Source: Pengzhenrongella sicca
GTDB taxonomy: Bacteria; Actinomycetota; Actinomycetes; Actinomycetales; Cellulomonadaceae
DNA length: 64,000 nucleotides
Assembly: GCF_017569225.1 (NCBI RefSeq)
Contig: NZ_CP071868.1
Coordinates: 4,278,001-4,342,000, forward strand
Direction: 5' to 3'
The position numbers and the translations under genes were made by a program. Position 1 is the stretch's first letter. Each line of letters starts with the position of its first letter. This document shows, in pieces, positions 1-64,000 of the stretch. The notes under the pieces are model-generated. The model made no database searches, was not told the DNA's origin, and saw only the letters and a list, made by a program, of their open reading frames with translations.

Positions 1-734
1 TCGCGCAGGGAGCCGGCGCGGGACGCAGACGCATACCCCGGCGTGTCCGGTCCTCCCGCCTGGCCGTCCAGGTAGGCGCCCCAGCCGGTCGCGTTGGCGT
101 CCCGGTCCCACGACCCGAGCCCGGCCATCTGACGCCCGGAGGGGCTGTCGTTGCGATCGTCCAGCATCGGGCAGACGAGCAGCTGGCCGAGCAGGCGCGG
201 GCCCCCGCGGTCGCGCGCGAGCAGGGCGAGGCACGCCGCGAGGCCGCCGCCCGCGCTCACCCCGGTCACGACGACCCGGCCCGGGTCGAGACCGAGCTCC
301 GCCGCCTCCGCGACGAGCCACACGAGCGCCGCGTAGGCATCCTCGATGGCCGCCGGGTAGGGATCCTCCGGCGCGAGCCGGTACTCGACCGACGCGACGG
401 CCCAGCCGGGAGCGACGTCCAGGGCGGCGTCGACGTCGTCGGTCACGGCGCCGACGACGAAGCCCCCGCCGTGCAGATGGAGCAGGACGGGGACCGGGCC
501 GGTGACGTGCGCCGGCCGCAGGATCATGACCCGCACCCCGCCGGCCGGCCCCGGCGCCCGGTGCTCGCTCACCGTGCACCCCGCGTGCGCCGCGACCGGC
601 CGGATGTCGGGCGGAGCGGCGCGATCCCGCAGCGCGGCGATCTCGTGCGGGTGGAGCGAGGTCACCACGAGCTCCGCCTGATCGACGAGGGCCGCGGCGA
701 TCTCGGCGTCGAACGCAGGCACGCGAGCGCTCAT
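1..734 (-). CDS. Alpha/beta hydrolase (HSL-type esterase), C-terminus cut by window edge
   Basis: The visible 244 residues begin with ATG and run off the left edge. They carry the hormone-sensitive-lipase signature: an oxyanion-hole HGGGF motif around residue 90 and the nucleophile elbow GVSAGGG around residue 160; the catalytic Asp and His should lie beyond the window. The start overlaps the stop of the upstream permease (ATGA), so it is the fourth gene of the sugar ABC operon. By context it may remove acyl groups from imported oligosaccharides; that is inference. No signal peptide is visible, so it is probably cytoplasmic. Confidence 0.85.
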   Translation of the reverse strand, partial: MSARVPAFDAEIAAALVDQAELVVTSLHPHEIAALRDRAAPPDIRPVAAHAGCTVSEHRAPGPAGGVRVMILRPAHVTGPVPVLLHLHGGGFVVGAVTDDVDAALDVAPGWAVASVEYRLAPEDPYPAAIEDAYAALVWLVAEAAELGLDPGRVVVTGVSAGGGLAACLALLARDRGGPRLLGQLLVCPMLDDRNDSPSGRQMAGLGSWDRDANATGWGAYLDGQAGGPDTPGYASASRAGSLR

Positions 735-1555
735 CCCTTGACCGCTCCCTGCAGCAGCGCGGAGACGAACTTCCGCTGAAAGATCAGGAACACGATCAGG
801 GTGGGCGTGAGGATGAGCAGCGACCCCGCGCACAGCAGCGGGATGTCCGTGCCGTACTGGCCCTGGAATGCGCCGAGGGCGCCGGCCATCGTGCGCTTGG
901 TCGCGTCGTCCACGAGCACCACCGCCAGGAGGAACTGGTTCCACGTCCACAGGAAAAGCAGGATCGCGAGCGACGACAGGGCCGGCATCGACAGCGGCAG
1001 GTGGATCTTCGTGAACAGCTTCCAGGTGTTGGCTCCGTCCATCCGCGCGGCCTCGGACAGGTCCTGCGGCATGTTCACGAAGTGCGCCCGCATCCACATC
1101 ACGGCAAACGGCATGTAGAGGCCGATCAGCGGCAGGATGATCGCCCACCGGATGTTGAGTAGGCCGAAGTCACGCATCTGGAAGTACAGCGGCACGATGA
1201 CGCCCTGGAACGGCAGGGTCAGCCCGAGCAGGAAGGCCACGAAGATCGCGCGGCTTCCCGGCGGGCGCAGGTGGCCGAGCGCGAAGCCGGCGAGCGTGGA
1301 GATGAACAGGGAGATCGGGACGACGCCGAGCACGATCAGCGCGCTCGACCACAGCAGCTGCCCCATCTTCGCGGACTGGAAGGCGGTCGCGAAGTTCTCC
1401 CAGTGCAGCGTCTCGGGCAGTTCGAGCCCCGACGGGTAGCTGCCCGCCGGGTGCAACGCCGTGACGAGGAGAGTGATGAACGGGATGATCGTCACGATCA
1501 TGAGCAGGACGAGCAGGCCGTTGCCGATCCACTTCTCGCGGCGAGCGATGATCAT
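731..1555 (-). CDS. Carbohydrate ABC transporter permease (MalG-like)
   Basis: A 274-residue inner-membrane permease with about six hydrophobic segments. The EAA loop that docks on the ATPase is visible as EAARMDGANTWKLF, followed by a run typical of MalG-family proteins. The chosen ATG gives MIIARREKW and overlaps the stop of the previous permease (TGATG), which supports translational coupling. The longer upstream frame is only the shadow of that neighbour. No ATPase gene is in the operon, so a shared MsiK-type ATPase elsewhere is likely, as is common for actinobacterial sugar importers. Confidence 0.93.
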   Translation of the reverse strand: MIIARREKWIGNGLLVLLMIVTIIPFITLLVTALHPAGSYPSGLELPETLHWENFATAFQSAKMGQLLWSSALIVLGVVPISLFISTLAGFALGHLRPPGSRAIFVAFLLGLTLPFQGVIVPLYFQMRDFGLLNIRWAIILPLIGLYMPFAVMWMRAHFVNMPQDLSEAARMDGANTWKLFTKIHLPLSMPALSSLAILLFLWTWNQFLLAVVLVDDATKRTMAGALGAFQGQYGTDIPLLCAGSLLILTPTLIVFLIFQRKFVSALLQGAVKG

Positions 1556-2514
1556 CAGTCGGCGTCCCTCGTCAGTCGTTGGATCGGCCAGATGATCGCG
1601 AGCACCAGCACCATGAAGGCCACGGCGAGCGCGGACGCCTGCCCGATCTCGCGGCTGAAGAAGGCCAGGTAGTAGATCTCGAGGCCCGGCACGAGCGTGC
1701 TGTTGCCGGGGCCGCCCTGCGTCGAGATGTAGATGATGTCGAAGCTCGCGAGCGCGGCGATCACGGTGACCGACACGCACACCCCGATCTCCTGCTTCAG
1801 GCTCGGCAGGGTGATGGAGAAGAACTCGCGGATCGCCCCCGCGCCGTCGATGCGCGCCGCCTCGAAGAGCGCGGGGTCGATCTTCGTCATGCCTGCGAGC
1901 AGCAGGAGCATGCACAGCCCGAGCGCGACCCACGCGCCGATGACCCCGACGGCCGGCAACGCGGCGTCGAAGTCGCCGAGCCACGGCCTCGCCAGCGCGC
2001 CGAGCCCGACCGCGCGGAGCGTCTGGTTGATCACGCCGTCCGAGGCCATGAGCCAGGTCCACATGATGCCCGCGGCCACGAGCGGGATGACTTGGGGCAG
2101 GAAGAGCACGGTGCGGGAGACGACGGCCAGCCGGCTCATCGCGAACTTGCGGATCGTCGCCGCGGTGAACAGCCCGAGGATCACCGGCACGAACGAGAAG
2201 TAGATGATGAGCTCGAGGGCGTTGAAGATCGACCCGAGCATCTCGTCGTCGTGCAGGAGGCGGGTGTAGTTGTCCCACCCGACCCACGTCGCCTCGGTCA
2301 CGCCGTTCCAGTCGTAGAACGAGTACTGGAACGTCAGGGCGAGCGGCCGCAGGACGAACACGCCGTAGAACAGGGCCGCCGGCACGATGAGAGCCAGCGC
2401 GACCCACCCGCGGCGCAGGCGCCGCACCCGGAGGGCGCGGCGCCTGGCCTGCAGGCTGGTCGTGGAGCTCTCGACCGTCTCGCGGCGACCCGACGTCCCG
2501 GTCGTCGCAGTCAT
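1555..2514 (-). CDS. Carbohydrate ABC transporter permease (MalF-like)
   Basis: A 319-residue permease with a basic cytoplasmic N-terminus (about residues 25-37), then six hydrophobic segments. The EAA loop reads EAARIDGAGAIREFF, typical of MalF/UgpA-type subunits. It partners the MalG-like subunit immediately downstream. Its ATG lies 1 nt after the stop of the binding-protein gene, so all three are one transcript. The substrate cannot be read from the permease; the cluster composition (LacI regulator, esterase) points to a plant-derived oligosaccharide, which is inference. Confidence 0.93.
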   Translation of the reverse strand: MTATTGTSGRRETVESSTTSLQARRRALRVRRLRRGWVALALIVPAALFYGVFVLRPLALTFQYSFYDWNGVTEATWVGWDNYTRLLHDDEMLGSIFNALELIIYFSFVPVILGLFTAATIRKFAMSRLAVVSRTVLFLPQVIPLVAAGIMWTWLMASDGVINQTLRAVGLGALARPWLGDFDAALPAVGVIGAWVALGLCMLLLLAGMTKIDPALFEAARIDGAGAIREFFSITLPSLKQEIGVCVSVTVIAALASFDIIYISTQGGPGNSTLVPGLEIYYLAFFSREIGQASALAVAFMVLVLAIIWPIQRLTRDAD

Positions 2515-2515
2515 G

Positions 2516-3916
2516 TCAGCCGCCGATCTGCTCTTCGTAGTCGGCCTGCACGTCGGTCAGGAGGCCCGCGGGTGTCTGCTGACCCGCGGCAAGCTTCTGC
2601 AGCTCCGGCGTCCAGCTCTTCGCATAGATCTCGCCGGTCGCGTTGGCGATGAACTCCATCGCGCCGTCGTCCTCGCCGATGGTCGTCCCGGCGGCGAGGG
2701 TCGCCGAGGTGACGGAGTTCGCGTCGACCTCAGGCATGAACGCGTCCGACGGCCCCATGGGGCGCGAGCCGCCGATCTCGACGCCGATCGTGCGTGCCTC
2801 CTCGTTCGTCGCGACCCAGTCGAGGAAGAACGCGGCGCAGTCGGGGTGCTCCGCCGTCGCGGCGATGCCGTAGGTCAGCGGCGCGGACATCGCGCCGACC
2901 TCCCCGCCCTCCTCGACGGGCGGGAGCAGGAAGAAGCCGACGTTCGCCGGCATCTGGGTGTCGAGGTTCCCCGACTCCCAGTCACCGTTGAACATCAGCA
3001 GGGACTCGCCGGCGACGAACCGGCTCATCATCGTGGAGTAGTCGAGCGAGTTGATGTCGTCGGCGAAGTAGCCCGCCTTGATCCACCCGTCCAGGTGCTC
3101 CGCGGCCAGCAGGGTCTCGGGGGTGTCGATCGTCGCGTCGGGTTGCTGGAACGTCCACGCGTTGATCTCGGCCGGATCTCCGTAGGAGGCCATCAGGGCT
3201 TGCAGCGGGAAGGCCAGGCCGCCCGTGGCTCCCCCGTTGAACTGCGCCATCGGCGTGATGCCGGCGTCCTTCGCCTTCTGCAGGTAGCCGTCCAGCTCGG
3301 CGAGGGTCGTCGGCGCCTCGGTCATGCCGATCTGCGCGGCCAGGTCCAGGTTGTAGAACACGCCGGTCATCGACTGGTTCAGGCCCATCGCGTACAGCGG
3401 GCCGTCGCCCCGGCGGCCCTCGTCGTCGACGCGCATCTGGGACAGCTGCGACGCGGGCCACTGGTCCCACCCGAACGCGGTCGCGTACGAGTCGAGGTTC
3501 AACAGGAGCCCGTCGGTCGCGAGGTCGGAGACCTGGGGCAGGCGCATGAGGTCCGGCGGGTCGTCGGCCAGAACGCGCGGCGCGTTCTGGGTGATGACCG
3601 CGAACTGGTCCTCCCGGATGTCGAAGGTGACGTTCGGGTACTGCTTCGTGAACTCTTCGCTGAGAGACTTGGGCAGCGGGAAGCCCGTCTCGATGTAGGT
3701 GCTCAGGACGACGGGATCCGACCCGCACGTGGGTGCGGCGCCGGAGGCGCTGGTGCTGCCCGCCGTCGGGTCCTGGTCGTCAGACGTGGTCTCGCCGGGT
3801 GTGCTGCACGCGGCGGCGGTCATGATGCTCGCGAGGCACAGGGACGCCGCGATCGCGGTGCGCCGGTTCCTCTCGCTGGCTCGAGACAACGGTGTCTCCC
3901 TCTCGTCGAAGCGCAT
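2516..3916 (-). CDS. Extracellular sugar-binding lipoprotein of ABC transporter
   Basis: A family 1 solute-binding protein of up to 466 residues. A basic n-region (ASERNRR), a hydrophobic stretch and a cysteine in TAAAC look like a lipoprotein signal, so the mature protein would be lipid-anchored outside the membrane and hand sugar to the two permeases. The ATG at 3916 has no clear ribosome site. A TTG at 3889, nine codons in, follows GAGGGAGA at good spacing and would give a more normal signal peptide; it may be the true start. The cell-surface role follows from the family. Confidence 0.92.
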   Translation of the reverse strand: MRFDERETPLSRASERNRRTAIAASLCLASIMTAAACSTPGETTSDDQDPTAGSTSASGAAPTCGSDPVVLSTYIETGFPLPKSLSEEFTKQYPNVTFDIREDQFAVITQNAPRVLADDPPDLMRLPQVSDLATDGLLLNLDSYATAFGWDQWPASQLSQMRVDDEGRRGDGPLYAMGLNQSMTGVFYNLDLAAQIGMTEAPTTLAELDGYLQKAKDAGITPMAQFNGGATGGLAFPLQALMASYGDPAEINAWTFQQPDATIDTPETLLAAEHLDGWIKAGYFADDINSLDYSTMMSRFVAGESLLMFNGDWESGNLDTQMPANVGFFLLPPVEEGGEVGAMSAPLTYGIAATAEHPDCAAFFLDWVATNEEARTIGVEIGGSRPMGPSDAFMPEVDANSVTSATLAAGTTIGEDDGAMEFIANATGEIYAKSWTPELQKLAAGQQTPAGLLTDVQADYEEQIGG

Positions 3917-3955
3917 CCGGTTCGGAATCCGGATGATTGCTAAATCGTCTTAGCA
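3914..3955. promoter_or_regulatory. Operator region of the sugar ABC operon / lacI-type gene
   Basis: TGCTAAATCGTCTTAGCA at 3938-3955 is an 18-bp inverted repeat (6-bp perfect arms, CG centre), the form expected of a LacI-family operator. Next to it CATCCGG and CCGGATG (3914-3920 and 3929-3935) form a second inverted repeat that covers the annotated ATG of the binding protein. The sites lie between the divergent importer operon and its LacI-type regulator, the probable binder. Confidence 0.6.
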
Positions 3956-4101
3956 TGGTGAATACTGACCATCGGACGGGCGTCGTGTCAAGGGGTGCCG
4001 GGCGACCCAGGACGGTCATGGTGGCACCGCAACCGTCGCGAACCCGCGCGCCGCGCGGGCAGCGCAGACGTCTAGGATCCCTAGGCGACGAGAGGAGTCC
4101 G

Positions 4102-5154
4102 GTGGGCCGCAGACGGGTGACCCTGGCGGACGTCGCGCAGGCCGCGGGCGTCTCGTCGCCGACCGCCTCCCTCGTCCTGTCGGGGCGCGGCGACGAGCTC
4201 CGCATCTCGCAGGCGGTCCAGGAGCGGGTGCGCAGCACGGCGTCGGACCTGGCGTACCGGCCGAACATCGTGTCGGTCGGCCTGCGCAAGGGCAAGACGC
4301 GCACCCTGGGCCTGGTGTCCGACACCGTGGCGACCTCGCAGCTGGCGGGCGACATGATCAAGGGCGCCATCGGCGCCGCCCGCGAGCACGGCTTCATGCT
4401 CTTCATCGGCGAGACCGAGGGCGACCTGCAGATCGAGGGCGCGCTGCTCGAGGCGATGCACGACCGCCAGGTCGACGGCATCATCCTGACGTCGATGTTC
4501 ACCCAGACGCGGCCGGTGCCGGCCCTGCTGGACCGGGTGCCGACGGTCCTCCTCAACGCGCTCGCGGCCGGTCCCACCAACGCGCCGGCGGTCGTGCCGG
4601 ACGAGATCGAGGCCGGCCGGTCCGCCGCGCGCCTGCTGCTGGCGGCCGGTCACCGCGAGATCCACCTCATCGGCGCCGGCCCCGAGCCGACCGACATGCC
4701 CCCGGGCACCGTTGCCGGGGTCGAGCGGTTGGCCGGCATCCGCGAGGAGCTGCGCGCCGCGGGGCTGCGACCCGCATCGGGACGCCGGCTCGACAGCTGG
4801 TTACCGCCGGACGGCTGGCGGGCGACGCGCGAGCTGCTCGCGGCGCACCCGCACCCCCATGCGATCATCTGCTTCAACGACCGCCTGGCGTTCGGGGCCT
4901 ACCAGGCGCTGCACGAAGCGGGGCTCACCATCCCCGTCGACGTCTCGGTGGTGTCGTTCGACAACTACGCGCTCGCCGAGTGGCTCCGCCCGGGCCTGTC
5001 GTCGTTCGCCATCCCGCACGAGCAGCTCGGGCGGCGCGCGGTCGAGCTGCTCATCCAGACGGTCCGTGACGGCGTCGCGACGGCACCCGGCCAGGTGCAC
5101 CGGTACCCCCTGCCCCTGTACTCGCGGGGATCGGTGGCGCCGAGCCGGGCGTGA
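4102..5154 (+). CDS. LacI-family transcriptional regulator
   Basis: A 350-residue regulator. The N-terminal helix-turn-helix reads VTLADVAQAAGVSSPTASLVL, followed by the hinge region and a periplasmic-binding-protein-like sensor domain (from about residue 60) ending in the usual C-terminal core. The start is GTG at 4102, preceded by GAGGAG with good spacing; the frame stays open upstream but has no family similarity. It is divergent from the sugar ABC operon and most likely represses it until an imported sugar binds the sensor domain. Confidence 0.93.
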   Translation: MGRRRVTLADVAQAAGVSSPTASLVLSGRGDELRISQAVQERVRSTASDLAYRPNIVSVGLRKGKTRTLGLVSDTVATSQLAGDMIKGAIGAAREHGFMLFIGETEGDLQIEGALLEAMHDRQVDGIILTSMFTQTRPVPALLDRVPTVLLNALAAGPTNAPAVVPDEIEAGRSAARLLLAAGHREIHLIGAGPEPTDMPPGTVAGVERLAGIREELRAAGLRPASGRRLDSWLPPDGWRATRELLAAHPHPHAIICFNDRLAFGAYQALHEAGLTIPVDVSVVSFDNYALAEWLRPGLSSFAIPHEQLGRRAVELLIQTVRDGVATAPGQVHRYPLPLYSRGSVAPSRA

Positions 5155-5188
5155 CGGCGGCTCGCGGGCGTTGCGCCGCGAGCGGGGG

Positions 5189-5605
5189 TTAGGCCGCGAG
5201 CGGGAGGTCGGTGCGGCCTGCGGAGGCCCGGCGCGGGACGACGGCACGGTCGGGCACGACGGCGTCGGGCAGCACCCGCGCCCCGCGGCCGATCACGACG
5301 TCGGCGCCGACGCGCGCGCCGGTGCCGATCCGCGTGCCGCTCTCGGCCCGCGTGCGCCGTCCGAGGTGCACGTTCCGCGCGACGACGACGTCGGTACCGA
5401 CGATCACGTCGTGGTCCAGCCAGCTGCCGGCACCGATCCGCGAGCGGTTGCCCACCCGCGCGCCGGCCTCGACATACGCGGTCGCGGCGACCGCCGCCCC
5501 CTCGTGCACCCGGGCCTGCGGCGAGACCAGCCCGCCGCCGTTGGGGTGGCGCTCGTACCGCACGACGCGCCCGTCGTCGTCCTCGAACTCGATCGTCGCT
5601 GCCAT
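5189..5605 (-). CDS. Left-handed beta-helix (hexapeptide-repeat) protein
   Basis: A 138-residue protein built of imperfect hexapeptide repeats from about residue 30 to 125 (for example AYVEAG, ARVGNR, TRIGTG, ARVGAD, VVIGRG), the pattern of LbetaH acyltransferases and gamma-carbonic-anhydrase-like folds. The first 25 residues (IEFEDDDGRVVRYERHPNGGG) form a small N-terminal module. AGAAGGGAAG precedes the ATG at good spacing. It is convergent with the lacI-type gene. No catalytic histidine pattern of a known acetyltransferase could be fixed, so the substrate is unknown. Confidence 0.8.
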   Translation of the reverse strand: MAATIEFEDDDGRVVRYERHPNGGGLVSPQARVHEGAAVAATAYVEAGARVGNRSRIGAGSWLDHDVIVGTDVVVARNVHLGRRTRAESGTRIGTGARVGADVVIGRGARVLPDAVVPDRAVVPRRASAGRTDLPLAA

Positions 5606-5698
5606 GCTTCCCTTCTCTCACCACGGTTCGGTTGGGTTGACATAACACCGGAGCGGGTTCCGTGATTCCGGCGCGCCGAGCAGGCCAAGGTCAGGGCC

Positions 5699-6130
5699 AT
5701 GCACTTCGTGCCGGGGAGCGAGGACGACGACGGGCAGGCGTGGCGACGGCGCGTGGTGCCGGACAACGAGCGCCGACACCCGGGACGGCGGGGACCTCGA
5801 CACGGGCGGCATCCAGATGCCGTTGCTCCAGCCGCGCGGTGGCGGCGGCGGGGGCAGGGAGAACGAGCAGACCTACTGGTTGACGCCGGTGCCGGAGGGC
5901 GACCTGATCGTCGTCGTCGCCTCGGTGCCTCTCGCGCTCGCGAAGGGGCGGGTCGTCGTCGCGGCGCAGACCCTCGCCGCGGCGGCGGCACGCAGCGGGC
6001 CGCTGTGGCCGCGGGAGCCCGACCCCCCGTACGACCAGTTCCCCGGGCCGCGCCCGGAGGTGCCGCCCGGCGGCTGGTTCGAGCGGGCGCTCGGCCCCGC
6101 GGCCGGGGCCGGCCAGTTGCTGGCCGCTAG
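5699..6130 (+). pseudogene. Frameshifted remnant of a conserved actinobacterial hypothetical protein
   Basis: The second part, read in the frame of 5763-6126, has a glycine-rich run (PLLQPRGGGGGG), then YWLTPVPEGDLIVVV and later GPLWPREP. This resembles the C-terminal half of a common actinobacterial hypothetical family (Gly-rich loop, YW-x-x-PLP, LWP). The first part (MHFVPGSEDDDGQAW) lies in a different frame, with the shift somewhere near 5770-5780, and the second frame runs without a stop into the opposing luxR remnant. I read it as a broken gene; it could also be chance coding. No function is known for the family. Confidence 0.4.
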
Positions 6131-6762
6131 TAGATCCCGAGCCGGCGCGCGCGCTGCACCGCCTGTGCCCGGCCGCCGACCTCGAGCTTGCGGTACATCG
6201 AGCGCAGGTGGGTCTTGACGGTGTTCACGCTGATGACGTGCGCGTCGGCGATCTCGGTGAGCGTCAGGACGGAGGGGAGGTCGCGCAGGATCGTGAGCTC
6301 GCGGTTCGTGAGCGACAGGGACCTGCCGGCGGTGTCGCGCGCCGCGAGTGTGACCGCGACGGCGTTGGCGAACGGCTCGAGATGCCCAAGCCGACCGTGC
6401 GCGCCGAGCAGGAGTTCGGGCACCTCGAGGCCGGCCTAGAGGAACGGCCGGACGGGGTGCAGCGGCATCGCTTCCTCCAACGCCTGCCGCAGCGCGTCGT
6501 CGGCGGCAACCCGCTGGCCCCGGCGCGCGGCCGTCTCGGCCAGCACCAGCCAGGCGGCGGTCCGCGTCGTGACCGCCCAGCTGCGCTTGCGGTCGGCGAG
6601 CGCGGCGTGGAGCCGGGGCACCGCCGTCGGCGAGTGCGCGTTCACGACGGACTCGATCAGGTCGGCCTCGAGGCAGTCGGTGCTCGAGATGCGGAAGATG
6701 CCCGGCGGGGTGCCGGTGATGTACGGGCCTGTGATCGACCAGGCGCCCCTCGCGCTAGACAT
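6127..6762 (-). pseudogene. LuxR-family regulator remnant with in-frame amber stop
   Basis: One continuous frame holds the end of a large MalT/LuxR-type regulator: a helical tail (ALADRKRSWAVTTRTAAWLV), then a GerE-type helix-turn-helix near the end (LTLTEIADAHVISVNTVKTH and LRSMYRKLEV). The frame is interrupted once, by TAG at 6436-6438 in the context RPFL-stop-AGLEVPELL. Relatives usually have Glu there, so a single GAG to TAG change would explain it. The N-terminal ATPase and most of the sensor region are missing, the upstream side being joined to a kinase-like remnant. A short product from GTG 6423 (98 aa, HTH only) remains possible. Confidence 0.7.
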
Positions 6763-7245
6763 GATCGCCCACCCCTACCTGCCCCGGTCGCGATCGCATT
6801 CAACCGCTGGTTCGGGCGCGAGACCTTCCACGCCGGCGGGTTCGTCGCCGCCGGCCGGGCCTGGCTGGCGCCGTCGTCACCGACGGGACCGTCGCCTTCC
6901 GCGGTCCGCGGTGCCTCGACCTGCGCGAGCCGCCGTCGTTCGCTGCCCTGCACCTCACTTCCTCTCGGCAGGGCACGAGGCTGGGGCTGCGGCTGCCACC
7001 TCGGTCCGACGCGGTGCCGATCGGGGGGTGGTTGTTCCTTGGGTGGTCGTCCGCACTCGCCGCCCGTCGGATCCCCGCGCGACCTCCTCGCCCGGCTCGC
7101 GGCGCTGCGGTCCTGGCGCGAGCACCCCTCTGATCCCGCGATGCTGCTCGCCCTCGCCGCCCTGGCGGCGTGGGACCTCACCCGGCCGCAGGACTGGACC
7201 GCTCTGGACGCCGTCGTCGACCTGATCGGGGCGACCGTGCGATGA
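6752..7245 (+). pseudogene. Degraded copy of the HPr-kinase-like lasso-cluster gene
   Basis: This stretch aligns by eye with the intact kinase-like gene at 10878-11720: LDMIAHPYL, then VAIAFNRWFGRETFHAGGF, and the C-terminus ending ALDAVVDLIGATVR. It lacks the first ~84 codons, has a 1-nt deletion near 6780 that changes frame, and has lost roughly 85 nt covering the Walker A loop and what follows. After its stop, ATGACGACGGCCGAG (from 7244) resembles the first codons of the peptidase gene at 8819, then the sequence switches to the end of the cyclase gene. It is the leftmost remnant of a duplicated cassette. Confidence 0.8.
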
Positions 7246-7266
7246 CGACGGCCGAGCTGGAGCGGA

Positions 7267-8409
7267 TCAGCTCGCGTGCCTGCCCTGAGCGGTGAGCCAG
7301 AGCTGTTGGGCCAGCAGCGCGGTCACGGCGGGGATCGGCCAGCTTGACCACACGCGTCGCAGCGCTTGCACGTCGACGTACCGATCATCGACTCCGGTGA
7401 AGTCCCCCGACTGAACGAACTGCCGAGTCGGTTCCCTGAAGAACACTTCGTTGAAGCGCGCCTTGGGCCGCGCGGCGAAGACCTCCGGCGCGATCTGACT
7501 CGCGGCGATCGCCTCGAGCAGCTGGGGCCGCCGCGGCCCCGTCGCGCCGAAGGCGTGCGCCAGTGACTGGACGAAGCCGGGGTCCAGGATCGGGTGCCGC
7601 AGCTCGACATCGACGTCAGCCGCGATGGCGTCGAGGCTTGAGAGGGTCATCACCATGGCTCGGCGGGCCGCGTGCCAGGCGACGCGGCGGTCAAACCGCT
7701 GCGGCTGAACCCGCCTCTCGTTCAGGTATGCCCCCAGGACGCGTCGGGCCGCGTGCGGGTGCAACCACGGGAACGGCGCCGAGCCGCGCCGCACCGAGAC
7801 CCACGAGCGCACCCCGACCGGAACGACGTCCTCCGTCAGCACTCGCCTCAGGCTCCGACCTGGGCGCGTCGGCCACCCCATGAGCACCTGGTCTCCGCCG
7901 GCACCGGTGAGCAGCGACCCGCCCGTGGCCCGTTCGAGGAGGGGCAGGTGCAGGTGCGCGTTCGCCGGGTAGACGACGCCGTGCGCGCGCAGCACCCGCT
8001 GCGCAACCGGACCGAGAAGGTCGAGCTCGTCGGTCGCGTCCAGCCGCACCCAGTCGGGCAGCCCGAGCGCCGTGACCACCGTCTCCTGCGACGGCGACTC
8101 GAAGGCTTCGGGGGCGTCCGGGAAGCGCCAGGTGCAGGGCACCGGCAGCTCCAGGCCCTCCCGGCGGGCGACGCGGGTAGCCACCGCGAGGACGAACGAC
8201 GAATCGAGCCCACCGGAAAAACTCACCAGGCAGGGCGCCCTGCGCAACGCCGGCAGCACCGCGAGCTCGAGCGCGGCGAGCGGCGATTGCGGCTCCAGGA
8301 GACCGTCCGGCAAGATCTCTCGAACGGGCAGGCCCAGGCGTTGCTTCCACGGTCGTGGGGCCTCAGCAACCACTCCAGACGCGACCTCAAGTGCCGTCAG
8401 CGTGATCAC
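7267..8409 (-). CDS. Asparagine-synthase-like lasso cyclase, lacking the N-terminal domain
   Basis: A 380-residue ATP-dependent ligase of the asparagine synthetase B fold. The pyrophosphate loop SGGLDS is at residues 65-70, and a second synthetase-domain motif reads TGAGGDQVLMG. In lasso pathways such enzymes adenylate an Asp/Glu side chain and close the ring with the N-terminal amine of the core. Characterised lasso cyclases are about 550-650 residues with a glutaminase-like N-terminal domain; that domain is absent here. The start is GTG 8409, 29 nt after the precursor stop, without a clear ribosome site, so coupling to the precursor is likely. Role is inferred from context; the fold assignment is firm. 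Confidence 0.85.
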   Translation of the reverse strand: MITLTALEVASGVVAEAPRPWKQRLGLPVREILPDGLLEPQSPLAALELAVLPALRRAPCLVSFSGGLDSSFVLAVATRVARREGLELPVPCTWRFPDAPEAFESPSQETVVTALGLPDWVRLDATDELDLLGPVAQRVLRAHGVVYPANAHLHLPLLERATGGSLLTGAGGDQVLMGWPTRPGRSLRRVLTEDVVPVGVRSWVSVRRGSAPFPWLHPHAARRVLGAYLNERRVQPQRFDRRVAWHAARRAMVMTLSSLDAIAADVDVELRHPILDPGFVQSLAHAFGATGPRRPQLLEAIAASQIAPEVFAARPKARFNEVFFREPTRQFVQSGDFTGVDDRYVDVQALRRVWSSWPIPAVTALLAQQLWLTAQGRHAS

Positions 8410-8438
8410 AAGGGAGGTGAGTTCCGAGGTTCGCCCGC

Positions 8439-8591
8439 TCAGCCGGGGATACCTGAGGGATCCTGGAGGTCGAGTCCATCAGATTGATCGAAGCCAAACC
8501 CCTGGGTGAGTTCTGCCAGGGTGCCCAGGCGGTCGAGACGCGGCGGCTCGTAGTCGGGGACGTGCGGGGACGGGTGGTCGGTCGTCTGCAT
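8439..8591 (-). CDS. Lasso peptide precursor 1 (core GFGFDQSDGLDLQDPSGIPG)
   Basis: A 50-residue peptide. The leader (residues 1-30) contains YEPPRLDRLGTLAELTQ, an exact match to the known lasso leader rule Y-x2-P-x-L-x3-G-x5-T, which the recognition protein binds. Thr29 sits at position -2 of the predicted cleavage site, as required in known systems. The core would begin at Gly31, 20 residues long, with Asp8 of the core in position to form an 8-residue macrolactam ring; Asp5 is too close. GGAAGGAAG precedes the ATG. It lies directly upstream of the cyclase. Product structure is inference. Confidence 0.85.
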   Translation of the reverse strand: MQTTDHPSPHVPDYEPPRLDRLGTLAELTQGFGFDQSDGLDLQDPSGIPG

Positions 8592-8628
8592 CAGGATCTT
8601 CCTTCCAGGGCACATCCACCGAAAGAGC

Positions 8629-8690
8629 GATCCGAAAAGCGTACTGCCTAGGTCACACCACTGGACAGGGGTCGCCGGTAGCCTGGATCG
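8629..8690. promoter_or_regulatory. Divergent promoter of the first lasso cassette
   Basis: On the minus strand a -10 box TACGCT (8643-8638) precedes precursor 1 by about 47 nt. The block GATCCGAAAAGCGTACTGCC (8629-8648, plus strand) recurs almost unchanged before the other two precursor genes. On the plus strand TAGCCT (8679-8684) lies 6 nt before the ATG at 8691, as expected for a leaderless transcript. CTGGACAG (8661-8668) also recurs at the second cassette. Confidence 0.6.
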
Positions 8691-8822
8691 ATGCCCGACC
8701 GGCCAGGACAGCCCGCCTACGGTCCGACCTTCTACGCCCTCCCTCGGGTCGAGGAGGTCCTCGCCGGGCCAGCGGCCGCGCTGGACGCCGTCGTCGACCT
8801 GATCGGGGCGACCGTCCCATGA
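8691..8822 (+). pseudogene. Internally deleted HPr-kinase-like gene (43 codons)
   Basis: The first ~28 codons (MPDRPGQPAYGPTFYALPRV) match the N-terminus of the intact kinase at 10878, and the last ~14 (ALDAVVDLIGATVP) match its C-terminus. Some 235 codons between them are gone, with frame preserved. The stop overlaps the ATG of the peptidase gene at 8819 (ATGA). The remnant therefore still has its own leaderless promoter and can couple translation into the peptidase, which may be why it persists. The Walker A loop is lost, so it has no kinase activity. Confidence 0.85.
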
Positions 8823-10213
8823 CGGCGGCCGACCGCGCGCCCGTGAGCATCCTCGAGGCGGCGCGTTGCCTCGCGCTCGACCAGGCGGCCGCGGCGGCGA
8901 GCGCCGCGCTGACGGAGCGCGACATCCGCAGCGTGCTGCTCAAGGGCTCCGGCCTCGCCGAGCGCCTGTACCCCGACCCGAGCCGGCGCGCGTACCTCGA
9001 CGTCGACCTGCTCGTCGCGCCGGCGGACTTCGACCGGACCCAGCAGGTCCTGCGCGACCTCGGATACACGGACCTGACCGCCGGCATGCGGGCGGACGAG
9101 CTGCTCTGGTACGAGCGGCAGTGGCGGCCGCCGGGCGACGGGTGGCTCACGATCGACCTGCACCGCGGCTTCGCGGGCGTCGGCGACCCGGACGCGTTCT
9201 GGCGGGAGCTCCGGTCGGGGGCGCAGCAGCGCACGCTCGCGGGCGGAGTCGTGGCGGTGCCCGACGCCGCCGGCTGCGCGCTCGTCGTCGCCCTGCACGC
9301 GGCCGCGCCCGGCTACGGGGACAAGGCCGCGCAGGATCTCGCGGCCGCGCTCGCGGTGCTGCCCGCGCCAGTGTGGACGGCCGCGGCGAGCCTCGCCCGC
9401 GCCGCGGCGGCCGAGCAGTCGTTCGCCGAGGGGCTCCGGCAGACCGCCGACGGCGCGGCGGTGGCGGCGTCGCTCGGGCTCGCGAGCTCCAGTTCTCCCG
9501 TCACCATCCTGACGGCGCACCGCGTGGAGCCCTCCGCGCTGTCCCTCGCTCACCTCGTCGCTCTGCGGGGCGCCCGGGCGAGGTCCGTGCACGTGGCACG
9601 CCGGCTGGTGCCGTCCGCCGCCGCGATGCGCCGCTCGAGCGCGCTGGCCAACCGGGGCCGTCCCGGCCTCGCGGCGGCGTACCTGCTGCGGATCGGCAAT
9701 CTCGCCGCCCGCGCCCCGGCGGCGGCGCGCGAGCTGCACCAGGTCCGCCAGGCGCGCGCGGCCGGGTCGACAGCACCCGGGCCGACGGCGCCCGCGGCGC
9801 AGCTCCCGACGCTCGGCGACGGCCTCCGGATCGTCCGCCGGCTGACCTGGGCCGAGGCACGCACCTGCGGCTGGGCGCTGTGGGCGCTCCTGCGGGTGCG
9901 GCGCGCGCTCCGCCGCGGTCCGCTCATCGACGTCGAGGTCGCACCGCCTCCGCGGGGGACACGGCGGGAGCTGCGCGCGGCGCAGGCCGTGCTGCGCCGG
10001 ACTCGCGCGTCGTGCCTGGAACGCTCGCTGCTCCTGCAGCGCTGGTACGCGCGGCACGGGGTCGCGTGCGACCTGGTGATCGGGGTGACGGCCCCGGGCT
10101 CGGGCTTTCACGCCCACGCGTGGCTCGAGGGCGAGGGACTCCCGGCGGCGCGGGTCGTCGGCACGGAGCTGCTCCGGCGGCCGACGCCGGAACGCTGGCT
10201 CGCGGGGTCCTGA
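8819..10213 (+). CDS. Nucleotidyltransferase-like domain fused to lasso B2 leader peptidase
   Basis: A 464-residue two-domain protein. Residues 1 to about 240 resemble the NTP_transf_5 (PF14907) family: SVLLKGSGLAERLY, then DVDLLV with the paired acidic residues, and IDLHRGF. Residues about 345-464 form a transglutaminase-like lasso B2 peptidase with Cys399 in SCLERSLLLQRWY and His433 in HAHAWLE. In lasso pathways B2 cuts the leader from the precursor. B2 proteins are usually stand-alone (~140 aa) or fused to the B1 domain; fusion to a nucleotidyltransferase suggests a tailoring step such as nucleotidylation, which is inference. Start ATG overlaps the preceding remnant. Confidence 0.85.
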   Translation: MTAADRAPVSILEAARCLALDQAAAAASAALTERDIRSVLLKGSGLAERLYPDPSRRAYLDVDLLVAPADFDRTQQVLRDLGYTDLTAGMRADELLWYERQWRPPGDGWLTIDLHRGFAGVGDPDAFWRELRSGAQQRTLAGGVVAVPDAAGCALVVALHAAAPGYGDKAAQDLAAALAVLPAPVWTAAASLARAAAAEQSFAEGLRQTADGAAVAASLGLASSSSPVTILTAHRVEPSALSLAHLVALRGARARSVHVARRLVPSAAAMRRSSALANRGRPGLAAAYLLRIGNLAARAPAAARELHQVRQARAAGSTAPGPTAPAAQLPTLGDGLRIVRRLTWAEARTCGWALWALLRVRRALRRGPLIDVEVAPPPRGTRRELRAAQAVLRRTRASCLERSLLLQRWYARHGVACDLVIGVTAPGSGFHAHAWLEGEGLPAARVVGTELLRRPTPERWLAGS

Positions 10214-10269
10214 GGCAGCCGCCCGCCCGGACCGCTGCGAGCGAATCCCGAGCTCAGAACCTCAGCGGG

Positions 10270-10557
10270 TCAGGACGTCAACAGCCCGTACGACCCGAGC
10301 TCGGTGAGGAACGCATCGACGTCGGCGGACGCCCGCTCGGCGGGTGCGCCGCTCGCCACGAGCATGCCGACGAGGTCGCGCCGGGTCGCGCCCGCGGCCA
10401 GTCGCTTCCACAGCAGCACGCCGGTCGGGTTCAGCCCGTAGTACACCGAGTCCTCGAGGTCGAGCACGACCGCCTCGTCGTCCGTCTGGCGCCACGCGAC
10501 CCGATCGCCGACCACCTGGTAGGTCCGGCCGTCGGGGTTCGACTCCGTGCTGGTCAT
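10270..10557 (-). CDS. PqqD-family RiPP recognition element (lasso B1-type)
   Basis: A 95-residue PqqD-fold protein: VAWRQTDDEAVVLDLEDSVYYGLNPTGVLLW is the characteristic winged-helix segment with the conserved tyrosine and Asn-x-x-Gly, and a helical C-terminal half follows (SADVDAFLTELGSYGLL). Such domains bind the leader of RiPP precursors and deliver it to the peptidase and cyclase. It is the only intact copy in the locus. Its ATG overlaps the stop of the leader::cyclase remnant (ATGA), showing that the ancestral order was precursor-cyclase-PqqD. It would have to serve both intact precursors. Confidence 0.9.
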   Translation of the reverse strand: MTSTESNPDGRTYQVVGDRVAWRQTDDEAVVLDLEDSVYYGLNPTGVLLWKRLAAGATRRDLVGMLVASGAPAERASADVDAFLTELGSYGLLTS

Positions 10558-10745
10558 CTCCTGCTCCTCTCATCAGCGGACAGCCAGAGCTGTTGGGCCA
10601 GGCCGGCAGTGCGGAACGGGATCGGCCAGACCGACCACACGCGGCGAAGCGCGCCCTGGGGCAATTCCGCCAACGTCCCGAGGCGATCGGCGCGCGGCGG
10701 CTGGTACCGCACCGCAGGAGACAGAGACCGCTCGGTGCCTGGCAT
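10554..10745 (-). pseudogene. Lasso leader fused to cyclase C-terminus by deletion
   Basis: Residues 1-30 are a lasso leader (YQPPRADRLGTLAELPQ, with the -2 Thr changed to Pro and the motif Leu to Ala). From residue 32 it continues as ALRRVWSVWPIPF and AGLAQQLWL, the last ~35 residues of the cyclase (compare ALRRVWSSWPIPA and LLAQQLWL at the end of the intact one). A deletion removed the core peptide and about 340 codons of a second cyclase copy and joined the rest in frame. AAAGGGG precedes the ATG, and the stop overlaps the PqqD start, so it may still be translated to allow PqqD expression. Confidence 0.85.
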
Positions 10746-10778
10746 CGGGAGCCCCTTTCAGAGGCGTTCGCCGGAACC

Positions 10779-10877
10779 GATCGAAAAAGCGTACCGCCGC
10801 ACACAGCCACCTGGACAGCACCGTCGATCGCGCCGGCCCGCGGTCCCTCACCCGTGGATCACCGCTACCCTGGGTCG
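10779..10877. promoter_or_regulatory. Divergent promoter of the second lasso cassette
   Basis: GATCGAAAAAGCGTACCGCC (10779-10798) is the second copy of the conserved block; its minus-strand -10 box is TACGCT (10793-10788), 43 nt upstream of the chimeric leader ORF. On the plus strand TACCCT (10866-10871) is 6 nt before the GTG of the kinase-like gene, matching the leaderless arrangement of cassette 1. CTGGACAG recurs at 10812-10819. Confidence 0.6.
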
Positions 10878-11720
10878 GTGCCCGAACGGCTCGGACAATC
10901 CGCCTACGGCCTGACCTTTCGCGGCCTGCCTCGCCTCGAGGAGCTCTCGCTCGCTCCGACGCCCGCCACGGGGCCCGAGGTCACGATCGGCGTCGACCCC
11001 GACCGCGCGCACACGCCGGCGGCTAGCAAGCTCGACGATGACGGCGGGGTCGCGGAGCTCGCGGACGGCCGGGTGCTCGCGGTCGACCGCCAGGCGGCCA
11101 CCGCGACGTTCTTCGGGCCGCCGCTCGAGCTGGACATGATCGCGCACCCCTACCTGTCCCCGGTCGCGATCGCGTTCAGCCGCTGGTCCGGGCGTGAGGT
11201 CTTCCACGCCGGCGGGTTCGTCTCCGCCGGGCGGGCCTGGATAGTCCTCGGCCCACGGACAGCCGGCAAGAGCACGCTGCTCGCGGCCCTCGCCGCCCGC
11301 GGGGTCGACGTGCTGAGCGACGACGTCGTCGTCACCGACGGGGCCGTCGTGTTCCAGGGCCCGCGGTGCATCGACCTGCGCGAAGCTCCGCCGTCGAGCT
11401 CCCGGCACCCGACACACTCGCTGCACCTCACGCGCGCGCGGCAGGACACGCGGCTGCGCATGACGCTGCCGGACCGGGCTGACCCGGTGCCGGTCGGGGG
11501 ATGGCTGTACCTGCAGTGGGCACCCGCGGTCGCAGCGACGCGCATCGCGGCGCGGGACCTCCTCGCCCGGCTCGCCGTGGGGCGCATCGCTCGGTTCAGC
11601 CCCTCCGATCCCGCGACCCTGCTCGCCCTCGCCGCGCTGCCGGCGTGGGACCTCGCTCGACCCCGGGACTGGTCGGCACTCGACGACGTCGTGGACCTGA
11701 TCGGGGCGACCCTCCGCTGA
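10878..11720 (+). CDS. HPr-kinase-like P-loop protein of the lasso cluster
   Basis: A 280-residue protein with a Walker A loop GPRTAGKST at residues 125-133 in a context (SAGRAWIVLGPRTAGKSTLL) typical of HPr serine kinase homologues found in lasso clusters; SDDVVV near 147-152 fits the downstream acidic segment. Homologues in paeninodin-type clusters phosphorylate a serine of the precursor tail. Both cores here contain a conserved Pro-Ser-Gly-Ile-Pro end, so that serine is a candidate target; this is inference. The start GTG lies 6 nt after a TACCCT box. It is the only intact one of three copies. Confidence 0.8.
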   Translation: MPERLGQSAYGLTFRGLPRLEELSLAPTPATGPEVTIGVDPDRAHTPAASKLDDDGGVAELADGRVLAVDRQAATATFFGPPLELDMIAHPYLSPVAIAFSRWSGREVFHAGGFVSAGRAWIVLGPRTAGKSTLLAALAARGVDVLSDDVVVTDGAVVFQGPRCIDLREAPPSSSRHPTHSLHLTRARQDTRLRMTLPDRADPVPVGGWLYLQWAPAVAATRIAARDLLARLAVGRIARFSPSDPATLLALAALPAWDLARPRDWSALDDVVDLIGATLR

Positions 11721-11750
11721 CGGCGGCGCCGGGCGTGGGTACCGAAGAAC

Positions 11751-11948
11751 TCAGGGGATGCCGGACGGCAGGGTCAAACTGGGGGCCTCGCGCTCGAGGA
11801 CGCCGCGGGTTCCCTGGGTGAGCTCGGCCAGGGTTCCCAGCCGGTCGACGCGCGGGCTTTCGTAGGCGTTCCTCGGCAGGTGGTGAGGCGAGAGTGCGTC
11901 ATGAGGCGACAGGTCGTCACGAGGCGGAAGATCGTCCGGGTGCATCAT
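11751..11948 (-). CDS. Lasso peptide precursor 2 (core GTRGVLEREAPSLTLPSGIP)
   Basis: A 65-residue precursor. Leader residues 29-45 read YESPRVDRLGTLAELTQ, matching Y-x2-P-x-[LV]-x3-G-x5-T, with Thr44 at -2. The predicted core starts at Gly46 and is 20 residues long; core Glu9 (9-residue ring) or Glu7 (7-residue ring) could be the acceptor. The N-terminal 26 residues carry a His/Asp/Pro repeat (DDLPPRDDLSPHDALSPHHLP) absent from precursor 1. The start is the first of two ATGs (11948), after AGGAGGAGGG. It has no cyclase of its own and would depend on the enzymes to its left. Confidence 0.85.
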   Translation of the reverse strand: MMHPDDLPPRDDLSPHDALSPHHLPRNAYESPRVDRLGTLAELTQGTRGVLEREAPSLTLPSGIP

Positions 11949-11969
11949 CAAGTCCCTCCTCCTGAGAAT

Positions 11970-11989
11970 GATCCGAAAATCGTACCGCC
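11970..11989. promoter_or_regulatory. Third copy of the lasso precursor promoter block
   Basis: GATCCGAAAATCGTACCGCC on the plus strand gives the minus-strand -10 box TACGAT (11984-11979) about 31 nt before the first ATG of precursor 2. The homology to the other two copies stops at 11989, about 11 nt before the end of the pirin gene, so the upstream half of the original promoter (including CTGGACAG) is missing here. Confidence 0.55.
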
Positions 11990-11999
11990 GATGCGCCAA

Positions 12000-12977
12000 T
12001 CACCGCCGCGGGCGCAACCGCCCGTTCGGCAGCTCCGGGGCGGGCAGCGGCGGGCCGTCGAACCCGTCGACCTGGCCGAACCGGTCGGAGCCGCCCACCA
12101 AGCCCGCCTGCCATTGCGCTCGCGCGGCCACGATCTCCTCGTGGCTGCGCCCGACGAAGTTCCACCACATGACGATCTCCGCGCCGAACGGGACGCCGCC
12201 GATCAGGATGAGCCGCGCGTCGTCGTCGGCCCCGGCCTCGAGGCCGATCTCGGCCCGGCCCGGCGGCAGGTACGCGAGCGACGACGGCGCAACCGCGGTC
12301 CCGTCGATCCGGAGCGTGCCGCGGTCGACCAGCACGGCGTGCTCGAACGTGGAGTCGACCGGCAGGACGGCGCGCGACCCGCGGGGTAGGTCGACCTGTG
12401 CGCCGACGCTCGGGGTGAACGTCGTCGCGGGCGAGCGCACGCCGGCGAGCTCGCCGACGAGCAGCCGGACCCGCGCGCCCGGGAGCTCCAGGACCGGCAG
12501 GTCGCCGTGATGTTCGAAGGCCGGCGCGCCGTGGCGGGCCGACTCGGGGAGCGCGATCCAGAGCTGGACGCCGTGCAGCAGCGGCGAGCGGACCGGCGGG
12601 GACTGCTCGGAGTGCGAAATCCCCGCGCCGGCGGTCATGAGGTTGAGCTCGCCGGGGCGCACGAGGGCCGCCGACCCGATGCTGTCGTGGTGCTGCACCT
12701 CGCCCTCGAACAGCCAGCTCACGGTCTGCAGGCCCGTGTGGGGGTGCGGGGGGACCTGCATGCCCGCCGACGCCGTGACGTCCGCGGGGCCGTAGTGGTC
12801 GAGGAAGCACCACGCGCCGACCATGCTGCGATCGCGCTGCGGCAGCGTCCGTCGCACGGACATCGCGCGCGGGCCGCCCAGCGGGACGTCACGCGGTTCG
12901 AGGATCTCGAGCCCGCCAGCGGGCGCCCCACCCGACGCGCACACCCGCTCATCCGGTCGGGCCTCGAGGTTGCTCAT
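12000..12977 (-). CDS. Pirin family protein
   Basis: A 325-residue bicupin. The N-terminal cupin holds the metal motif HPHTGLQTVSWLFEGEV with HHDS and the later QLWIALP, all standard in pirins; the C-terminal cupin covers about residues 190-300 (ILIGGVPFGAEIVMWWNFVGRS). Pirins are non-haem-iron proteins, some with quercetinase activity and others acting as regulators; the role here is not known. The ATG of MSNLEARPDE is chosen because the longer frame upstream has no family similarity. It follows the lasso locus and marks its right border. Confidence 0.9.
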   Translation of the reverse strand: MSNLEARPDERVCASGGAPAGGLEILEPRDVPLGGPRAMSVRRTLPQRDRSMVGAWCFLDHYGPADVTASAGMQVPPHPHTGLQTVSWLFEGEVQHHDSIGSAALVRPGELNLMTAGAGISHSEQSPPVRSPLLHGVQLWIALPESARHGAPAFEHHGDLPVLELPGARVRLLVGELAGVRSPATTFTPSVGAQVDLPRGSRAVLPVDSTFEHAVLVDRGTLRIDGTAVAPSSLAYLPPGRAEIGLEAGADDDARLILIGGVPFGAEIVMWWNFVGRSHEEIVAARAQWQAGLVGGSDRFGQVDGFDGPPLPAPELPNGRLRPRR

Positions 12978-13041
12978 CGGCGCGTCCCCAGCGTGTCGGC
13001 TACCGCACCCCGGGCGAGGGGCGCCTACCCTGGAACCAGCG

Positions 13042-13074
13042 AAGGCCCCTCGGAGTAAGCGTCCGAGGGGCCTT
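13042..13074. terminator. Strong hairpin, possible terminator
   Basis: AAGGCCCCTCGGA and TCCGAGGGGCCTT are perfect 13-bp arms around a 7-nt loop. There is no long T run on either strand, which is common for GC-rich actinobacterial terminators. It lies 65 nt upstream of the pirin start, so it would end transcription from the DnaA-box region or act as a leader element of pirin. Confidence 0.55.
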
Positions 13075-13408
13075 GCTGCGATCGCCAGTCTCACAGACCG
13101 GTTGCCCGGCGCTTGCCTGACACCGCTTTGACGATGCGGCGTGGTGCCTACCCTCGGTTGCCCGAGTGCGGAACCTCTCGCGATCAGTCCGTCCGGTCCG
13201 TGCCGACACCTGCGTCGTCACCCGCAGCCACGGGATCTCCCCCGTGAGATGGTCGGCCGTTCTCCGGCCGCACAGCCCCTCGAATGTCGCCGCGTGCCCC
13301 GGGTTTCCCCGCTCTCCACGCCGGTCCGAAAAGGCCGATATAGACGTTCTAGACCCCGCGAAGACCGCCCCGCAACCCCCTGAGAGCGGCAGTTTGTGGG
13401 CCGGCTCT

Positions 13409-13485
13409 ACCCACAGGACCGTCCACAGGTGTGCACGCCTGTGGACCCCGGAACGCACAGCCTTGTGGATAAAATTTGTGGACAA
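13409..13485. other. Cluster of DnaA-box-like sites
   Basis: TGTGGATAA (13464-13472) is the reverse complement of TTATCCACA and TGTGGACAA (13477-13485) that of TTGTCCACA, both perfect DnaA boxes, 13 bp apart around AAATT. GTCCACAGG (13421-13429) and CCTGTGGAC (13438-13446) face each other as a 26-bp palindrome with two central mismatches, and TACCCACAG (13409-13417) is a weaker site. dnaA and dnaN are not next to it. Confidence 0.6.
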
Positions 13486-13497
13486 TTCACGCCACGT

Positions 13498-14127
13498 TCA
13501 CGCCGCGGCGACGTCGTGCAGGTGGTGCACCACGTCGTGGAGGTAGTACCGGCCCAGCGTGATGACCGTGAAGTCCGACCCGTTGGAGCGCCGGCCGGGA
13601 CGATCGAGCTGGTCCGGCTCGACCGCGTCGAACCGGTCCGCGAGCACGGCCGCGGCGCGCACGAGCTCGCCCGCGACGGTCTGCGGGTCCTGCAGCTCGT
13701 AGTGCTGCTCGACGGCGGCCGCGTCCTGGTCCCAGTTGGCGAACATCGGGTAGTCGAGCTCGAGGATCGCGCGCAGCCGCTCGGCGAAGATCCGGTTGAC
13801 GTCGCGCACGTGCGCGCCGTACTCGAGCACCGACCAGGTGCCGGGATCGGGACGCACGGCGACGTTCGGGCGGTCCAGGGCGACCTGCCAGCGCGCGGCG
13901 AGGGCGCGGGCGGTGGCTCCGATCGCGTCGGGGGGAGTCTCGGCGGCCGCGAACCCGCACTCGGGGCACGGCCGCGTGATCACCCAGGTCCAGTCCTTGG
14001 TGTCGGGCTCGATCGGCGGGGCGGTGCGTGTCTCGGCGGCGCTCGTCGGCTCGGCGGCCGGGCGCGCGGGGAGCGTGCCGGCGGTGCGGACCGGCTGATC
14101 GGCAGGCTCGAGGTGCTCATTGGTCAT
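13498..14127 (-). CDS. DinB-like (DUF664-type) metal-binding protein
   Basis: A 209-residue protein. The N-terminal part has KDWTWVITRPCPECGF with a Cys-x2-Cys pair, followed by a four-helix DinB/mycothiol-S-transferase-like domain: WSVLEYGAHVRDVNRIFAERL and, near the end, YYLHDVVHHLHDV supply the histidines that bind metal in this fold. Members use bacillithiol or mycothiol in some cases; the substrate here is unknown. The ATG of MTNEHLEP is preferred over an upstream GTG-rich extension. Downstream is the DnaA-box cluster. Confidence 0.85.
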   Translation of the reverse strand: MTNEHLEPADQPVRTAGTLPARPAAEPTSAAETRTAPPIEPDTKDWTWVITRPCPECGFAAAETPPDAIGATARALAARWQVALDRPNVAVRPDPGTWSVLEYGAHVRDVNRIFAERLRAILELDYPMFANWDQDAAAVEQHYELQDPQTVAGELVRAAAVLADRFDAVEPDQLDRPGRRSNGSDFTVITLGRYYLHDVVHHLHDVAAA

Positions 14128-14212
14128 ACCTGTAACGCTACCGACCCGGAGAGGGTGGGGCACTCGCCCGTGCGGGGGTATTTTTCTGGCGGATCGTGAC
14201 GGAATGTCGGGC

Positions 14213-14737
14213 TCAGAGCGCGCCCGCGGCGTCGAGGGCCCGCCACTGCTCGTCCGTGAAGAGCCGCGACCGGATCAGGAACCGCACCCCCTCGGGCGCC
14301 TCGAGCGAGAAGCCTGCTCCCCGGCCGGGCACCACGTCGATCGTCAGGTGCGTGTGCTTCCAGTAGGCGTACTGCGCCCGGCTCATCCAGACCGGGACGG
14401 TGAACCCGGCATCGGCGGGGTCGGCGGCGCCGGCGGCCGTGAGATCGGCGTCGGCGGCGACGGCGGTGCCGGCGGCGACGGCGGTGCCGGCGGCGGGCGC
14501 GATCGCGAGGTCACCGAGGTGCACGTCGGCGTCGCCTGTGAGGAGGTCGCCGTCCGGGTAGCACATCGGGGACGAGCCGTCGCAGCACCCACCCGACTGG
14601 TGGAACATCAGCGGCCCATGCTGCCCGCGGAGCTGCCGCAGCAGGTCCGCCGCGGCGGCCGTCACGGCGACCCGCTCCGGCAGCGCCGGCACCCCATCGG
14701 GCACGACCCCGCCCGGCGCCGCGCGGTCGTCGTCCAT
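14213..14737 (-). CDS. DUF779 family protein
   Basis: A 174-residue DUF779 protein with the conserved GPLMFHQSGGCCDGSSPMC, GDLLTGDADVHLGDL, and WKHTHLTIDVVPGRGAGFSLE segments. DUF779 genes usually sit beside an aldehyde dehydrogenase, as here, and may help with metal or aldehyde handling; the biochemical role is not established. An Ala/Gly-rich insertion (about residues 86-116, repeating AAGTAVAAGTAVAADADL) is unusual and lies in DNA with imperfect tandem repeats. It is transcribed in the same direction as, and downstream of, the dehydrogenase. Confidence 0.9.
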   Translation of the reverse strand: MDDDRAAPGGVVPDGVPALPERVAVTAAAADLLRQLRGQHGPLMFHQSGGCCDGSSPMCYPDGDLLTGDADVHLGDLAIAPAAGTAVAAGTAVAADADLTAAGAADPADAGFTVPVWMSRAQYAYWKHTHLTIDVVPGRGAGFSLEAPEGVRFLIRSRLFTDEQWRALDAAGAL

Positions 14738-14820
14738 CGACCCCACCCTTCCCACTCCCGACACCCCTTCCACTCCCGGCTCCGTTCGAGCTCCGTCTCG
14801 GCTCTGTCCGCCGGTCCCGT

Positions 14821-14885
14821 CCGCCGAGTGCGACGGTGTGGTCGCCCGCGCGCGTGAACGGGGGACACAACGTCACACTCGGCGG
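14821..14885. repeat. 65-bp inverted repeat between aldehyde dehydrogenase and DUF779
   Basis: CCGCCGAGTGCGAC (14821-14834) pairs with GTCACACTCGGCGG (14872-14885) with one mismatch; inner GGTGTG/CACAAC can pair further. It may terminate or process the dehydrogenase transcript before DUF779, or be a dispersed palindromic element. Confidence 0.5.
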
Positions 14886-14898
14886 AGGATCCCGCGGC

Positions 14899-14957
14899 GG
14901 CAGATCCCGTGCGGCAGATCCCGCCGTGGCAGATCCCGCCGTGGCAGATCCCGCGCG
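14899..14957. repeat. Tandem 14-15 bp repeat after the aldehyde dehydrogenase stop
   Basis: Four units of GGCAGATCCCGCCGT or close variants run head to tail and stop 1 nt before the dehydrogenase stop codon. The two middle units are identical. Confidence 0.8.
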
Positions 14958-14958
14958 G

Positions 14959-16482
<1,524 letters not shown>

Positions 16483-16574
16483 GTAGATCCTCCAGGCAGG
16501 TGTTCCGGGCCGCCAAGCTCGCGGTTCCCGGGGCGCCGCACCGTTGCGGCGTGCCACGAATCGGGACGTTAGGC

Positions 16575-17972
16575 CTACGGACGTTGCGCGGGCGTTGCAC
16601 GGCCGGCGGGGCCGGTCCGGGCCGCGGCGATCCGGGCCGCGGCGGTCCGGGCCGCGCCGGCGCGGGCCGGCGGGCCCGCCAGCTCGCGGTCGAGCACGTC
16701 CACGTGGGCACGCGCCCGCAGCCACCCCGGGCTTCCCTCGGCCTGCACCTGCACGAGGCGCCGCCAGGCGGCCCAGTCGTCGGCGCCGGCCGGGCTCAGC
16801 GTCCAGGCCTCGAGCGCGCCGACGTCGGTGCTGCGGCCGAGCGCGGTCCGGAGCTCCGCGGCGAGCTCGTCCCGCAGGGCCTGCACGCCCGGCGCCTGCG
16901 AGCGCGGCAGCACGGGCCCGCGGTATGCCTCGACCGCGCCGGCGACGTCGGCTCGCGCGAGCCGCTGCCGGACCTCGTCCACGTCCGTTCGCAGGGGGGC
17001 CGCCAGCCGGTAGGGCCGCGACGGGCCGAGCAGGGGCCCGACGGCGCGGCGCAACCGGGAGACCTCGGCCCGCACGGTCACGGCCGAGAGGGTGCCGGGG
17101 TGGAGCAGCGCCGCGAGCTCCTCGCCCGTCGTCCCGCGCGGGCGCGCGCCGAGCAGCAGCAACAGCTCGGCGTGCCGGAGCGTCAGCGGCTGGCGCTGCC
17201 CGCCCCGCACGAGCGCGCCGGACGACGTCCCGAGCACCTCGAGCCGCGCCGTCGGCCACGGCGCCGGGTCGGCCGGACTGCTGGCGAGCAGGGACCGGAG
17301 CGCACGCACGGCGAGCTCGGACTCCATCGCGGCGACGGTGGCCCGCACGAGCCTGAGCATCTGGGGCGAGGCCGCCGGGTCGCGCCCGGTCACGTCGAGC
17401 ACGCCGAGCGTGCGGCCCGTGACCGGGTCGTGCACCGGCGCCGCCGAGCAGCTCCACTGCTGCACGGAGCGCGTGAAGTGCTCGGCCCCGAACACCTGGA
17501 CGGCGTGGTCGGTCGCGAGGGCGATCCCCGGGGCGTTCGTGCCAGCGTCGCGCTCGCCCCAGCGCGCCCCTGCGACGAAGCCGACCCGCTCGACGTCGCG
17601 CCGCACCGCGCGGTCGCCGTCGACCCACAGGAGCCGGCCGGTCTCGTCCGCCAGCGCGATGATGAGCCCGTCGGACTCCGCGCCGTCGAGCAGGAGCCGA
17701 CGCACGATGGGCATGAGCGGCGCGAGGACGTGCTCGCGCCGATACGCGGCGAGGTCCGGACCGGTGAGGTCGACGGGCGGGCTCACCCGCTCGGGGTCCA
17801 CGCCGCTGCGCCGGCTTCGCAGCCACGAGTCGAGCACGACCCGGCGCACCGGTGCGAGCCGCGCCGGTCCGGTCGGGCCGGTCAGGAAGCGCTCGTGCGC
17901 CGCGCGCAGGTCGACCGCCAGCGCGGCCGGGTCCGACCCGACGGGCCAGGCGACCCACGGATTTGTGCGCAC
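16575..17972 (-). CDS. GAF-domain transcriptional regulator of the aldehyde dehydrogenase
   Basis: A 465-residue regulator. Residues about 30-220 form a GAF sensor of the AcoR/ALDH-regulator type: [30 protein letters not shown], and [19 protein letters not shown]. The C-terminal half has a winged-helix segment (about 265-330, [13 protein letters not shown] and [20 protein letters not shown]) followed by a helical BTAD-like tail. No AAA domain is present. The GTG start after GAGGGG was chosen; upstream codons lack similarity. It lies upstream of the dehydrogenase on the same strand and probably activates it in response to an aldehyde. Confidence 0.85.
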
Positions 17973-18055
17973 GCGACCAATCCCCTCGACGACGGTGTCC
18001 CGGTGGGGCTTCTCCCGAAGGTTAGCCCGGACGGATCGCCGTCGCCCGGCGCAGG

Positions 18056-18084
18056 TGCTGACGGATCGTGAGACAGTGTCAGCA
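18056..18084. promoter_or_regulatory. Candidate TetR operator
   Basis: TGCTGAC (18056-18062) and GTCAGCA (18078-18084) are perfect 7-bp arms that end on the first base of the tetR-type start codon. The site lies between the divergent GAF regulator and the tetR-type gene, suggesting autorepression. Confidence 0.5.
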
Positions 18085-18689
18085 TGCCCAAGATCATCGG
18101 CGGTTCCCTGCACGAGCACCGGGTCCGGACGCGCCAGCAGCTCTTCGCCGCCCTCGCCTCGCTCATGGCGGAGCGCGGGTTCGACGCGATCACGCTCGCG
18201 GACATCGCCGCGACGGCCGGCATCGGGCGCACCGCCGTGTACAACCACTTCGCGGACAAGGAGTCGCTGCTGCTCGAGTTCATCGCGCACGAGACCCAGC
18301 AGTACGTCGAGGCGCTCGAGGCCGCGCTGAGCGGCGTGACCGACCCCGTCGCCCAGGTCAGGACCTACGTCCGCCAGCAGACGCAGCTGGCCCACGCCTT
18401 CCACCCCGGCTCCGGCACCGACCTGCGCCCGATGCTCTCGCGCGGGACCCGCCCGCGGCTGCGCGATCACGCCGTCGACGTCGAGGCGATCCTGCGCCGG
18501 ATCGTGGCGGCCGGGATCGCCTCGGGCGCCTTTCCCGAGCAGGACCTCGACACGACGGTCTCGCTGGTGCACGCGTGCCTGACCGGACGCGGCGTTCCGG
18601 CAGACGGCCCCGCGCGTGAGCACACGCTCGAGGCGACCGAGGCGTTCGTGCTACGCGCGGTCGGCGCCCGGGTGCCCGCGCTGGCCTGA
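18084..18689 (+). CDS. TetR-family transcriptional regulator
   Basis: A 201-residue regulator with an N-terminal TetR helix-turn-helix (residues about 15-60: LFAALASLMAERGFDAITLADIAATAGIGRTAVYNHFADKE, split here for length only as a whole domain) and an all-helical ligand-binding domain. Its start codon touches the candidate operator, so it likely represses itself. It is divergent from the GAF regulator and convergent with the thioredoxin/NHL gene; its target and ligand are not evident. Confidence 0.9.
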   Translation: MPKIIGGSLHEHRVRTRQQLFAALASLMAERGFDAITLADIAATAGIGRTAVYNHFADKESLLLEFIAHETQQYVEALEAALSGVTDPVAQVRTYVRQQTQLAHAFHPGSGTDLRPMLSRGTRPRLRDHAVDVEAILRRIVAAGIASGAFPEQDLDTTVSLVHACLTGRGVPADGPAREHTLEATEAFVLRAVGARVPALA

Positions 18690-18720
18690 GCCGGTCCGAG
18701 CCGCGCGGCGCCGCAGGCCG

Positions 18721-20676
18721 TCAGCCGTGCAGTGGCAGGACGAGGGTCGGCTCGGCGCCGGTGACCACCCGCACCGGCACGCCCCAGTCCTGCGTGTTGA
18801 GGTGGCAGGCGGGGTACTCGATCGCTGGGTCCGCGTCGCAGCTCGCCGCCTTCGCGGTCACGTGCAGCACTCCCCCGGCCACGTCCGGGTCGAGCCGCAG
18901 CTCGCGCACGAGGTCGACGCCGTCGCCCGCGCCGGCCAGGAGCAGCCCCGGCGGCGTCGCGGAGACGCGTAGGTGCGTCGACGGCCCGTACCGGTCGTCG
19001 TACTTCTGGCCCGCGGCGGGCGCGAACACGACCTCGAGCCGCAGCGCCCCGGACGGGACCTCCGTGACCGGCCGCTGCGTGCGGTGCGCGCCGGCGTCCA
19101 GGATCTCGCCGGCGAGCCCCTGCGGCAGCCGGATCCGGGTCAGCCGGTGCGCGGCCGACTCCACCACGAGCAGCTCGACCCCCGCGCTCGTCCCGCCGGC
19201 ACCACCCGCGGCGCCCGTCGACAGGACGACGACGCCGCTCGGCTCGGCCAGGTCGCGCGCGAGGGTCGTGACCTGGGCCGGGCCGCCGTCGGCCGCCGGG
19301 GCGTACCGGCGGATCGCGCCGTTGTAGGTGTCGGCGACGACGACCGAGCCGTCGGGCAGGACCGCGACCCCGAGCGGGTGCTGCAGCAGCGCCTGCGGCG
19401 CCGCTCCGTCCCGGAAGCCGAAGTCGTACAGGCCCGCGCCCACGGCGGTGCCCACCACACCCTCGGTGCCGACCCCACCCACCTCCAGGTCGACGTACCG
19501 CAGCGCCGAGACCTCGGAGTCGGCGAGCCAGATCCGGCCGCCGGCGTCGACCGCCAGACCGGACGTCTGCGCGAACCAGGCCTGCGCGAGCGGGCCATCC
19601 TCGAGCCCCTCGTTCATCGTCCCGGCGAGGCGACGCACCGTCGCCGCGACCGGGTCGAACACCCACAGCGTGTGGCTGCCGGCCATCGCGATCACGAAAG
19701 CCTCCGCGGCCGGCGACCACACGACGTCCCACGGGGAGGACAGCCGCACGGCGCGCGCGTCGAGCGGGCGCCACGGCGGGGCGTCCGCGGCGTCGTCACC
19801 GTTGTCGGGACCGCCGACGAGGTACTGCGAGCCCGTGCCGGCGAGCGTCGTGACGGCGCCGTCCGCGAGCCGAAGCCCGCGCAGCGCGTGGTTGACGGTG
19901 TCGGCGACCACGACGTCGTACCCGAGCGCGGCGCGCAGCTCGGCCGGCACCGCGCACAGCCCGTTCGGCTCGCTGAACCGGGCGGCCTGGGGGCCGCCGT
20001 CGACCCGCCCGCGCTCGCCCGAGCCGATGCGCCGCACGAGCGTCTCGCCGTCGGCGGCGAGCTCGGCGAGGCTGTGGTGCCCGGCGTCGGCGACCAGGAA
20101 GGTGCCGCCGGGCAGCGCGATCGCCGCGGCCGGGAACCGCAGCGTGCCAGACGCCGGCGCGGGGGCCACGTACGGGCCGTCGCCGCGGCGCAGCGTGCCC
20201 TTCGCCTCGTGCTCGCGCACCAGGTCGCCGATCAGGATCGACAGGTTGTGCGCGTGCCCCTCGCCGGCCAGCTGGGCCACGATGTAGCCCTCGGGGTCGA
20301 TGACGACGAGCGTCGGCCAGGCCCGGGCGGTGTACGCAGACCAGGTCACGAGCTCGGGGTCGTCGAGCACGGGGTGCCGCACCTCGTACCGCTCGACGGC
20401 GGCCGCGAGCGCGGCCGGGTCGCCCTCGTGCGCGAACTTCGGCGAGTGCACGCCCACGATGACGAGCGCGTCGGCGAACTCGCGCTCGAGGTCGCGGAGC
20501 TCGTCGAGCACGTGCAGGCAGTTGATGCAGCAGAACGTCCAGAAGTCGAGCAGCACGATGCTGCCGCGCAGCTCCGCAAGCGTCACGGCGCGACCGCCGG
20601 TGTTGAGCCAGCCGCGCCCGACGAGCTCGGAGGCGCGGACGCGGGGGAGCAGTCGGGGCGAGGTCACGACACCCAT
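18721..20676 (-). CDS. Thioredoxin-like / NHL-repeat protein (NHLRC2-type)
   Basis: A 651-residue protein in three parts. Residues 20-150 are a thioredoxin fold with the motif CCINC at 49-53 in LLDFWTFCCINCLHVLDEL. Residues about 165-490 form an NHL beta-propeller with repeats such as VADTVNHALRGLRL, LADSEVSALRYVDL and VADTYNGAIRRYAP. The C-terminal ~150 residues form a beta-rich domain. This is the architecture of human NHLRC2 and its bacterial homologues, whose substrate is unknown. There is no signal peptide or lipobox, so it is probably cytoplasmic. Confidence 0.92.
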   Translation of the reverse strand: MGVVTSPRLLPRVRASELVGRGWLNTGGRAVTLAELRGSIVLLDFWTFCCINCLHVLDELRDLEREFADALVIVGVHSPKFAHEGDPAALAAAVERYEVRHPVLDDPELVTWSAYTARAWPTLVVIDPEGYIVAQLAGEGHAHNLSILIGDLVREHEAKGTLRRGDGPYVAPAPASGTLRFPAAAIALPGGTFLVADAGHHSLAELAADGETLVRRIGSGERGRVDGGPQAARFSEPNGLCAVPAELRAALGYDVVVADTVNHALRGLRLADGAVTTLAGTGSQYLVGGPDNGDDAADAPPWRPLDARAVRLSSPWDVVWSPAAEAFVIAMAGSHTLWVFDPVAATVRRLAGTMNEGLEDGPLAQAWFAQTSGLAVDAGGRIWLADSEVSALRYVDLEVGGVGTEGVVGTAVGAGLYDFGFRDGAAPQALLQHPLGVAVLPDGSVVVADTYNGAIRRYAPAADGGPAQVTTLARDLAEPSGVVVLSTGAAGGAGGTSAGVELLVVESAAHRLTRIRLPQGLAGEILDAGAHRTQRPVTEVPSGALRLEVVFAPAAGQKYDDRYGPSTHLRVSATPPGLLLAGAGDGVDLVRELRLDPDVAGGVLHVTAKAASCDADPAIEYPACHLNTQDWGVPVRVVTGAEPTLVLPLHG

Positions 20677-20760
20677 CCTCGCCGACGTCGCGGCGATGCC
20701 CGCGCGGACGCCCGGCCGGGCGGATAGCGCGTGGGGGATCGCGCAGGCGGATCGGGGCGG

Positions 20761-20988
20761 TCAGGCGCCAGCGCGCAGCGGGACGATCGTGCCGGCGAGC
20801 TGCACGCGCACGGCGACGCCGTTGATCGTGGCGGGCAGCCCGGCGCCGTCCGCCCCGGCGGCCACGTTCACCTGCAGCCCGAAGCCGTCGTCGGTCCGGG
20901 TGATCCCGATGCCGGCGATCCCCCGGCGGCCCGCGAGCTGCGCGCGCAGCCGCTCCTTCGCCGCGCGGGCCCGCTCGAGCTCTGCCAT
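20761..20988 (-). CDS. Small protein paired with the Nal1-like protease
   Basis: A 75-residue protein. The N-terminal ~20 residues are helical and charged (MAELERARAAKERLRAQL), followed by GIAGIGITRTDDGFGLQVNV and a beta-rich end (ATINGVAVRVQLAGTIVPL). The middle resembles a segment of the upstream protease (GVSLGLAPLPDGGFGVAVRY), so it may be a detached copy of the protease pro-region. It follows the protease by 65 nt on the same strand and is probably co-transcribed. Function unknown. Confidence 0.7.
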   Translation of the reverse strand: MAELERARAAKERLRAQLAGRRGIAGIGITRTDDGFGLQVNVAAGADGAGLPATINGVAVRVQLAGTIVPLRAGA

Positions 20989-21053
20989 CGCGCACCTCGC
21001 CTCGCGCACCTCGGCCCCCCGGGCCCCGGGTGGGCCGGTCGGCGGGCGACCGC

Positions 21054-22079
21054 TCACCCGACCAGCTCGGCCCCCAGCAGGTCCAGGACCGTGCGGATCG
21101 GGTTGACGTACGTCAGCCCGGTCCCATTCTCGCCCCCCGTCTCGCTGCCCGCAAAGAGCAGGCCCACCGCCGCCGCGCCGCCGGTGCCGCCGGCTTCCCC
21201 GACCCGGTAGACGAGCGAGCCGCTGTCGCCGCCGCGTGAGAACGCCCCCGCCCCGATCCCCTCGACCTCGATCTGGTCGTCGAACCGCAGCTCCCCCAGC
21301 CCGTCGCCGTAGCCGACGACGACGTCGTCCAGCTCGATCGCGGTGACCCGCCCGCGCGTCACCCCGGTCGTGCGGCCGATCTTCTCGACCTCCTCGGCGC
21401 CGAGCACCACCGCCGTCGTGGTGATCGGCCCGGCCGGGTAGTCGAGGTCGACGACCGGGTCGGCGAGCCGGGCGACCGCGGCATCGACCAGCGCGGTGCG
21501 GCCGGCCTCGAGCGGCGCGAACGCGGCGAGCGCGCCGACCCGGTCCCGCGGATCCCGGCCGCCATCCGCCGGTCCGGGCTGGAGCACGGCGTCGCCGACC
21601 GTGCCCGCCGGGGAGCCGACGAGCACGTGGTAGTTCGACAGCGCGTGCACGAGCCCGTCGACGCGGACGAACGCGCCGAGCGTCCCCGCCGTCACGGCGA
21701 CGTTCGCGATCGAGACGCCCGGCCGCAGCGGCCGGACCCGCCCGGTCTCGCCGGCCGCGCGCGCGGTCACGACCGGCGGCCGCGGCCCCGCCACGCGCTG
21801 CGCGAGGGGGCTGATCCGGCCCGTGCGGCGCACGTCCACGGTGGGCCCCACCTGCTCGGTCACCCGGCGCGCGACCATGCGTGCCGCGGGCACGCCCAGC
21901 CGGTAGCGGACCGCGACCCCGAATCCGCCGTCGGGCAGCGGGGCGAGTCCGAGCGAGACGCCCGCCGCCGACGGCGCGTCCGTCCCGCGCGCGGCGCTCG
22001 CCTCGACCCGCGCCGCCAGCAGCTCGCTCACGTACCCGGTGAGCTGCCGCTTGATCGCCCGTGCTGCCGCCTGGTCCAT
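21054..22079 (-). CDS. Trypsin-like serine protease (Nal1-like)
   Basis: A 341-residue protein. A chymotrypsin-fold triad can be read: His in LSNYHVLVG, Asp in LVDAAVARL, and Ser in GGDSGSLVY. The N-terminal ~120 residues form a separate module (helix, then GVSLGLAPLPDGGFGVAVRY). There is no signal peptide, unusual for trypsin-like enzymes but typical of the Nal1 group of cytoplasmic chymotrypsin-like proteins in plants and bacteria. EIGRTTGVTRG-like residues (EKIGRTTGVTRG) are also characteristic. The substrate is unknown; the 75-residue neighbour could be a partner. Confidence 0.85.
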   Translation of the reverse strand: MDQAAARAIKRQLTGYVSELLAARVEASAARGTDAPSAAGVSLGLAPLPDGGFGVAVRYRLGVPAARMVARRVTEQVGPTVDVRRTGRISPLAQRVAGPRPPVVTARAAGETGRVRPLRPGVSIANVAVTAGTLGAFVRVDGLVHALSNYHVLVGSPAGTVGDAVLQPGPADGGRDPRDRVGALAAFAPLEAGRTALVDAAVARLADPVVDLDYPAGPITTTAVVLGAEEVEKIGRTTGVTRGRVTAIELDDVVVGYGDGLGELRFDDQIEVEGIGAGAFSRGGDSGSLVYRVGEAGGTGGAAAVGLLFAGSETGGENGTGLTYVNPIRTVLDLLGAELVG

Positions 22080-22138
22080 CGGGGCCCCCTGTCGTCTCGG
22101 TGGTCCGATTCTGGCCGCGGGCACCCACATGCGCTCGA

Positions 22139-22882
22139 TCAGGGCCGAGACAGCGCGGGGGCGGAGTCGGCCGGCGGGGTGCCGACGTCGGCGACCGGGC
22201 GCGGTTCGTACGGCTCGCGGGTCAGATCCGCCCGCTCGATCCGGTCCAGCCGGAACCACCGGACCGCGAGCCGGTCCCGGCACCACGCGACGAGGTACCA
22301 CCCCTGTTCGGTCCGGGCGAGCAGCACGGGTTCGACCGTGCGGTTGGTGACGACCCCGGACCGGTCGCGGTAGCGCAGGGCGACCACGAGACCGCGAAAG
22401 AGCGACTGCTCGGCGACCCGGAGCACGCTCGGGCTCGGGCGCAACGACGGACCGGGGCCGCTCGTAGGACCCGAGCCACCGACCGGCCCGGTGCCCGCGA
22501 ACCAGACGCGCCCCGCGACGTCGTGCGCCCGCGCGCGGTCCGGCGGGGCGAGCGCGTCGAAGACCTTGCCGCGGGCGACCGCGCCGTCGACCGCGAACGG
22601 GCTGCCCGGCGCGAGCGCGGCGAGCGCGACCGCCACCGCGACCGCCTGCCCGGGCGAGAAGTTCACGGGCGGAAGGCTCGCGGACGCCGCGAGCACGTAG
22701 CCCCCGCCGGGTCCGGCCTGCGCCCACACGGGCGCACCCGCCTGCTGCAACGCGGCGATGTCGCGCTTGATCGTGCGCGGGCTGACCTCGAGCAGCGCGG
22801 CGAGCCGGCCACCCGTGCGGCCGCCGGGGCCCGCCCGGCGCAGCTCCTCGCGAATCGCGTACAGCCGCTCGGTCCGGTTCAT
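22139..22882 (-). CDS. YafY-type HTH/WYL-domain transcriptional regulator
   Basis: A 247-residue regulator. The N-terminal DeoR-like winged helix reads LAALLEVSPRTIKRDIAALQQAG, followed by the conserved GGYVL wing. The WYL domain occupies about residues 150-235; its usual Trp-Tyr-Leu is seen in GWYLVAWCRDRLAVRWFRLDRI. WYL domains sense ligands or single-stranded nucleic acid. It is divergent from an alpha/beta hydrolase, with a 20-bp palindrome between them, and therefore probably controls that gene. Confidence 0.92.
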   Translation of the reverse strand: MNRTERLYAIREELRRAGPGGRTGGRLAALLEVSPRTIKRDIAALQQAGAPVWAQAGPGGGYVLAASASLPPVNFSPGQAVAVAVALAALAPGSPFAVDGAVARGKVFDALAPPDRARAHDVAGRVWFAGTGPVGGSGPTSGPGPSLRPSPSVLRVAEQSLFRGLVVALRYRDRSGVVTNRTVEPVLLARTEQGWYLVAWCRDRLAVRWFRLDRIERADLTREPYEPRPVADVGTPPADSAPALSRP

Positions 22883-22921
22883 GACCCCTCCGTCCGGTTG
22901 CCCCGCGTTCCCTCCACCCAT

Positions 22922-22941
22922 GGTGACAGACCGGTGTCACC
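22922..22941. promoter_or_regulatory. Candidate operator between WYL regulator and hydrolase
   Basis: GGTGACA and TGTCACC are perfect 7-bp arms separated by GACCGG. The palindrome lies 22 nt before the hydrolase ATG and 39 nt before the regulator ATG. Confidence 0.55.
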
Positions 22942-22963
22942 GGGCGCCCGGCACGATGGGTCC

Positions 22964-23686
22964 ATGACTACCGCAGAAGCTCCGATCCAGGTCGTGCTCG
23001 TCCCCGGATTCTGGCTCGGCGCGTGGGCGTGGGACGACGTCGTCGGGCCGCTGCGCGCCGCCGGCCTCGTCCCGCACGCCGTCACGCTGCCCGGGCTCGA
23101 GAGCGTCGACGCCGACCGGTCCGCCATCACGCGCGCGGACCACGAACGCGCCGTGCGCGAGCTCGTCGAACGGCTGCCCACGCCCGTCGTGCTTGTCGGG
23201 CACAGCGGCGGCGGCGCCGTCGTCGAGACGGTGGTCGACCAGTTGCCCGACCGGATCCGGCGCGTGGTCTACGTCGACAGCGGCCCGCTCGTCGACGGCG
23301 CCGCGCTGTTCCCGGACCTGCCCGCCAGCGCGGTCGACCTGCCGCTGCCGCCCTGGGACGAGCTGGAGGCGAACGGGTCGAGCGCGGCGGGCCTCGACGA
23401 CGCAGCGCGGGCGGAGTTCGCCGCACGCGCCGTGCCGCAGCCCGCCCGGGTCGCCCGCGAGCCCGTGCACCTGACCGACCCGCGCCGGCTCGACGTGCCC
23501 GTGACCGCGATCTGCACGAGCCTGCCGGCCGAGGTGCTCAAGACGCTCGCGCACCCGGGCCCGCCGCTGCACACCGAGCTCGGCTCGCTGGACGTCACGT
23601 ACGTGGACCTGCCGACGGGGCACTGGCCGATGTTCTCCCGGCCGGCCGACCTGGCCAACGAGATCGCTGCGGCCGCCCGGGCCTGA
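22964..23686 (+). CDS. Alpha/beta hydrolase
   Basis: A 240-residue single-domain hydrolase: oxyanion region VVLVPGFWLGAWAW, nucleophile elbow VGHSGGGAVVETV with Ser, and His in PTGHWPMFSRP near the end. The size and the GHSGGG elbow resemble salicylate-esterase-like plant and bacterial hydrolases of the YdeN/EstC type. No secretion signal. It is divergent from the WYL regulator, its probable controller; substrate unknown. Confidence 0.9.
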   Translation: MTTAEAPIQVVLVPGFWLGAWAWDDVVGPLRAAGLVPHAVTLPGLESVDADRSAITRADHERAVRELVERLPTPVVLVGHSGGGAVVETVVDQLPDRIRRVVYVDSGPLVDGAALFPDLPASAVDLPLPPWDELEANGSSAAGLDDAARAEFAARAVPQPARVAREPVHLTDPRRLDVPVTAICTSLPAEVLKTLAHPGPPLHTELGSLDVTYVDLPTGHWPMFSRPADLANEIAAAARA

Positions 23687-23698
23687 GCCCGTGGCCCG

Positions 23699-24034
23699 CT
23701 AGGGCTGCGTGGGCGGCGCCGTCGCGGGCGGGATCGTCGCAGGTGGGATCGTCGCAGGCGGGGCAGCCACCGGCGCAGCCGCCACCGGCGGCGCAGCCAC
23801 GGGCGCAGCCCCCGCCGGCGCGGGCCGGGTGTCGTCGTGGCGCTCGACGACCTCGCGGTGCGTGGTGTTCGCGCGCTGCGAGCTGATCACCAGCGAGATC
23901 ACGAGGGCGAGCGCGCCGGCCGCCATGCAGATGTACCCGACCGCGGTCAGGTCGACCGCCTCGACGCTGTCTTGCACGGCGAACGCCAAGATGGCGCCCA
24001 CCACGATCAGGAAGATGCCGCCACCGATACCCAC
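23699..24034 (-). CDS. DUF6458 family membrane protein
   Basis: A 111-residue protein with two N-terminal membrane helices (GGIFLIVVGAILAFAV and VGYICMAAGALALVISLVI) around a short VDLTAVG loop, the DUF6458 pattern. The C-terminal ~45 residues are a low-complexity Ala/Pro tail with repeats (VAAPPVAAAPVAAPPATIPPA) that will be cytoplasmic or extended. The family is common in actinobacteria and has no known function. It is convergent with the hydrolase. Confidence 0.85.
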   Translation of the reverse strand: MGIGGGIFLIVVGAILAFAVQDSVEAVDLTAVGYICMAAGALALVISLVISSQRANTTHREVVERHDDTRPAPAGAAPVAAPPVAAAPVAAPPATIPPATIPPATAPPTQP

Positions 24035-24124
24035 GTCGCACTCCTTCGTCGCGACCGGGAGGATCCCGGCGTCACCCCCGAGTGTGACCCGCCCGACCGC
24101 CTCCCGCGATTTCTGGGCGTGGGG

Positions 24125-26248
24125 CTAGCCGAGGACCTCCGGCAGGTCGCGCTCCTCACCGAGCACGTGTCGAGCCAGGAAGGCGTCCACCACCTGGTAC
24201 CAGACGATCGCGTGCTGCGGGCTGAGCACCCAGTGGGTCTCGTCGGGGAAGTACAGGAACCGGTGCGGCGTGACGCCGTCGTCGTCGGCCGCAAGCTGCG
24301 ACTTCGACAGCAGCTCGAACCACAGCCGCAGCCCCTCCCCGATCGGCACGCGGTAGTCCCGGTCCCCGTGCACCACCAGCATCGGGGTGCGGATCTGCTC
24401 GACGAACCGGTGCGGGGAGTTCGCGAGCGCCATCTCGTCGGTCATCTCGCGCGCCCAGTAGTACGCCACGTCGGTCGTGGGGCCGAACTGGTCCAGCGCC
24501 CACAGGCTCGCGTGGGTGACAACCGCGCGGAACCGGTCCGTGTGGCCCGCGACCCAGTTGGCCATGTAGCCGCCGAACGAGCCGCCCATCGCCGCGGTGC
24601 GGGTCTCGTCGATGTCGGCCCGGGCGCACGCGGCGTCCGTGATCGCCATCAGGTCGGTGAACGGCGCGCCGCCCCACGCCCCCCAGCCGCGCTGGACGAA
24701 GTCCTGGCCGTACCCGGTCGACAGGGCCGGGTCCGGCAGCAGGACGGCGTACCCGCGCGCCACGAGCAGCCACGGGTTCCAGCGCCAGGACCAGGCGTTC
24801 CACGACCCGAGCGGGCCGCCGTGGATCCAGAGCACGAGTGGCGCCGGGCCCGCCTCAGCCGGCGCCGGCGGCACCGCGAGCCAGGCGCGCACCCGCGCGC
24901 CGTCGGGCGTCGTCGTCTCGATCTCCTCGAGCGTGCCGGGCAGGGTCGGCGCGGCTGCGGGCCCGCGCAGCGCGACCGCCTCGACCGGCCCGCCCGCGGC
25001 GGCCGCGAGGTCGATCGACACGGGGTGCGCGGGCGCGAGGTAGGACGTGCGCAGCGCGTACGCCACCTGGCCGCCGGGGTCGATCTGCAGGTCCGTGAAC
25101 GCGGCGTCGTCGCTCGTCACGCGCGCGACGGCGGCGGTGGCGAGGTCGATCCGGAACACGGGCGAGCGGCCGTCGTCGTCGGCCACCACCAGCAGCGCGC
25201 TCGAGTCGGGCAGCCACTGCGCACCCTGCGGCCAGCGATCCCAGTCGGGCGCGAGGGTGCGCCACGCGCCGCCGCCGAGCGGCACGACCGCGAGCGTGAC
25301 CCGCGGCGCCTCGTGCGGCGTGCTGATCGACTCGCGGGTGAACGCGACCCAGGCCCCGTCCGGGGACACGACGGGGCTCGCGACGTCCGCGCCGTCGTCG
25401 TCGACGAGGGTGCGCCGCTCGCCCGTGGCGACGTCGATCGCGACGAGCACCGACCGCTGGGCCCCGCGCGCGAGCGGCCGCAGCCAGCTCGTGACCACGA
25501 CGGACCCGTCGGGCGCGAGCGCGGCGGTGGTCTCGGTCAGCGCCGCGCCGACGCCGGGGGTCAGGTCCGTGAGCTCGACGTGCGGATCGGGCTCGCCGGC
25601 AGCGCCCTCGAGCGCCACGGCCGGCAGCGGCGCCGTGAGCAGGTGCGGGGTCGCCGGCCCGAGGTCCTGGTCCCAGTACCGCACCGGGTACCCCGTGTGC
25701 AGGATCGCGGACACCTTCGCGTCCTTGCGGGCCGCGTGCAGCTTCTCGTCGTGCGCCGCGTCCCGCGCCGACGGCAGCACGTCCGCGGTCACGAGCAGCA
25801 CGGGCACGTCCCGGGCGACGACGGGCTGCCCGACGCCGCCGGCCCGGGTCGCGAGCACGCGCGCCTCCGCGCCGTCGGCGGGCAGCAGCCACAGCGCCGA
25901 CGGCGCGTCCTCGGCCGGTGCCTTCGCGGCCGGGTCGGGGCGCGCCGAGGTGAACAGCAGGTCGCCCGCGGCGGTGAACGCGGCGCCGCGCTCCCCCGCG
26001 CTCGACCGGGTCAGCCGCCGGGCCCCGAAGGAGCCGGTCGGGTCGACCTCCCACAGGGCGGAGCCGTACGTCACGCGCTTGTCGTCGAGCGTCGCGACGG
26101 AGGTCACCAGGCGCTGACCGTCCGGCGACAGCGCCAGGCCGGAGACCCGCGGGAGCGCGACGTAGCGGGCGAGGTCGTGGAACGGCGTCGGCGACTCGGG
26201 CTCGGGCGTCGGCTCGGCGCTGCCGCGTGCGGGGGGCTCTGTGCTCAT
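24125..26248 (-). CDS. S9-family prolyl-oligopeptidase-like peptidase
   Basis: A 707-residue serine peptidase. The N-terminal ~440 residues form a beta-propeller (repeats such as ALSPDGQRLVTSVATL and VVSPDGAWVAFTRE). The C-terminal alpha/beta-hydrolase domain has the nucleophile in GGSFGGYMANW, the Asp in HGDRDYRVP and the His in DETHWVLSP. The length and motifs match acylaminoacyl-peptidase/dipeptidyl-peptidase members. No signal peptide is visible, so it likely degrades short peptides in the cytoplasm. It lies downstream of the methyltransferase-like gene on the same strand. Confidence 0.95.
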   Translation of the reverse strand: MSTEPPARGSAEPTPEPESPTPFHDLARYVALPRVSGLALSPDGQRLVTSVATLDDKRVTYGSALWEVDPTGSFGARRLTRSSAGERGAAFTAAGDLLFTSARPDPAAKAPAEDAPSALWLLPADGAEARVLATRAGGVGQPVVARDVPVLLVTADVLPSARDAAHDEKLHAARKDAKVSAILHTGYPVRYWDQDLGPATPHLLTAPLPAVALEGAAGEPDPHVELTDLTPGVGAALTETTAALAPDGSVVVTSWLRPLARGAQRSVLVAIDVATGERRTLVDDDGADVASPVVSPDGAWVAFTRESISTPHEAPRVTLAVVPLGGGAWRTLAPDWDRWPQGAQWLPDSSALLVVADDDGRSPVFRIDLATAAVARVTSDDAAFTDLQIDPGGQVAYALRTSYLAPAHPVSIDLAAAAGGPVEAVALRGPAAAPTLPGTLEEIETTTPDGARVRAWLAVPPAPAEAGPAPLVLWIHGGPLGSWNAWSWRWNPWLLVARGYAVLLPDPALSTGYGQDFVQRGWGAWGGAPFTDLMAITDAACARADIDETRTAAMGGSFGGYMANWVAGHTDRFRAVVTHASLWALDQFGPTTDVAYYWAREMTDEMALANSPHRFVEQIRTPMLVVHGDRDYRVPIGEGLRLWFELLSKSQLAADDDGVTPHRFLYFPDETHWVLSPQHAIVWYQVVDAFLARHVLGEERDLPEVLG

Positions 26249-26286
26249 CGGTCCGTCCTACCACGCGGGCCCGACGCGCGGGGGCC

Positions 26287-26958
26287 TCACTCCGGGCGTC
26301 GGCCCAGCACGATCACGTCGGGGTCGCCCCGCGTCGCGGCGAGCTCGGGGACGTCCGTGACCTGCACGTGCGCAAAGTGCTCCGACATCCGGGCGACGAA
26401 GGCGGGCGACGGCGCCGCGCTCCAGATCGCCAGCGCACCGCCGGGCGCGAGCCCGCGCGCCGCGGCCGCGAGCCCGGCCCCCGAGTACAGCCACGCGTTC
26501 CCGGGCGACACGAGCCAGTCGGGCCCGTTGTCGACGTCGAGGCAGATCGCGTCGAGCGAGCCGTCGGTGGCGGCGGCGAGCCAGTCGACGACGTCGGCCT
26601 CGGCGACCCGCACGCGCGGGTCGCGCAGCGCCGCGCCGTTCACGGCGGCCAGCGGCCCGCGGTTCCAGTGCACGACGGCGGGCTCCCGCTCGACGACGTG
26701 CACCTCGCTGACGCGGGGGTGCGCGAGGGCGGCGGCGAGCGAGAAGCCCACGCCGAGCCCGCCGATCATCATCCGGCCAGGCGCCGGCATCGCGTCGGCG
26801 GCCGCCGTGACGTGCAACCGCTCGGACCGGCCGCCCCGGGTGTCCATCAGGAAGACACCGTTCGCCACGATCTCGAAGTGGCCGCCGCCGCGCCGCAGCA
26901 CCAGCTCGCCGGCCCGTCCGGGCACCCGCTCGACGACCGTCATCTCCTCTCGCCTCAT
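26287..26958 (-). CDS. Spermidine-synthase-like protein
   Basis: A 223-residue protein with a Rossmann methyltransferase-type fold: MMIGGLGVGFSLAAAL is the nucleotide loop, VHVVEREPAVVHWNRGPL the second strand with an acidic residue, and DAICLDVDNGPDWLV the third. It resembles the catalytic half of spermidine synthases, but the usual amine-binding motifs are not obvious, so true polyamine synthesis is uncertain. ATG 26943 (MTVVERVPG) is an alternative start five codons in. It lies between the CopD/CtaG-like gene and the peptidase. Confidence 0.8.
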   Translation of the reverse strand: MRREEMTVVERVPGRAGELVLRRGGGHFEIVANGVFLMDTRGGRSERLHVTAAADAMPAPGRMMIGGLGVGFSLAAALAHPRVSEVHVVEREPAVVHWNRGPLAAVNGAALRDPRVRVAEADVVDWLAAATDGSLDAICLDVDNGPDWLVSPGNAWLYSGAGLAAAARGLAPGGALAIWSAAPSPAFVARMSEHFAHVQVTDVPELAATRGDPDVIVLGRRPE

Positions 26959-26967
26959 GGCCGCAGG

Positions 26968-29055
26968 CTACGGCCGGTCGGGCTGGCGCGCGTCGCGCTC
27001 GGCGATCCGCGCGAGCTCGGCGTTGTAGGCGTCCATCTCGAGGTCGCCGTCGCGGTCGACCCGGCGGTCGCGCTGGCGCGCGGTCCGTTCGTCGGACCGC
27101 GACCAGGAGAACGCGACGACGAGCGCCAGCGCGAGCGTCGGGAGCTCCCCGATGCCCCAGGCGATCGAGCCCCCGATCTGCTGGTCCTCGATCGCGGACA
27201 CGCCCCAGGGGCGCCCCGTCAGCCCGAACCAGTCGGCCACGAGCAGCGTCGTCGAGCTGACCAGGGTGATGCCGAAGAAGGCGTGGAAGCCCATCGTCGC
27301 GAACAGCAGCAGCAGGCGCTGCGGGTAGCCCGGCCGCCGCGGCCCCGGGTCGATCCCGATGAGGGCGTTGGCGAACAGGTACCCGACGAGCGTGAAGTGC
27401 ACGACCATCGCGAGGTGCCCGGCGTAGTACCGCAGCGAGTACTCGAACAGGTCGGTGTAGTAGAAGACCACCATCGAGCCCGCGAAGTTGACCGCGGCGA
27501 CCAGCGGGTTCGCGAAGAACTGCGCGACGTGGCTGGTGACGAGCGTGAGGATCCACTCGCGCGGGCCGCGCGAGTCGTCCGGCCGGCCGGGCAGGGCGCG
27601 CAGGGCGAGGGTCACCGGCGCCGCGAGCACCAGGAAGATCGGCACGACCAGCGCGAGCACCATGTGCTGGACCATGTGCGCGCTGAACAGGACGTGGCCG
27701 TAGGTCGCCGCGCCGCCCGAGGTGATCCAGGCCAGCACGAGCATGCCGACGAGCCACGACGCGGTCCGCAGCGGGGGCCAGGCGTCCCCCCGCGCGCGGA
27801 GCCGTCGGACCCAGCGCAGGTAGACCACGACGCCGGCCAGGCACGCCCCCGCGAGCAGCACGTCCCATCGGAACTCGGTCAGCCACCGCGCCGTCGTCAG
27901 CTCAGGCGGCAGGACGTGGCCCGTGACGAGCTCGGCGGGGGTCGGGTCGATCGGCGGCGCGATCGCGATGGGCGGGGCGGTCGACGCGAGCGCGACGGCG
28001 ACTCCGGACACGGCACCCATCACGAACAGCTCGACCGCGATGAGCCGCCAGAGCACGCGTGTCGCGGCGGCGGCGGAGCGAGCCTGGCCGGCGCGGGTGC
28101 CGCCGTCGGCCCCGAGGAGCCGCGCGATGACCGAGCGCCGGTACGCCCACCCGAGGCCGCCGAGCACGGCCATCAGCGCGACCTTGACCACCAGGAGCGC
28201 GCCGTACCGCGTTGCCAGCCCGTCGAGCCCCCCGAGCCGGGCCGCCGAGTTGACCACGCCGGACAGCGCCACGGCGACGAAGCACCAGGCGGCGATCGGG
28301 GAGTAGCGGGCGATCGAGGGGCCGAGGTCGGCCCCGAGCCGCCGGGCCAGGACGGCGAGCGCCGCGAGGGCGCCGATCCACACGGCGGCGCCCGCGAGGT
28401 GCGCGAACATCGACGAGATGGCGAGCTCGTGGTTGGCCGCGCCGGCGACGTGACCGCTCTGCGCCTGCAGCGCGAGCGCGACGGCCGCGAGCGCGGTGGC
28501 CCACGCCGCACCCGTCGGGGTGGCCACCGCGAGCGCGAGGGCGCTCGTCGCGGCCGCCACGAGGGTGACCGCGAGCAGCGTGCGCCCGAGCGAGATCTGG
28601 CCGACGAAGACGCCGAGCTCGGCGCCGAAGGTCGCGCCACCGACGGGCCGACCGGCGACACTCGCGTAGGTGAGGATCAGCTGGGCGATCGACAGCCCGG
28701 TCCAGGCGGCCGCCGCGCTGCCGGCGAGCGTCCCCGCCGCCGGGTACGCCCGCCCGTCGACGACGGTCCGCGCGCGCCGGGACGAGGAGGGCCGCGTGGT
28801 GGCCGACGCCGCGCCGTCGGCCAGCGCGACCCGGCGCGGCAGGACGCAGACCATCAGCACGAGCGCGCCGATCGTCACGGCCCCCGCGAGCTGCGTGAGC
28901 GTCTCGACGACCGGCAACCCCCAGCGCACGAGCGCGCCGGGGTCGCGGAGCACGGCGGGCACGGCCGCGCCCGAGAACGCGACGCCTAGGGTCACGGCCG
29001 CCGCGGCCGCGCCCGCCATGGCGATCAGGCGCCGCACGCTCCACCGGTTCCGCAC
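26968..29055 (-). CDS. CopD / CtaG-like multi-pass membrane protein (cytochrome oxidase assembly)
   Basis: A 695-residue protein with about 14 membrane helices. The N-terminal half resembles CopD copper-export proteins (GHVAGAANHELAISSMFAHLAGAAVWIGALAALA is split across helices with the conserved His). The C-terminal half (from about residue 400) is a cytochrome c oxidase caa3 assembly factor (CtaG_Cox11-type) domain with GHVLFSAHMVQHMVLALVVP and FHAFFGITLV. Such fusions are common in actinobacteria and are thought to supply copper to the oxidase. The GTG at 29055 follows TACCCT by 7 nt, suggesting a leaderless message. Confidence 0.9.
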   Translation of the reverse strand: MRNRWSVRRLIAMAGAAAAAVTLGVAFSGAAVPAVLRDPGALVRWGLPVVETLTQLAGAVTIGALVLMVCVLPRRVALADGAASATTRPSSSRRARTVVDGRAYPAAGTLAGSAAAAWTGLSIAQLILTYASVAGRPVGGATFGAELGVFVGQISLGRTLLAVTLVAAATSALALAVATPTGAAWATALAAVALALQAQSGHVAGAANHELAISSMFAHLAGAAVWIGALAALAVLARRLGADLGPSIARYSPIAAWCFVAVALSGVVNSAARLGGLDGLATRYGALLVVKVALMAVLGGLGWAYRRSVIARLLGADGGTRAGQARSAAAATRVLWRLIAVELFVMGAVSGVAVALASTAPPIAIAPPIDPTPAELVTGHVLPPELTTARWLTEFRWDVLLAGACLAGVVVYLRWVRRLRARGDAWPPLRTASWLVGMLVLAWITSGGAATYGHVLFSAHMVQHMVLALVVPIFLVLAAPVTLALRALPGRPDDSRGPREWILTLVTSHVAQFFANPLVAAVNFAGSMVVFYYTDLFEYSLRYYAGHLAMVVHFTLVGYLFANALIGIDPGPRRPGYPQRLLLLFATMGFHAFFGITLVSSTTLLVADWFGLTGRPWGVSAIEDQQIGGSIAWGIGELPTLALALVVAFSWSRSDERTARQRDRRVDRDGDLEMDAYNAELARIAERDARQPDRP

Positions 29056-29187
29056 CCGGCCAGGGTAGGCGCTCGGCCGCCGCCGCGGGCCCCACGGCGC
29101 CGGCGGCGGAATACCGCACGCTGGCCGCATCGTTGCGACACGTTGTCCGGAACTTCTGGGCACCCCGATGCGAACGAGAGGCGCCCC

Positions 29188-30981
29188 GTGCGCAAAGCAA
29201 CCACCGAGGCCGCCGCCCCGGCTCGGGCCGCCGTCGCACCGCCGACGCACCGCCAGATCCTCGCGATCCTCGGCGGCCTGATGATCGGGATGTTCCTCGC
29301 GGCGCTCGATCAGACGATCGTGGCGACCTCGATCCGCACGATCGGCGACGACCTGCACGGGCTCTCGCTGCAGGCGTGGGTGACGACGGCGTACCTGGTC
29401 ACTTCGACGATCACCACCCCGCTGTACGGCAAGCTGTCCGACCTCTTCGGCCGCAAGCCGCTCTACCTGCTCGCGATCGTGCTGTTCCTGATCGGCTCCC
29501 TCCTGTCCGGCACCGCGGACTCGATGTACCAGCTCGCGATGTACCGCGGCGTGCAGGGACTTGGCGCCGGCGGGCTCATGTCGCTCGCGATCACCATCCT
29601 CGGCGACCTCGTGCCGCCGCGGGAACGGGCCCGGTACCAGGGGTTGTTCCTCGCCGTGTTCGGTACGTCATCCGTCCTCGGGCCCGTCATCGGCGGGTTC
29701 TTCGCGGGCACCGAGACGATCCTGGGGATCGACGGCTGGCGCTGGGTCTTCCTGGTCAACCTCCCGATCGGCATCATCGGCCTCGTCGTGATCACGCGGG
29801 TGCTGCACCTGCCGCCGCTGCGCGCGGTGCGGCACCGGATCGACTGGCCCGGCGCGCTCGCCCTCGTGCTGGGCCTGGTTCCGCTGCTCGTGGTCGCCGA
29901 GCAGGGCCGGGTCTGGGGCTGGGGCTCGGGCTTCGCGCTGGCGTGCTACGGCCTCGGCGTGGTCGGGATCGCCCTGTTCCTGCTCGCCGAGCGCGTCGCG
30001 GGCGCCGACGCGCTGCTCCCGCTCTACCTCTTCCGCAACCGCACGTTCGCGATCGGCGCGGGGGCCAACACCATCATCGGGCTCGGCATGTTCGGCGGCC
30101 TCGCGACGCTGCCCCTGTACCTCCAGATCGCCAAGGGCATGTCCCCGACCGAGGCCGGCCTGACGCTCATCCCGCTGACCGCCGGGATCATGACCGGCTC
30201 GATCGTCGCTGGGCAGCTCACGTCGCGCACCGGCCGGTACAAGATCTTCCCGATCATCGGCACGACCCTGCTCGCGACCGGGGCGCTGCTGCTGTCCCGG
30301 CTCGAGCCCGGCACGACGCTGCTGAGCGTGAGCGGCTTCTCGATCGTCTTCGGCCTGGGCCTCGGGCTGTGCATGCAGCCGCTCATCCTCGCGGTGCAGA
30401 ACGCCGTGCCCCCGCAGGAGATGGGGGTCGCGACGTCGTCGTCCCTGTTCTTCCGCCAGGTGGGCGGAACCCTGGGCACGGCGGTCTTCCTGTCGATCCT
30501 GTTCTCGACGGTCGGCGACAAGATCGCCGCGGCGTTCCGGCAGATCGCCCCGACGGCGGACTTCCAGGCGGCGCTCGCCGACCCGGCCGTGCTGGCCGAC
30601 CCCGCCAACGCGCCGGCGCTCGACATGCTCGCCGGCACGCCGGGCGGCTCCGCGTCGCTGCTCAACGACTCGTCGTTCATCAACGCGCTCGACCCGCGCC
30701 TGGCCCGGCCGTTCCTGGTCGGCTTCGCGGAGTCGGTCGACCTCGTGCTGCTCATCGCCGCGGCCGTGATGGTGCTCGCCATCGTGCTCACCGCGCTGCT
30801 CCCGGAGCTTCCGCTGCGCAACGTCTCCGGGATCCAGGGCCGGCTCGACGCCGAGGCCGGCGCGGCGGAGCCCGTCGCTGCGCCGGAGCCGGCCGGGCCC
30901 GAGGAGCCCGCCGGGCCGGAGCCGGCCGAGCCCGAGGAGCCCGCCGAGGTCAGCCCGCGGGCGACGCCTGCGGGCGGGTGA
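29188..30981 (+). CDS. DHA2-type MFS multidrug exporter
   Basis: A 597-residue, 14-helix major facilitator. Diagnostic motifs are LDQTIVATSIRTIG in helix 1, GKLSDLFGRKPLYL after helix 2, YRGVQGLGAGGL in helix 4 and GPVIGGFF in helix 5, as in QacA/EmrB exporters driven by protons. The cytoplasmic tail has a Pro-Glu-Ala repeat (PAGPEEPAGPEPAEPEEPAE). GTG 29188 after GAGAGG is chosen; a TTG at 29143 lacks a ribosome site. Its last 32 bp overlap the convergent D-lactate dehydrogenase gene. The substrate is unknown. Confidence 0.93.
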   Translation: MRKATTEAAAPARAAVAPPTHRQILAILGGLMIGMFLAALDQTIVATSIRTIGDDLHGLSLQAWVTTAYLVTSTITTPLYGKLSDLFGRKPLYLLAIVLFLIGSLLSGTADSMYQLAMYRGVQGLGAGGLMSLAITILGDLVPPRERARYQGLFLAVFGTSSVLGPVIGGFFAGTETILGIDGWRWVFLVNLPIGIIGLVVITRVLHLPPLRAVRHRIDWPGALALVLGLVPLLVVAEQGRVWGWGSGFALACYGLGVVGIALFLLAERVAGADALLPLYLFRNRTFAIGAGANTIIGLGMFGGLATLPLYLQIAKGMSPTEAGLTLIPLTAGIMTGSIVAGQLTSRTGRYKIFPIIGTTLLATGALLLSRLEPGTTLLSVSGFSIVFGLGLGLCMQPLILAVQNAVPPQEMGVATSSSLFFRQVGGTLGTAVFLSILFSTVGDKIAAAFRQIAPTADFQAALADPAVLADPANAPALDMLAGTPGGSASLLNDSSFINALDPRLARPFLVGFAESVDLVLLIAAAVMVLAIVLTALLPELPLRNVSGIQGRLDAEAGAAEPVAAPEPAGPEEPAGPEPAEPEEPAEVSPRATPAGG

Positions 30982-33802
30982 GCTCCTCCAGGAGCTCGAG
31001 GACGTGCCGGTACGGCTCGCCCGTCGCGCGCGTCAGGCCGAGCTCGCACGTCCGGTTGCACGAGGCGTGCGCGCTCGCGCCCATCGCGGCGACATCGGCG
31101 GCCTCCGCCTTGGTCGCGGACGCCGTGAGCTCGGGGTGCAGCAGGCCGCGATCGCCCGCGAACGCGCAGCAGCCCCAGTTCTCCGGCACCTCGACGCGGT
31201 CGGCCACCGCGTGCGAGACGGTGTCCAGCGCGCCGTTCATGCCCATGCGCGTCGAGGAGCACGTCGGGTGCACCGCGAGCGAGTCGAGCTTGGCGTAGCC
31301 CCCCAGCGTCGGCAGGACGTGCGTGACGGCGAACTCGACCGAGTCGATCACGGTCATCGGCCGGTCGCTCGGGTCGGACTCGATCGTCTGACGCAGCCCC
31401 TCGGTGCACGACGACGCGTCGCACACGACCGGCAGCTCGCCGTCCCGGGTCGCGATCCGCAGCGCCGCGAGCGTCTTCGCGCGCATCGTCGCCTGGCCGT
31501 CCGTGAGCCCCTTGGACGACCACGGCGTGCCGCAGCACAGCGCGTCGATGCCCCGCGGCACGAGCAGCGTGACGCCGGCGCGCTCGCACAGCTGCTCGAA
31601 GCTCTGCTGGATGCCGGGCGCCGAGTCGGTGGCCGGCCCGAACATCGTCCCGACGCAGGCCGGGAAGTAGACGGCCTGCGGCTCGCCGGTCGGGGCCGGC
31701 CGCTTGCGCGAGCTGCCGCCGCCCGGGAGCTCGGCCGAGTACAGCGGCACGGTGTCGGTGCCGAGCACGGCGCGGGCCAGCTTGTCGGGCGGGAGGATCA
31801 CCGCGGTAGGGACCTTGCGCACGACGTCGAGCGCCAGGCTCGCGCCCTGCGTGACGACGCCCCAGTTCTTCGCCGCGGCGCCCCAGACGCCCTTGACCAC
31901 GGGGTTCACGTCGCGCTTGCGGAACTTCTTCACCAGCGTCGCGGTGTTGATGTTGACCGGACAGGCCGTCTGGCACAGCCCGTCCACGGCGCACGTGTGC
32001 ACCGCGCCGTACTCCCAGTCCTTCTCCAGCTCCTTCGCGAGCGCGACGTCGCCGTCGAGCGTGGCCTGCTTGATCGCGCGCAGCGTGACGATGCGCTGAC
32101 GCGGGGTCAGCGTCAGGTTGCGGCTCGGGCACACCGGCTCGCAGTACCCGCACGACACGCACCGGTCCACGGACTCGTCCACGGGCGGCGCCGTCTTGAT
32201 GTGGCGCAGGTGCGCCGTCGGATCGTCGTCCATGAGCACGCCCGGGTTGAGCATGCCGGCCGGGTCGAACAGCACCTTGATCTGGCGCATCACGTCGTAG
32301 AGCTCGTCGCCGTACTGGCGGCGCACGTACGGCGCCATCACGCGGCCCGTGCCGTGCTCGGCCTTGAGGGAACCGCCCTCGCCGAGCACGACGTCGACCA
32401 TGTCCTCGGTGAACGCGGCGTACCGGTCCAGCTCGGCCTGGGCCTGGAAGCCGTCGGTGAGCATGAAGTGGATGTTGCCGTCCTTGGCGTGCCCGAAGAT
32501 CACGCTGTTCGCGTAGTCGTACTTGTCGAACAGCTTGATGAGCTCGATGCAGGTGCGCCCCAGCGCGGGCACGGGGACGACGACGTCCTCGAGCAGCGCC
32601 GTCGTGCCCTGGGCCCGGGCGCCGGCGACGGCCGCGTAGAGCCCCTTGCGCAGGTGCCACAGCTGGGCCCGCGCGGCGGCGTCCGCGCTGAACGCGTGCG
32701 GCGCGCTGAGCGGCAGGGAGTCGATCAGCGCGAGCCCGCCGCGCTCGAGCTCGGCGAGCCGCTCCGGGGAGTCGGCGTGGTACTCCACGAGCAGCGCGGC
32801 GTGCTCGCGCACCGCGAGATCCATGATGATGCCCGGCGTGCCGGGCAGGGACTGGCCGACCCGCAGGGACAGCGCGTCCATGAGCTCGAGCGTTGCCGCA
32901 CCCGTGGCGACGAGCGCGGGCAGCGCGGCGTTCGCGGCCTCGAGGTCGGCGAACACGAGCAGCCCGGTCGTGACCTGGGTCAGGCGCGGGATCGTCCGGA
33001 AGACGGCGCCGGCCACGAAGCCCAGCGTCCCTTCCGACCCGACGATGAGGTGGGCCAGGATGTCGGCCGGCGCCTCGAAGTCGAGCAGCGCGTTGATGGC
33101 GTAGCCCATCGTGTTCTTCATCGAGAACTGGTGCCTGATCGTGGCCACGGACGCGGGGTTGTCCTTGATCCGCCGGGACAGCCGCGCCAGCCCCTCGTAC
33201 AGGGCGGGTTCGCGCGCGCGCAGCGAGGCGTCGGCGTCGACGGCGCCGGTGTCGACCACCGTGCCGCTCGGCAGCACCACTGTCAGCGACTCGACCGTCT
33301 GGTAGGTGTTGTCGACGGTGCCGCAGGCCATGCCCGAGGAGTTGTTGGCGACGACGCCGCCGATCGTGCAGGCGCCCTCGCTCGCCGGGTCCGGCCCGAA
33401 CTTGCGCCCGTACGGCGCGAGCCGCGCGTTCAGCGCCCGGACCGTGACGCCGGGCTGAACGCTGACCCGCGCGCCGCCGTCGAGCACCTCGATGCCCTTG
33501 AAGTTGCGCCGGACGTCGACCAGGACGCCGTCCGTGAGCGCCTGCCCGCTCAGGCTGGTGCCGCCCGAGCGGAACGTGAGCGGCACGCCCTGCGCCGCGC
33601 TCGCGCGCAGCAGCCGGCCGACCTCGTCGGCGCTGCTCGCGACGACGACCGCCTGCGGGATGAGCAGGAAGTGGGACGCGTCGTGCGCGTTCGCGTGGAT
33701 GTCGAGGGCCCGGGTGCTGACCTGGGCCGGGTCGGCCACGGCGCCGCGGAGCGCGTCGAGCATGCGGGGGTCCTGCCGGGTGGGAACGGTCACGGGGGTC
33801 AT
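30950..33802 (-). CDS. FAD- and Fe-S-containing D-lactate dehydrogenase (Dld-II type)
   Basis: A 950-residue fusion. Residues 30-260 are an FAD-binding PCMH domain (FRSGGTSLSGQALTDGVLVDV, GGVVANNSSGMACG). Residues about 260-520 are the FAD-oxidase C-terminal domain (FGHAKDGNIHFML, EHGTGRVMAPYV). Then come two 4Fe-4S motifs (CVSCGYCEPVCPSR; CAVDGLCQTACPV) and two CCG domains (CCGTPWSSKG; CCAFAGDRGL) of GlpC type. This is the membrane-associated respiratory D-lactate oxidase. ATG overlaps the lactate permease stop (TGATG), so they form an operon for lactate use. Confidence 0.93.
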   Translation of the reverse strand: MTPVTVPTRQDPRMLDALRGAVADPAQVSTRALDIHANAHDASHFLLIPQAVVVASSADEVGRLLRASAAQGVPLTFRSGGTSLSGQALTDGVLVDVRRNFKGIEVLDGGARVSVQPGVTVRALNARLAPYGRKFGPDPASEGACTIGGVVANNSSGMACGTVDNTYQTVESLTVVLPSGTVVDTGAVDADASLRAREPALYEGLARLSRRIKDNPASVATIRHQFSMKNTMGYAINALLDFEAPADILAHLIVGSEGTLGFVAGAVFRTIPRLTQVTTGLLVFADLEAANAALPALVATGAATLELMDALSLRVGQSLPGTPGIIMDLAVREHAALLVEYHADSPERLAELERGGLALIDSLPLSAPHAFSADAAARAQLWHLRKGLYAAVAGARAQGTTALLEDVVVPVPALGRTCIELIKLFDKYDYANSVIFGHAKDGNIHFMLTDGFQAQAELDRYAAFTEDMVDVVLGEGGSLKAEHGTGRVMAPYVRRQYGDELYDVMRQIKVLFDPAGMLNPGVLMDDDPTAHLRHIKTAPPVDESVDRCVSCGYCEPVCPSRNLTLTPRQRIVTLRAIKQATLDGDVALAKELEKDWEYGAVHTCAVDGLCQTACPVNINTATLVKKFRKRDVNPVVKGVWGAAAKNWGVVTQGASLALDVVRKVPTAVILPPDKLARAVLGTDTVPLYSAELPGGGSSRKRPAPTGEPQAVYFPACVGTMFGPATDSAPGIQQSFEQLCERAGVTLLVPRGIDALCCGTPWSSKGLTDGQATMRAKTLAALRIATRDGELPVVCDASSCTEGLRQTIESDPSDRPMTVIDSVEFAVTHVLPTLGGYAKLDSLAVHPTCSSTRMGMNGALDTVSHAVADRVEVPENWGCCAFAGDRGLLHPELTASATKAEAADVAAMGASAHASCNRTCELGLTRATGEPYRHVLELLEELTRPQASPAG

Positions 33803-35562
33803 CAGGGCACCATCCAGCCGAGGATCGGGGTGGACTGCAGGAAGACGAAGCCCGCGAGGACCGCGAGCAGCCCCAGGCTCCACCACAGCAGCTTGCGGAA
33901 CAGGATGCTCTCTCCGCCCTCCAACCCGACAGCCGCGGACGCGATCGCCAGGTTCTGCAGCGACACCATCTTGCCGAGCGCGCCGGCCGTGGAGTTCGAC
34001 ACCGCCATCAGCACGGGCGACAGGCCCGTCTCGTGGGCGGCGCTGACCTGCAGCTGGCCGAAGAGCGCGTTCGACGACGTGTCGGAGCCGGTGAGCGCGA
34101 CGCCGATCCAGCCGATCACCGGCGAGAGCACCGCGAAGAAGCCGCCGGTCGCCGCGAGCGCGACGCCCATCGTGGCGGTCTGGCCGGACAGGTTCATGAC
34201 GAACGAAAGTGCGAGCATCGTGCTGACCGTGACGATCGTCCAGCGCAGCAGGTAGACGCCCTCGCGGTAGACGTGCCAGCCCTCGCGCGGGGAGACCCGA
34301 TACAGCGCCATCGTCGCGAGGCCCGCGATGAACAGCAGCGTTCCGGTCGCCTTGAGGTGGTCGAGATGGAACGTCGTGGCCGTCACGGGCTCCCCGGCCG
34401 CGTTCGTCACGTCCAGTCCCGGCCACTCGAACGTCACGGAGCCGATCTCGGTGAGCCAGGCCTTGACGGCCGGGATCATCGCGACCGAGAAGATCGCCAC
34501 GATGATCAGGTACGGGGCAGTGGCCATGAGGATGTGGCGCCCGCTCGGGCGCTCGGTCCGCTCGAGCGGGGCATTGCCCGAGATCGGCCCGGCACCCGCC
34601 GTCGCGGCCGCGGCGAAGGCCTCGGTCACCGACCGGCTAGAGGAGTAGGCGACCGGGGCGTGGCCCGCGGCGACGAGCCGGTCGGCGTCGGCGTCGGCAG
34701 AACGCGTGGACCGGACCTCCTCGCCGCCGTCGCCGCCGACGAGCTCGGCCGGCTGCCAGAACCGCAGCATGAGCAGGACCGCGGCGACCGTCAGGACGGC
34801 GGCGACGACGTCGGTCAGCTCGAGCGCCAGGTAGTTGGACGTGACGAACTGCGAGAGCGAGAACACGAGCCCGGCCACGAGCGCGATGGGCCAGGTCTGG
34901 CGGAAGCCGCGCCGACCGTCGACGACGTAGATGAGCAGCAGCGGGACGATGAGCGAGATCAGGCCCTGCCGGCCGGCCATCGCGGCGAGGTCGTCGATCG
35001 GCAGCCCCGTCACGCCGTGCAGCGCGACGACCGGCGCGGCCATGGCGCCGAACGCGACGGGCGCGGTGTTGGCCACGAGCGACACGATGGCCGCCTTGAG
35101 CGGCTTCATGCCGGCGGCCATGAGCATCGCGGCCGCGATCGCGACGGGCGCACCGAAGCCCGCGACGGACTCGAGCAGCGCGCCGAAGCCGAAGGCGATG
35201 AGGATCGCGAGGATGCGGTGGTCGTTCGTGACCGAGCGGATCGTCCGGCCGAGCACCTCGAACCACGGCGTCGCGACGGTGAGGCGGTAGACCCAGAGCG
35301 CGTTGATCAGGATCCACAGGATCGGGAACATGCCGTAGAACGCACCCTCGACGGTCCCGCTCAGCACCTGGCCCAGCGGCATGTTCCAGCCGACGACGGC
35401 GAGCACCATCGAGAGCCCGAGGCTCAGGAGCGCGGCCTTGGGCGCCTTGACCCGGAACCCCCCGAGCAGGACGAACAGGAGCACCAGGGGCAGCGCGGCG
35501 CACAGCGCGGAGAGGGTCAGCGAACCCGCGACGGGATCGGTGATCTGGCGGAACGTGAACAT
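33802..35562 (-). CDS. lldP: L-lactate permease
   Basis: A 586-residue LctP-family permease with about 13 membrane segments; GALLESVAGFGAPVAIAAAMLMAAG and the ISLIVPLLLIYVVDG segment are typical. A cytoplasmic loop of about 80 residues (GDGGEEVRSTRSADADADRL) sits in the middle, as in E. coli LldP. ATG 35562 (MFTFRQITD) with an upstream GAAAGG is preferred; ATG 35583 would add seven residues. It feeds lactate to the D-lactate dehydrogenase that overlaps its stop codon. Confidence 0.93.
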   Translation of the reverse strand: MFTFRQITDPVAGSLTLSALCAALPLVLLFVLLGGFRVKAPKAALLSLGLSMVLAVVGWNMPLGQVLSGTVEGAFYGMFPILWILINALWVYRLTVATPWFEVLGRTIRSVTNDHRILAILIAFGFGALLESVAGFGAPVAIAAAMLMAAGMKPLKAAIVSLVANTAPVAFGAMAAPVVALHGVTGLPIDDLAAMAGRQGLISLIVPLLLIYVVDGRRGFRQTWPIALVAGLVFSLSQFVTSNYLALELTDVVAAVLTVAAVLLMLRFWQPAELVGGDGGEEVRSTRSADADADRLVAAGHAPVAYSSSRSVTEAFAAAATAGAGPISGNAPLERTERPSGRHILMATAPYLIIVAIFSVAMIPAVKAWLTEIGSVTFEWPGLDVTNAAGEPVTATTFHLDHLKATGTLLFIAGLATMALYRVSPREGWHVYREGVYLLRWTIVTVSTMLALSFVMNLSGQTATMGVALAATGGFFAVLSPVIGWIGVALTGSDTSSNALFGQLQVSAAHETGLSPVLMAVSNSTAGALGKMVSLQNLAIASAAVGLEGGESILFRKLLWWSLGLLAVLAGFVFLQSTPILGWMVP

Positions 35563-35735
35563 GGCGGAGCCTTTCACTGACATCGTCGTCAGCTGTCATC
35601 GCATCGGAGTGCGGGCGGTGTGTTCCCAGGCCTGCTGGCCGACGCCCAGGGCGCAACGCAGCGCCCTGATCCGCATGGTCACCCTCGATGGGGTGCACCT
35701 CAGGGAACCAGTGGCCGAGCGCCGCCCTCTGGGTA

Positions 35736-37235
35736 CTAGGTCCCGGCGGAGGCAATGCGCGGGAAGGCCGGCGTCGGTTTCGTGACCGCGGCGGCCAGCT
35801 GGTCGGCCAGTCGGGCCGAGCCGTCCGGGACGAACGGCTCGAGCTCGGCGGCCGCGACCCGGCACAGGTCGAGGAGCGCGTCGATGACCGCCTCGAACCT
35901 GGCCGCTGCCGCGAGGTCGCCCGCGTCGGCCGCCGTGGCGAGCCGCCACGGCGCCTCGCTCTCGATGAATCGGTTGCCCGCCTCGGCCAGTCCTGCGATG
36001 GCCTCGCACGCCGCCCGGAAGTCGAAGCGCGCGAGCGCGCCGTCAACGATCGCGGGGAGGGCCGCCGCGGCCGCACGGAGGCTGGCTCCGACGCGGGTCG
36101 TGGCGGGCCGGTGCCACGCCCGGTCCCGGGCCGACAGGGTCAGGGTGCGAGAGGCGAGGTTTCCCAGGCAGTTGGCCAGGTCGCGGTTGTAGCAGGCGAT
36201 GAGGCGCTCCGGCGTGAAGTCGGTCGTTCCGACCGGGGCCGGGTCGCGCAGTAACCACCACCGCAGGGCGTCCGCCCCGAAGGCGCCGACGACGGCGGCC
36301 GGGTCGGCGGCCTGGGCGCCGCTCTTGGCGATCTTGGCTCCGTTCACCGTGAGGTAGTCGTGCACCAGGACCCGGGTCGGCAGCGGCAGGCCGGCGGAGA
36401 GCAGGAACGCGACCCAGTACACGGCGTGGAACCGGGCGATGCCCTTGCCGATGACGTGGGTCCGCTCGACGTCGCCTGCCCACCACAGCTGGTAGTCGGC
36501 GTCGTCGCTGCCGTAGCCGAGGCCGGTGAGGTAGTTCGTGAGGGCGTCGAACCAGACGTAGACGACCTGGTCAGGGTCGCCGGGGACCGGGATGCCCCAG
36601 CCGCCGGCGCGAGTCGACGGGCGAGAGACGGACAGGTCGCGGACCTCGCCGGCGAGGAACCCGAGGACCTCGTTGCGGCGCTGCTGGGGCTCGACGGTCA
36701 GCCGGCCGTCCGTGATCAGCTCGACGATCGCGTCGCGGTAGCGGGAGAGCCGAAAGAACCAGTTGGTCTCGGTGACCTCCTGGACCGGCGCTCGGTGCTC
36801 CGCGCACAGGCCGTCGGTCAGCTCGTCCGGGGCGTAGAACTGCTCGCAGCCCGGGCAGTACAGGCCGGTGTAGTCCTGCTGGTCGAGGTCACCGGCCGCC
36901 CGGCAGGCCTCCCACAGCGCGACGACGCCCGGCGGGTGCCGCGGGTCGCTGCTCGTGCGCAGGAACGCGTCCGTTCGGACACCGAGGGCCGCCGCGAGGT
37001 CGACGAACCGGTCGGCGTTCACCGCGACCAGGTCGGCCACGGCCACCCCGGCGCTGGCCGCCGCGCTGACATTCTTGATCGCGTGGTCATCGGTGCCGGA
37101 CTGGACGCGGACGTCCCCGCCGCGCAGTCGTCGATGCCGGGCGAGCACGTCGACCTGGACGAACTCGAGCGCGTGCCCCAGGTGGGGGCTGCCGTTCACG
37201 TACGGGATCGAGGTGGTGATGTACAGGCTGCTCAT
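35736..37235 (-). CDS. metG: Methionyl-tRNA synthetase, short form
   Basis: A 499-residue class I synthetase. HIGH appears as PHLGHALEF, the zinc knuckle is seen in GLYCPGCEQFYAP, and the KMSKS loop is changed to KIAKS in TVNGAKIAKSG. An anticodon-binding helical domain follows (YNRDLANCLGNLASRTLTL), with no C-terminal tRNA-binding extension. GGAGGCCACC precedes the ATG. Upstream are a Met-Met leader peptide and a hairpin, suggesting attenuation control. It may be a second, regulated MetRS; whether a housekeeping copy exists elsewhere cannot be seen here. Confidence 0.92.
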   Translation of the reverse strand: MSSLYITTSIPYVNGSPHLGHALEFVQVDVLARHRRLRGGDVRVQSGTDDHAIKNVSAAASAGVAVADLVAVNADRFVDLAAALGVRTDAFLRTSSDPRHPPGVVALWEACRAAGDLDQQDYTGLYCPGCEQFYAPDELTDGLCAEHRAPVQEVTETNWFFRLSRYRDAIVELITDGRLTVEPQQRRNEVLGFLAGEVRDLSVSRPSTRAGGWGIPVPGDPDQVVYVWFDALTNYLTGLGYGSDDADYQLWWAGDVERTHVIGKGIARFHAVYWVAFLLSAGLPLPTRVLVHDYLTVNGAKIAKSGAQAADPAAVVGAFGADALRWWLLRDPAPVGTTDFTPERLIACYNRDLANCLGNLASRTLTLSARDRAWHRPATTRVGASLRAAAAALPAIVDGALARFDFRAACEAIAGLAEAGNRFIESEAPWRLATAADAGDLAAAARFEAVIDALLDLCRVAAAELEPFVPDGSARLADQLAAAVTKPTPAFPRIASAGT

Positions 37236-37296
37236 GGTGGCCTCCGGGGCGTGGTGTCGTGAAGACACCGGTGGCGGCGACGGGGACCAACGCAGC

Positions 37297-37323
37297 GAAG
37301 GCCCCCGCGGTGCGGGGGCCTTC
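37297..37323 (-). terminator. Attenuator-type hairpin before metG
   Basis: GAAGGCCCCCGC and GCGGGGGCCTTC are perfect 12-bp arms around GGT. It lies 22 nt after the leader-peptide stop and 62 nt before the metG ATG. No T run follows, so termination would rest on the stem alone. Confidence 0.65.
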
Positions 37324-37344
37324 TGCGTCACACGAACGCGCGAA

Positions 37345-37395
37345 TCAAGCCCCCGGGTGGAGGCGCATCATCGTGGCGGCGCGCGTGACGTCCAT
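37345..37395 (-). CDS. Putative metG leader peptide (MDVTRAATMMRLHPGA)
   Basis: A 16-codon ORF upstream of metG. It has two consecutive Met codons at positions 9-10. A GATACT box (37407-37402) lies exactly 6 nt before its ATG, as for other leaderless starts in this window. The stop is 22 nt before the strong hairpin. Stalling on the Met codons when charged Met-tRNA is scarce could prevent the hairpin and raise synthetase expression. This is the logic of amino-acid operon leaders; it is inference here. Confidence 0.55.
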   Translation of the reverse strand: MDVTRAATMMRLHPGA

Positions 37396-37436
37396 GAACG
37401 CAGTATCGCCGCACCCGGGGCGGGTGATCAAGCGCA

Positions 37437-38870
37437 TCAACCCCAGACGAGGGCCTGGGCCGGGTCCTCGAGCACCGCGGCGACGTCGGCCAGCAGGCGC
37501 GAGCCGAGCCCGCCGTCGACGAGGCGGTGGTCGAACGACAGCGCGAGCTGCGTGACCAGGCGCTTCTTGATCTTGCCCTTGTGCACCCACGGCTGTTCGC
37601 GGATCGCGCCGAACGCCAGGATCGCGGCCTCGCCCGGGTTGAGGATTGGGGTGCCCGTGTCGATGCCGAAAACGCCCACGTTGGTGATCGTGATCGTCCC
37701 GTCGGACATGTCCGCCGGGCTGGTCCGCCCCGCCCGAGCGGTCGCCGTGAGCGTCGCGATCTCCTGCGCGAGCTCCTTGAGCCCGAGCCGGTGCGCGTCC
37801 TTGATGTTCGGCACGACGAGGCCGCGGGGGGTCGACGCCGCGATGCCGAGGTTGATGTAGTGCTTGTAGACGATCTCCTGCGCGGACTCGTCCCAGCTCG
37901 CGTTGATCTCCGGGTGCCGGTGCACCGCGAGGAGCAGCGCCTTCGCCGTGATCAGCAGCGGCGTCACGCGGACGTCGGCAAACTCCTTGTCGGCGCGCAG
38001 CCGGGTCACGAGCTTCATCATCTTCGTGACGTCGATGGTGTGGAAGACGGTCACGTGCGGTGCCGTGAACGCGCTCGCGACCATCGCCTCGGCGGTCCGC
38101 TTGCGGACCGACTTCACTGGCACGCGCGTCTGGCGGCCGCCGGCCGAGACCTTGCCCGACGCGAGCCACGGCTGGTCGTCGCCGGCATAGGTGGCGAGGG
38201 CGCGCGCGGACCCCTGCGCGGACATCGCGAGCACGTCCTCGCGGGTGACGATCCCGCCCGGCCCTGTCGGGCTCACGCTGTCGAGGTCGACGCCGAGGTC
38301 GCGCGCGAGCTTGCGCACGGGCGGCTTGGCCAGGACCTGCGCGGACCGGTTCAAACGCACGGCGCCCGCGGAGGCGATCGCCGCCGACGGCGCGACGAGG
38401 GTCGGCACCCGACGCGGGCGGCGGGCGGTCGGCTGGCCCGCGACGCCGTACCCGACCAGGACGGCTCCGCTGGCCTCGTCGGCCGGCGCCGCGGGCACCG
38501 CCACGGCAGAAGCGACCGGCTCCGTCGCCGCCGGCACCGCGGGCGGCGCGCCGCCGCTGGCGGCCGGGGCAGCGTCTGTCGGGCCCGCGCCGGCCGGGGC
38601 CGCGCCGGTCGGGGCCGCGCCGGTCGGGTCGACGTCGAACACGATGATCGGCGTGCCGACCTCGACGGTCACCCCCGAGGCGACGAGCAGCTCTGTGACG
38701 ACGCCGTCGAACGGGCTGGGCAGTTCGACGATCGACTTGGCCGTCTCGATCTCGACGATCGTCTGGTTCACCGTGACGGTGTCGCCGACGACGACGTGCC
38801 ACGCGACGATCTCGGCCTCGGTGAGACCCTCGCCCGCGTCGGGAAGGCGGAACTGCTCGAACGTCGGCAC
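37437..38870 (-). CDS. 2-oxoacid dehydrogenase E2 (dihydrolipoyl acyltransferase)
   Basis: A 477-residue E2. Residues 1-80 are a lipoyl domain with the lipoylated Lys in EIETAKSIVELP. An Ala/Pro linker follows, then a peripheral-subunit-binding domain (PPVRKLARDLGVDLDSVSPTG). Residues about 240-477 are the catalytic acyltransferase core ending in LSFDHRLVDGGLG with the active His. The start is GTG 38870 after GGGAG, because the long frame beyond it is a shadow of the E1 genes. It forms the core of the complex with the two E1 subunits encoded upstream. Whether the substrate is pyruvate or branched-chain oxoacids cannot be decided. Confidence 0.92.
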   Translation of the reverse strand: MPTFEQFRLPDAGEGLTEAEIVAWHVVVGDTVTVNQTIVEIETAKSIVELPSPFDGVVTELLVASGVTVEVGTPIIVFDVDPTGAAPTGAAPAGAGPTDAAPAASGGAPPAVPAATEPVASAVAVPAAPADEASGAVLVGYGVAGQPTARRPRRVPTLVAPSAAIASAGAVRLNRSAQVLAKPPVRKLARDLGVDLDSVSPTGPGGIVTREDVLAMSAQGSARALATYAGDDQPWLASGKVSAGGRQTRVPVKSVRKRTAEAMVASAFTAPHVTVFHTIDVTKMMKLVTRLRADKEFADVRVTPLLITAKALLLAVHRHPEINASWDESAQEIVYKHYINLGIAASTPRGLVVPNIKDAHRLGLKELAQEIATLTATARAGRTSPADMSDGTITITNVGVFGIDTGTPILNPGEAAILAFGAIREQPWVHKGKIKKRLVTQLALSFDHRLVDGGLGSRLLADVAAVLEDPAQALVWG

Positions 38871-38959
38871 AAGGGCTCCCAGTACAGCGGTCAGAATTGA
38901 AGCGTCGGGCGGGCGGGCGGGGACGGTCCGGTCGAACGATCCCCGTCGGTCGGCCCCGG

Positions 38960-40003
38960 TCAGTAGGCCATCGCGCGGTCCACGGCGTCGAGGATGCGGT
39001 CGAGTCCCGGCAGGTACGTGGCCTCGAGCTTGTTGACCGGGTAGGGCGTGTGGAAGCCCCCGACCCGCAGCACTGGCGCCTCGAGCTCGTAGAAGCAGGC
39101 CTCCGTGACCCTCGCCGCGATCTCGCCGCCCGTGCCGTAGAACACCGGCGCCTCGTGCACCACGACGCAGCGGCCCGTCCTGCGCACCGAGGCGATCAGG
39201 GTCTCGGCGTCGAGCGGGGAGATCGAGCGCAGGTCGACGACCTCGACGCTGACCCCCGCGGCCGCGGCCGACTCGGCCGCCTTGAGCGCCGTCGAGACGG
39301 TCGCGCCGTAGGCGGCGATCGTGAGGTCGGTACCGGCGCGCGCGACCCGCGCCCGGTCGAGCGCGACGACGCCCGCGGGGTCGGTCGCGACGCCGTCGGC
39401 CAGGGCGCTCGCGACGGCGTCGGCGGTGACGGTGATCGCCACGTCGACCTCGCCCTTGTCCCAGTACCGCGCCTTCGGCTCGAAGAAGAGCACCGGGTCC
39501 GGGGACGCGACGGCCTGCTGGATCATCACGAACGCGTCGGCCGGGGACGCGGGCGAGACCACGCGCAGGCCCGCGGTGTGCGCAAACAGCACCTCGGGTG
39601 ACTCGCTGTGGTGCTCGATCGCGCCGATCGCGCCACCGTAGGGGACCCGGATGACCACGGGTGCGCTCAGGCGGCCGCGGGAGCGGTAGCTCAGCTTGGC
39701 GAGCTGCGTCGTGATCTGGTTGAACGCCGGGAAGATGAACCCGTCGAACTGGATCTCGAGCACCGGTCGGTACCCGCGCAGCGCGAGCCCGATCGCGGTA
39801 CCGACGATGCCGGACTCCGCGAGCGGGGTGTCCACGACTCGATCCGCGCCGAAGTCCTTCTGCAGGCCGTCGGTGACGCGGAACACGCCGCCGAGGGTCC
39901 CGATGTCCTCGCCCATGAGGATGACCTTCGGGTCCGTCTCCAGCGTGCGCCGCAGCCCGGCGTTGATCGCCTTGGAGAACGTCATCCGTTCCGTCGTGCC
40001 CAT
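38960..40003 (-). CDS. 2-oxoacid dehydrogenase E1 beta subunit
   Basis: A 347-residue transketolase-type subunit: MGEDIGTLGGVFRVTDGL at the N-terminus, DTPLAESGIVGTAIGLAL, and FEPKARYWDKG in the middle, then the C-terminal transketolase domain (DLRSISPLDAETLIASV, HEAPVFYGTGGEIA). It binds thiamine diphosphate at the interface with E1alpha. Its ATG overlaps the E1alpha stop (TGATG). Motifs resemble branched-chain oxoacid and actinobacterial pyruvate E1beta alike. Confidence 0.93.
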   Translation of the reverse strand: MGTTERMTFSKAINAGLRRTLETDPKVILMGEDIGTLGGVFRVTDGLQKDFGADRVVDTPLAESGIVGTAIGLALRGYRPVLEIQFDGFIFPAFNQITTQLAKLSYRSRGRLSAPVVIRVPYGGAIGAIEHHSESPEVLFAHTAGLRVVSPASPADAFVMIQQAVASPDPVLFFEPKARYWDKGEVDVAITVTADAVASALADGVATDPAGVVALDRARVARAGTDLTIAAYGATVSTALKAAESAAAAGVSVEVVDLRSISPLDAETLIASVRRTGRCVVVHEAPVFYGTGGEIAARVTEACFYELEAPVLRVGGFHTPYPVNKLEATYLPGLDRILDAVDRAMAY

Positions 40004-41148
40004 CAGTGGCTTCCTCCCTCGGCCGCCGCGCCGTCCAGGAACGACGCCTCGTACTCGGCGAGCCAGGCCCGCTCGGAGTCCACGATCGCATGCGGTGCCC
40101 CGTAGACGTGGTCGAACATCGTCCCCGTCGGGGGGCGGCCCAGACCCTTGACGGTGGCCCGGACCCGCTCGGCGAGCGCCGTCGCGTCCGCCTCGAGCTC
40201 GGCCGCGAACGCGGGCGAGAGCTCGCCGGCACCCTCGAGAAGCAGGCGCATCCGCTCGATCGGGTCGCGCTGGCGCCAGTACTCGTCCTCGGCCGCCGAC
40301 CGGTACCGCGTCGGGTCGTCGGACGTGGTGTGCGCGCCCATCCGGTAGGTGAACGCCTCGATGAACGTCGGCCCGCCGCCGGACCGCGCGCGCTCGAGCG
40401 CCTGGGCCGTGACCGCGTACGTCGCGAGCACGTCGTTGCCGTCGACCCGCACGTTCGGGATACCGAAGCCGTCCCCGCGCCGGGCAAGCGGGATGCGCGC
40501 CTGCTTCGTGGTGGGCTCCGAGATCGCCCACTGGTTGTTCTGGCAGAAGAAGACGATCGGCGCGTTGTTCACCGCCGCGAACACGAGCGACTCGTTCAGG
40601 TCGCCCTGCGAGGTGGCGCCGTCGCCGAAGTACACGACCACGGCCGCGTCACGCTCAGGGTCCCCCGAGCCGACCAGGCCGTCGCGCTGCAAGCCCATCG
40701 CGTACCCGGTCGCGTGCAGCGTGTGCGCCGCGATGACGAGCGTGTAGAGGTGGAAGTTGTGCTCGGCCGGGTCCCAGCCGCCGCCGTGCTCCACCCCGCG
40801 GAACAGCCGCAGGATGTCGGCGAGGTCGACCCCGCGGGTGTGCGCGACGCCGTGCTCGCGGTAGGACGGGAAGACGTAGTCGTTCGGGCGCAGCGCGCGC
40901 CCCGACCCGATCTGGGCCGCCTCCTGGCCCAGGCTCTGGACCCACAGCCCGAGCTCGCCCTGTCGCTGCAGCGACGTCGCTTCGTTGTCGAAGCGACGCA
41001 CGAGCACCATGTCGCGGTAGAGCCCCCGCCGGGCGGCGGCGTCGAGGTGGGCGATGCGGGGCGTGTAGTCGGGATGGGCCAGCAGCTGCCCACCGGGGGT
41101 GAGGAGCTGGACCAGGTCGACATCTGTTGCGTGACCAGTGGGGCTCAC
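40003..41148 (-). CDS. pdhA: 2-oxoacid (pyruvate or branched-chain) dehydrogenase E1 alpha subunit
   Basis: A 381-residue thiamine-diphosphate enzyme. The cofactor motif GDGATSQGDLNESLVFAAV(N)N is visible around residues 190-210, with LGQEAAQIGSG and the phosphorylation-loop-like YRMGAHTTSDDPTRYR further on. The GTG at 41148 is preceded by AAGGAGA, so the upstream 17 codons are left out. It decarboxylates the oxoacid and passes the acyl group to E2. The symbol is provisional: a bkdA-type role in branched-chain catabolism is equally possible. No E3 gene is in the operon. Confidence 0.9.
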   Translation of the reverse strand: MSPTGHATDVDLVQLLTPGGQLLAHPDYTPRIAHLDAAARRGLYRDMVLVRRFDNEATSLQRQGELGLWVQSLGQEAAQIGSGRALRPNDYVFPSYREHGVAHTRGVDLADILRLFRGVEHGGGWDPAEHNFHLYTLVIAAHTLHATGYAMGLQRDGLVGSGDPERDAAVVVYFGDGATSQGDLNESLVFAAVNNAPIVFFCQNNQWAISEPTTKQARIPLARRGDGFGIPNVRVDGNDVLATYAVTAQALERARSGGGPTFIEAFTYRMGAHTTSDDPTRYRSAAEDEYWRQRDPIERMRLLLEGAGELSPAFAAELEADATALAERVRATVKGLGRPPTGTMFDHVYGAPHAIVDSERAWLAEYEASFLDGAAAEGGSH

Positions 41149-41200
41149 GTCGTGTCTCCTTCGCGCGGGCGGCGCCGAAGCGCACAGCATGCGGTCCATA

Positions 41201-41239
41201 CGAACCTACGTCAGCGTAGGCTACGGATGCGTAGGTTCG
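41201..41239. promoter_or_regulatory. Operator cluster upstream of the oxoacid dehydrogenase operon
   Basis: CGAACCTACG (41201-41210) and CGTAGGTTCG (41230-41239) are perfect 10-bp arms. Inside lies CCTACGTCAGCGTAGG (41205-41220), a second palindrome, so CCTACG/CGTAGG occurs several times. The array is 53 nt upstream of the E1alpha start. No regulator gene adjoins it. Confidence 0.6.
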
Positions 41240-41402
41240 CATCCGCCTCGGCCCAGTGTGATCGCCTGGCCCACCGCGGCGCCAGCGGCGCGCCGCGCAG
41301 GGCGCCGCGCCCGATGCAGGCGTCGCGGTCCGAATTGATGGGCTCTGCCGCGAATAGGCTGGTTTATGCGCAATAAATGGCGCGATCCAACTCACACTAG
41401 CG

Positions 41403-41457
41403 TTTTCTGTGCACGGCTATAGCGCTTTCTGTGCGCCGGCTATAGCATTTGATGTGC
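41403..41457. promoter_or_regulatory. Repeated palindrome upstream of the lipoprotein gene
   Basis: GCTATAGC, a perfect 8-bp palindrome, occurs at 41416-41423 and 41439-41446, each preceded by TTTCTGTGC; a third TTTGATGTGC follows. The 23-bp spacing is about two helix turns, as expected for two dimers on one DNA face. The region 41149-41510 is otherwise free of genes. Confidence 0.5.
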
Positions 41458-41510
41458 GTCAGCGCCGACGCCCATCGCTTGTTCTTCTTTCCTCGAGAGG
41501 CGCCACCCCA

Positions 41511-42188
41511 ATGAACCGATTGCTTCCCAGCGCAGCTGCGATCCTCGCGGTCGCTTTCGTCCTGACCGGCTGCTCGGGGTCGGACGAGGAGCCGGCCGCG
41601 ACGGAGTCGGCCACCGCCGAGGCCAGCAAGCCGGCGCCGGAGAAGGCGGAGGAGACCGAGGAGGCCACCGCCGCCGAGGAGCCGGCCGCGGCCGCAACCG
41701 GGCTGTCCGAGCCGGGCACCAAGGCCGGCATCGGCGAGGCCCTGACCTACGAGTTCACCGGTTCCGACGACATCACGGCCGTCGTGAGCACGAAGCTCGT
41801 CTCGGTCGAGCCGGCATCGGCCGACGAGGCCGCGTTCCTGCTGGAGCAGATCCCCGCGCTCAAGGGGTACAAGATCACGCTGATCCGCCTGGAGCAGACC
41901 AAGGTCTCCGGCGGCGCGGTCGCCTACAGCGCCGACTACACGTCGTTCTCCCCCGTCGACACCGAGGGTGAGGCCGCTCAGGAAGTGACGATGATCGGCT
42001 GGGACGTGTGCGAGTCGAACTCGTTCCCGACGGAGTTCGACGAGAGCGCCGGAATGGTCACGCAGTGCCTGGTCGGCGCCTCGGTCGAAGGCGGCAATGA
42101 CATTGCTGGCGCCATGTGGGACGGCGGCTACGCCGACCCGAACCCCTACGACAAGTACCAGGGCAAGCCGCTGCTGTTCATGAAGTAG
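41511..42188 (+). CDS. Secreted lipoprotein of unknown function
   Basis: A 225-residue protein with a classic lipoprotein signal: MNRLLPSAAAILAVAFVLTGC, shown here at its cysteine in LTGC (residues 18-21). An acidic, Ala/Glu-rich linker (residues about 25-65) leads to a folded domain (YEFTGSDDITAVVSTKLVSVE; ITLIRLEQTKVSGGAV) with two cysteines at about 174 and 195 (VCESNSF, QCLVGAS) that could pair. The pattern resembles DUF4352-like extracellular domains, but I do not claim it. A repeated-palindrome promoter lies upstream. Confidence 0.8.
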   Translation: MNRLLPSAAAILAVAFVLTGCSGSDEEPAATESATAEASKPAPEKAEETEEATAAEEPAAAATGLSEPGTKAGIGEALTYEFTGSDDITAVVSTKLVSVEPASADEAAFLLEQIPALKGYKITLIRLEQTKVSGGAVAYSADYTSFSPVDTEGEAAQEVTMIGWDVCESNSFPTEFDESAGMVTQCLVGASVEGGNDIAGAMWDGGYADPNPYDKYQGKPLLFMK

Positions 42189-42236
42189 CAGCCGCTGCTG
42201 TTCATGGAGTAGCCCAGCTGTTCATGACGTAGCCCA
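42167..42236. repeat. Three diverging copies of the lipoprotein gene 3' end
   Basis: GCCGCTGCTGTTCATGAAGTAGCA, spanning the last codons and stop of the lipoprotein gene, is followed by two shortened copies containing CTGTTCATGGAGTAGCCCA and CTGTTCATGACGTAGCCCA. Each copy carries a TAG in the same relative place. Confidence 0.8.
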
Positions 42237-42246
42237 GCGTCGCGGC

Positions 42247-43338
42247 CTACCGGCCGCTGGTGAGCCAGTCGTGGGCGACCTCGAGCGCGAGGTCGTTCGC
42301 CTCGGGCTCGCCGACGCTGACGCGGACGCCGTCGCCGGCGAACGGGCGAACCAGGACCCCCGCCCGGGTCGCGGCGGCGGCGAACGCGTCGGCGTGGTCA
42401 CCGAGCGGCAACCACACGAAGTTCGCCTGGCTGTCCGGGACGGTCCAGCCCTGCGCCCGCAGCGCTGCGAGCATCCGTACCCGCTCGGCGACGATCGCGT
42501 CGACGCGGTCGAGCAGCTCGCCGCGGGCCGCCAGCGACGCGAGCGCCGCCACCTGGGCGAGGTGGGACACGGAGAACGGGGTCGTCGCCGCGCGGATGCC
42601 CTGGGCGAGACCCGGCTCCGCGAGCGCGTACCCGACGCGCAGCCCGGCGAGCCCGTAGGCCTTCGAGAAGGTCCGCAGCACGACGACGTTCGCGAACTCC
42701 GCGAGCAGCCCGAGCGCGTCGGGTGCCTCGGGGTCGCGGACGAACTCGACGTAGGCCTCGTCGAGCACGACGAGCACGTGGGGCGGAACGGCCGCGAGGA
42801 ACGTCGCCAGCTCGGCGGCGCGCACGGCGGGGCCCGTCGGGTTGTTCGGCGTGCACACGAGAACGGCGCGCGTGCGCGGGCCGATCGCCGCGGCCATGGC
42901 AACCAGGTCCAGCCGGCCGTCGACCGCCAGCGGCACCCGGGTCGCCGCGGCGCCGGTCAGGGCGACCGCGATCGGGTACGCCTCGAACGACCGCCAGGGG
43001 ATGACGACGTCGTCGCCCTCGCCGCAGACCGCCGTGAGCACGTGCCCGAGCACGGCGACCGAGCCGCACCCCACGACGACCGAGCTCGCCTCGAGCCCGA
43101 GCGACGCCGCGACCGCCGCGGTGAGCTCGCTCGCGTGCATGTCCGGGTACCGGTTCACGTCGCTGGCGCCGTCCACGATCGCCGCGACGACCGACGGCAG
43201 CGGCGGGTACGGGTTCTCGTTGGAGGACAGCTTGAACGCGGCGGCGCCGACCTGGACGCGGGCGCCCGGGACGTAGGCGGGCAGCCCGGCGATGGCAGGA
43301 CGGAGCGGGACGCGGGGGTCAGTCACGGCGCTCAGCAT
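42247..43338 (-). CDS. Histidinol-phosphate / aromatic aminotransferase (HisC family)
   Basis: A 363-residue class I/II PLP aminotransferase. KLSSNENPYPPLPSVV near residue 37 and the PLP lysine in TFSKAYGLAGLRVGY are clear, as is NNPTGPAV. The KLSSNENPYPP signature is typical of the Pat/HisC2 group, which accepts aromatic amino acids or histidinol phosphate; no other his gene is nearby, so an aromatic aminotransferase is favoured. GTG 43326 (VTDPRVPLR) is an alternative start. Confidence 0.9.
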   Translation of the reverse strand: MLSAVTDPRVPLRPAIAGLPAYVPGARVQVGAAAFKLSSNENPYPPLPSVVAAIVDGASDVNRYPDMHASELTAAVAASLGLEASSVVVGCGSVAVLGHVLTAVCGEGDDVVIPWRSFEAYPIAVALTGAAATRVPLAVDGRLDLVAMAAAIGPRTRAVLVCTPNNPTGPAVRAAELATFLAAVPPHVLVVLDEAYVEFVRDPEAPDALGLLAEFANVVVLRTFSKAYGLAGLRVGYALAEPGLAQGIRAATTPFSVSHLAQVAALASLAARGELLDRVDAIVAERVRMLAALRAQGWTVPDSQANFVWLPLGDHADAFAAAATRAGVLVRPFAGDGVRVSVGEPEANDLALEVAHDWLTSGR

Positions 43339-43397
43339 GCCACCGAGCCAGCACCGGACCCACAGACATTCGCGCGGCGAGGTGCGAGGATCGCCGC

Positions 43398-43781
43398 ATG
43401 GGATTCGTGCTGAGAGTGATCATCAACGGCATCGCGATCTGGTTCGCCACGCTGCTGCTGTCGGGGCTGGAGATCGTCGGCGGTGCCGACACGGCGCAGC
43501 AGATCGGCATCATCGCGCTGATCGCGCTCGTGTTCGGGATCATCAACGCGATCGTCAAACCGGTCGTCGTGCTGATCTCGCTGCCGATCTACATCCTCAC
43601 GCTCGGGTTGTTCACGCTCGTGGTGAACGCCCTCATGCTGATGCTCACGGCCTGGATCACCGAGCAGACGGACTGGGGCCTGCGCGTGGACAGCTTCGGG
43701 ACGGCCGTCATCGGCGCCCTCATCATCTCGATCGTGAGCTTCGTCCTGAGCGTCCTCACGGGCGCGAACCGGGACCGCTGA
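43398..43781 (+). CDS. Phage-holin-family (PF04020-type) membrane protein
   Basis: A 127-residue protein with four membrane helices. GFVLRVIINGIAIWFATLL, FGIINAIVKPVVVLISLPI and LTLGLFTLVVNALMLMLTAW are the typical segments of the small four-helix 'mycobacterial phage holin' family, which is chromosomal and not tied to prophages. Function is unknown. Its last 26 bp overlap the convergent hydrolase gene. Confidence 0.9.
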   Translation: MGFVLRVIINGIAIWFATLLLSGLEIVGGADTAQQIGIIALIALVFGIINAIVKPVVVLISLPIYILTLGLFTLVVNALMLMLTAWITEQTDWGLRVDSFGTAVIGALIISIVSFVLSVLTGANRDR

Positions 43782-45246
43782 CCCGCAGCGCGTCGCCCGG
43801 CACCAGCCGGGTGCCGGTGAACTCCCACCTGCGCGCGGGCGTCCCCGGGGTTCCGAGCACCCGATCGGCCGCCGCCTCCCACGCGCGCACCGAGGCAGCG
43901 CCGGCCGTCGACGCCGCGCCTGCCGTGCGCACGTAGGCACCGATCCGGTGCGCGGCCGCCGGGTCGCGCGCCGCCAGCCGATCGGCCGGGTCGGCCGACG
44001 CGGCCAGGTCGCGGATCGCGGTCGTCCGGGTCGACACCGCCGGCGCCGGGGTGCCGTCGAGCGCGGGCACGAGGTCCTGCCGGTGTTCCAGGTGCAGCAC
44101 GGGGATCCCGGCAGGCGTGGCCTGGCTGCCGGCGGGCGACCCGGCCGTCAGCACCGCCTCGACGCGGTACCGGTCCCGGAACGCGTCGTCGCCCGCGAGC
44201 GCCATCGCCACCATCCCGCCCTGGCTGTGCCCGGCGAGCAGCACGCGCTCGCCCCGGCCGACCCCGGCCTGCGCGAGCGCCCGCAGCACGAGCTGCGTGC
44301 CGTCGTCGGCCACCCCGGCCATCAGGCGCACGTTCGTGGCCATGTCCATCGGGTTGCTGCCCCACCCGAACGCGCCCGTCTGCATGCCCGGGATCGCGAC
44401 CACCCAGGTGAGCTGCCCGTCGGCCTGCTCGATCCGCTCGATCCCGACGGTGCCCGCGGTCCCGCCGGCGGCCGGGTACAGGGCGCCGAGGTCGCGGAGC
44501 ACGTCGGCCGCCGACGTCGGGGCGGGGCGCCCGGAGGCAGCGCCGAGCCGCGCGGTGACCAGCAGCGGGCGCTGGCCCAGCGCCGGCAGGACGACCGACG
44601 CCGCCGACGCCGCGGCGGTGGCCGTTCGGGCGACGTCGGGGACCGCCGCGGCGCTGGCGCCCTGCCAGCCCGGGGCGGCACCCCGCAGGACCCCGCCGGC
44701 GAACGCCATCAGCTCCTGCGCAGGCAACGCGACCACGACCTCGCGCGGGCTCGGCAGGCCCCCGCCGCGCAGCAGCCGCCACCCGAGCGCGAGCGCGCCG
44801 AGCCGGAACGTGACGTGCGCGAGCAGCGCCGCCTCGAGCGCGGCCGCCGCGGGCCGGTCGGCCACCGCCGTGCCGATGCCGGACAGCAGCAGCCGCATCG
44901 CCGCGCCCACCCGGTCCTCGGCCTGGCCGTACAGGTCGGCCGCGGCGTGGAGCCCGCGCCCGAGGTCCCGCGCGCGCTCGGACGCCGCCCGCAAGGAGCC
45001 CGGCCCCGCCCGCAGGTCGGCGAGCGCGGCGAGCGCGACCTGCGCCGAGGCCGGGGAGTCGCCCGCGCCGAGGCGTACCGCCCGCGTCCCGGCGTCGACC
45101 TGCTCCGCCGCGTCGGCCAGGTGCTCGGCCGCGCGCTCCAGGGCGCGCGCGGCGCCACGGAGCTCGGCCAGGTCGGCGTAGGCCGGGCCGGCGCCGCCCC
45201 GGATCGTGAAGCCGCTCGGCGGCGGTGGTTCCCCGTCGCCGCTCAC
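43756..45246 (-). CDS. Hydrolase with helical N-terminal domain (GHSQGG lipase-like)
   Basis: A 496-residue protein. The N-terminal ~200 residues are Ala-rich helices (LAELRGAARALERAAEHLADAAEQVDAGTR), resembling WXG100/ESX-associated modules. From about residue 230 there is an alpha/beta-hydrolase domain with the nucleophile elbow LLAGHSQGGMVAM and later HLEHRQDLVPAL. No export signal is visible, though proteins of this layout may be secreted by type VII systems. The small helical protein upstream (45328-45663) on the same strand likely belongs with it. Substrate unknown. Confidence 0.8.
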   Translation of the reverse strand: MSGDGEPPPPSGFTIRGGAGPAYADLAELRGAARALERAAEHLADAAEQVDAGTRAVRLGAGDSPASAQVALAALADLRAGPGSLRAASERARDLGRGLHAAADLYGQAEDRVGAAMRLLLSGIGTAVADRPAAAALEAALLAHVTFRLGALALGWRLLRGGGLPSPREVVVALPAQELMAFAGGVLRGAAPGWQGASAAAVPDVARTATAAASAASVVLPALGQRPLLVTARLGAASGRPAPTSAADVLRDLGALYPAAGGTAGTVGIERIEQADGQLTWVVAIPGMQTGAFGWGSNPMDMATNVRLMAGVADDGTQLVLRALAQAGVGRGERVLLAGHSQGGMVAMALAGDDAFRDRYRVEAVLTAGSPAGSQATPAGIPVLHLEHRQDLVPALDGTPAPAVSTRTTAIRDLAASADPADRLAARDPAAAHRIGAYVRTAGAASTAGAASVRAWEAAADRVLGTPGTPARRWEFTGTRLVPGDALRVSGPGSRP

Positions 45247-45250
45247 CCGG

Positions 45251-45335
45251 CGCCGCCGTTCATGGGACGCCGCGGTTCACTGGAGGCCGCGGTTCACTGG
45301 GCGACGCCGTGCACTGGACGACGCCGTTCACTGGA
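45251..45335. repeat. 17-bp tandem repeat, five units
   Basis: Units CGCCGCGGTTCACTGGA and close variants at 45251, 45268, 45285, 45302 and 45319. The last one carries the TGA stop of the small gene that ends at 45328. Confidence 0.85.
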
Positions 45336-45663
45336 GGCCGCCGAGCAGCCACGCGCGCGCCTGGGCCTCGATCGCCCGCCGCTCGGCGTCCCGCGCGAGC
45401 GTGACCTCGACGTCGTGCCGGGCCGCCAGCCCGTGCGCGGCCGCCAGGCGGCCCTCGGCCCGGCGGACGCCGTCGGCTGCCTCGGCCAGCACCGCGCGGT
45501 ACCGGACGGACGCCGGGGTCGACCACGCGACGCCGTCGGCCGCGACGAGCCCCCGCCGCGCCGCCGTCACCGCGTCCGCCGCCCGCTCGATCGCCGCCGC
45601 CGCGCTCGGCCCACCGGATTCCGGGCTCGGCCTCGGCGCCCATCCCACCGGATCCCAGGTCAT
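45328..45663 (-). CDS. Small helical protein, possible ESX-like partner
   Basis: A 111-residue, Ala-rich, almost all-helical protein (AAAAIERAADAVTAARRGLV; AVLAEAADGVRRAEGRLAAA) without signal peptide or known motif. It begins with ATG at 45663 and precedes the helical hydrolase gene by 81 nt on the same strand, the gap being filled by the 17-bp repeat array. Its size and helical nature are like WXG100-type partners of secreted toxins or enzymes, but no WXG motif is present. Function unknown. Confidence 0.65.
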   Translation of the reverse strand: MTWDPVGWAPRPSPESGGPSAAAAIERAADAVTAARRGLVAADGVAWSTPASVRYRAVLAEAADGVRRAEGRLAAAHGLAARHDVEVTLARDAERRAIEAQARAWLLGGLQ

Positions 45664-45811
45664 GCCGGCACCGTAGGCGCCGCATCGTCGGCGCACCGCG
45701 GCGCGCCGTCCCCACTGTGCACGCACCCGCCGCGCGGCCGGCCGGGGGGTGGGTGAGCAGCGCGCGAGACGGCGTTCGCCGGCCCGCGCCGCCGGCGATA
45801 CTGTCTCGTCC

Positions 45812-46780
45812 GTGCCCACGCCAGCGCCCCGGCCCGCGTCGCTCGGCGTCCTCGCGGTCGCCGTCGCCTCCCTGCTCTTCGCCGTCAACGGCACGGTCGC
45901 CAAGCTCGCGATGCAGGCGGGGCTGAGCCCGACGCGCCTCGTCGAGCTCCGCTCGGTCGGCTCGGCGGTGATCCTCATGACCGTCGCGCTCGTCGTGCTC
46001 CGCGGGCGGATGCGGCTGCGCCGGCACGAGCTGGCCGTGATGGCGGTGCTCGGCATCGTCGGCATGGCCCTGGTCCAGTGGTGTTACCTCGTGGCGATCT
46101 CGCGGCTACCCGTCGGGCTCGCGCTGCTGATCGAGTACACCGCGCCGCTGCTCGTGGCCCTGTGGGTGCGGTTCGTGCGCGGCGAGGCCGTGCGCCCCCG
46201 CGTGTGGTGGGCGCTGCTGGCCTGCCTGGGCGGCCTGACGCTCGTCGCGCAGGTGCGCCCGGGGATCGTGCTCGACGCCGTCGGCCTCGCGGCGGCGGGT
46301 GGCGCCGCGATCTGCCTGGCCACGTACTACCTGCTCGGGGAGCGGCTGGTCGCGAACCGCGACCCCGTGTCGACCCAGGCCTGGTCGCTCGCCTTCGCGG
46401 GCATCTTCTGGCTCGTCCTGCAGCCGGCCTGGACCTTCGACGCCGCCATCCTTGGCGACGACGTCGCGTTGCCCGGCGCGCTCGCCGGCTCGGCCCCGCT
46501 GTGGCTGCTCGTCGCCTGGATCGTGGTGCTCGGCACGGTGGTGCCGTACACGCTCGTGCTCGCCGGGCTCACGGTGATCGGTGCCGCGCGCACCGGCCTG
46601 ATCGGGATGATCGAGCCGGTCGCCGCGGCGGCCGCCGCGTGGCTCGTGCTGGGCGAGACGATGTCGGGCGTGCAGCTCGTCGGCGCCGCGGTGGTGCTCG
46701 CCGGCGTCGCGATGGCCGAGACCGCGCGGCGAGCGCCCGAGGCGGTAGGGGCGATCGTGGGACCATGGGGCCGTGCCTGA
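45812..46780 (+). CDS. EamA/DMT-family transporter (RhaT/YdcZ-like)
   Basis: A 322-residue membrane protein with ten helices in two EamA repeats, e.g. VASLLFAVNGTVAKLAMQAGLSP and YLVAISRLPVGLALLIEYTAPLLVALW in the first, GAARTGLIGMIEPVAAAAAAWLVLGE in the second. Such proteins export amino acids or metabolites. TACTGT at 45799-45804 lies 7 nt before the GTG, suggesting a leaderless message. Its stop overlaps the purB start by 8 bp, so the two are coupled. Confidence 0.9.
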   Translation: MPTPAPRPASLGVLAVAVASLLFAVNGTVAKLAMQAGLSPTRLVELRSVGSAVILMTVALVVLRGRMRLRRHELAVMAVLGIVGMALVQWCYLVAISRLPVGLALLIEYTAPLLVALWVRFVRGEAVRPRVWWALLACLGGLTLVAQVRPGIVLDAVGLAAAGGAAICLATYYLLGERLVANRDPVSTQAWSLAFAGIFWLVLQPAWTFDAAILGDDVALPGALAGSAPLWLLVAWIVVLGTVVPYTLVLAGLTVIGAARTGLIGMIEPVAAAAAAWLVLGETMSGVQLVGAAVVLAGVAMAETARRAPEAVGAIVGPWGRA

Positions 46781-48257
46781 GACCGCCGTGCCCCCGTCCA
46801 CCCGCCCTGCGAGCCCCGCCGCGACGCCCGGCCGGGTCACCCTCGCCGACGCCGTGCCGCCGATCGCCCTCGGCCCGCTCGACGGCCGCTACCGCGGGGC
46901 CGTCGCGCCGCTCGTGGATCACCTCAGCGAGGCCGCGCTCAACCGCGAGCGCCTGCACGTCGAGGTGGAGTGGCTGATCCACCTGACCGCGACGGGCGCG
47001 GTGCCCGGCGCGCCGACCCTGTCCGGGGCGGAACGGGACTACCTGCGGGCGGTCGTCGCGACGTTCGGCGCCGAGCAGGTCGCCGAGCTCGCCGCGATCG
47101 AGAAGGTCACGGTGCACGACGTCAAGGCCGTCGAGTACTTCCTCAAGGACCGCCTCGCCGCGGCGCCCGCGACGCTCGGGGCGGGCACCGTGCTGCCCGG
47201 CGCGAGCGAGCTCGTGCACTTCGCGTGCACGAGCGAGGACATCAACAACCTGTCCTACGCGCTGATGGTGCGCGGGGCGGTGCACGACGTCTGGCTGCCC
47301 GCCGCGCGCGCGCTCGTCAGCCAGCTCGCCGACCTGGCGCGCGAGCACCGCGACGCGGCGCTGCTCGCGCGCACCCACGGCCAGCCGGCGACGCCGACGA
47401 CCCTCGGCAAGGAGATCGCCGTCCTCGCCGCGCGCCTCGACCGCCAGCTGCGCCGGATCGAGCGGGCCGAGTACCTCGGCAAGCTCAACGGCGCGACCGG
47501 GACGTATGGCGCGCACTTCGCGGCGGTGCCCGGCACCGACTGGCAGGCCGTCTCGCGCGGCTTCGTCGAGGGCCTCGGGCTCACCTGGAACCCGCTCACC
47601 ACGCAGATCGAGTCGCACGACTGGCAGGCCGAGCTCTACAGCGACGTCGCCCGGTTCAACCGCGTGCTGCACAACCTCGCCACCGACATGTGGACCTACA
47701 TCTCGATGGGCGTGTTCATCCAGACCCCGGTGCCCGGCGCCACGGGGTCGTCGACCATGCCGCACAAGGTCAACCCGATCCGGTTCGAGAACGCCGAGGC
47801 CAACCTCGAGCTGTCGAGCGCGCTGCTCGACACGCTCGCGTCGACCCTGGTGACCAGCCGCCTGCAGCGCGACCTCACCGACTCCACGACCCAGCGCAAC
47901 ATCGGCCCGGCGTTCGCCCACTCGCTGCTCGCGATCGACAACGTGCGCCGCGGGCTCGGCGGCCTGCACGTCGACCACGAGGTGCTCGCGCGCGACCTCG
48001 ACGCCAACTGGGAGGTGCTCGGCGAGCCCATCCAGTCGGCCATGCGCGCGGCCTCGGTCGCCGGGGTGACCGGCATGGAGAACCCGTACGAGCGGCTCAA
48101 GGAGCTCACGCGGGGCAAGCGCCTCGGCGCCGCCGACATCGCCGAGTTCATCGCGGGCCTCGGCCTGCCCGCCGACGTCGCGGCGCGCCTCGCGCTGCTC
48201 ACCCCGGCGACGTACACGGGCCTCGCAGCGGACCTGGTCGACCACCTCGAGGTCTGA
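46773..48257 (+). CDS. purB: Adenylosuccinate lyase
   Basis: A 494-residue member of the fumarase/aspartase superfamily, closer to the proteobacterial PurB length. The signature GSSTMPHKVNPIRFENAEANLELS carries the catalytic Ser loop; TSEDINNLSYALM and ARTHGQPATPTTLGKE are the other conserved blocks. It cleaves adenylosuccinate and SAICAR in purine synthesis. The GTG start overlaps the EamA stop. Confidence 0.96.
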   Translation: MPETAVPPSTRPASPAATPGRVTLADAVPPIALGPLDGRYRGAVAPLVDHLSEAALNRERLHVEVEWLIHLTATGAVPGAPTLSGAERDYLRAVVATFGAEQVAELAAIEKVTVHDVKAVEYFLKDRLAAAPATLGAGTVLPGASELVHFACTSEDINNLSYALMVRGAVHDVWLPAARALVSQLADLAREHRDAALLARTHGQPATPTTLGKEIAVLAARLDRQLRRIERAEYLGKLNGATGTYGAHFAAVPGTDWQAVSRGFVEGLGLTWNPLTTQIESHDWQAELYSDVARFNRVLHNLATDMWTYISMGVFIQTPVPGATGSSTMPHKVNPIRFENAEANLELSSALLDTLASTLVTSRLQRDLTDSTTQRNIGPAFAHSLLAIDNVRRGLGGLHVDHEVLARDLDANWEVLGEPIQSAMRAASVAGVTGMENPYERLKELTRGKRLGAADIAEFIAGLGLPADVAARLALLTPATYTGLAADLVDHLEV

Positions 48258-48275
48258 TCGTCACCGCGGCCGGTC

Positions 48276-48303
48276 GAGGTAGTCCGAGGACAGGCACTAC
48301 CTC
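48276..48303. terminator. Hairpin after purB
   Basis: GAGGTAGT and ACTACCTC are perfect 8-bp arms around 12 nt, 19 nt after the purB stop. A further GGACTACTTCACC just after repeats part of the arm. Confidence 0.45.
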
Positions 48304-48435
48304 ACCGCAGATGGACTACTTCACCGCGCGCCCCCGGCCGTTCGCGCACGGCGGACGGGCGCGGCCGGCTCCGCCGCGCTCGCCGCTGCTACGTTCGAGC
48401 GATCACGTTGGTCGGCGCGGCGGAGGGAGCCACGG

Positions 48436-48858
48436 ATGAGACCCGAGCCGCTCCTGCGCCGCCTGGTCGGCGCGATCCTGCGCACACGCCGCGAGGACCA
48501 GGGCCGCACGCTGCGCGACGTCGGCGCCGCGGCGCGCGTCTCGGTCGCGTACCTGTCCGAGGTCGAGCGCGGCCGCAAGGAGGCGTCCTCCGAGGTGCTC
48601 ATCGCCATCTGCGGCGCCCTGGGCATGCGGCTGATCGACCTCGTCGACGCGGCGCACGCGGAGCTGCTCGCCAACGCGGTGCCGGCCAACGCGGTGCCGG
48701 GTCACTCGGTGCCGGGTCACGCGGTGCCAGGTCACGCGATCGTGGTCGACCTGACCGAGCGCCGGGCCGCGGCCGCCGACGGCGCGCCCCGCGTTGCCGG
48801 GCACGGCGCCGCGCTCGTGGGCCCCAGCTCCCCTCACGCGACCCTCCTGGCGGCCTGA
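48436..48858 (+). CDS. ClgR-like XRE-family regulator
   Basis: A 140-residue protein. Residues 10-75 are an XRE helix-turn-helix with [33 protein letters not shown] split over the helices; the pattern '[17 protein letters not shown]' is the mark of ClgR, activator of clp protease genes in actinobacteria. A clpP pair lies convergently next to it, overlapping its last 25 bp. The middle (residues 79-101) is an expanded run of five-residue units ([20 protein letters not shown]) from a 15-bp DNA repeat. Confidence 0.85.
48670..48738. repeat. 15-bp in-frame tandem repeat in the clgR-like gene
   Basis: GCCAACGCGGTGCCG twice, then GGTCACTCGGTGCCG, GGTCACGCGGTGCCA and a partial unit. Being a multiple of three, it changes only the length of the linker. 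Confidence 0.9.
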
Positions 48859-49460
48859 CCGTCGGTCAGCTTGACCGAGGTGACGATGTCGTCGATCAGG
48901 CCGTACTCCACGGCCTCGCGCGCGTCGAAGATGCGGTCGCGGTCCGTGTCGATCCGGAGCTTGTCCACCGCGTGACCAGTGTGCCGGGACAGGATCTGCT
49001 CGACCGCGGCACGCAGCCGCAGCACCTCGCGGGCCTGGATCTCGAGATCGGCGACCGTGCCCTCGCCCCCGCCCGACGGCTGGTGCAGCAGCACGCGCGC
49101 GTGCTCGAGCGCGAACCGCTTGCCGGGGGCGCCCGCGGCGAGCAGCACCGCGGCGGCCGACGCCGCCTGGCCCATGCAGAACGTCGAGATTTCCGGCCGG
49201 ACGAACTGCATCGTGTCGTAGATCGCCATCAGCGCCGTGAGCGAGCCGCCCGGGGAGTTGATGTACAGGCTGATGCCGTCGTCCGGGTTGGCCGACTGCA
49301 GGTGCAGGAGCTGCGCGATGGTGACGTTCGCGACGTCGTCGTCGATCTCGGTGCCGAGGAAGATGATCCGCTCCGAGAGCAGCCGGCTGAAGATGTCGGC
49401 CGTGCGCTCCCCCGTCGGCCGCTGCTCGACGACCATCGGCACCGTGTAGTGGCCGGCCAT
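48834..49460 (-). CDS. clpP: ATP-dependent Clp protease proteolytic subunit (second of pair)
   Basis: A 208-residue ClpP: catalytic Ser in [17 protein letters not shown], His in [10 protein letters not shown] and Asp in [20 protein letters not shown] 49460 overlaps the stop of the first clpP (TGATG), so the pair is co-translated and will form a mixed tetradecamer, as ClpP1P2 does. clpX is not next to it. Its 3' end overlaps the convergent ClgR-like gene by 25 bp. Confidence 0.95.
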
Positions 49461-50113
49461 CACAGGCCTACCTTCGGCCGGGCGCCGTCGGGTCGGACGT
49501 CGCCGAGCTGGGTCACGACGCGGTCGACGAGGCCGTACTCCGCGGCCTCGGGTGCGGTGAACCAGCGGTCGCGGTCGCTGTCCCGCGCGATCGTCTCGAC
49601 GCTCTGGCCGGAGTGCTCGGCGATCAGGGCCTGCATGGTCGCCTTCACGTGCGCCATGTTCTGCGCCTGGATCGCGATGTCGACCGCCGTGCCGCCGAGG
49701 CCGCCCGAGGGCTGGTGCATGAGGATGCGCGCGTGCGCGAGCGCGAACCGCTTGCCGGGCGTGCCCGCGCAGAGCAGGAACTGCGCGGCGCTTGCCGCGA
49801 GCCCCATCGCGAGGGTGGAGACGTCGTTCGGGATCAGCCGCATGGAGTCGTAGATCGCGAGCCCCGCGCTCACGGAGCCGCCGGGGGAGTTGATGTACAG
49901 CGCGATGTCGAGTCGGGGGTCCTCGGCCGACAGCAGCAGGAGCTGGGCGCAGATGCGGTTCGCGATCGCGTCGTCGACCTCGGCCCCGAGCACGATGATG
50001 CGCTGGTGCAGCAGGCGGGCGGCGAGCTGGTCGTCGAACGGGGCGGGCGGGGCGTCGAGCCGGGCGCGCGGACCTGTGCGGGCGTCGGCCCGGTCGGCGG
50101 GGGCGAGGTTCAT
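49460..50113 (-). CDS. clpP: ATP-dependent Clp protease proteolytic subunit (first of pair)
   Basis: A 217-residue ClpP with Ser in [14 protein letters not shown], His in [13 protein letters not shown] and Asp in [24 protein letters not shown] precedes the ATG. With the second subunit it forms the protease chamber that works with ClpX or ClpC. Absence of tig and clpX and the adjacent ClgR-like gene suggest either the main pair in an unusual setting or an additional pair, like Streptomyces clpP3P4. Confidence 0.95.
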
Positions 50114-50323
50114 GGCGGGGTTCCTTTCGCGAGCGGGGTGCAGGCCTCCACCGTCGCCCCCCGGGGCGCCCGAACGGGCCCGCGTCTGCCGGCAGCGGAT
50201 TCGCCCTCGGCAGACGCCCCGCGACCCGGCTCGAGCGAGTCCGCGATTTCGCTGCGGCGCCCGCCTCCCGTCTGCCAAACTGTCGGCTTTGGCCTGTTTT
50301 CCGCCGCGCGAGAGGGGCTTGGC
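50114..50323. other. Divergent intergenic region upstream of clpP pair
   Basis: 210 bp between the first clpP and the unknown gene at 50324. It must hold both promoters; TTCGCTGCGGCG at 50249-50260 is GC-symmetrical and could be a ClgR-type site, but the match is too weak to call. Confidence 0.3.
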
Positions 50324-51226
50324 ATGCTCCTGGAGAAGGTGGTCACCCCCTGGATCACGCGCGGCTACCTCCTGGACGGCAACGACCGCGTCGCCGGGTA
50401 CGTCTCGCGCGCCGTGGACGTCGAGGGTGCGGTGACCCCCGACCAGCTGATCGCGGCGCACCGGCTCACGGGGGCCCGGTTCCCGTTCCACGCCGGGGCG
50501 CCCTGGCTCGACGTCCTGCGCTTCGAGAGCTCACCGCAGCTGCACTACATCCCCGGCCGGCCCGGCGCGCCGGAGCCCCCGTGGTGGCTGCGGCACTCGC
50601 GACTGACGCCCGGCGCCGAGCTGCTGCGCCGGTTCGACGACGGCTCGTTCGTCGTGCTCGGGCGCTACCTCGACCTGGGCGCTGGCTGGCAGGTCGTGCA
50701 CGCGGCGGTACCGCGGCCCAGCGCGCCGGCGCTGTCGCGCTGCGTCGGCCCGGTCGCGCAGTGGCACGGGAGCTTCGTGGACGCCGACGTCGTCGACGGC
50801 GGCCGCTCGGTCGTCCTCGCCCTCGCCAGCCCGCCGCTCGAAGAGCCCGGCTTCGCCCCCGGAGCGCGGGGCCGCTGGCGGCGGGTCGTGCCGCGAGCGG
50901 ACGTGACCGAGCTGTTCGAGCTCGACGTCACGGCGGCCTGGCGCGGCCTGCCCGTGCGGATGGTCGATCAGTGGATGGGCCGCGACCGGGACGTCATCGC
51001 CCGGATCTCGTCGCTGAGCGACGACGACGCGGCGGCCTCCTCGCGCGGGATGCCCTGCGTCGACCCCGGACTGTACGAGCTGACCGTCCCCGCGGCCGAG
51101 CTCACCGACCTGGTCGCGCTCCGCCTGCCGATCGAGCCGGAGCCCGCACCGCCGCCGACCATGACCCGGCGCACCTCTCGTGACGACCGGCGCAGCAGCG
51201 ACCGGGCGGTGCCGAGCGGGCGGTAG
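50324..51226 (+). CDS. Conserved-looking protein of unknown function
   Basis: A 300-residue, soluble-looking protein, not recognised. Trp- and Arg-rich segments ([42 protein letters not shown]) and a well-spaced GAGAGGGG ribosome site before the ATG, plus strong codon bias, make it a real gene. The C-terminal ~25 residues are charged and disordered ([14 protein letters not shown]). It is divergent from the clpP pair and convergent with hemA; nothing in the context fixes a role. Confidence 0.75.
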
Positions 51227-51238
51227 GCCGACGGACCG

Positions 51239-52495
51239 CTACGCCGTGGGCGGCACGGGCGGGGAAGGAATCGACGCGAGCTCGGCGAGCGCCGCCGCGA
51301 ACGCCTGACCGTCGCCGGCCCGGGCGGCGGCCCGCGCGCGCACCGTGGGGGCGTGCAGCTGGGTGCGCGTGCGGCGCCGCAGCGTGCGGACCGCGCGGTC
51401 GGCGGCGTCCTCGGGCCGCGCCGTGGCCCGGATCCGCGCCGACTCGGCCTCGAGCGGGCCGAGCACGCGGCGTCGCTCGATCGCAATCAGCGCGTCGCGC
51501 TCGCGCGCTCCGCGGGCCGACTCGAACTCGCTCGACGCCGCGCGAATCAGCGCGCGCGCCTGCTCGACGGGTTCGGAGTGCTCGGGCGGCGCCTGCTCGC
51601 GGACGGTGGCCAGGTCGATCAGGCGCACCCCGGGCAGGTCCCCGACCGTCGGCTCGACGTCGTGGCGCAGCGCGAGGTCGACGACGACGCGCGGGTGCCC
51701 GGTCGCGGCGCGTGCGTGCGCCACCGTCTCGGCGTCCAGCACGCCGCCCGCCGCGCCGCTGCACGCGACGACGAGGTCGGCGGTCGCGACGGCGTCGGCC
51801 AGACCCCCCTCCGCCACCGCCACGGCGTCCCGCGCCTGCGCGAAGACCGCGGCCCGGCCCGACGGCGAGTAGACCCGGATGCCGCGGCAGCCGCGCCGGC
51901 GCAGCGCCGCCAGGCTCGCGCCGGCGTACGAGCCGGTCCCCACGAGCACGACCCGCGTCTGCGCCCACGGCGGCAGGTCGGGCTCCGCCAGGTCGAGCGC
52001 GACGCCGACGACGGAGCGGCCGGCCGCGCCGAGGCCCGTGCGGGTGCCGACGTCGCGGGAGGCCCGCGAGGCGGACTGGAACAGGCGTTCGAGACCCGAC
52101 GACGTCGTCCCGTCGGCGCGGGCCGCCGTGAGCGCGCGGCGGACCTGGCCCGAGATCTCCCGCTCGCCGACGACCATCGAGTCGAGCCCCGCGGCGACTG
52201 CGAACAGGTGCGCGGGCACCTCGTCCCCGCTCAGGACGCGCAGGTGCGCCGAGACGTCGGCCGCCCGCAGCCCCGTCGCGGCCGCGACAACGGCCGTCGC
52301 GGCCGTCGCGGCCGCCGCCTCCTGCCCGGGGGCGACCTCGAGGTAGATCTCGAACCGGTTACAGGTCGCCAGGACGACCGCGCCCGTCTGGGCAGCACCG
52401 TCCGCCGCGACGGCTCGTCCCACCGAGTGCGCGTCGGCACTGAGCCGCTCGAGCACGTCGAGATCGAGGTCGCGGTGACTGGCGATCAATGACAT
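51239..52495 (-). CDS. hemA: Glutamyl-tRNA reductase
   Basis: A 418-residue enzyme that reduces glutamyl-tRNA to glutamate-1-semialdehyde, the first committed step of haem synthesis by the C5 route. The catalytic Cys lies in VVLATCNRFEIYLEV; GLDSMVVGEREISGQVRRAL and the NADPH loop VVLVGTGSYAGASLAALRRRG are intact. ATG 52495 (MSLIASHRD) is used; GTGs just upstream are possible. It is divergent from hemE and the other haem genes, which supply the later steps. Confidence 0.95.
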   Translation of the reverse strand: MSLIASHRDLDLDVLERLSADAHSVGRAVAADGAAQTGAVVLATCNRFEIYLEVAPGQEAAAATAATAVVAAATGLRAADVSAHLRVLSGDEVPAHLFAVAAGLDSMVVGEREISGQVRRALTAARADGTTSSGLERLFQSASRASRDVGTRTGLGAAGRSVVGVALDLAEPDLPPWAQTRVVLVGTGSYAGASLAALRRRGCRGIRVYSPSGRAAVFAQARDAVAVAEGGLADAVATADLVVACSGAAGGVLDAETVAHARAATGHPRVVVDLALRHDVEPTVGDLPGVRLIDLATVREQAPPEHSEPVEQARALIRAASSEFESARGARERDALIAIERRRVLGPLEAESARIRATARPEDAADRAVRTLRRRTRTQLHAPTVRARAAARAGDGQAFAAALAELASIPSPPVPPTA

Positions 52496-52531
52496 CAGCA
52501 CCACAGCACCCCGATTCAACCAGGCCGGACA

Positions 52532-53623
52532 ATGGACGGCACAATTGCCCGCGTGCCCCTGACTTCGAATCACCCCCTCAACGACGGCAGAACGGCCGGC
52601 TCGGCCGTCGTTCGCGCCTTTTCCGCCGACCGCCCCGAGCGCCTTCCGGTCTGGTTCATGCGCCAGGCGGGCCGGTCGCTGCCCGAGTACCGCGCGGCCC
52701 GCGAGGGCACCGGCATGCTCGAGGCGTGCCTGCGCCCGGAGCTCGCGAGCGAGCTCACGCTGCAGCCCGTGCGCCGCCACGGCGTCGACGCCGCGATCTT
52801 CTTCAGCGACATCGTCGTCCCGCTGCTGCTGGCGGGCGTCGACGTCGACATCGAGTCGGGGGTCGGCCCCGTCCTCGGCGCCCCGATCCGCACGGCCGAC
52901 GACGTCGCGCGCCTGGTCGACGCCGGGCCGTTGACGCCGGCGGCGCTCGCCCCGGTGACGGGCGGGGTCGAGCTGACGGTCGCCGAGCTCGGCCGGACCC
53001 CGCTCATCGGCTTCGCCGGGGCCCCGTTCACCCTCGCCGCCTACCTCGTGGAGGGTCGGCCCTCGCGCGACCACCTCGCCGCGCGCACGCTCATGCACGC
53101 CGACCCGGCGACGTGGGCCGCGCTGACCGACTGGGCCGCCGATGTCACCGGCGCCTTCCTGCGCGCGCAGGTGCTCGCGGGCGCGAGCGCCGTGCAGCTG
53201 TTCGACTCATGGGCCGGCGCGCTCTCGGCCGCCGACTACGTCGCGCACGCGGCGCCCGCGAGCGCGCGTGCCCTCGCCCAGGTCGCCGACCTCGGGGTCA
53301 AGGTCGTGCACTTCGGCACCGGGACCGAGCACCTGCTGACGGCGATGCGCGAGGTGGGCGCCGACGTCGTCGGCATCGACTACCGCACGCCGCTCGACCA
53401 CGCCAACCGGCTGCTCGGCGGCGCGGTCCCGCTGCAAGGCAACCTCGATCCCGCGCTGCTCGCCGCGCCGTGGGACGTGCTCGAAGCGCACGTGCGCGAC
53501 GTCGTCGGGCGCGGGTCCTGGGCCCCCGCGCACGTCGTCAACCTCGGCCACGGCGTGCCGCCGGGCACTGACCCCGGCGTCCTGACCCGGGTCGTCGAGC
53601 TCGTGCACCGGCTCGGCCACTGA
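52532..53623 (+). CDS. hemE: Uroporphyrinogen decarboxylase
   Basis: A 363-residue enzyme converting uroporphyrinogen III to coproporphyrinogen III. PVWFMRQAGRSLPEYR and IGFAGAPFTLAAYLVEG are the family signatures; the catalytic Asp is in AAIFFSDIVVP. GTG 52553 is a possible alternative start, close behind a CACAAT box, and would shorten it by seven residues. It starts the hemE-hemG pair, 1 nt separating it from the oxidase gene. Confidence 0.96.
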   Translation: MDGTIARVPLTSNHPLNDGRTAGSAVVRAFSADRPERLPVWFMRQAGRSLPEYRAAREGTGMLEACLRPELASELTLQPVRRHGVDAAIFFSDIVVPLLLAGVDVDIESGVGPVLGAPIRTADDVARLVDAGPLTPAALAPVTGGVELTVAELGRTPLIGFAGAPFTLAAYLVEGRPSRDHLAARTLMHADPATWAALTDWAADVTGAFLRAQVLAGASAVQLFDSWAGALSAADYVAHAAPASARALAQVADLGVKVVHFGTGTEHLLTAMREVGADVVGIDYRTPLDHANRLLGGAVPLQGNLDPALLAAPWDVLEAHVRDVVGRGSWAPAHVVNLGHGVPPGTDPGVLTRVVELVHRLGH

Positions 53624-53624
53624 G

Positions 53625-55076
53625 GTGGACGACGCACCGGACGTCCTCGTGATCGGCGGCGGCATCGCGGGCCTCGTGGCCGCGCGCGAGCTGGCCGTGG
53701 CCGGGCTGCGCCCGATCGTGCTCGAGGCGTGGCAGCGCCCGGGCGGCGCCGTGGGGCGGCACACGGTCGCGGGCCTGCAGCTCGATGCGGGCGCGGAGTC
53801 GTTCGCGACGCGCGGCGGGACGGTCGCCGCCCTCGTCGGCGAGCTCGGCCTGGGCGCCGCGATCGCCGCGCCGGCGCGCCGGGGCGCGTGGGTGCAGCTC
53901 CCCGGCCGGGCCGGCACGCTGCCGCGCACCGGCCTGCTCGGCATCCCGGCGCACCCGTGGGCGTCCGACGTCCGGCGCACGATCGGCGTCGCCGGCGCGC
54001 TGCGCGCGAGCGTGGACCGGTGGCTGCCCGCCGCGGTCGGCGCCACGGGTCGCGACGGCTCGCCCGCGAGCCTCGCCCACCTTGTCGCCACCCGGATGGG
54101 CCGCCGGGTGCTCGACCGCCTCGTCACCCCGGTCGTCGCCGGCATCCACGCGGCCGACCCGGGCGACCTCGACGTCGAGTCGGTGGCCCCCGGGCTGCGG
54201 GCCGCGCTGGCCGCCCGCGGCTCGCTCGGCGCGGCCGTCGGCTCGCTGCGTGCGCTCGCCCCGGCCGGCGCGGCCGTCGCCGGCCTGACCGGCGGCATGT
54301 TCACGCTCGTCGACGCCCTGGTGGCCGACGTCCGCGCGCGCGGCGGACGCGTCGAGGCGCACGCGCGCGTCGTCGCGATCGACCGGGCGCCGACCGCCGA
54401 CGCCGCGGCCTGGGTCGTGCGGATCGCGGCCAGCCCGGCGGGTCCCGGCCGCGACGCCCGCCCGGAGCGCGTCCTGACGGCGGCCGGCGTCGTGCTCGCG
54501 CTGCCCGGCCCGGCGGCCGCCGAGCTGCTCGCGCCGCACCTGCCGGCGCTCGAGCGCGCGCGACCCGACCCTGGCGCCGACGTCGTGCTCGCGACCCTCG
54601 TGCTCGACGCGCCCGCGCTCGACCGCGCGCCCCGCGGCACCGGCGTGCTGGTCGCGCCCGGGGTCGCCGGCGTGCGGGCCCGGGCGCTCACCCACGCGAG
54701 CGCCAAGTGGGCCTGGCTCGCCGCCGCCGCGGGTCCGGGCCGGCACGTGCTGCGCCTGTCCTACGGCGCCGCGGCCGCACCGCTCACACCCGACGAGCTC
54801 ACGGCGCTCGCGCTGCGCGACGCCGCGACGCTGCTCGGCGTGCCGCTCGACGCCGCCCAGGTGATCGCGTCGGCTCGCGTGCGCTGGTCGCAGTCGCTGC
54901 CGCAGCCGAGCGCCGCGCACCGCGCGACGGTGGAGGCGACCCGCGTGGGCGCGGGCGGGCTGGCGGGCCTCGAGGTCTGCGGGGCCTGGCTCGCGGGCAA
55001 CGGGCTCGCGGCCGTGGTCGCGGACGCGCGGGCGGCCGGCCGGCGCCTCGCGGAAAGCTCGCACAATGCCCACTAG
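53625..55076 (+). CDS. hemG: Coproporphyrinogen/protoporphyrinogen oxidase (HemY/HemG type)
   Basis: A 483-residue FAD enzyme: dinucleotide loop VLVIGGGIAGLVAARELAVAG at the start, an AGAESFATRGG motif, and the C-terminal FAD-contact segment VCGAWLAGNGLAAVVADARAAG. In actinobacteria this type oxidises coproporphyrinogen III to coproporphyrin III. GTG follows the hemE stop by 1 nt. The next steps (ferrochelatase and decarboxylase HemQ) are not in the window. Confidence 0.94.
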   Translation: MDDAPDVLVIGGGIAGLVAARELAVAGLRPIVLEAWQRPGGAVGRHTVAGLQLDAGAESFATRGGTVAALVGELGLGAAIAAPARRGAWVQLPGRAGTLPRTGLLGIPAHPWASDVRRTIGVAGALRASVDRWLPAAVGATGRDGSPASLAHLVATRMGRRVLDRLVTPVVAGIHAADPGDLDVESVAPGLRAALAARGSLGAAVGSLRALAPAGAAVAGLTGGMFTLVDALVADVRARGGRVEAHARVVAIDRAPTADAAAWVVRIAASPAGPGRDARPERVLTAAGVVLALPGPAAAELLAPHLPALERARPDPGADVVLATLVLDAPALDRAPRGTGVLVAPGVAGVRARALTHASAKWAWLAAAAGPGRHVLRLSYGAAAAPLTPDELTALALRDAATLLGVPLDAAQVIASARVRWSQSLPQPSAAHRATVEATRVGAGGLAGLEVCGAWLAGNGLAAVVADARAAGRRLAESSHNAH

Positions 55077-55243
55077 CCGTTCCTGACAATGCGTCACGAA
55101 CATTCATGGCGTACGCCCAGAAAATCCGCTCCCGGCGCACCGGCACACGCGAGGTGACATTCCGTCAGGTCGAGGGTTGTGGTGCAGATCACCCTGCGGC
55201 CACACCTTTCGACATCCCCGCGCCGGGCGCGCAGACTGACCCC

Positions 55244-56248
55244 ATGCCGCCCCCCGCCCCGCTCGCCATCCGGGTGGGGACACGGGCGAGCGCGCTCGCG
55301 CTGACGCAGACCGGGCACGTCGCCGCGGTGCTCGAGGCGGCGCCCGGGCTGTCCGCCGAGCTCGTGCGCATCACGACCGACGGCGACCGCCTCACCGGGT
55401 CGCTCGTCGCGCTCGGCGGCACCGGCGTGTTCGTCACGGCGCTGCGCGACGCGCTGCTGGATGGCCGCTGCGACGTCGCGGTGCACTCGCTCAAGGACCT
55501 TCCGACCGGTGCCGCCGCCGGGCTCGTGATCGCCGCGATTCCCGAGCGGGCCGACCCACGCGACGCGCTGTGCGCGCGGGACGGACTGACCCTCGCCGAG
55601 CTCCCGGCGGGCGCCCGGGTCGGCACCGGCTCGCCACGCCGCGCCGCCCAGCTGCTCGCGGCCCGGCCGGACCTGGCCGTCGTCGACATCCGCGGCAACG
55701 TCGACACCCGCCTGCGCCGCGTCGCGCCGGGCGACCTCGACGCCGTCGTGCTCGCCGCCGCCGGCCTGGCCCGGCTCGGCCGGCTCGCCGCCGCGACCGA
55801 GCTGCTCGACCCCGCCGTCATGTCCCCCGCCCCCGGCCAGGGCGCGCTGGCCGTCGAGGCCCGGGCCGCGGACGCGACCGGCGCCGGGGACACAGGCCCG
55901 CGCTCGGCGCTTGCGCGGGCGCTCGCCGCGCTCGACCACGCGCCCTCGCGCCTGGCGGTCACCGCGGAGCGCGCGCTGCTGGCGCGGCTCGAGGCCGGCT
56001 GCGCCGCGCCGGTCGGGGTGCACGCGCGCGCCACGGCCGCGGGGCTCGTGCTCGAGGCCGTGGTCTGCCGGCCCGACGGCGGCGCCCAGCTGCGCCGCAG
56101 CCGCACCGCCGCGCTGCCGCCCGAGGTGCCGACGGACGGGTCCGTGGTCGCGGCCCGCCTCGCGGCCGCGCACGCGCTCGGGGTCGAGCTCGCCGACGTG
56201 CTGCTGGCGAGCGGCGCGGCCGCCCTGGCCGGGCTCGGAACCCGATGA
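55244..56248 (+). CDS. hemC: Porphobilinogen deaminase (hydroxymethylbilane synthase)
   Basis: A 334-residue enzyme. [45 protein letters not shown] and the dipyrromethane-cofactor Cys in [14 protein letters not shown] are present. It condenses four porphobilinogen units to hydroxymethylbilane. The ATG is 6 nt after CAGACT, in line with a leaderless promoter; a 167-bp gap separates it from hemG. Its stop overlaps hemD (ATGA). Confidence 0.96.
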
Positions 56249-57129
56249 CCGGGCCGGCCACGCCCCGGCCGCTCGAGGGGCTCGGCGTCTTCGTCCCGCG
56301 GACCCCGGCCCGCGGCGCCGCCCTGCTCGCGGCACTGCGCGCCGCCGGGGCCGACCCCGTCGCGGCGCCGCTGATCACCATCGGAGCGCCGGCGGACCCC
56401 GAACCGATGGACGCGGCGATCGCCCTGCTCGCGGGTGGCGGCTACGGCTGGGTCGCGGTCACGAGCACCTTCGCGGTCGACGGGCTCCAGGACGCCGCCT
56501 ACCGCCGGGGGCTCACGCTCGGGCGCCTGGTCGAGGACGGCCGGGCCGCGCGGCCCGGAAGCACCCTCGTGGCCGCGGTCGGCGACGCGACAGCGGCGGC
56601 GCTCGCCCGCGCCGGCGTGTCGGCGGACTTCATCCCCGCGACCGAGCAGTCCGCGCGCGGCATGCTCGCCGACTGGCCGTCCGCCGCCCCGGCCGCGCCG
56701 ACGGACGGCGCCGTGCTGCTCCCGCAGAGCGACCTCGCCGAGCCCGACCTCGCCGCCGGGCTCGCCGCGCGCGGCTGGCGTCCGCAGGCCGTCGTGGCGT
56801 ACACGAACAGCGCCGCGCCGGCCCTGCCGGCTGCGCTCGTCGCCGACCTGGCGTCGGGCCGGCTGCCCGCGATCGTGCTCACCTCCGGCAGCGCCGCGCG
56901 CCGGCTCGCCGAGCAGGTCGCCGTTCCCGCGTCGACCCTCGTGTGCTGCATCGGGCCCCGCACCGCGCAGGTCGCGGCGGGCCTGGGGCTGGCCGTCTCC
57001 GCGGTCGCGAGCCACCCGAACCCGGACGCGGTCGTCGCAGCCCTCAGCGCCGCCGTCGGCCGCCGCGGACCCGACCCCGGCGCCGGCCCCGAACCCACCC
57101 CCACCGCACCGCCCACCACCCCGAGGTGA
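56245..57129 (+). CDS. hemD: Uroporphyrinogen-III synthase
   Basis: A 294-residue HemD. The family is poorly conserved; [31 protein letters not shown] at the start, [13 protein letters not shown], and [16 protein letters not shown] with [16 protein letters not shown] identify it. It cyclises hydroxymethylbilane with inversion of ring D. The Pro-rich tail (about residues 275-294) is dispensable-looking. It starts inside the hemC stop, so the two are translationally coupled. Confidence 0.92.
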
Positions 57130-57134
57130 CCTGC

Positions 57135-58163
57135 ATGAACCCGCAAGACCCCGCTGTGCACCGCCCTGACCAGCGCGACCGCCCGCGCCGGCTGCGCTCG
57201 AGCGCCGCCGTGCGAGCCCTGGCGACCGAGACGCGCGTGCACCCCGGCGACCTCGTGCTGCCGCTGTTCGTCAAGGAAGGGCTGACCGAGCCCCGCCCGA
57301 TCGCGTCGATGCCGGGCGTCGTCCAGCACTCGCGCGCGAGCCTGCGCGCCGCGGTCGAGGCGGCCGCCGACGCCGGGCTCGCCGGCGTGATGCTGTTCGG
57401 AGTCCCGCTGGTGCGCGACGCCGTCGGCTCGGGCGCGACCGACCCGGCCGGGATCCTCAACCTCGCGATCGCCGACGCCGTCGACGCCGCGCGCGGCCGG
57501 CTCGTCGTGATGGCCGACCTGTGCCTCGACGAGTTCACCGACCACGGCCACTGCGGCGTGCTGCGCACCGCACCCGACGGCACCGTCGTCGTCGACAACG
57601 ACGCGACGCTCGAGCGCTACACCGCGCTGGCCCTCGTGCAGGCGCGCGCGGGCGCCCACCTCGTCGGGCTCAGCGGGATGATGGACCACCAGACCGCCGC
57701 GGTCCGGGACGCGCTCGACGCGGCCGGGTTCGCCGACGTGCTCGTGCTCGCATACGCGGCCAAGTACGCCTCGGCGTTCTACGGCCCGTTCCGCGAGGCG
57801 GTCGAGTCCACGCTCGAGGGCGACCGTCGGGCCTACCAGATGGACCCCGCCAACCGGCGCGAGGCCGCCCGGGAGGTCGCCGCCGACGTCGCCGAGGGGG
57901 CCGACGTCGTCATGGTCAAGCCCGCGCTCGCCTACCTCGACGTGCTCGCCGACGTCGCGGCGACGAGCCCCGTCCCGGTCGCCGCGTACCAGGTCTCGGG
58001 GGAGTACGCGATGATCGAGGCGGCCGCCGCGAACGGCTGGATCGACCGGCGCCGCGCCATCGAGGAGTCCGTGCTGAGCATCCGCCGCGCGGGCGCCGAC
58101 CTCATCCTCACGTACTGGGCCACCGAGCTTGCCGGCTGGCTGACCGAAGGGACCACCCCGTGA
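57135..58163 (+). CDS. hemB: Delta-aminolevulinic acid dehydratase (porphobilinogen synthase)
   Basis: A 342-residue enzyme. The active-site lysines lie in [14 protein letters not shown] and [31 protein letters not shown] holds the metal-site residues, Asp-Glu-x4-His-Gly-His-Cys, of the Mg/Zn variant. It joins two aminolevulinates into porphobilinogen. It follows hemD by 5 nt and overlaps hemL. Confidence 0.97.
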
Positions 58164-59539
58164 CCGACCCGACCACTCCGTCCGCGACCGCGACCGCCAC
58201 CGCGACCGCCCCGGCCGCCGCGCCCCGCTCCGCCGAGCTGTTCGCGCGGGCCCGGGCGGCGCTGCCCGGCGGGGTGAACTCGCCCGTGCGCGCCTACGGG
58301 TCGGTCGGGGGGACCCCGCGCTTCCTCGTGTCCGCGCACGGCCCGTACGTCGTCGACGCCGACGGCCGCGAGTACGTCGACCTCGTGTGCTCGTGGGGCC
58401 CGGCGATCCTCGGGCACGCCCACCCCGCCGTCGTCGACGCCGTGCAGCGCGCCGCCGCGCGCGGGCTCTCGTTCGGGGCGCCGACACCGTCCGAGACCGA
58501 GCTCGCCGAGGAGATCCTGCGCCGGGTGCCCGCCGCCGAGCGGGTCCGGCTCGTCTCGACCGGCACCGAGGCGACGATGACCGCGGTCCGGCTCGCGCGC
58601 GGGATCACCGGCCGCGACCTCATCGTGAAGTTCGCCGGCTGCTACCACGGCCACGTGGACGGGCTGCTCGCGCAGGCCGGCTCCGGGGTCGCGACTCTCG
58701 CCCTGCCCGGCTCGGCCGGCGTCACCGCCGCGACCGCCGCGGAGACGATCGTGCTCCCCTACAACGACCTCGCCGCCGTCGAGGCGGCGTTCGCCGAGCG
58801 CGGCGACCGGATCGCGGCGGTCATCACCGAGGCGTCCCCGGCCAACATGGGCGTCGTCCCGCCGCTGCCGGGGTTCAACGCCGCCCTGGCCCGGATCGCC
58901 CACGCGCACGGCGCGCTGCTCATCCAGGACGAGGTGCTCACCGGGTTCCGGGTGAGCCCGGCCGGCTGGTGGGGCCTGGAGGGCCGGGCGGAGGGCTGGG
59001 CGCCGGACCTGTTCGCGTTCGGCAAGGTGATCGGCGGCGGGCTGCCGGTCGCCGCGATCGCCGGCCCGGCCGCGCTCATGGACCAGCTCGCGCCGCTCGG
59101 GCCGGTCTACCAGGCCGGCACGCTCTCGGGGAACCCCGTCGCGACGGCCGCTGGCCTCGCGACCCTGCGCGCCGCCGACGCCGGCGTCTACGCGCGGATG
59201 GACGACGTCGCGGCCCAGCTCGGCGACGCCGTCTCGGCCGCGCTCTCGGCCGCGGGGGTCGCCCACGGCATCCAGCGCGCCGGCAGCCTGTTCAGCGTCA
59301 TGTTCGGCGCCGACGCCGCCGCCGGGGTCCGCGACTACGCGGGCGCGCAGGCGCAGGAGACGTACCGGTACGCGCCGTTCTTCCACGCGATGCTCGCGGG
59401 CGGCGTCAACCTGCCGCCGTCCGTCTTCGAGGCCTGGTTCGTCAGCGCCGCGCACGACGACGCGGCGCTCGACCGCATCGTCGCGGCGCTCCCGGCCGCG
59501 GCCCGCGCGGCCGCCGCCGCGACCGCGCCGCGTGCGTAG
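58160..59539 (+). CDS. hemL: Glutamate-1-semialdehyde 2,1-aminomutase
   Basis: A 459-residue PLP enzyme. PLP Lys is in [50 protein letters not shown] and [15 protein letters not shown] are the usual blocks. It converts the HemA product to aminolevulinate. GTG overlaps the hemB stop. The first ~20 residues ([15 protein letters not shown]) are low-complexity. The CPBP gene starts 9 nt later and its -10 box overlaps the hemL stop. Confidence 0.96.
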
Positions 59540-59548
59540 GTTGGGCGC

Positions 59549-60370
59549 ATGTCCGCCGACTCCGACGTCCCCGCCGCTGCCACCCCCGCCGCGGCGCCGC
59601 CCCCGGGCCGGGGAGCCCTGCGCCGTCGCCTGACCGCCGAGGTGTGGATCGTGCTCGGGCTCTCGCTCGGGCAGTCGGGCGTGTACGCGATCGTCAACAT
59701 CGTCGCGCGGCTGACGGCGGGGACCCCGCTCAAGGACCAGGCGACCACGCTCAACCCGAGCCTGTCCCCGCGGCCCTACCTCGACCTGACCTACCAGGTG
59801 CTGGGGATCGCGTTCGCGCTCGTGCCGGTCGCGCTCGCGCTCTACCTGCTGTCCGCCAACGGGCGCAGCGCGGTGCGGCGGCTCGGGCTGACCACGGCGC
59901 GGCCCCTGCGCGACCTGGGCGTCGGGGTCGGGCTCGCCGCGGCGATCGGCCTGCCCGGCCTCGCGCTCTACGCCGCCGGCCGCGCGCTCGGGATCACCGT
60001 CCAGGTGCAGGCCTCGGCGCTCAACGACGCCTGGTGGACCATCCCGATCCTCATCCTCGCCGCGTTGCAGAACGCGCTGCTCGAGGAGGTGATCGCGGTC
60101 GGCTACCTGATGGAGCGGCTGCGCGAGCTGCGCTGGTCGACGCCCGCGACCCTGGCCGCGAGCGCCCTGCTGCGCGGCTCGTACCACCTCTACCAGGGCT
60201 ACGGGGCGTTCGTAGGCAACGTCGTAATGGGCGTCGTGTTCGCCGAGTACTTCCGGCGCACGCGCCGCGTCCTGCCGCTCGTCATCGCGCACACGCTGCT
60301 CGACATCGTCGCGTTCGTTGGCTATGCCCTGATCCCCGCGCACTGGCGCGCCGCGCTCGGCCTCAACTGA
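59549..60370 (+). CDS. CPBP-family intramembrane metalloprotease
   Basis: A 273-residue membrane protein with about seven helices. The CAAX/Abi protease motifs are present: ALLEEVIAVGYLMERLRE (Glu-Glu-x3-Arg-like region), LLRGSYHLYQGYGAFVGN with His, and LVIAHTLLDIVAF with His. Actinobacterial members have unknown substrates. TAGGTT (59537-59542), whose TAG is the hemL stop, lies 6 nt before the ATG, so it may have its own leaderless promoter. Confidence 0.9.
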   Translation: MSADSDVPAAATPAAAPPPGRGALRRRLTAEVWIVLGLSLGQSGVYAIVNIVARLTAGTPLKDQATTLNPSLSPRPYLDLTYQVLGIAFALVPVALALYLLSANGRSAVRRLGLTTARPLRDLGVGVGLAAAIGLPGLALYAAGRALGITVQVQASALNDAWWTIPILILAALQNALLEEVIAVGYLMERLRELRWSTPATLAASALLRGSYHLYQGYGAFVGNVVMGVVFAEYFRRTRRVLPLVIAHTLLDIVAFVGYALIPAHWRAALGLN

Positions 60371-60421
60371 GCCGGGCGCCGGGCGCCAGCCCATCGCCGA
60401 GCATCGGCGCCGCGCTGGGCG

Positions 60422-60652
60422 TCAGCCCCGACCGAACCGCGTGCCGCCGTACTTGTGGTGGACCGCCTGCCTGCTGACGCCGAGCATGATCGCGATCGCC
60501 GCCCACGAGACGCCGCCCACGCGCGCGCGGCGCACCGCTAGCTCCTCGCGCCGGTCCACCTCGCGACGCAGCTCGGCGAGCGCCGCGAGCGCGCCCAGCG
60601 GATCGTCGTCGTCCGCCCGTTGTGCCAGTGCGCTCAACGTGATCTCCTCCAT
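60422..60652 (-). CDS. Small helix-turn-helix protein
   Basis: A 76-residue protein. An N-terminal helix (LSALAQRADDDDPLGALAALAELRREVDRREELAVRRARV is largely helical and charged) is followed by a helix-turn-helix, VSWAAIAIMLGVSRQAVHHKYG, close to the C-terminus. It resembles small actinobacterial HTH proteins of the Rv-type that bind their own promoters. Two palindromes lie between it and the divergent large membrane gene; it is the obvious candidate to bind them. Confidence 0.85.
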   Translation of the reverse strand: MEEITLSALAQRADDDDPLGALAALAELRREVDRREELAVRRARVGGVSWAAIAIMLGVSRQAVHHKYGGTRFGRG

Positions 60653-60691
60653 CCGTCCGTGCCCCGCTCTGCGCCCGTCGGGCCCTCGGAT

Positions 60692-60736
60692 GTCAATCTA
60701 GATTGACGATCGGTAGGGTGTCAATCCATGTTGACA
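60692..60736. promoter_or_regulatory. Double operator between HTH protein and membrane protein genes
   Basis: GTCAATCTAGATTGAC (60692-60707) is a perfect 16-bp palindrome and TGTCAATCCATGTTGACA (60719-60736) has perfect 6-bp arms; both share the half-site TGTCAA. Their centres are 28 bp apart. A TAGACT -10 box (60758-60763) for the membrane gene lies 6 nt before its ATG, downstream of both. Confidence 0.75.
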
Positions 60737-60769
60737 CTCGGAACCCCGTCCCCGACCTAGACTCCCCCC

Positions 60770-63298
60770 ATGCCCGAGTCGATCGCGCCCGTGTTCCGTG
60801 CCCCGCAGCGGGCGCGGGCAGGCGAGGACGCGCCGAGCGTGCAGATCGAGGACACCCCGACGGCGCGCGTGCACCACCCGAGCGACCTGGTCGGGCTGGT
60901 CCTGACGGTCCTCAGCGCCGCGGTCGTGATGCTGCTCGCCGTCTACGCGCACGGCACCACCGCGGGGGTCGCGGCGGACGTGCAGGGCTTCAGCTCGATC
61001 GTGCGCCGCATCCTCGTCTTTCCCGTCGCGGTTCTCGAGGCCTCCATCGCCCTGATCGCGCCGATCGCGGTGCTGACCGAGCTCGCCGTCCGCCGCCTCG
61101 GGCGCCAGATGTTGGAGGTCGTCGCGGCAGGGGTGGCGGCGCTCGTGCTCTGCGCCGGGGTGCTCGCCGCGGTCGCCGCGTTCGGCTCGGACGACCTCGT
61201 GCGCGGCCTGTCCGTGTGGCGGGGAGGGCAGTGGACGCTCTCGATCCCGGCCTCGCTCGCGGCGCTCGCCGGCCTGCTCACCACCGCCGGCCCGCGGGGC
61301 CGACGGCGCTCGGTGGACTGGTCCTGGAACCTCGTGTGGGTCTCGCTCGGTGTCGTGCTCGTCACCGGTCAGGTGTCCCTGCCCGGAGCGGCGCTCGCGC
61401 TGCTCATCGGCCGGGCCGGCGGGCTGACGGTCCGGTACGTCTCGGGCGTGCAGTCCGAGCGCGCGTATGGGCCGGCACTCGTCGCCGGGATCCGGCGCGC
61501 GGGCTTCACCCCGGCGCGGCTCGTGCGCGTCCCGGAAGCCGGAAGCGACGTCGACGGCGTCGGCGGCGCGGACGGGCCGGACGAGTCCTCCGTCGCGATC
61601 GCGGCCGACACCAACAACCGCGTCTACGAGCTGACGACCGACGACGGCGAGGAGCTGTCCGTCGTCGTGCTCGACGGCGACCGCCAGGTGATCGGCGGGC
61701 TGAGCCGGCTGTGGCGCTCGCTGCGCCTGCGCGGGATCGAGGGGCGGTCGTTCGTGTCGTTGCGGCAGGCCGCCGAGCGCGCCGCGCTGCTGGCCTACGC
61801 CGCGCGCGCCGCGGGCGTGCGCACGCCCGCGCTGCTCGCCGTCGCCGAGGCCGAGGACTCGATGCTGCTCATCCAGGCCCGCCCCGGCCACGCCGTCGCG
61901 CTGCGCCACCTCGACCCTGCCGACCTCGACGACGAGCTGCTGCGGGCGATCTGGGCGCAGCTGCGCCTCGCCCACGACGCCGGGATCGCGCACCGCGCCC
62001 TGACCTCCGACACCGTGCTCGTCGAGCCCGGCCCGCTCGAAGCCGGGGGGCCCGGGGCCGAGCCGCGCGAGCCGCTCGTCTGGCTCACCGACTGGGACTC
62101 GGGCGACATCGCGTCGTCCGAGCTCGCGCGACGGATGGACCTGACCCAGATGCTCGCGTTGCTGGCGCTGCGAGTGGGGGCCACCCGGGCCTTGGAGTCC
62201 GCGACCGCCGTGCTCCCGGACGACGACATCGCCGCGCTCGGGCCGATGCTGCAGACGATCGCCCTGCCGCACCGCACGCGCGAGGAGATCCGCGCCCACC
62301 GCGAGGTCCTCGCCGACGTGCGGTCCGCTCTCGTCGAGCGGCTGCCCGAGGCCGACGTCGAGCCCGAGCGCCTCGTCCGGTTCGGCGCCCGCACCGTGAT
62401 CACCGTGATCCTGCCGGTCGTGGCGGTCGTCGTCGTCCTCGCCACGATCAACGTCGAGCAGATCGCGTCCGCGCTGTCCACGAGCGACTGGCGCTGGAGC
62501 GTCGTCGCGTTCGCGCTCGGCCTGCTCACCTTCTTCGGCGCCGCGCTCGCGTTCGTCGCGTTCTCGCCCGTCCGGCTCGCCGTGTGGAACGCGACGCTCG
62601 TGCAGACGGCCGGCGCCTTCGTGGCGCTCGCCGCCCCGGCGGGCATCGGGCCGGCCGCGCTCAACCTTCGGATGCTCACCAAGCGCGGCGTGACCACGTC
62701 GCTCGCCGTCGCGACCGTCGCGCTCGTGCAGGTCTCGCAGTTCGTCGTGACCATCGCGCTCCTGCTCGTGCTCTCGATCGGGTCCGGGACGAACGAGGCT
62801 TCCCGCTTCACGCCGAGCCCGGTGACGCTGCTGATCATCGGCGTGCTCGCGGGCCTCGCCGCCTCCTCGCTGCTTGTGCCCGCCGTGCGCCAGTGGCTCG
62901 TGCGCCGCACGATGCCCACGATCTCGCAGACCTGGCCCCGCCTGATCGAGGTCGTCGGGCAGCCGCGCAAGCTCGCCCTCGCGCTCGCCGGCAACGTCCT
63001 GATGACCATGGGCTACGTGCTCGCGTTCGACGCCTCGCTGGCGGCGTTCGGCCAGGAGTTGAGCCTCGTGCAGGTCGCGCTCGTGTACCTGATCGGCAAC
63101 GCCGCCGGCGCGGCCGTCCCGTCACCCGGCGGCATCGGCACGATCGAGCTCGCCCTCATCGGCGGGCTCACCGCGGCGGGCCTGAACCCCGGCGTCGCGA
63201 CCTCGGTGGCGATCCTGTTCCGCGTCCTGACGTACTGGCTGCGCATCCCGATCGGCTGGGTCGCGATGCGCACCCTCCAGCGCTCGGGCGAGCTCTAA
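60770..63298 (+). CDS. Lysylphosphatidylglycerol-synthase-type membrane protein with kinase-like domain
   Basis: An 842-residue protein. Residues about 45-235 hold six membrane helices. Residues about 250-510 form a soluble, kinase-like domain: HDAGIAHRALTSDTVLVE resembles a catalytic loop with the aspartate altered, and VWLTDWDSGDI a DFG-like segment. Residues about 540-835 form the UPF0104/LPG-synthase-type flippase domain (PAGIGPAALNLRML; GAAVPSPGGIGTIELALIGGL). Related proteins move lipids or modify them; substrate unknown. The leaderless ATG follows TAGACT by 6 nt, behind two operators. Confidence 0.88.
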   Translation: MPESIAPVFRAPQRARAGEDAPSVQIEDTPTARVHHPSDLVGLVLTVLSAAVVMLLAVYAHGTTAGVAADVQGFSSIVRRILVFPVAVLEASIALIAPIAVLTELAVRRLGRQMLEVVAAGVAALVLCAGVLAAVAAFGSDDLVRGLSVWRGGQWTLSIPASLAALAGLLTTAGPRGRRRSVDWSWNLVWVSLGVVLVTGQVSLPGAALALLIGRAGGLTVRYVSGVQSERAYGPALVAGIRRAGFTPARLVRVPEAGSDVDGVGGADGPDESSVAIAADTNNRVYELTTDDGEELSVVVLDGDRQVIGGLSRLWRSLRLRGIEGRSFVSLRQAAERAALLAYAARAAGVRTPALLAVAEAEDSMLLIQARPGHAVALRHLDPADLDDELLRAIWAQLRLAHDAGIAHRALTSDTVLVEPGPLEAGGPGAEPREPLVWLTDWDSGDIASSELARRMDLTQMLALLALRVGATRALESATAVLPDDDIAALGPMLQTIALPHRTREEIRAHREVLADVRSALVERLPEADVEPERLVRFGARTVITVILPVVAVVVVLATINVEQIASALSTSDWRWSVVAFALGLLTFFGAALAFVAFSPVRLAVWNATLVQTAGAFVALAAPAGIGPAALNLRMLTKRGVTTSLAVATVALVQVSQFVVTIALLLVLSIGSGTNEASRFTPSPVTLLIIGVLAGLAASSLLVPAVRQWLVRRTMPTISQTWPRLIEVVGQPRKLALALAGNVLMTMGYVLAFDASLAAFGQELSLVQVALVYLIGNAAGAAVPSPGGIGTIELALIGGLTAAGLNPGVATSVAILFRVLTYWLRIPIGWVAMRTLQRSGEL

Positions 63299-63403
63299 CG
63301 GACTGGTTCCGGCGGGCGTCAGTGTGCGCACCGGTTCTGCGCCTGCGCACAGGGTGGGTTTCGGGGTGGGGTGCGTGTGGGTGGTCCGTCCTAGTCTGTA
63401 CAC

Positions 63404-64000
63404 ATGTTCGAACCGAGCGATGACGAGGTACCGGGGGCCCCGGCGGGCGCGGGCGCCACCGCCACGGGTGTCATTGCGCCGGCGTTCTCGGTGGATGTGG
63501 CGTTCGGGCTGTTGCTTGGGCGGGTGTTTGCGGAGGCGGGGGCGGCGTTGGCGCAGGCCGCGGCGGCGGGGTCCTGCATCGCGGGGCCGATCGATCAGGT
63601 CGCGTTGTCCGCCGCGTTGATGGACCAGGCGCCCGGCTCGCCGCTGGTCGAGCTGCTCGAGGGTCTGTGCCCGTCGGATGTGCATGATGCGGTGTTGATC
63701 GAGGCGATCGCCGCCTGGGAACGCGTCACCTCACTCGCTGCGGCGCGGCAGGGCGAGATGATCGCCGAGCTCGCCCGCCGCCGGGATGCGCAGCGTCTGG
63801 GTGAGTTCGTGGGTGATGAGGTCGCGTCGGTGCTGGTGATGTCCCGGTCGGTGGCGGAGGCGAAGGTCAGCCTCGGGACGTCGCTGGCGGCGTGGCCCGC
63901 GGTGCGCGAGGCGCTGGCCTCCGGGGTGATTGATCACCGCAAGGCCACCGCCCTGGTCGACGGGGTCGGGCACCTCGACGACGACGCGGCCGCGGCCGTC
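63404..64000 (+). CDS. DUF222 / 13E12-family HNH endonuclease, 3' end outside window
   Basis: The first 199 codons of an open frame that leaves the window. WERVTSLAAARQGEMIAELARRR, RSVAEAKVSLGTSLA and ALASGVIDHRKATALVDGV are the DUF222 hallmarks; the HNH domain should follow. This family is highly multiplied in actinobacteria and may be mobile. TAGTCT (63392-63397) lies 6 nt before the ATG, a leaderless arrangement. Its third codon positions hold more T than the neighbours, consistent with separate origin. Confidence 0.9.
   Translation, partial: MFEPSDDEVPGAPAGAGATATGVIAPAFSVDVAFGLLLGRVFAEAGAALAQAAAAGSCIAGPIDQVALSAALMDQAPGSPLVELLEGLCPSDVHDAVLIEAIAAWERVTSLAAARQGEMIAELARRRDAQRLGEFVGDEVASVLVMSRSVAEAKVSLGTSLAAWPAVREALASGVIDHRKATALVDGVGHLDDDAAAAV

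Follow-up and report, generated by a model that had tools for sequence, protein, structure and literature searches.

Three partial copies of a lasso peptide unit and a remote relic

The window analysed here is a stretch of 64,000 nucleotides from Pengzhenrongella sicca. Repeat search and self-tblastn showed that positions 6744-11989 consist of three head-to-tail partial copies of one lasso peptide unit, in which K and NB2 on the plus strand face B1, C and A on the minus strand. The features of the array and its flank are listed below.

6744-7245, plus: K1, kinase pseudogene of unit 1 (tblastn; 488 nt aligned with K3 at 83% DNA identity, with 11 gaps)
7244-7266, plus: NB2 start relic in unit 1, of about 7 codons and abutting C at its 3' end (ATGACGACGGCCGAGC against ATGACGGCGGCCGACC at 8819)
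7267-8409, minus: C, intact lasso cyclase of unit 1, 380 aa (Pfam Asn_synthase 2.9e-15; alignment; HMM 507 bits)
8439-8591, minus: A1, precursor with core GFGFDQSDGLDLQDPSGIPG and putative G1/D8 ring (NF033521 lasso leader, 1.7e-7)
8624-8648, minus: conserved box upstream of A1, with a -10-like TACGCT recognized by eye (direct repeat D10; alignment)
8691-8822, plus: K2, 43-aa in-frame kinase remnant with a 4-nt overlap (ATGA) with NB2 (tblastn; shuffle-controlled alignment)
8819-10213, plus: NB2, intact fusion of a nucleotidyltransferase and a B2 leader peptidase, unit 2 (Pfam NTP_transf_5 2.1e-21 and Transglut_core3 1.2e-12; NF033537 lasso B2)
10270-10557, minus: B1, intact PqqD-like leader-binding protein, unit 2 (Pfam PqqD 2.1e-14; HMM 116 bits)
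10554-10745, minus: A2::C, in-frame fusion of the unit 2 leader with a cyclase C-terminus, with an ATGA overlap with B1 (tblastn; HMM)
10774-10798, minus: conserved box upstream of A2 (direct repeat D10; alignment)
10878-11720, plus: K3, intact HprK-like kinase of unit 3 (HprK_rel_A, AlphaFold2, Foldseek)
11721-11750, no strand: joint of unit 3, where a short NB2 start relic leads to the 3' end of A3 with loss of NB2, B1 and C (sequence)
11751-11948, minus: A3, precursor with core GTRGVLEREAPSLTLPSGIP, without Asp/Glu at position 8 and with Glu at 7 and 9 (NF033521, 1.1e-5)
11965-11989, minus: conserved box upstream of A3, at the right edge of the array (direct repeat D10; alignment)
12000-13094, minus: pirin gene flanking the array; a pseudogene with 79% identity to it lies beside the remote relic (Pfam Pirin)

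Over the three copies, one intact gene remains for each of K, NB2, B1 and C, together with two precursors with cores. Unit 1 contributes C, unit 2 contributes both NB2 and B1, and unit 3 contributes K; a genome search for a second intact C, K or B2 returned remnants only. The initial annotation had counted three kinase copies (one intact) and two cyclase copies (one intact, one C-terminal remnant), and both counts were recovered by repeat search and self-tblastn, the latter placing the cyclase remnant inside 10554-10652. HMM searches likewise found the three leaders expected (8502-8567, 10656-10718 and 11814-11876), two of them with cores. A single peptidase gene and a single PqqD gene are present, and the possible second peptidase start at 7244 corresponds to the NB2 start relic of unit 1; another such relic was read in the sequence at about 11717-11733. 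Two points had to be amended. The peptidase gene is indeed intact and single, but it encodes the NTP_transf_5 and Transglut_core3 fusion instead of a plain peptidase. The proposed series of deletion joints stands in part: the last one, at 11990, is the outer edge of the array (the other edge being 6744), and a joint at about 11733-11750 had been overlooked. The central claim, that complementary losses leave one full enzyme set spread across the copies, was borne out by tblastn, HMM and shuffle-controlled alignments.

Homology between the kinase copies and between the leaders, on which that claim depended, was strong in the repeat search, in tblastn and in codon-shuffle controls (200 shuffles per comparison, score against the best shuffle). 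The scores were 277 against 46 for K1 and K3, 62 against 27 for K2 and K3, 63 against 31 for the cyclase remnant and C, and 59 against 31 for A1 and A3; the spacer between A and K gave a weak 30 against 24. DNA divergence between copies ranged from 7 to 33%, most parts lying at 17-26%. K1 is a dead kinase copy, since 9 of its 11 gaps relative to K3 are not multiples of three and a 79-nt gap has deleted the Walker A motif together with the first of the two Asp residues of the DD pair; the 5' third is also missing. Mismatches between K1 and K3 fell 27/19/36 over the codon positions, a third-position excess too weak for dating a period of constraint on K1.

A fourth relic lies about 630 kb away, outside the window, at about 3652090-3653470 of the contig (G000:C1). 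It is decayed and contains the pirin pseudogene (79% identity to the pirin gene of the window), a third intact precursor (A4, core GLDGGGDDGLGGGAFS), a cyclase tail and a cut B1. A tRNA search gave none for the window and a single one for the 20-kb stretch at the remote site, at its position 1298; a sequence resembling a tRNA end, noticed by eye next to the B1 relic there, was not among the tRNA calls.

Precursors and enzymes

Lasso cores typically start with Gly1 and carry Asp or Glu at position 7-9. This is the case for A1 and A4 (both G1/D8) and for A3 (G1 with E7 or E9), and the leader model NF033521 matched all three. A2::C has no core, and its leader presents Pro instead of Thr(-2). The core of A4 resembles those of Micromonospora loci such as GGTSGPDDGLGGGGFS. 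D8 was found in 27 of the 28 cores of these loci and a Ser near the C-terminus in 26, whereas A3 lacks the former and both A1 and A3 lack the latter. The C-terminal core Ser that is the acceptor in the phosphorylated or phosphoglycosylated lasso type is missing from the window, where A1 ends with SGIPG and A3 with PSGIP; of the three precursors, only the remote A4 has a core terminated by Ser. The neutral monoisotopic masses calculated for the putative lasso forms are 2002.8908 (A1), 2031.1112 (A3) and 1332.5582 (A4), a phosphate adding 79.966.

None of C, NB2, B1 and K3 is truncated, and each retains the motifs of its family. B2 scored above its NCBIfam lasso cut-off; C and B1 scored below the lasso-model cut-offs of NCBIfam and above those of Pfam. 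The nucleotidyltransferase was assigned from its NTP_transf_5 match and is fused to B2, a fusion described for several Firmicutes lasso clusters (PMC8498205). The best family model for K3, NCBIfam HprK_rel_A (1.8e-6), is far below its cut-off, and a K profile run against PDB sequences gave a weak match only (Hpr kinase, 0.022), so the identity of K was judged by fold. The AlphaFold2 model (pLDDT 91.7) matched PEPCK and HprK in Foldseek with modest TM-scores. Moreover, K3 resembles BsfK, the HprK-like lasso kinase of the Bsf cluster of Bradymonas sediminis: seven of the eight BsfK motif residues occur at matching spacing in K3 (H110, G125, G130, K131, S132, D148 and D149 in our numbering), and T128 replaces the remaining one, a Gly. 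BsfK phosphorylates core Ser3 (PMC10368454), whereas residue 3 is G in A1, R in A3 and D in A4.

K and N genes also lie beside the lasso genes in the paeninodin and pseudomycoidin clusters. In contrast with these, the window is actinobacterial, its K-NB2 diverges from B1-C-A, it holds three partial copies, and neither of its precursors ends in Ser.

Distribution and related loci

No match to K was found in four other species of the genus, and no full-length NB2 in 220 other genomes of the family, six of which gave partial, weaker matches. In the order, K was detected in 5 of 396 genomes including that of P. sicca, and the other four carry a more distant family. In congeners, four stretches around pirin contained no lasso genes, apart from ABC-type matches to T1 in a single stretch, and their flanks were not clearly shared, so that an empty site could not be called from them.

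The nearest relatives found belong to Micromonospora, whose loci were chosen by a K match (24 of 160 species). The canonical cluster, K-N-B2 / B1-C-T2-T1-A, occurs in 9 of the 24 genomes, the other 15 being non-canonical. It has the same gene types and orientations as the window, but N and B2 are separate genes, and most loci include an ABC exporter whereas the T1 and T2 models had no match in the 64-kb window; the P. sicca cluster may therefore be incomplete. The window adjoins the Micromonospora clade in the trees of C (98/94) and N (94/96) and falls with Micromonospora in one unresolved group in that of K, where protein identity to the sampled relatives is at most 56%; it is not clearly placed in those of B1 and B2.

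Two Micromonospora genomes show a comparable complementation. In M. rubida, one copy keeps K and remnants of N and B2, and the next keeps N, B2 and a remnant of K. In the genome G262, the main unit has no B1 and the sole B1 match lies in a degraded inverted copy. In both, the degraded second copy carries exactly the piece missing from the main copy, and trees indicated that the supplied gene is foreign to the lineage of the main unit (AU p 2e-6 for N of M. rubida, 3e-8 for B1 of G262). Exactly one B2 was present in 23 of 25 genomes. Conversely, the only cyclase match is broken or interrupted in 3 of the 24 Micromonospora genomes (G292, G313, G343); barring errors in draft assemblies, some genomes thus do not retain a working set.

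Where a remnant directly precedes a retained gene, which is so in four cases, it has always stayed in frame and shares 4 nt with the start of that gene, whereas K1, with no retained gene downstream, is frameshifted. These counts were drawn up post hoc, the cases being already known, and C-to-B1 overlaps in Micromonospora are poorly measurable owing to ambiguous start codons. The contrast is also blunted by a remnant in M. rubida, the disrupted N-B2: no retained gene follows it on its strand, and yet its frame is open from close to the beginning of N through to the stop codon of B2. K2 and A2::C have probably stayed in frame because translation of the following gene is coupled to theirs. In the relatives mapped, the fragments are not independent conserved genes: the K mini-gene of M. 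rubida has 134 aa, against 43 aa for K2, and the catalytic segment is missing in both.

Origin of the composite cluster

We consider it quite probable that redundant related cassettes were pruned at this locus while one working set was kept. Three related copies of the unit K, NB2, B1, C and A would have been brought head to tail. Because the copies were redundant, each of them could lose genes, and losses removing the last copy of an enzyme would not have persisted. The resulting composite cluster would offer one enzyme set common to A1 and A3, perhaps also to A4. By homology, B1 would bind the leader, B2 would cut it and C would close the ring, while K would add a phosphate to be modified by the nucleotidyltransferase part, as in pseudomycoidin. 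This chemistry, as well as expression and peptide production, is what we infer from the genes.

The initial annotation had proposed a tandem array pruned under selection. Its units, complementary losses and full set hold. The part played by selection has indirect support, as the same pattern occurs in other genomes, the overlapping remnants are in frame, and almost all of the 25 genomes have one B2. Four intact genes placed at random in 12 slots keep all four types with a probability of 0.16, so the window by itself is no proof of selection, and the three Micromonospora genomes with only broken cyclases count against a function kept by it. Regarding duplication in place, no close single-unit relative was found, and the second units are foreign in the two Micromonospora cases.

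These foreign units are also what makes it plausible, with chances somewhat short of even, that no tandem duplication took place and that related clusters from different donors were set side by side, then pruned. The strong DNA divergence of the window copies (most parts 67-84% identical) and the absence of the locus from the genus and family members searched point the same way. However, the K copies of the window resemble one another more than they do any of the relatives sampled, and the pirin copies of the two sites are similarly divergent, as expected of one old duplication burst. That the whole locus is dying and the full set was left by chance seems unlikely to us: the chance value above, the many indels, the lack of an exporter match, the decayed fourth relic and the broken Micromonospora cyclases would all agree with it, but the four enzymes are full length with family motifs, the complementary outcome is seen again in relatives, and the remnants preceding retained genes are in frame.

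A role of K2 and A2::C as small genes with a function of their own seems very improbable to us. Both have kept an open reading frame that runs into the gene after it, in frame with the ancestral gene, and M. rubida also has a K mini-gene; against this, the mini-genes differ in length and lack the catalytic segment, the A2 leader has lost Thr(-2), and a mere translational-coupler effect is consistent with the pruning of redundant cassettes. Misassembly of repeats does occur, but an assembly or sequencing artefact is hardly conceivable here, as the genome is a single 4.395 Mb contig (99.99% complete), the copies differ by at least 17% over most parts, too much to be confused, and K1 has 11 gaps rather than one.

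The anatomy resembles tandem duplication-random loss, in which a repeated block undergoes alternate loss, leaving remnants and a kept orientation: the window has several copies, remnants, complementary loss and conserved orientation. The papers on this process considered here deal mostly with mitochondrial genomes, whereas in this case it would concern bacterial biosynthetic clusters, with partly foreign second copies. Our searches of open-access literature found no report of lasso mosaics of this kind. It is roughly an even question whether, in this lasso family generally, clusters residing in the same genome, some of them of different lineages, are cut back towards a single set of enzymes used in common, giving hybrid pathways for several precursors. 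Broken upstream genes would then survive as short ORFs, still in frame, whose only role is to maintain translation of the gene that follows, and gene order would be made by stacking and complementary loss. The locus would be a bacterial pathway seen mid-rearrangement, with its remnants still readable, and would offer a testable route for changes of operon gene order and for one peptide pathway serving several precursors; enzymes of different lineages would have to accept one another's substrates. It also calls for caution in genome mining, as cluster-by-cluster scans would label several of these loci incomplete despite a full set genome-wide.

Among the other Micromonospora gene orders, the type II order (L155, L157, L158) and that of M. 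humi (L145) fit duplication-loss products, although remnants are absent and a block move is possible; the orders of L140 and L141 require an inversion besides duplication-loss.

Array structure and the remote relic

A repeat search and self-tblastn recovered three copies of one unit in the window. Read on the + strand, the unit consists of an HprK-like kinase (K) and a nucleotidyltransferase fused to the B2 leader peptidase (NB2) on the + strand, then a PqqD-like leader-binding protein (B1), the lasso cyclase (C) and the lasso precursor (A) on the - strand.

Features of the three units in the window
6744-7245, +, unit 1: K1, pseudogene
unit 1: NB2 relic of about seven codons
7267-8409, -, unit 1: C, intact
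8439-8591, -, unit 1: A1, precursor
8691-8822, +, unit 2: K2, with an in-frame internal deletion
8819-10213, +, unit 2: NB2, intact
10270-10557, -, unit 2: B1, intact
10554-10745, -, unit 2: A2::C, leader joined in frame to the cyclase C-terminus
10878-11720, +, unit 3: K3, intact
11751-11948, -, unit 3: A3, precursor

These searches found no B1 in unit 1; beyond K3, unit 3 keeps a short NB2 relic and has lost NB2, B1 and C. The initial annotation had counted three kinase-like copies with one intact (K3), one complete cyclase plus a C-terminal remnant (within 10554-10745), three leaders of which two stand in precursors (A1, A3), and a single intact peptidase and PqqD-like protein; all of this was borne out. 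With 200 shuffles per comparison, the kinase copies and the leaders were homologous far above the shuffles, as that annotation assumed, and there is little doubt that the K1/K3, K2/K3, C remnant and leader homologies are real. The similarity of the A-K spacer barely exceeded the best of 200 shuffles. DNA divergence was 17% for K1/K3, 24% (start) and 19% (end) for K2/K3, 7% for the K2/K1 end, 23% between C and its remnant, and 20-33% among leaders.

The C-terminal portion of a LuxR-type regulator (GerE, 2.3e-13) lies at 6127-6762 (-); its reading frame is interrupted between 6423 and 6436 and stops where K1 starts. A broken regulator may hold the array's left boundary.

Genome-wide, we found a single intact C gene and the remnant, the intact K and pieces of K1, one NB2 and one B2, and one intact and one cut B1. 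The cut B1 belongs to a fourth lasso remnant, about 630 kb from the window.

Features of the remote relic (same contig)
about C1:3652090-3652971: pirin pseudogene, 79% DNA identity to the array-flanking pirin
C1:3653069-3653206: A4, precursor next after the pirin pseudogene (lasso leader, 8.2e-7)

A4 is followed by a cyclase tail overlapping B1, which is cut at model position 46. If all were expressed, the three precursors with intact cores would use one common enzyme set. Beside the relic, a sequence resembling a tRNA 3' end was noted by eye (C1 about 3653532-3653564; 11533-11565 of fetched locus L187), where no complete tRNA was called; it could mark an old integration site.

Related loci in Micromonospora

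A cyclase-alignment scan of the genome collection confirmed at least 95 relatives, of which the best 80 (78 loci) were kept; among the matches listed, the nearest cyclases were from Micromonospora (49-54% identity). K was matched in 24 of the 160 Micromonospora species searched, a sample conditioned on K that therefore misses loci lacking it, and K matches of the order beyond the Micromonospora-plus-window group form a more distant family. In the C and N trees the window adjoins the Micromonospora clade, in the K tree it falls in an unresolved group together with Micromonospora, and the B1 and B2 trees gave no clear placement.

Twenty-eight stretches were mapped with HMMs built from these same stretches and the window, so that training and search sequences coincide. 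The typical unit has K N B2 opposite B1 C T2 T1 A, T1 and T2 being an ABC exporter whose models had no match across the whole window (1-64000). By our reading of the maps, this order is in one piece in 9 of 24 genomes (G249, G383, G310, G313, G250, G323, G363, G251, G292) and departed from in 15; within the nine, the cyclase is broken or interrupted in G313 and G292, and in G292 K is broken too.

B2 occurs exactly once in 23 of 25 genomes (twice in G250 and G310). Two cyclases are present in G243, G247, G310 and G386, and one plus a broken second in G244. The sole cyclase is broken or interrupted in G292, G313 and G343; unless due to draft errors, this argues against the retention of a working set in every genome. 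The genome-wide B1 search covered 13 of the 25.

Complementary patchworks recur, most clearly in two genomes, M. rubida and G262. In M. rubida (L143 and L162, the same remnant pair), copy 1 has intact K, B1, C, T2, T1 and A with N and B2 remnants; copy 2 has a K remnant with intact N and B2, and further A and C come after. Its copy 1 C, K and B1 are sisters of those of G363, and its N is not (AU p 2.2e-6; the groups for all AU tests were designated on the basis of the C and K trees). The G262 main unit (L144) reads K N B2 C T2 T1 A without B1; the genome's only B1 match sits in a degraded copy of opposite orientation that also contains remnants of the cyclase, B2 and N, and this B1 branches elsewhere than the main unit (AU p 2.7e-8). 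In L140/L141, too, N differs in lineage from C and K (p 1.6e-36). Away from the main locus lie B1-B2 in G246 and G301 (L192, L193), a disrupted N together with B2 and B1 in G366 (L195), and the only B2 of G399; a second piece in G386 comprises T2, C, B1, B2, N and T1 (L194).

Other layouts were also seen. Beside its full cluster, M. sonchi carries a K-N-C-A piece (L153 7158-8163) with the cyclase split over two frames and a precursor running into odd sequence. G343 (L152 2302-3049, 6223-10527) has T1 and A left of K across a 3-kb gap, and N, B2, B1, split C and T2 right of it.

Reading frames and origin of the cluster

When the in-frame start closest to the K stop is used, the K-N overlap measures 4 nt in 18 of 20 pairs; this tally omits L143 and L162, where the overlap is also 4 nt. 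Four remnants stand directly before a retained gene (window K2 and A2::C, M. rubida K, G262 C), and each of them keeps an open reading frame that ends in an overlap with the next start; the M. rubida K remnant joins start and end in frame with about 140 residues absent. The chance of five large deletions all being in frame is (1/3)^5 = 0.004, calculated by hand and post hoc. In K1, whose own NB2 is gone, 9 of 11 gaps are not multiples of three. The N and B2 pieces of the M. rubida N-B2 remnant lie in different frames, yet one frame runs without a stop from close to the N start as far as the end of B2, and at the remote relic the tail of the cyclase still overlaps B1 although that B1 is cut; the frame contrast thus rests mainly on K1.

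The initial annotation had proposed a tandem array pruned while selection kept function. For the window alone, the probability that a full set survives by chance is 0.16, which is no proof of selection; recurrence in relatives and frame keeping raise the case for it. We consider it quite likely that this is a composite lasso cluster, probably functional, produced by pruning of redundant units; the open N-B2 frame in M. rubida and the three genomes whose only cyclase is broken lower our confidence slightly. The redundant units may have arisen by duplication on site or by stacking of units from relatives.

Kinase and precursor cores

The predicted K3 model is confident (pLDDT 91.7) and matches PEPCK and HprK structures with E down to 1.2e-7 and 8.5e-5, at TM-scores of only about 0.3-0.6. 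Of the eight-residue motif reported for the lasso kinase BsfK (PMC10368454), seven residues were matched by hand in K3. A kinase and a nucleotidyltransferase put phosphate and hexose on the C-terminal Ser of pseudomycoidin, and the nucleotidyltransferase-B2 fusion was already known (PMC8498205). Among 28 cores of Micromonospora loci, including L153 (odd read-out) and L159 (without Gly1), 26 have Ser among the last three residues and 27 have Asp at position 8. In contrast, A1 and A3 break the Ser rule and A3 also lacks Asp8, which makes their modification uncertain. In M. humi (L159 9636-10725), with no other lasso enzymes found within the fetched 20 kb, a lone K accompanies a precursor whose core would start with Arg (RAAGTQPEPSGLPGKSSG).
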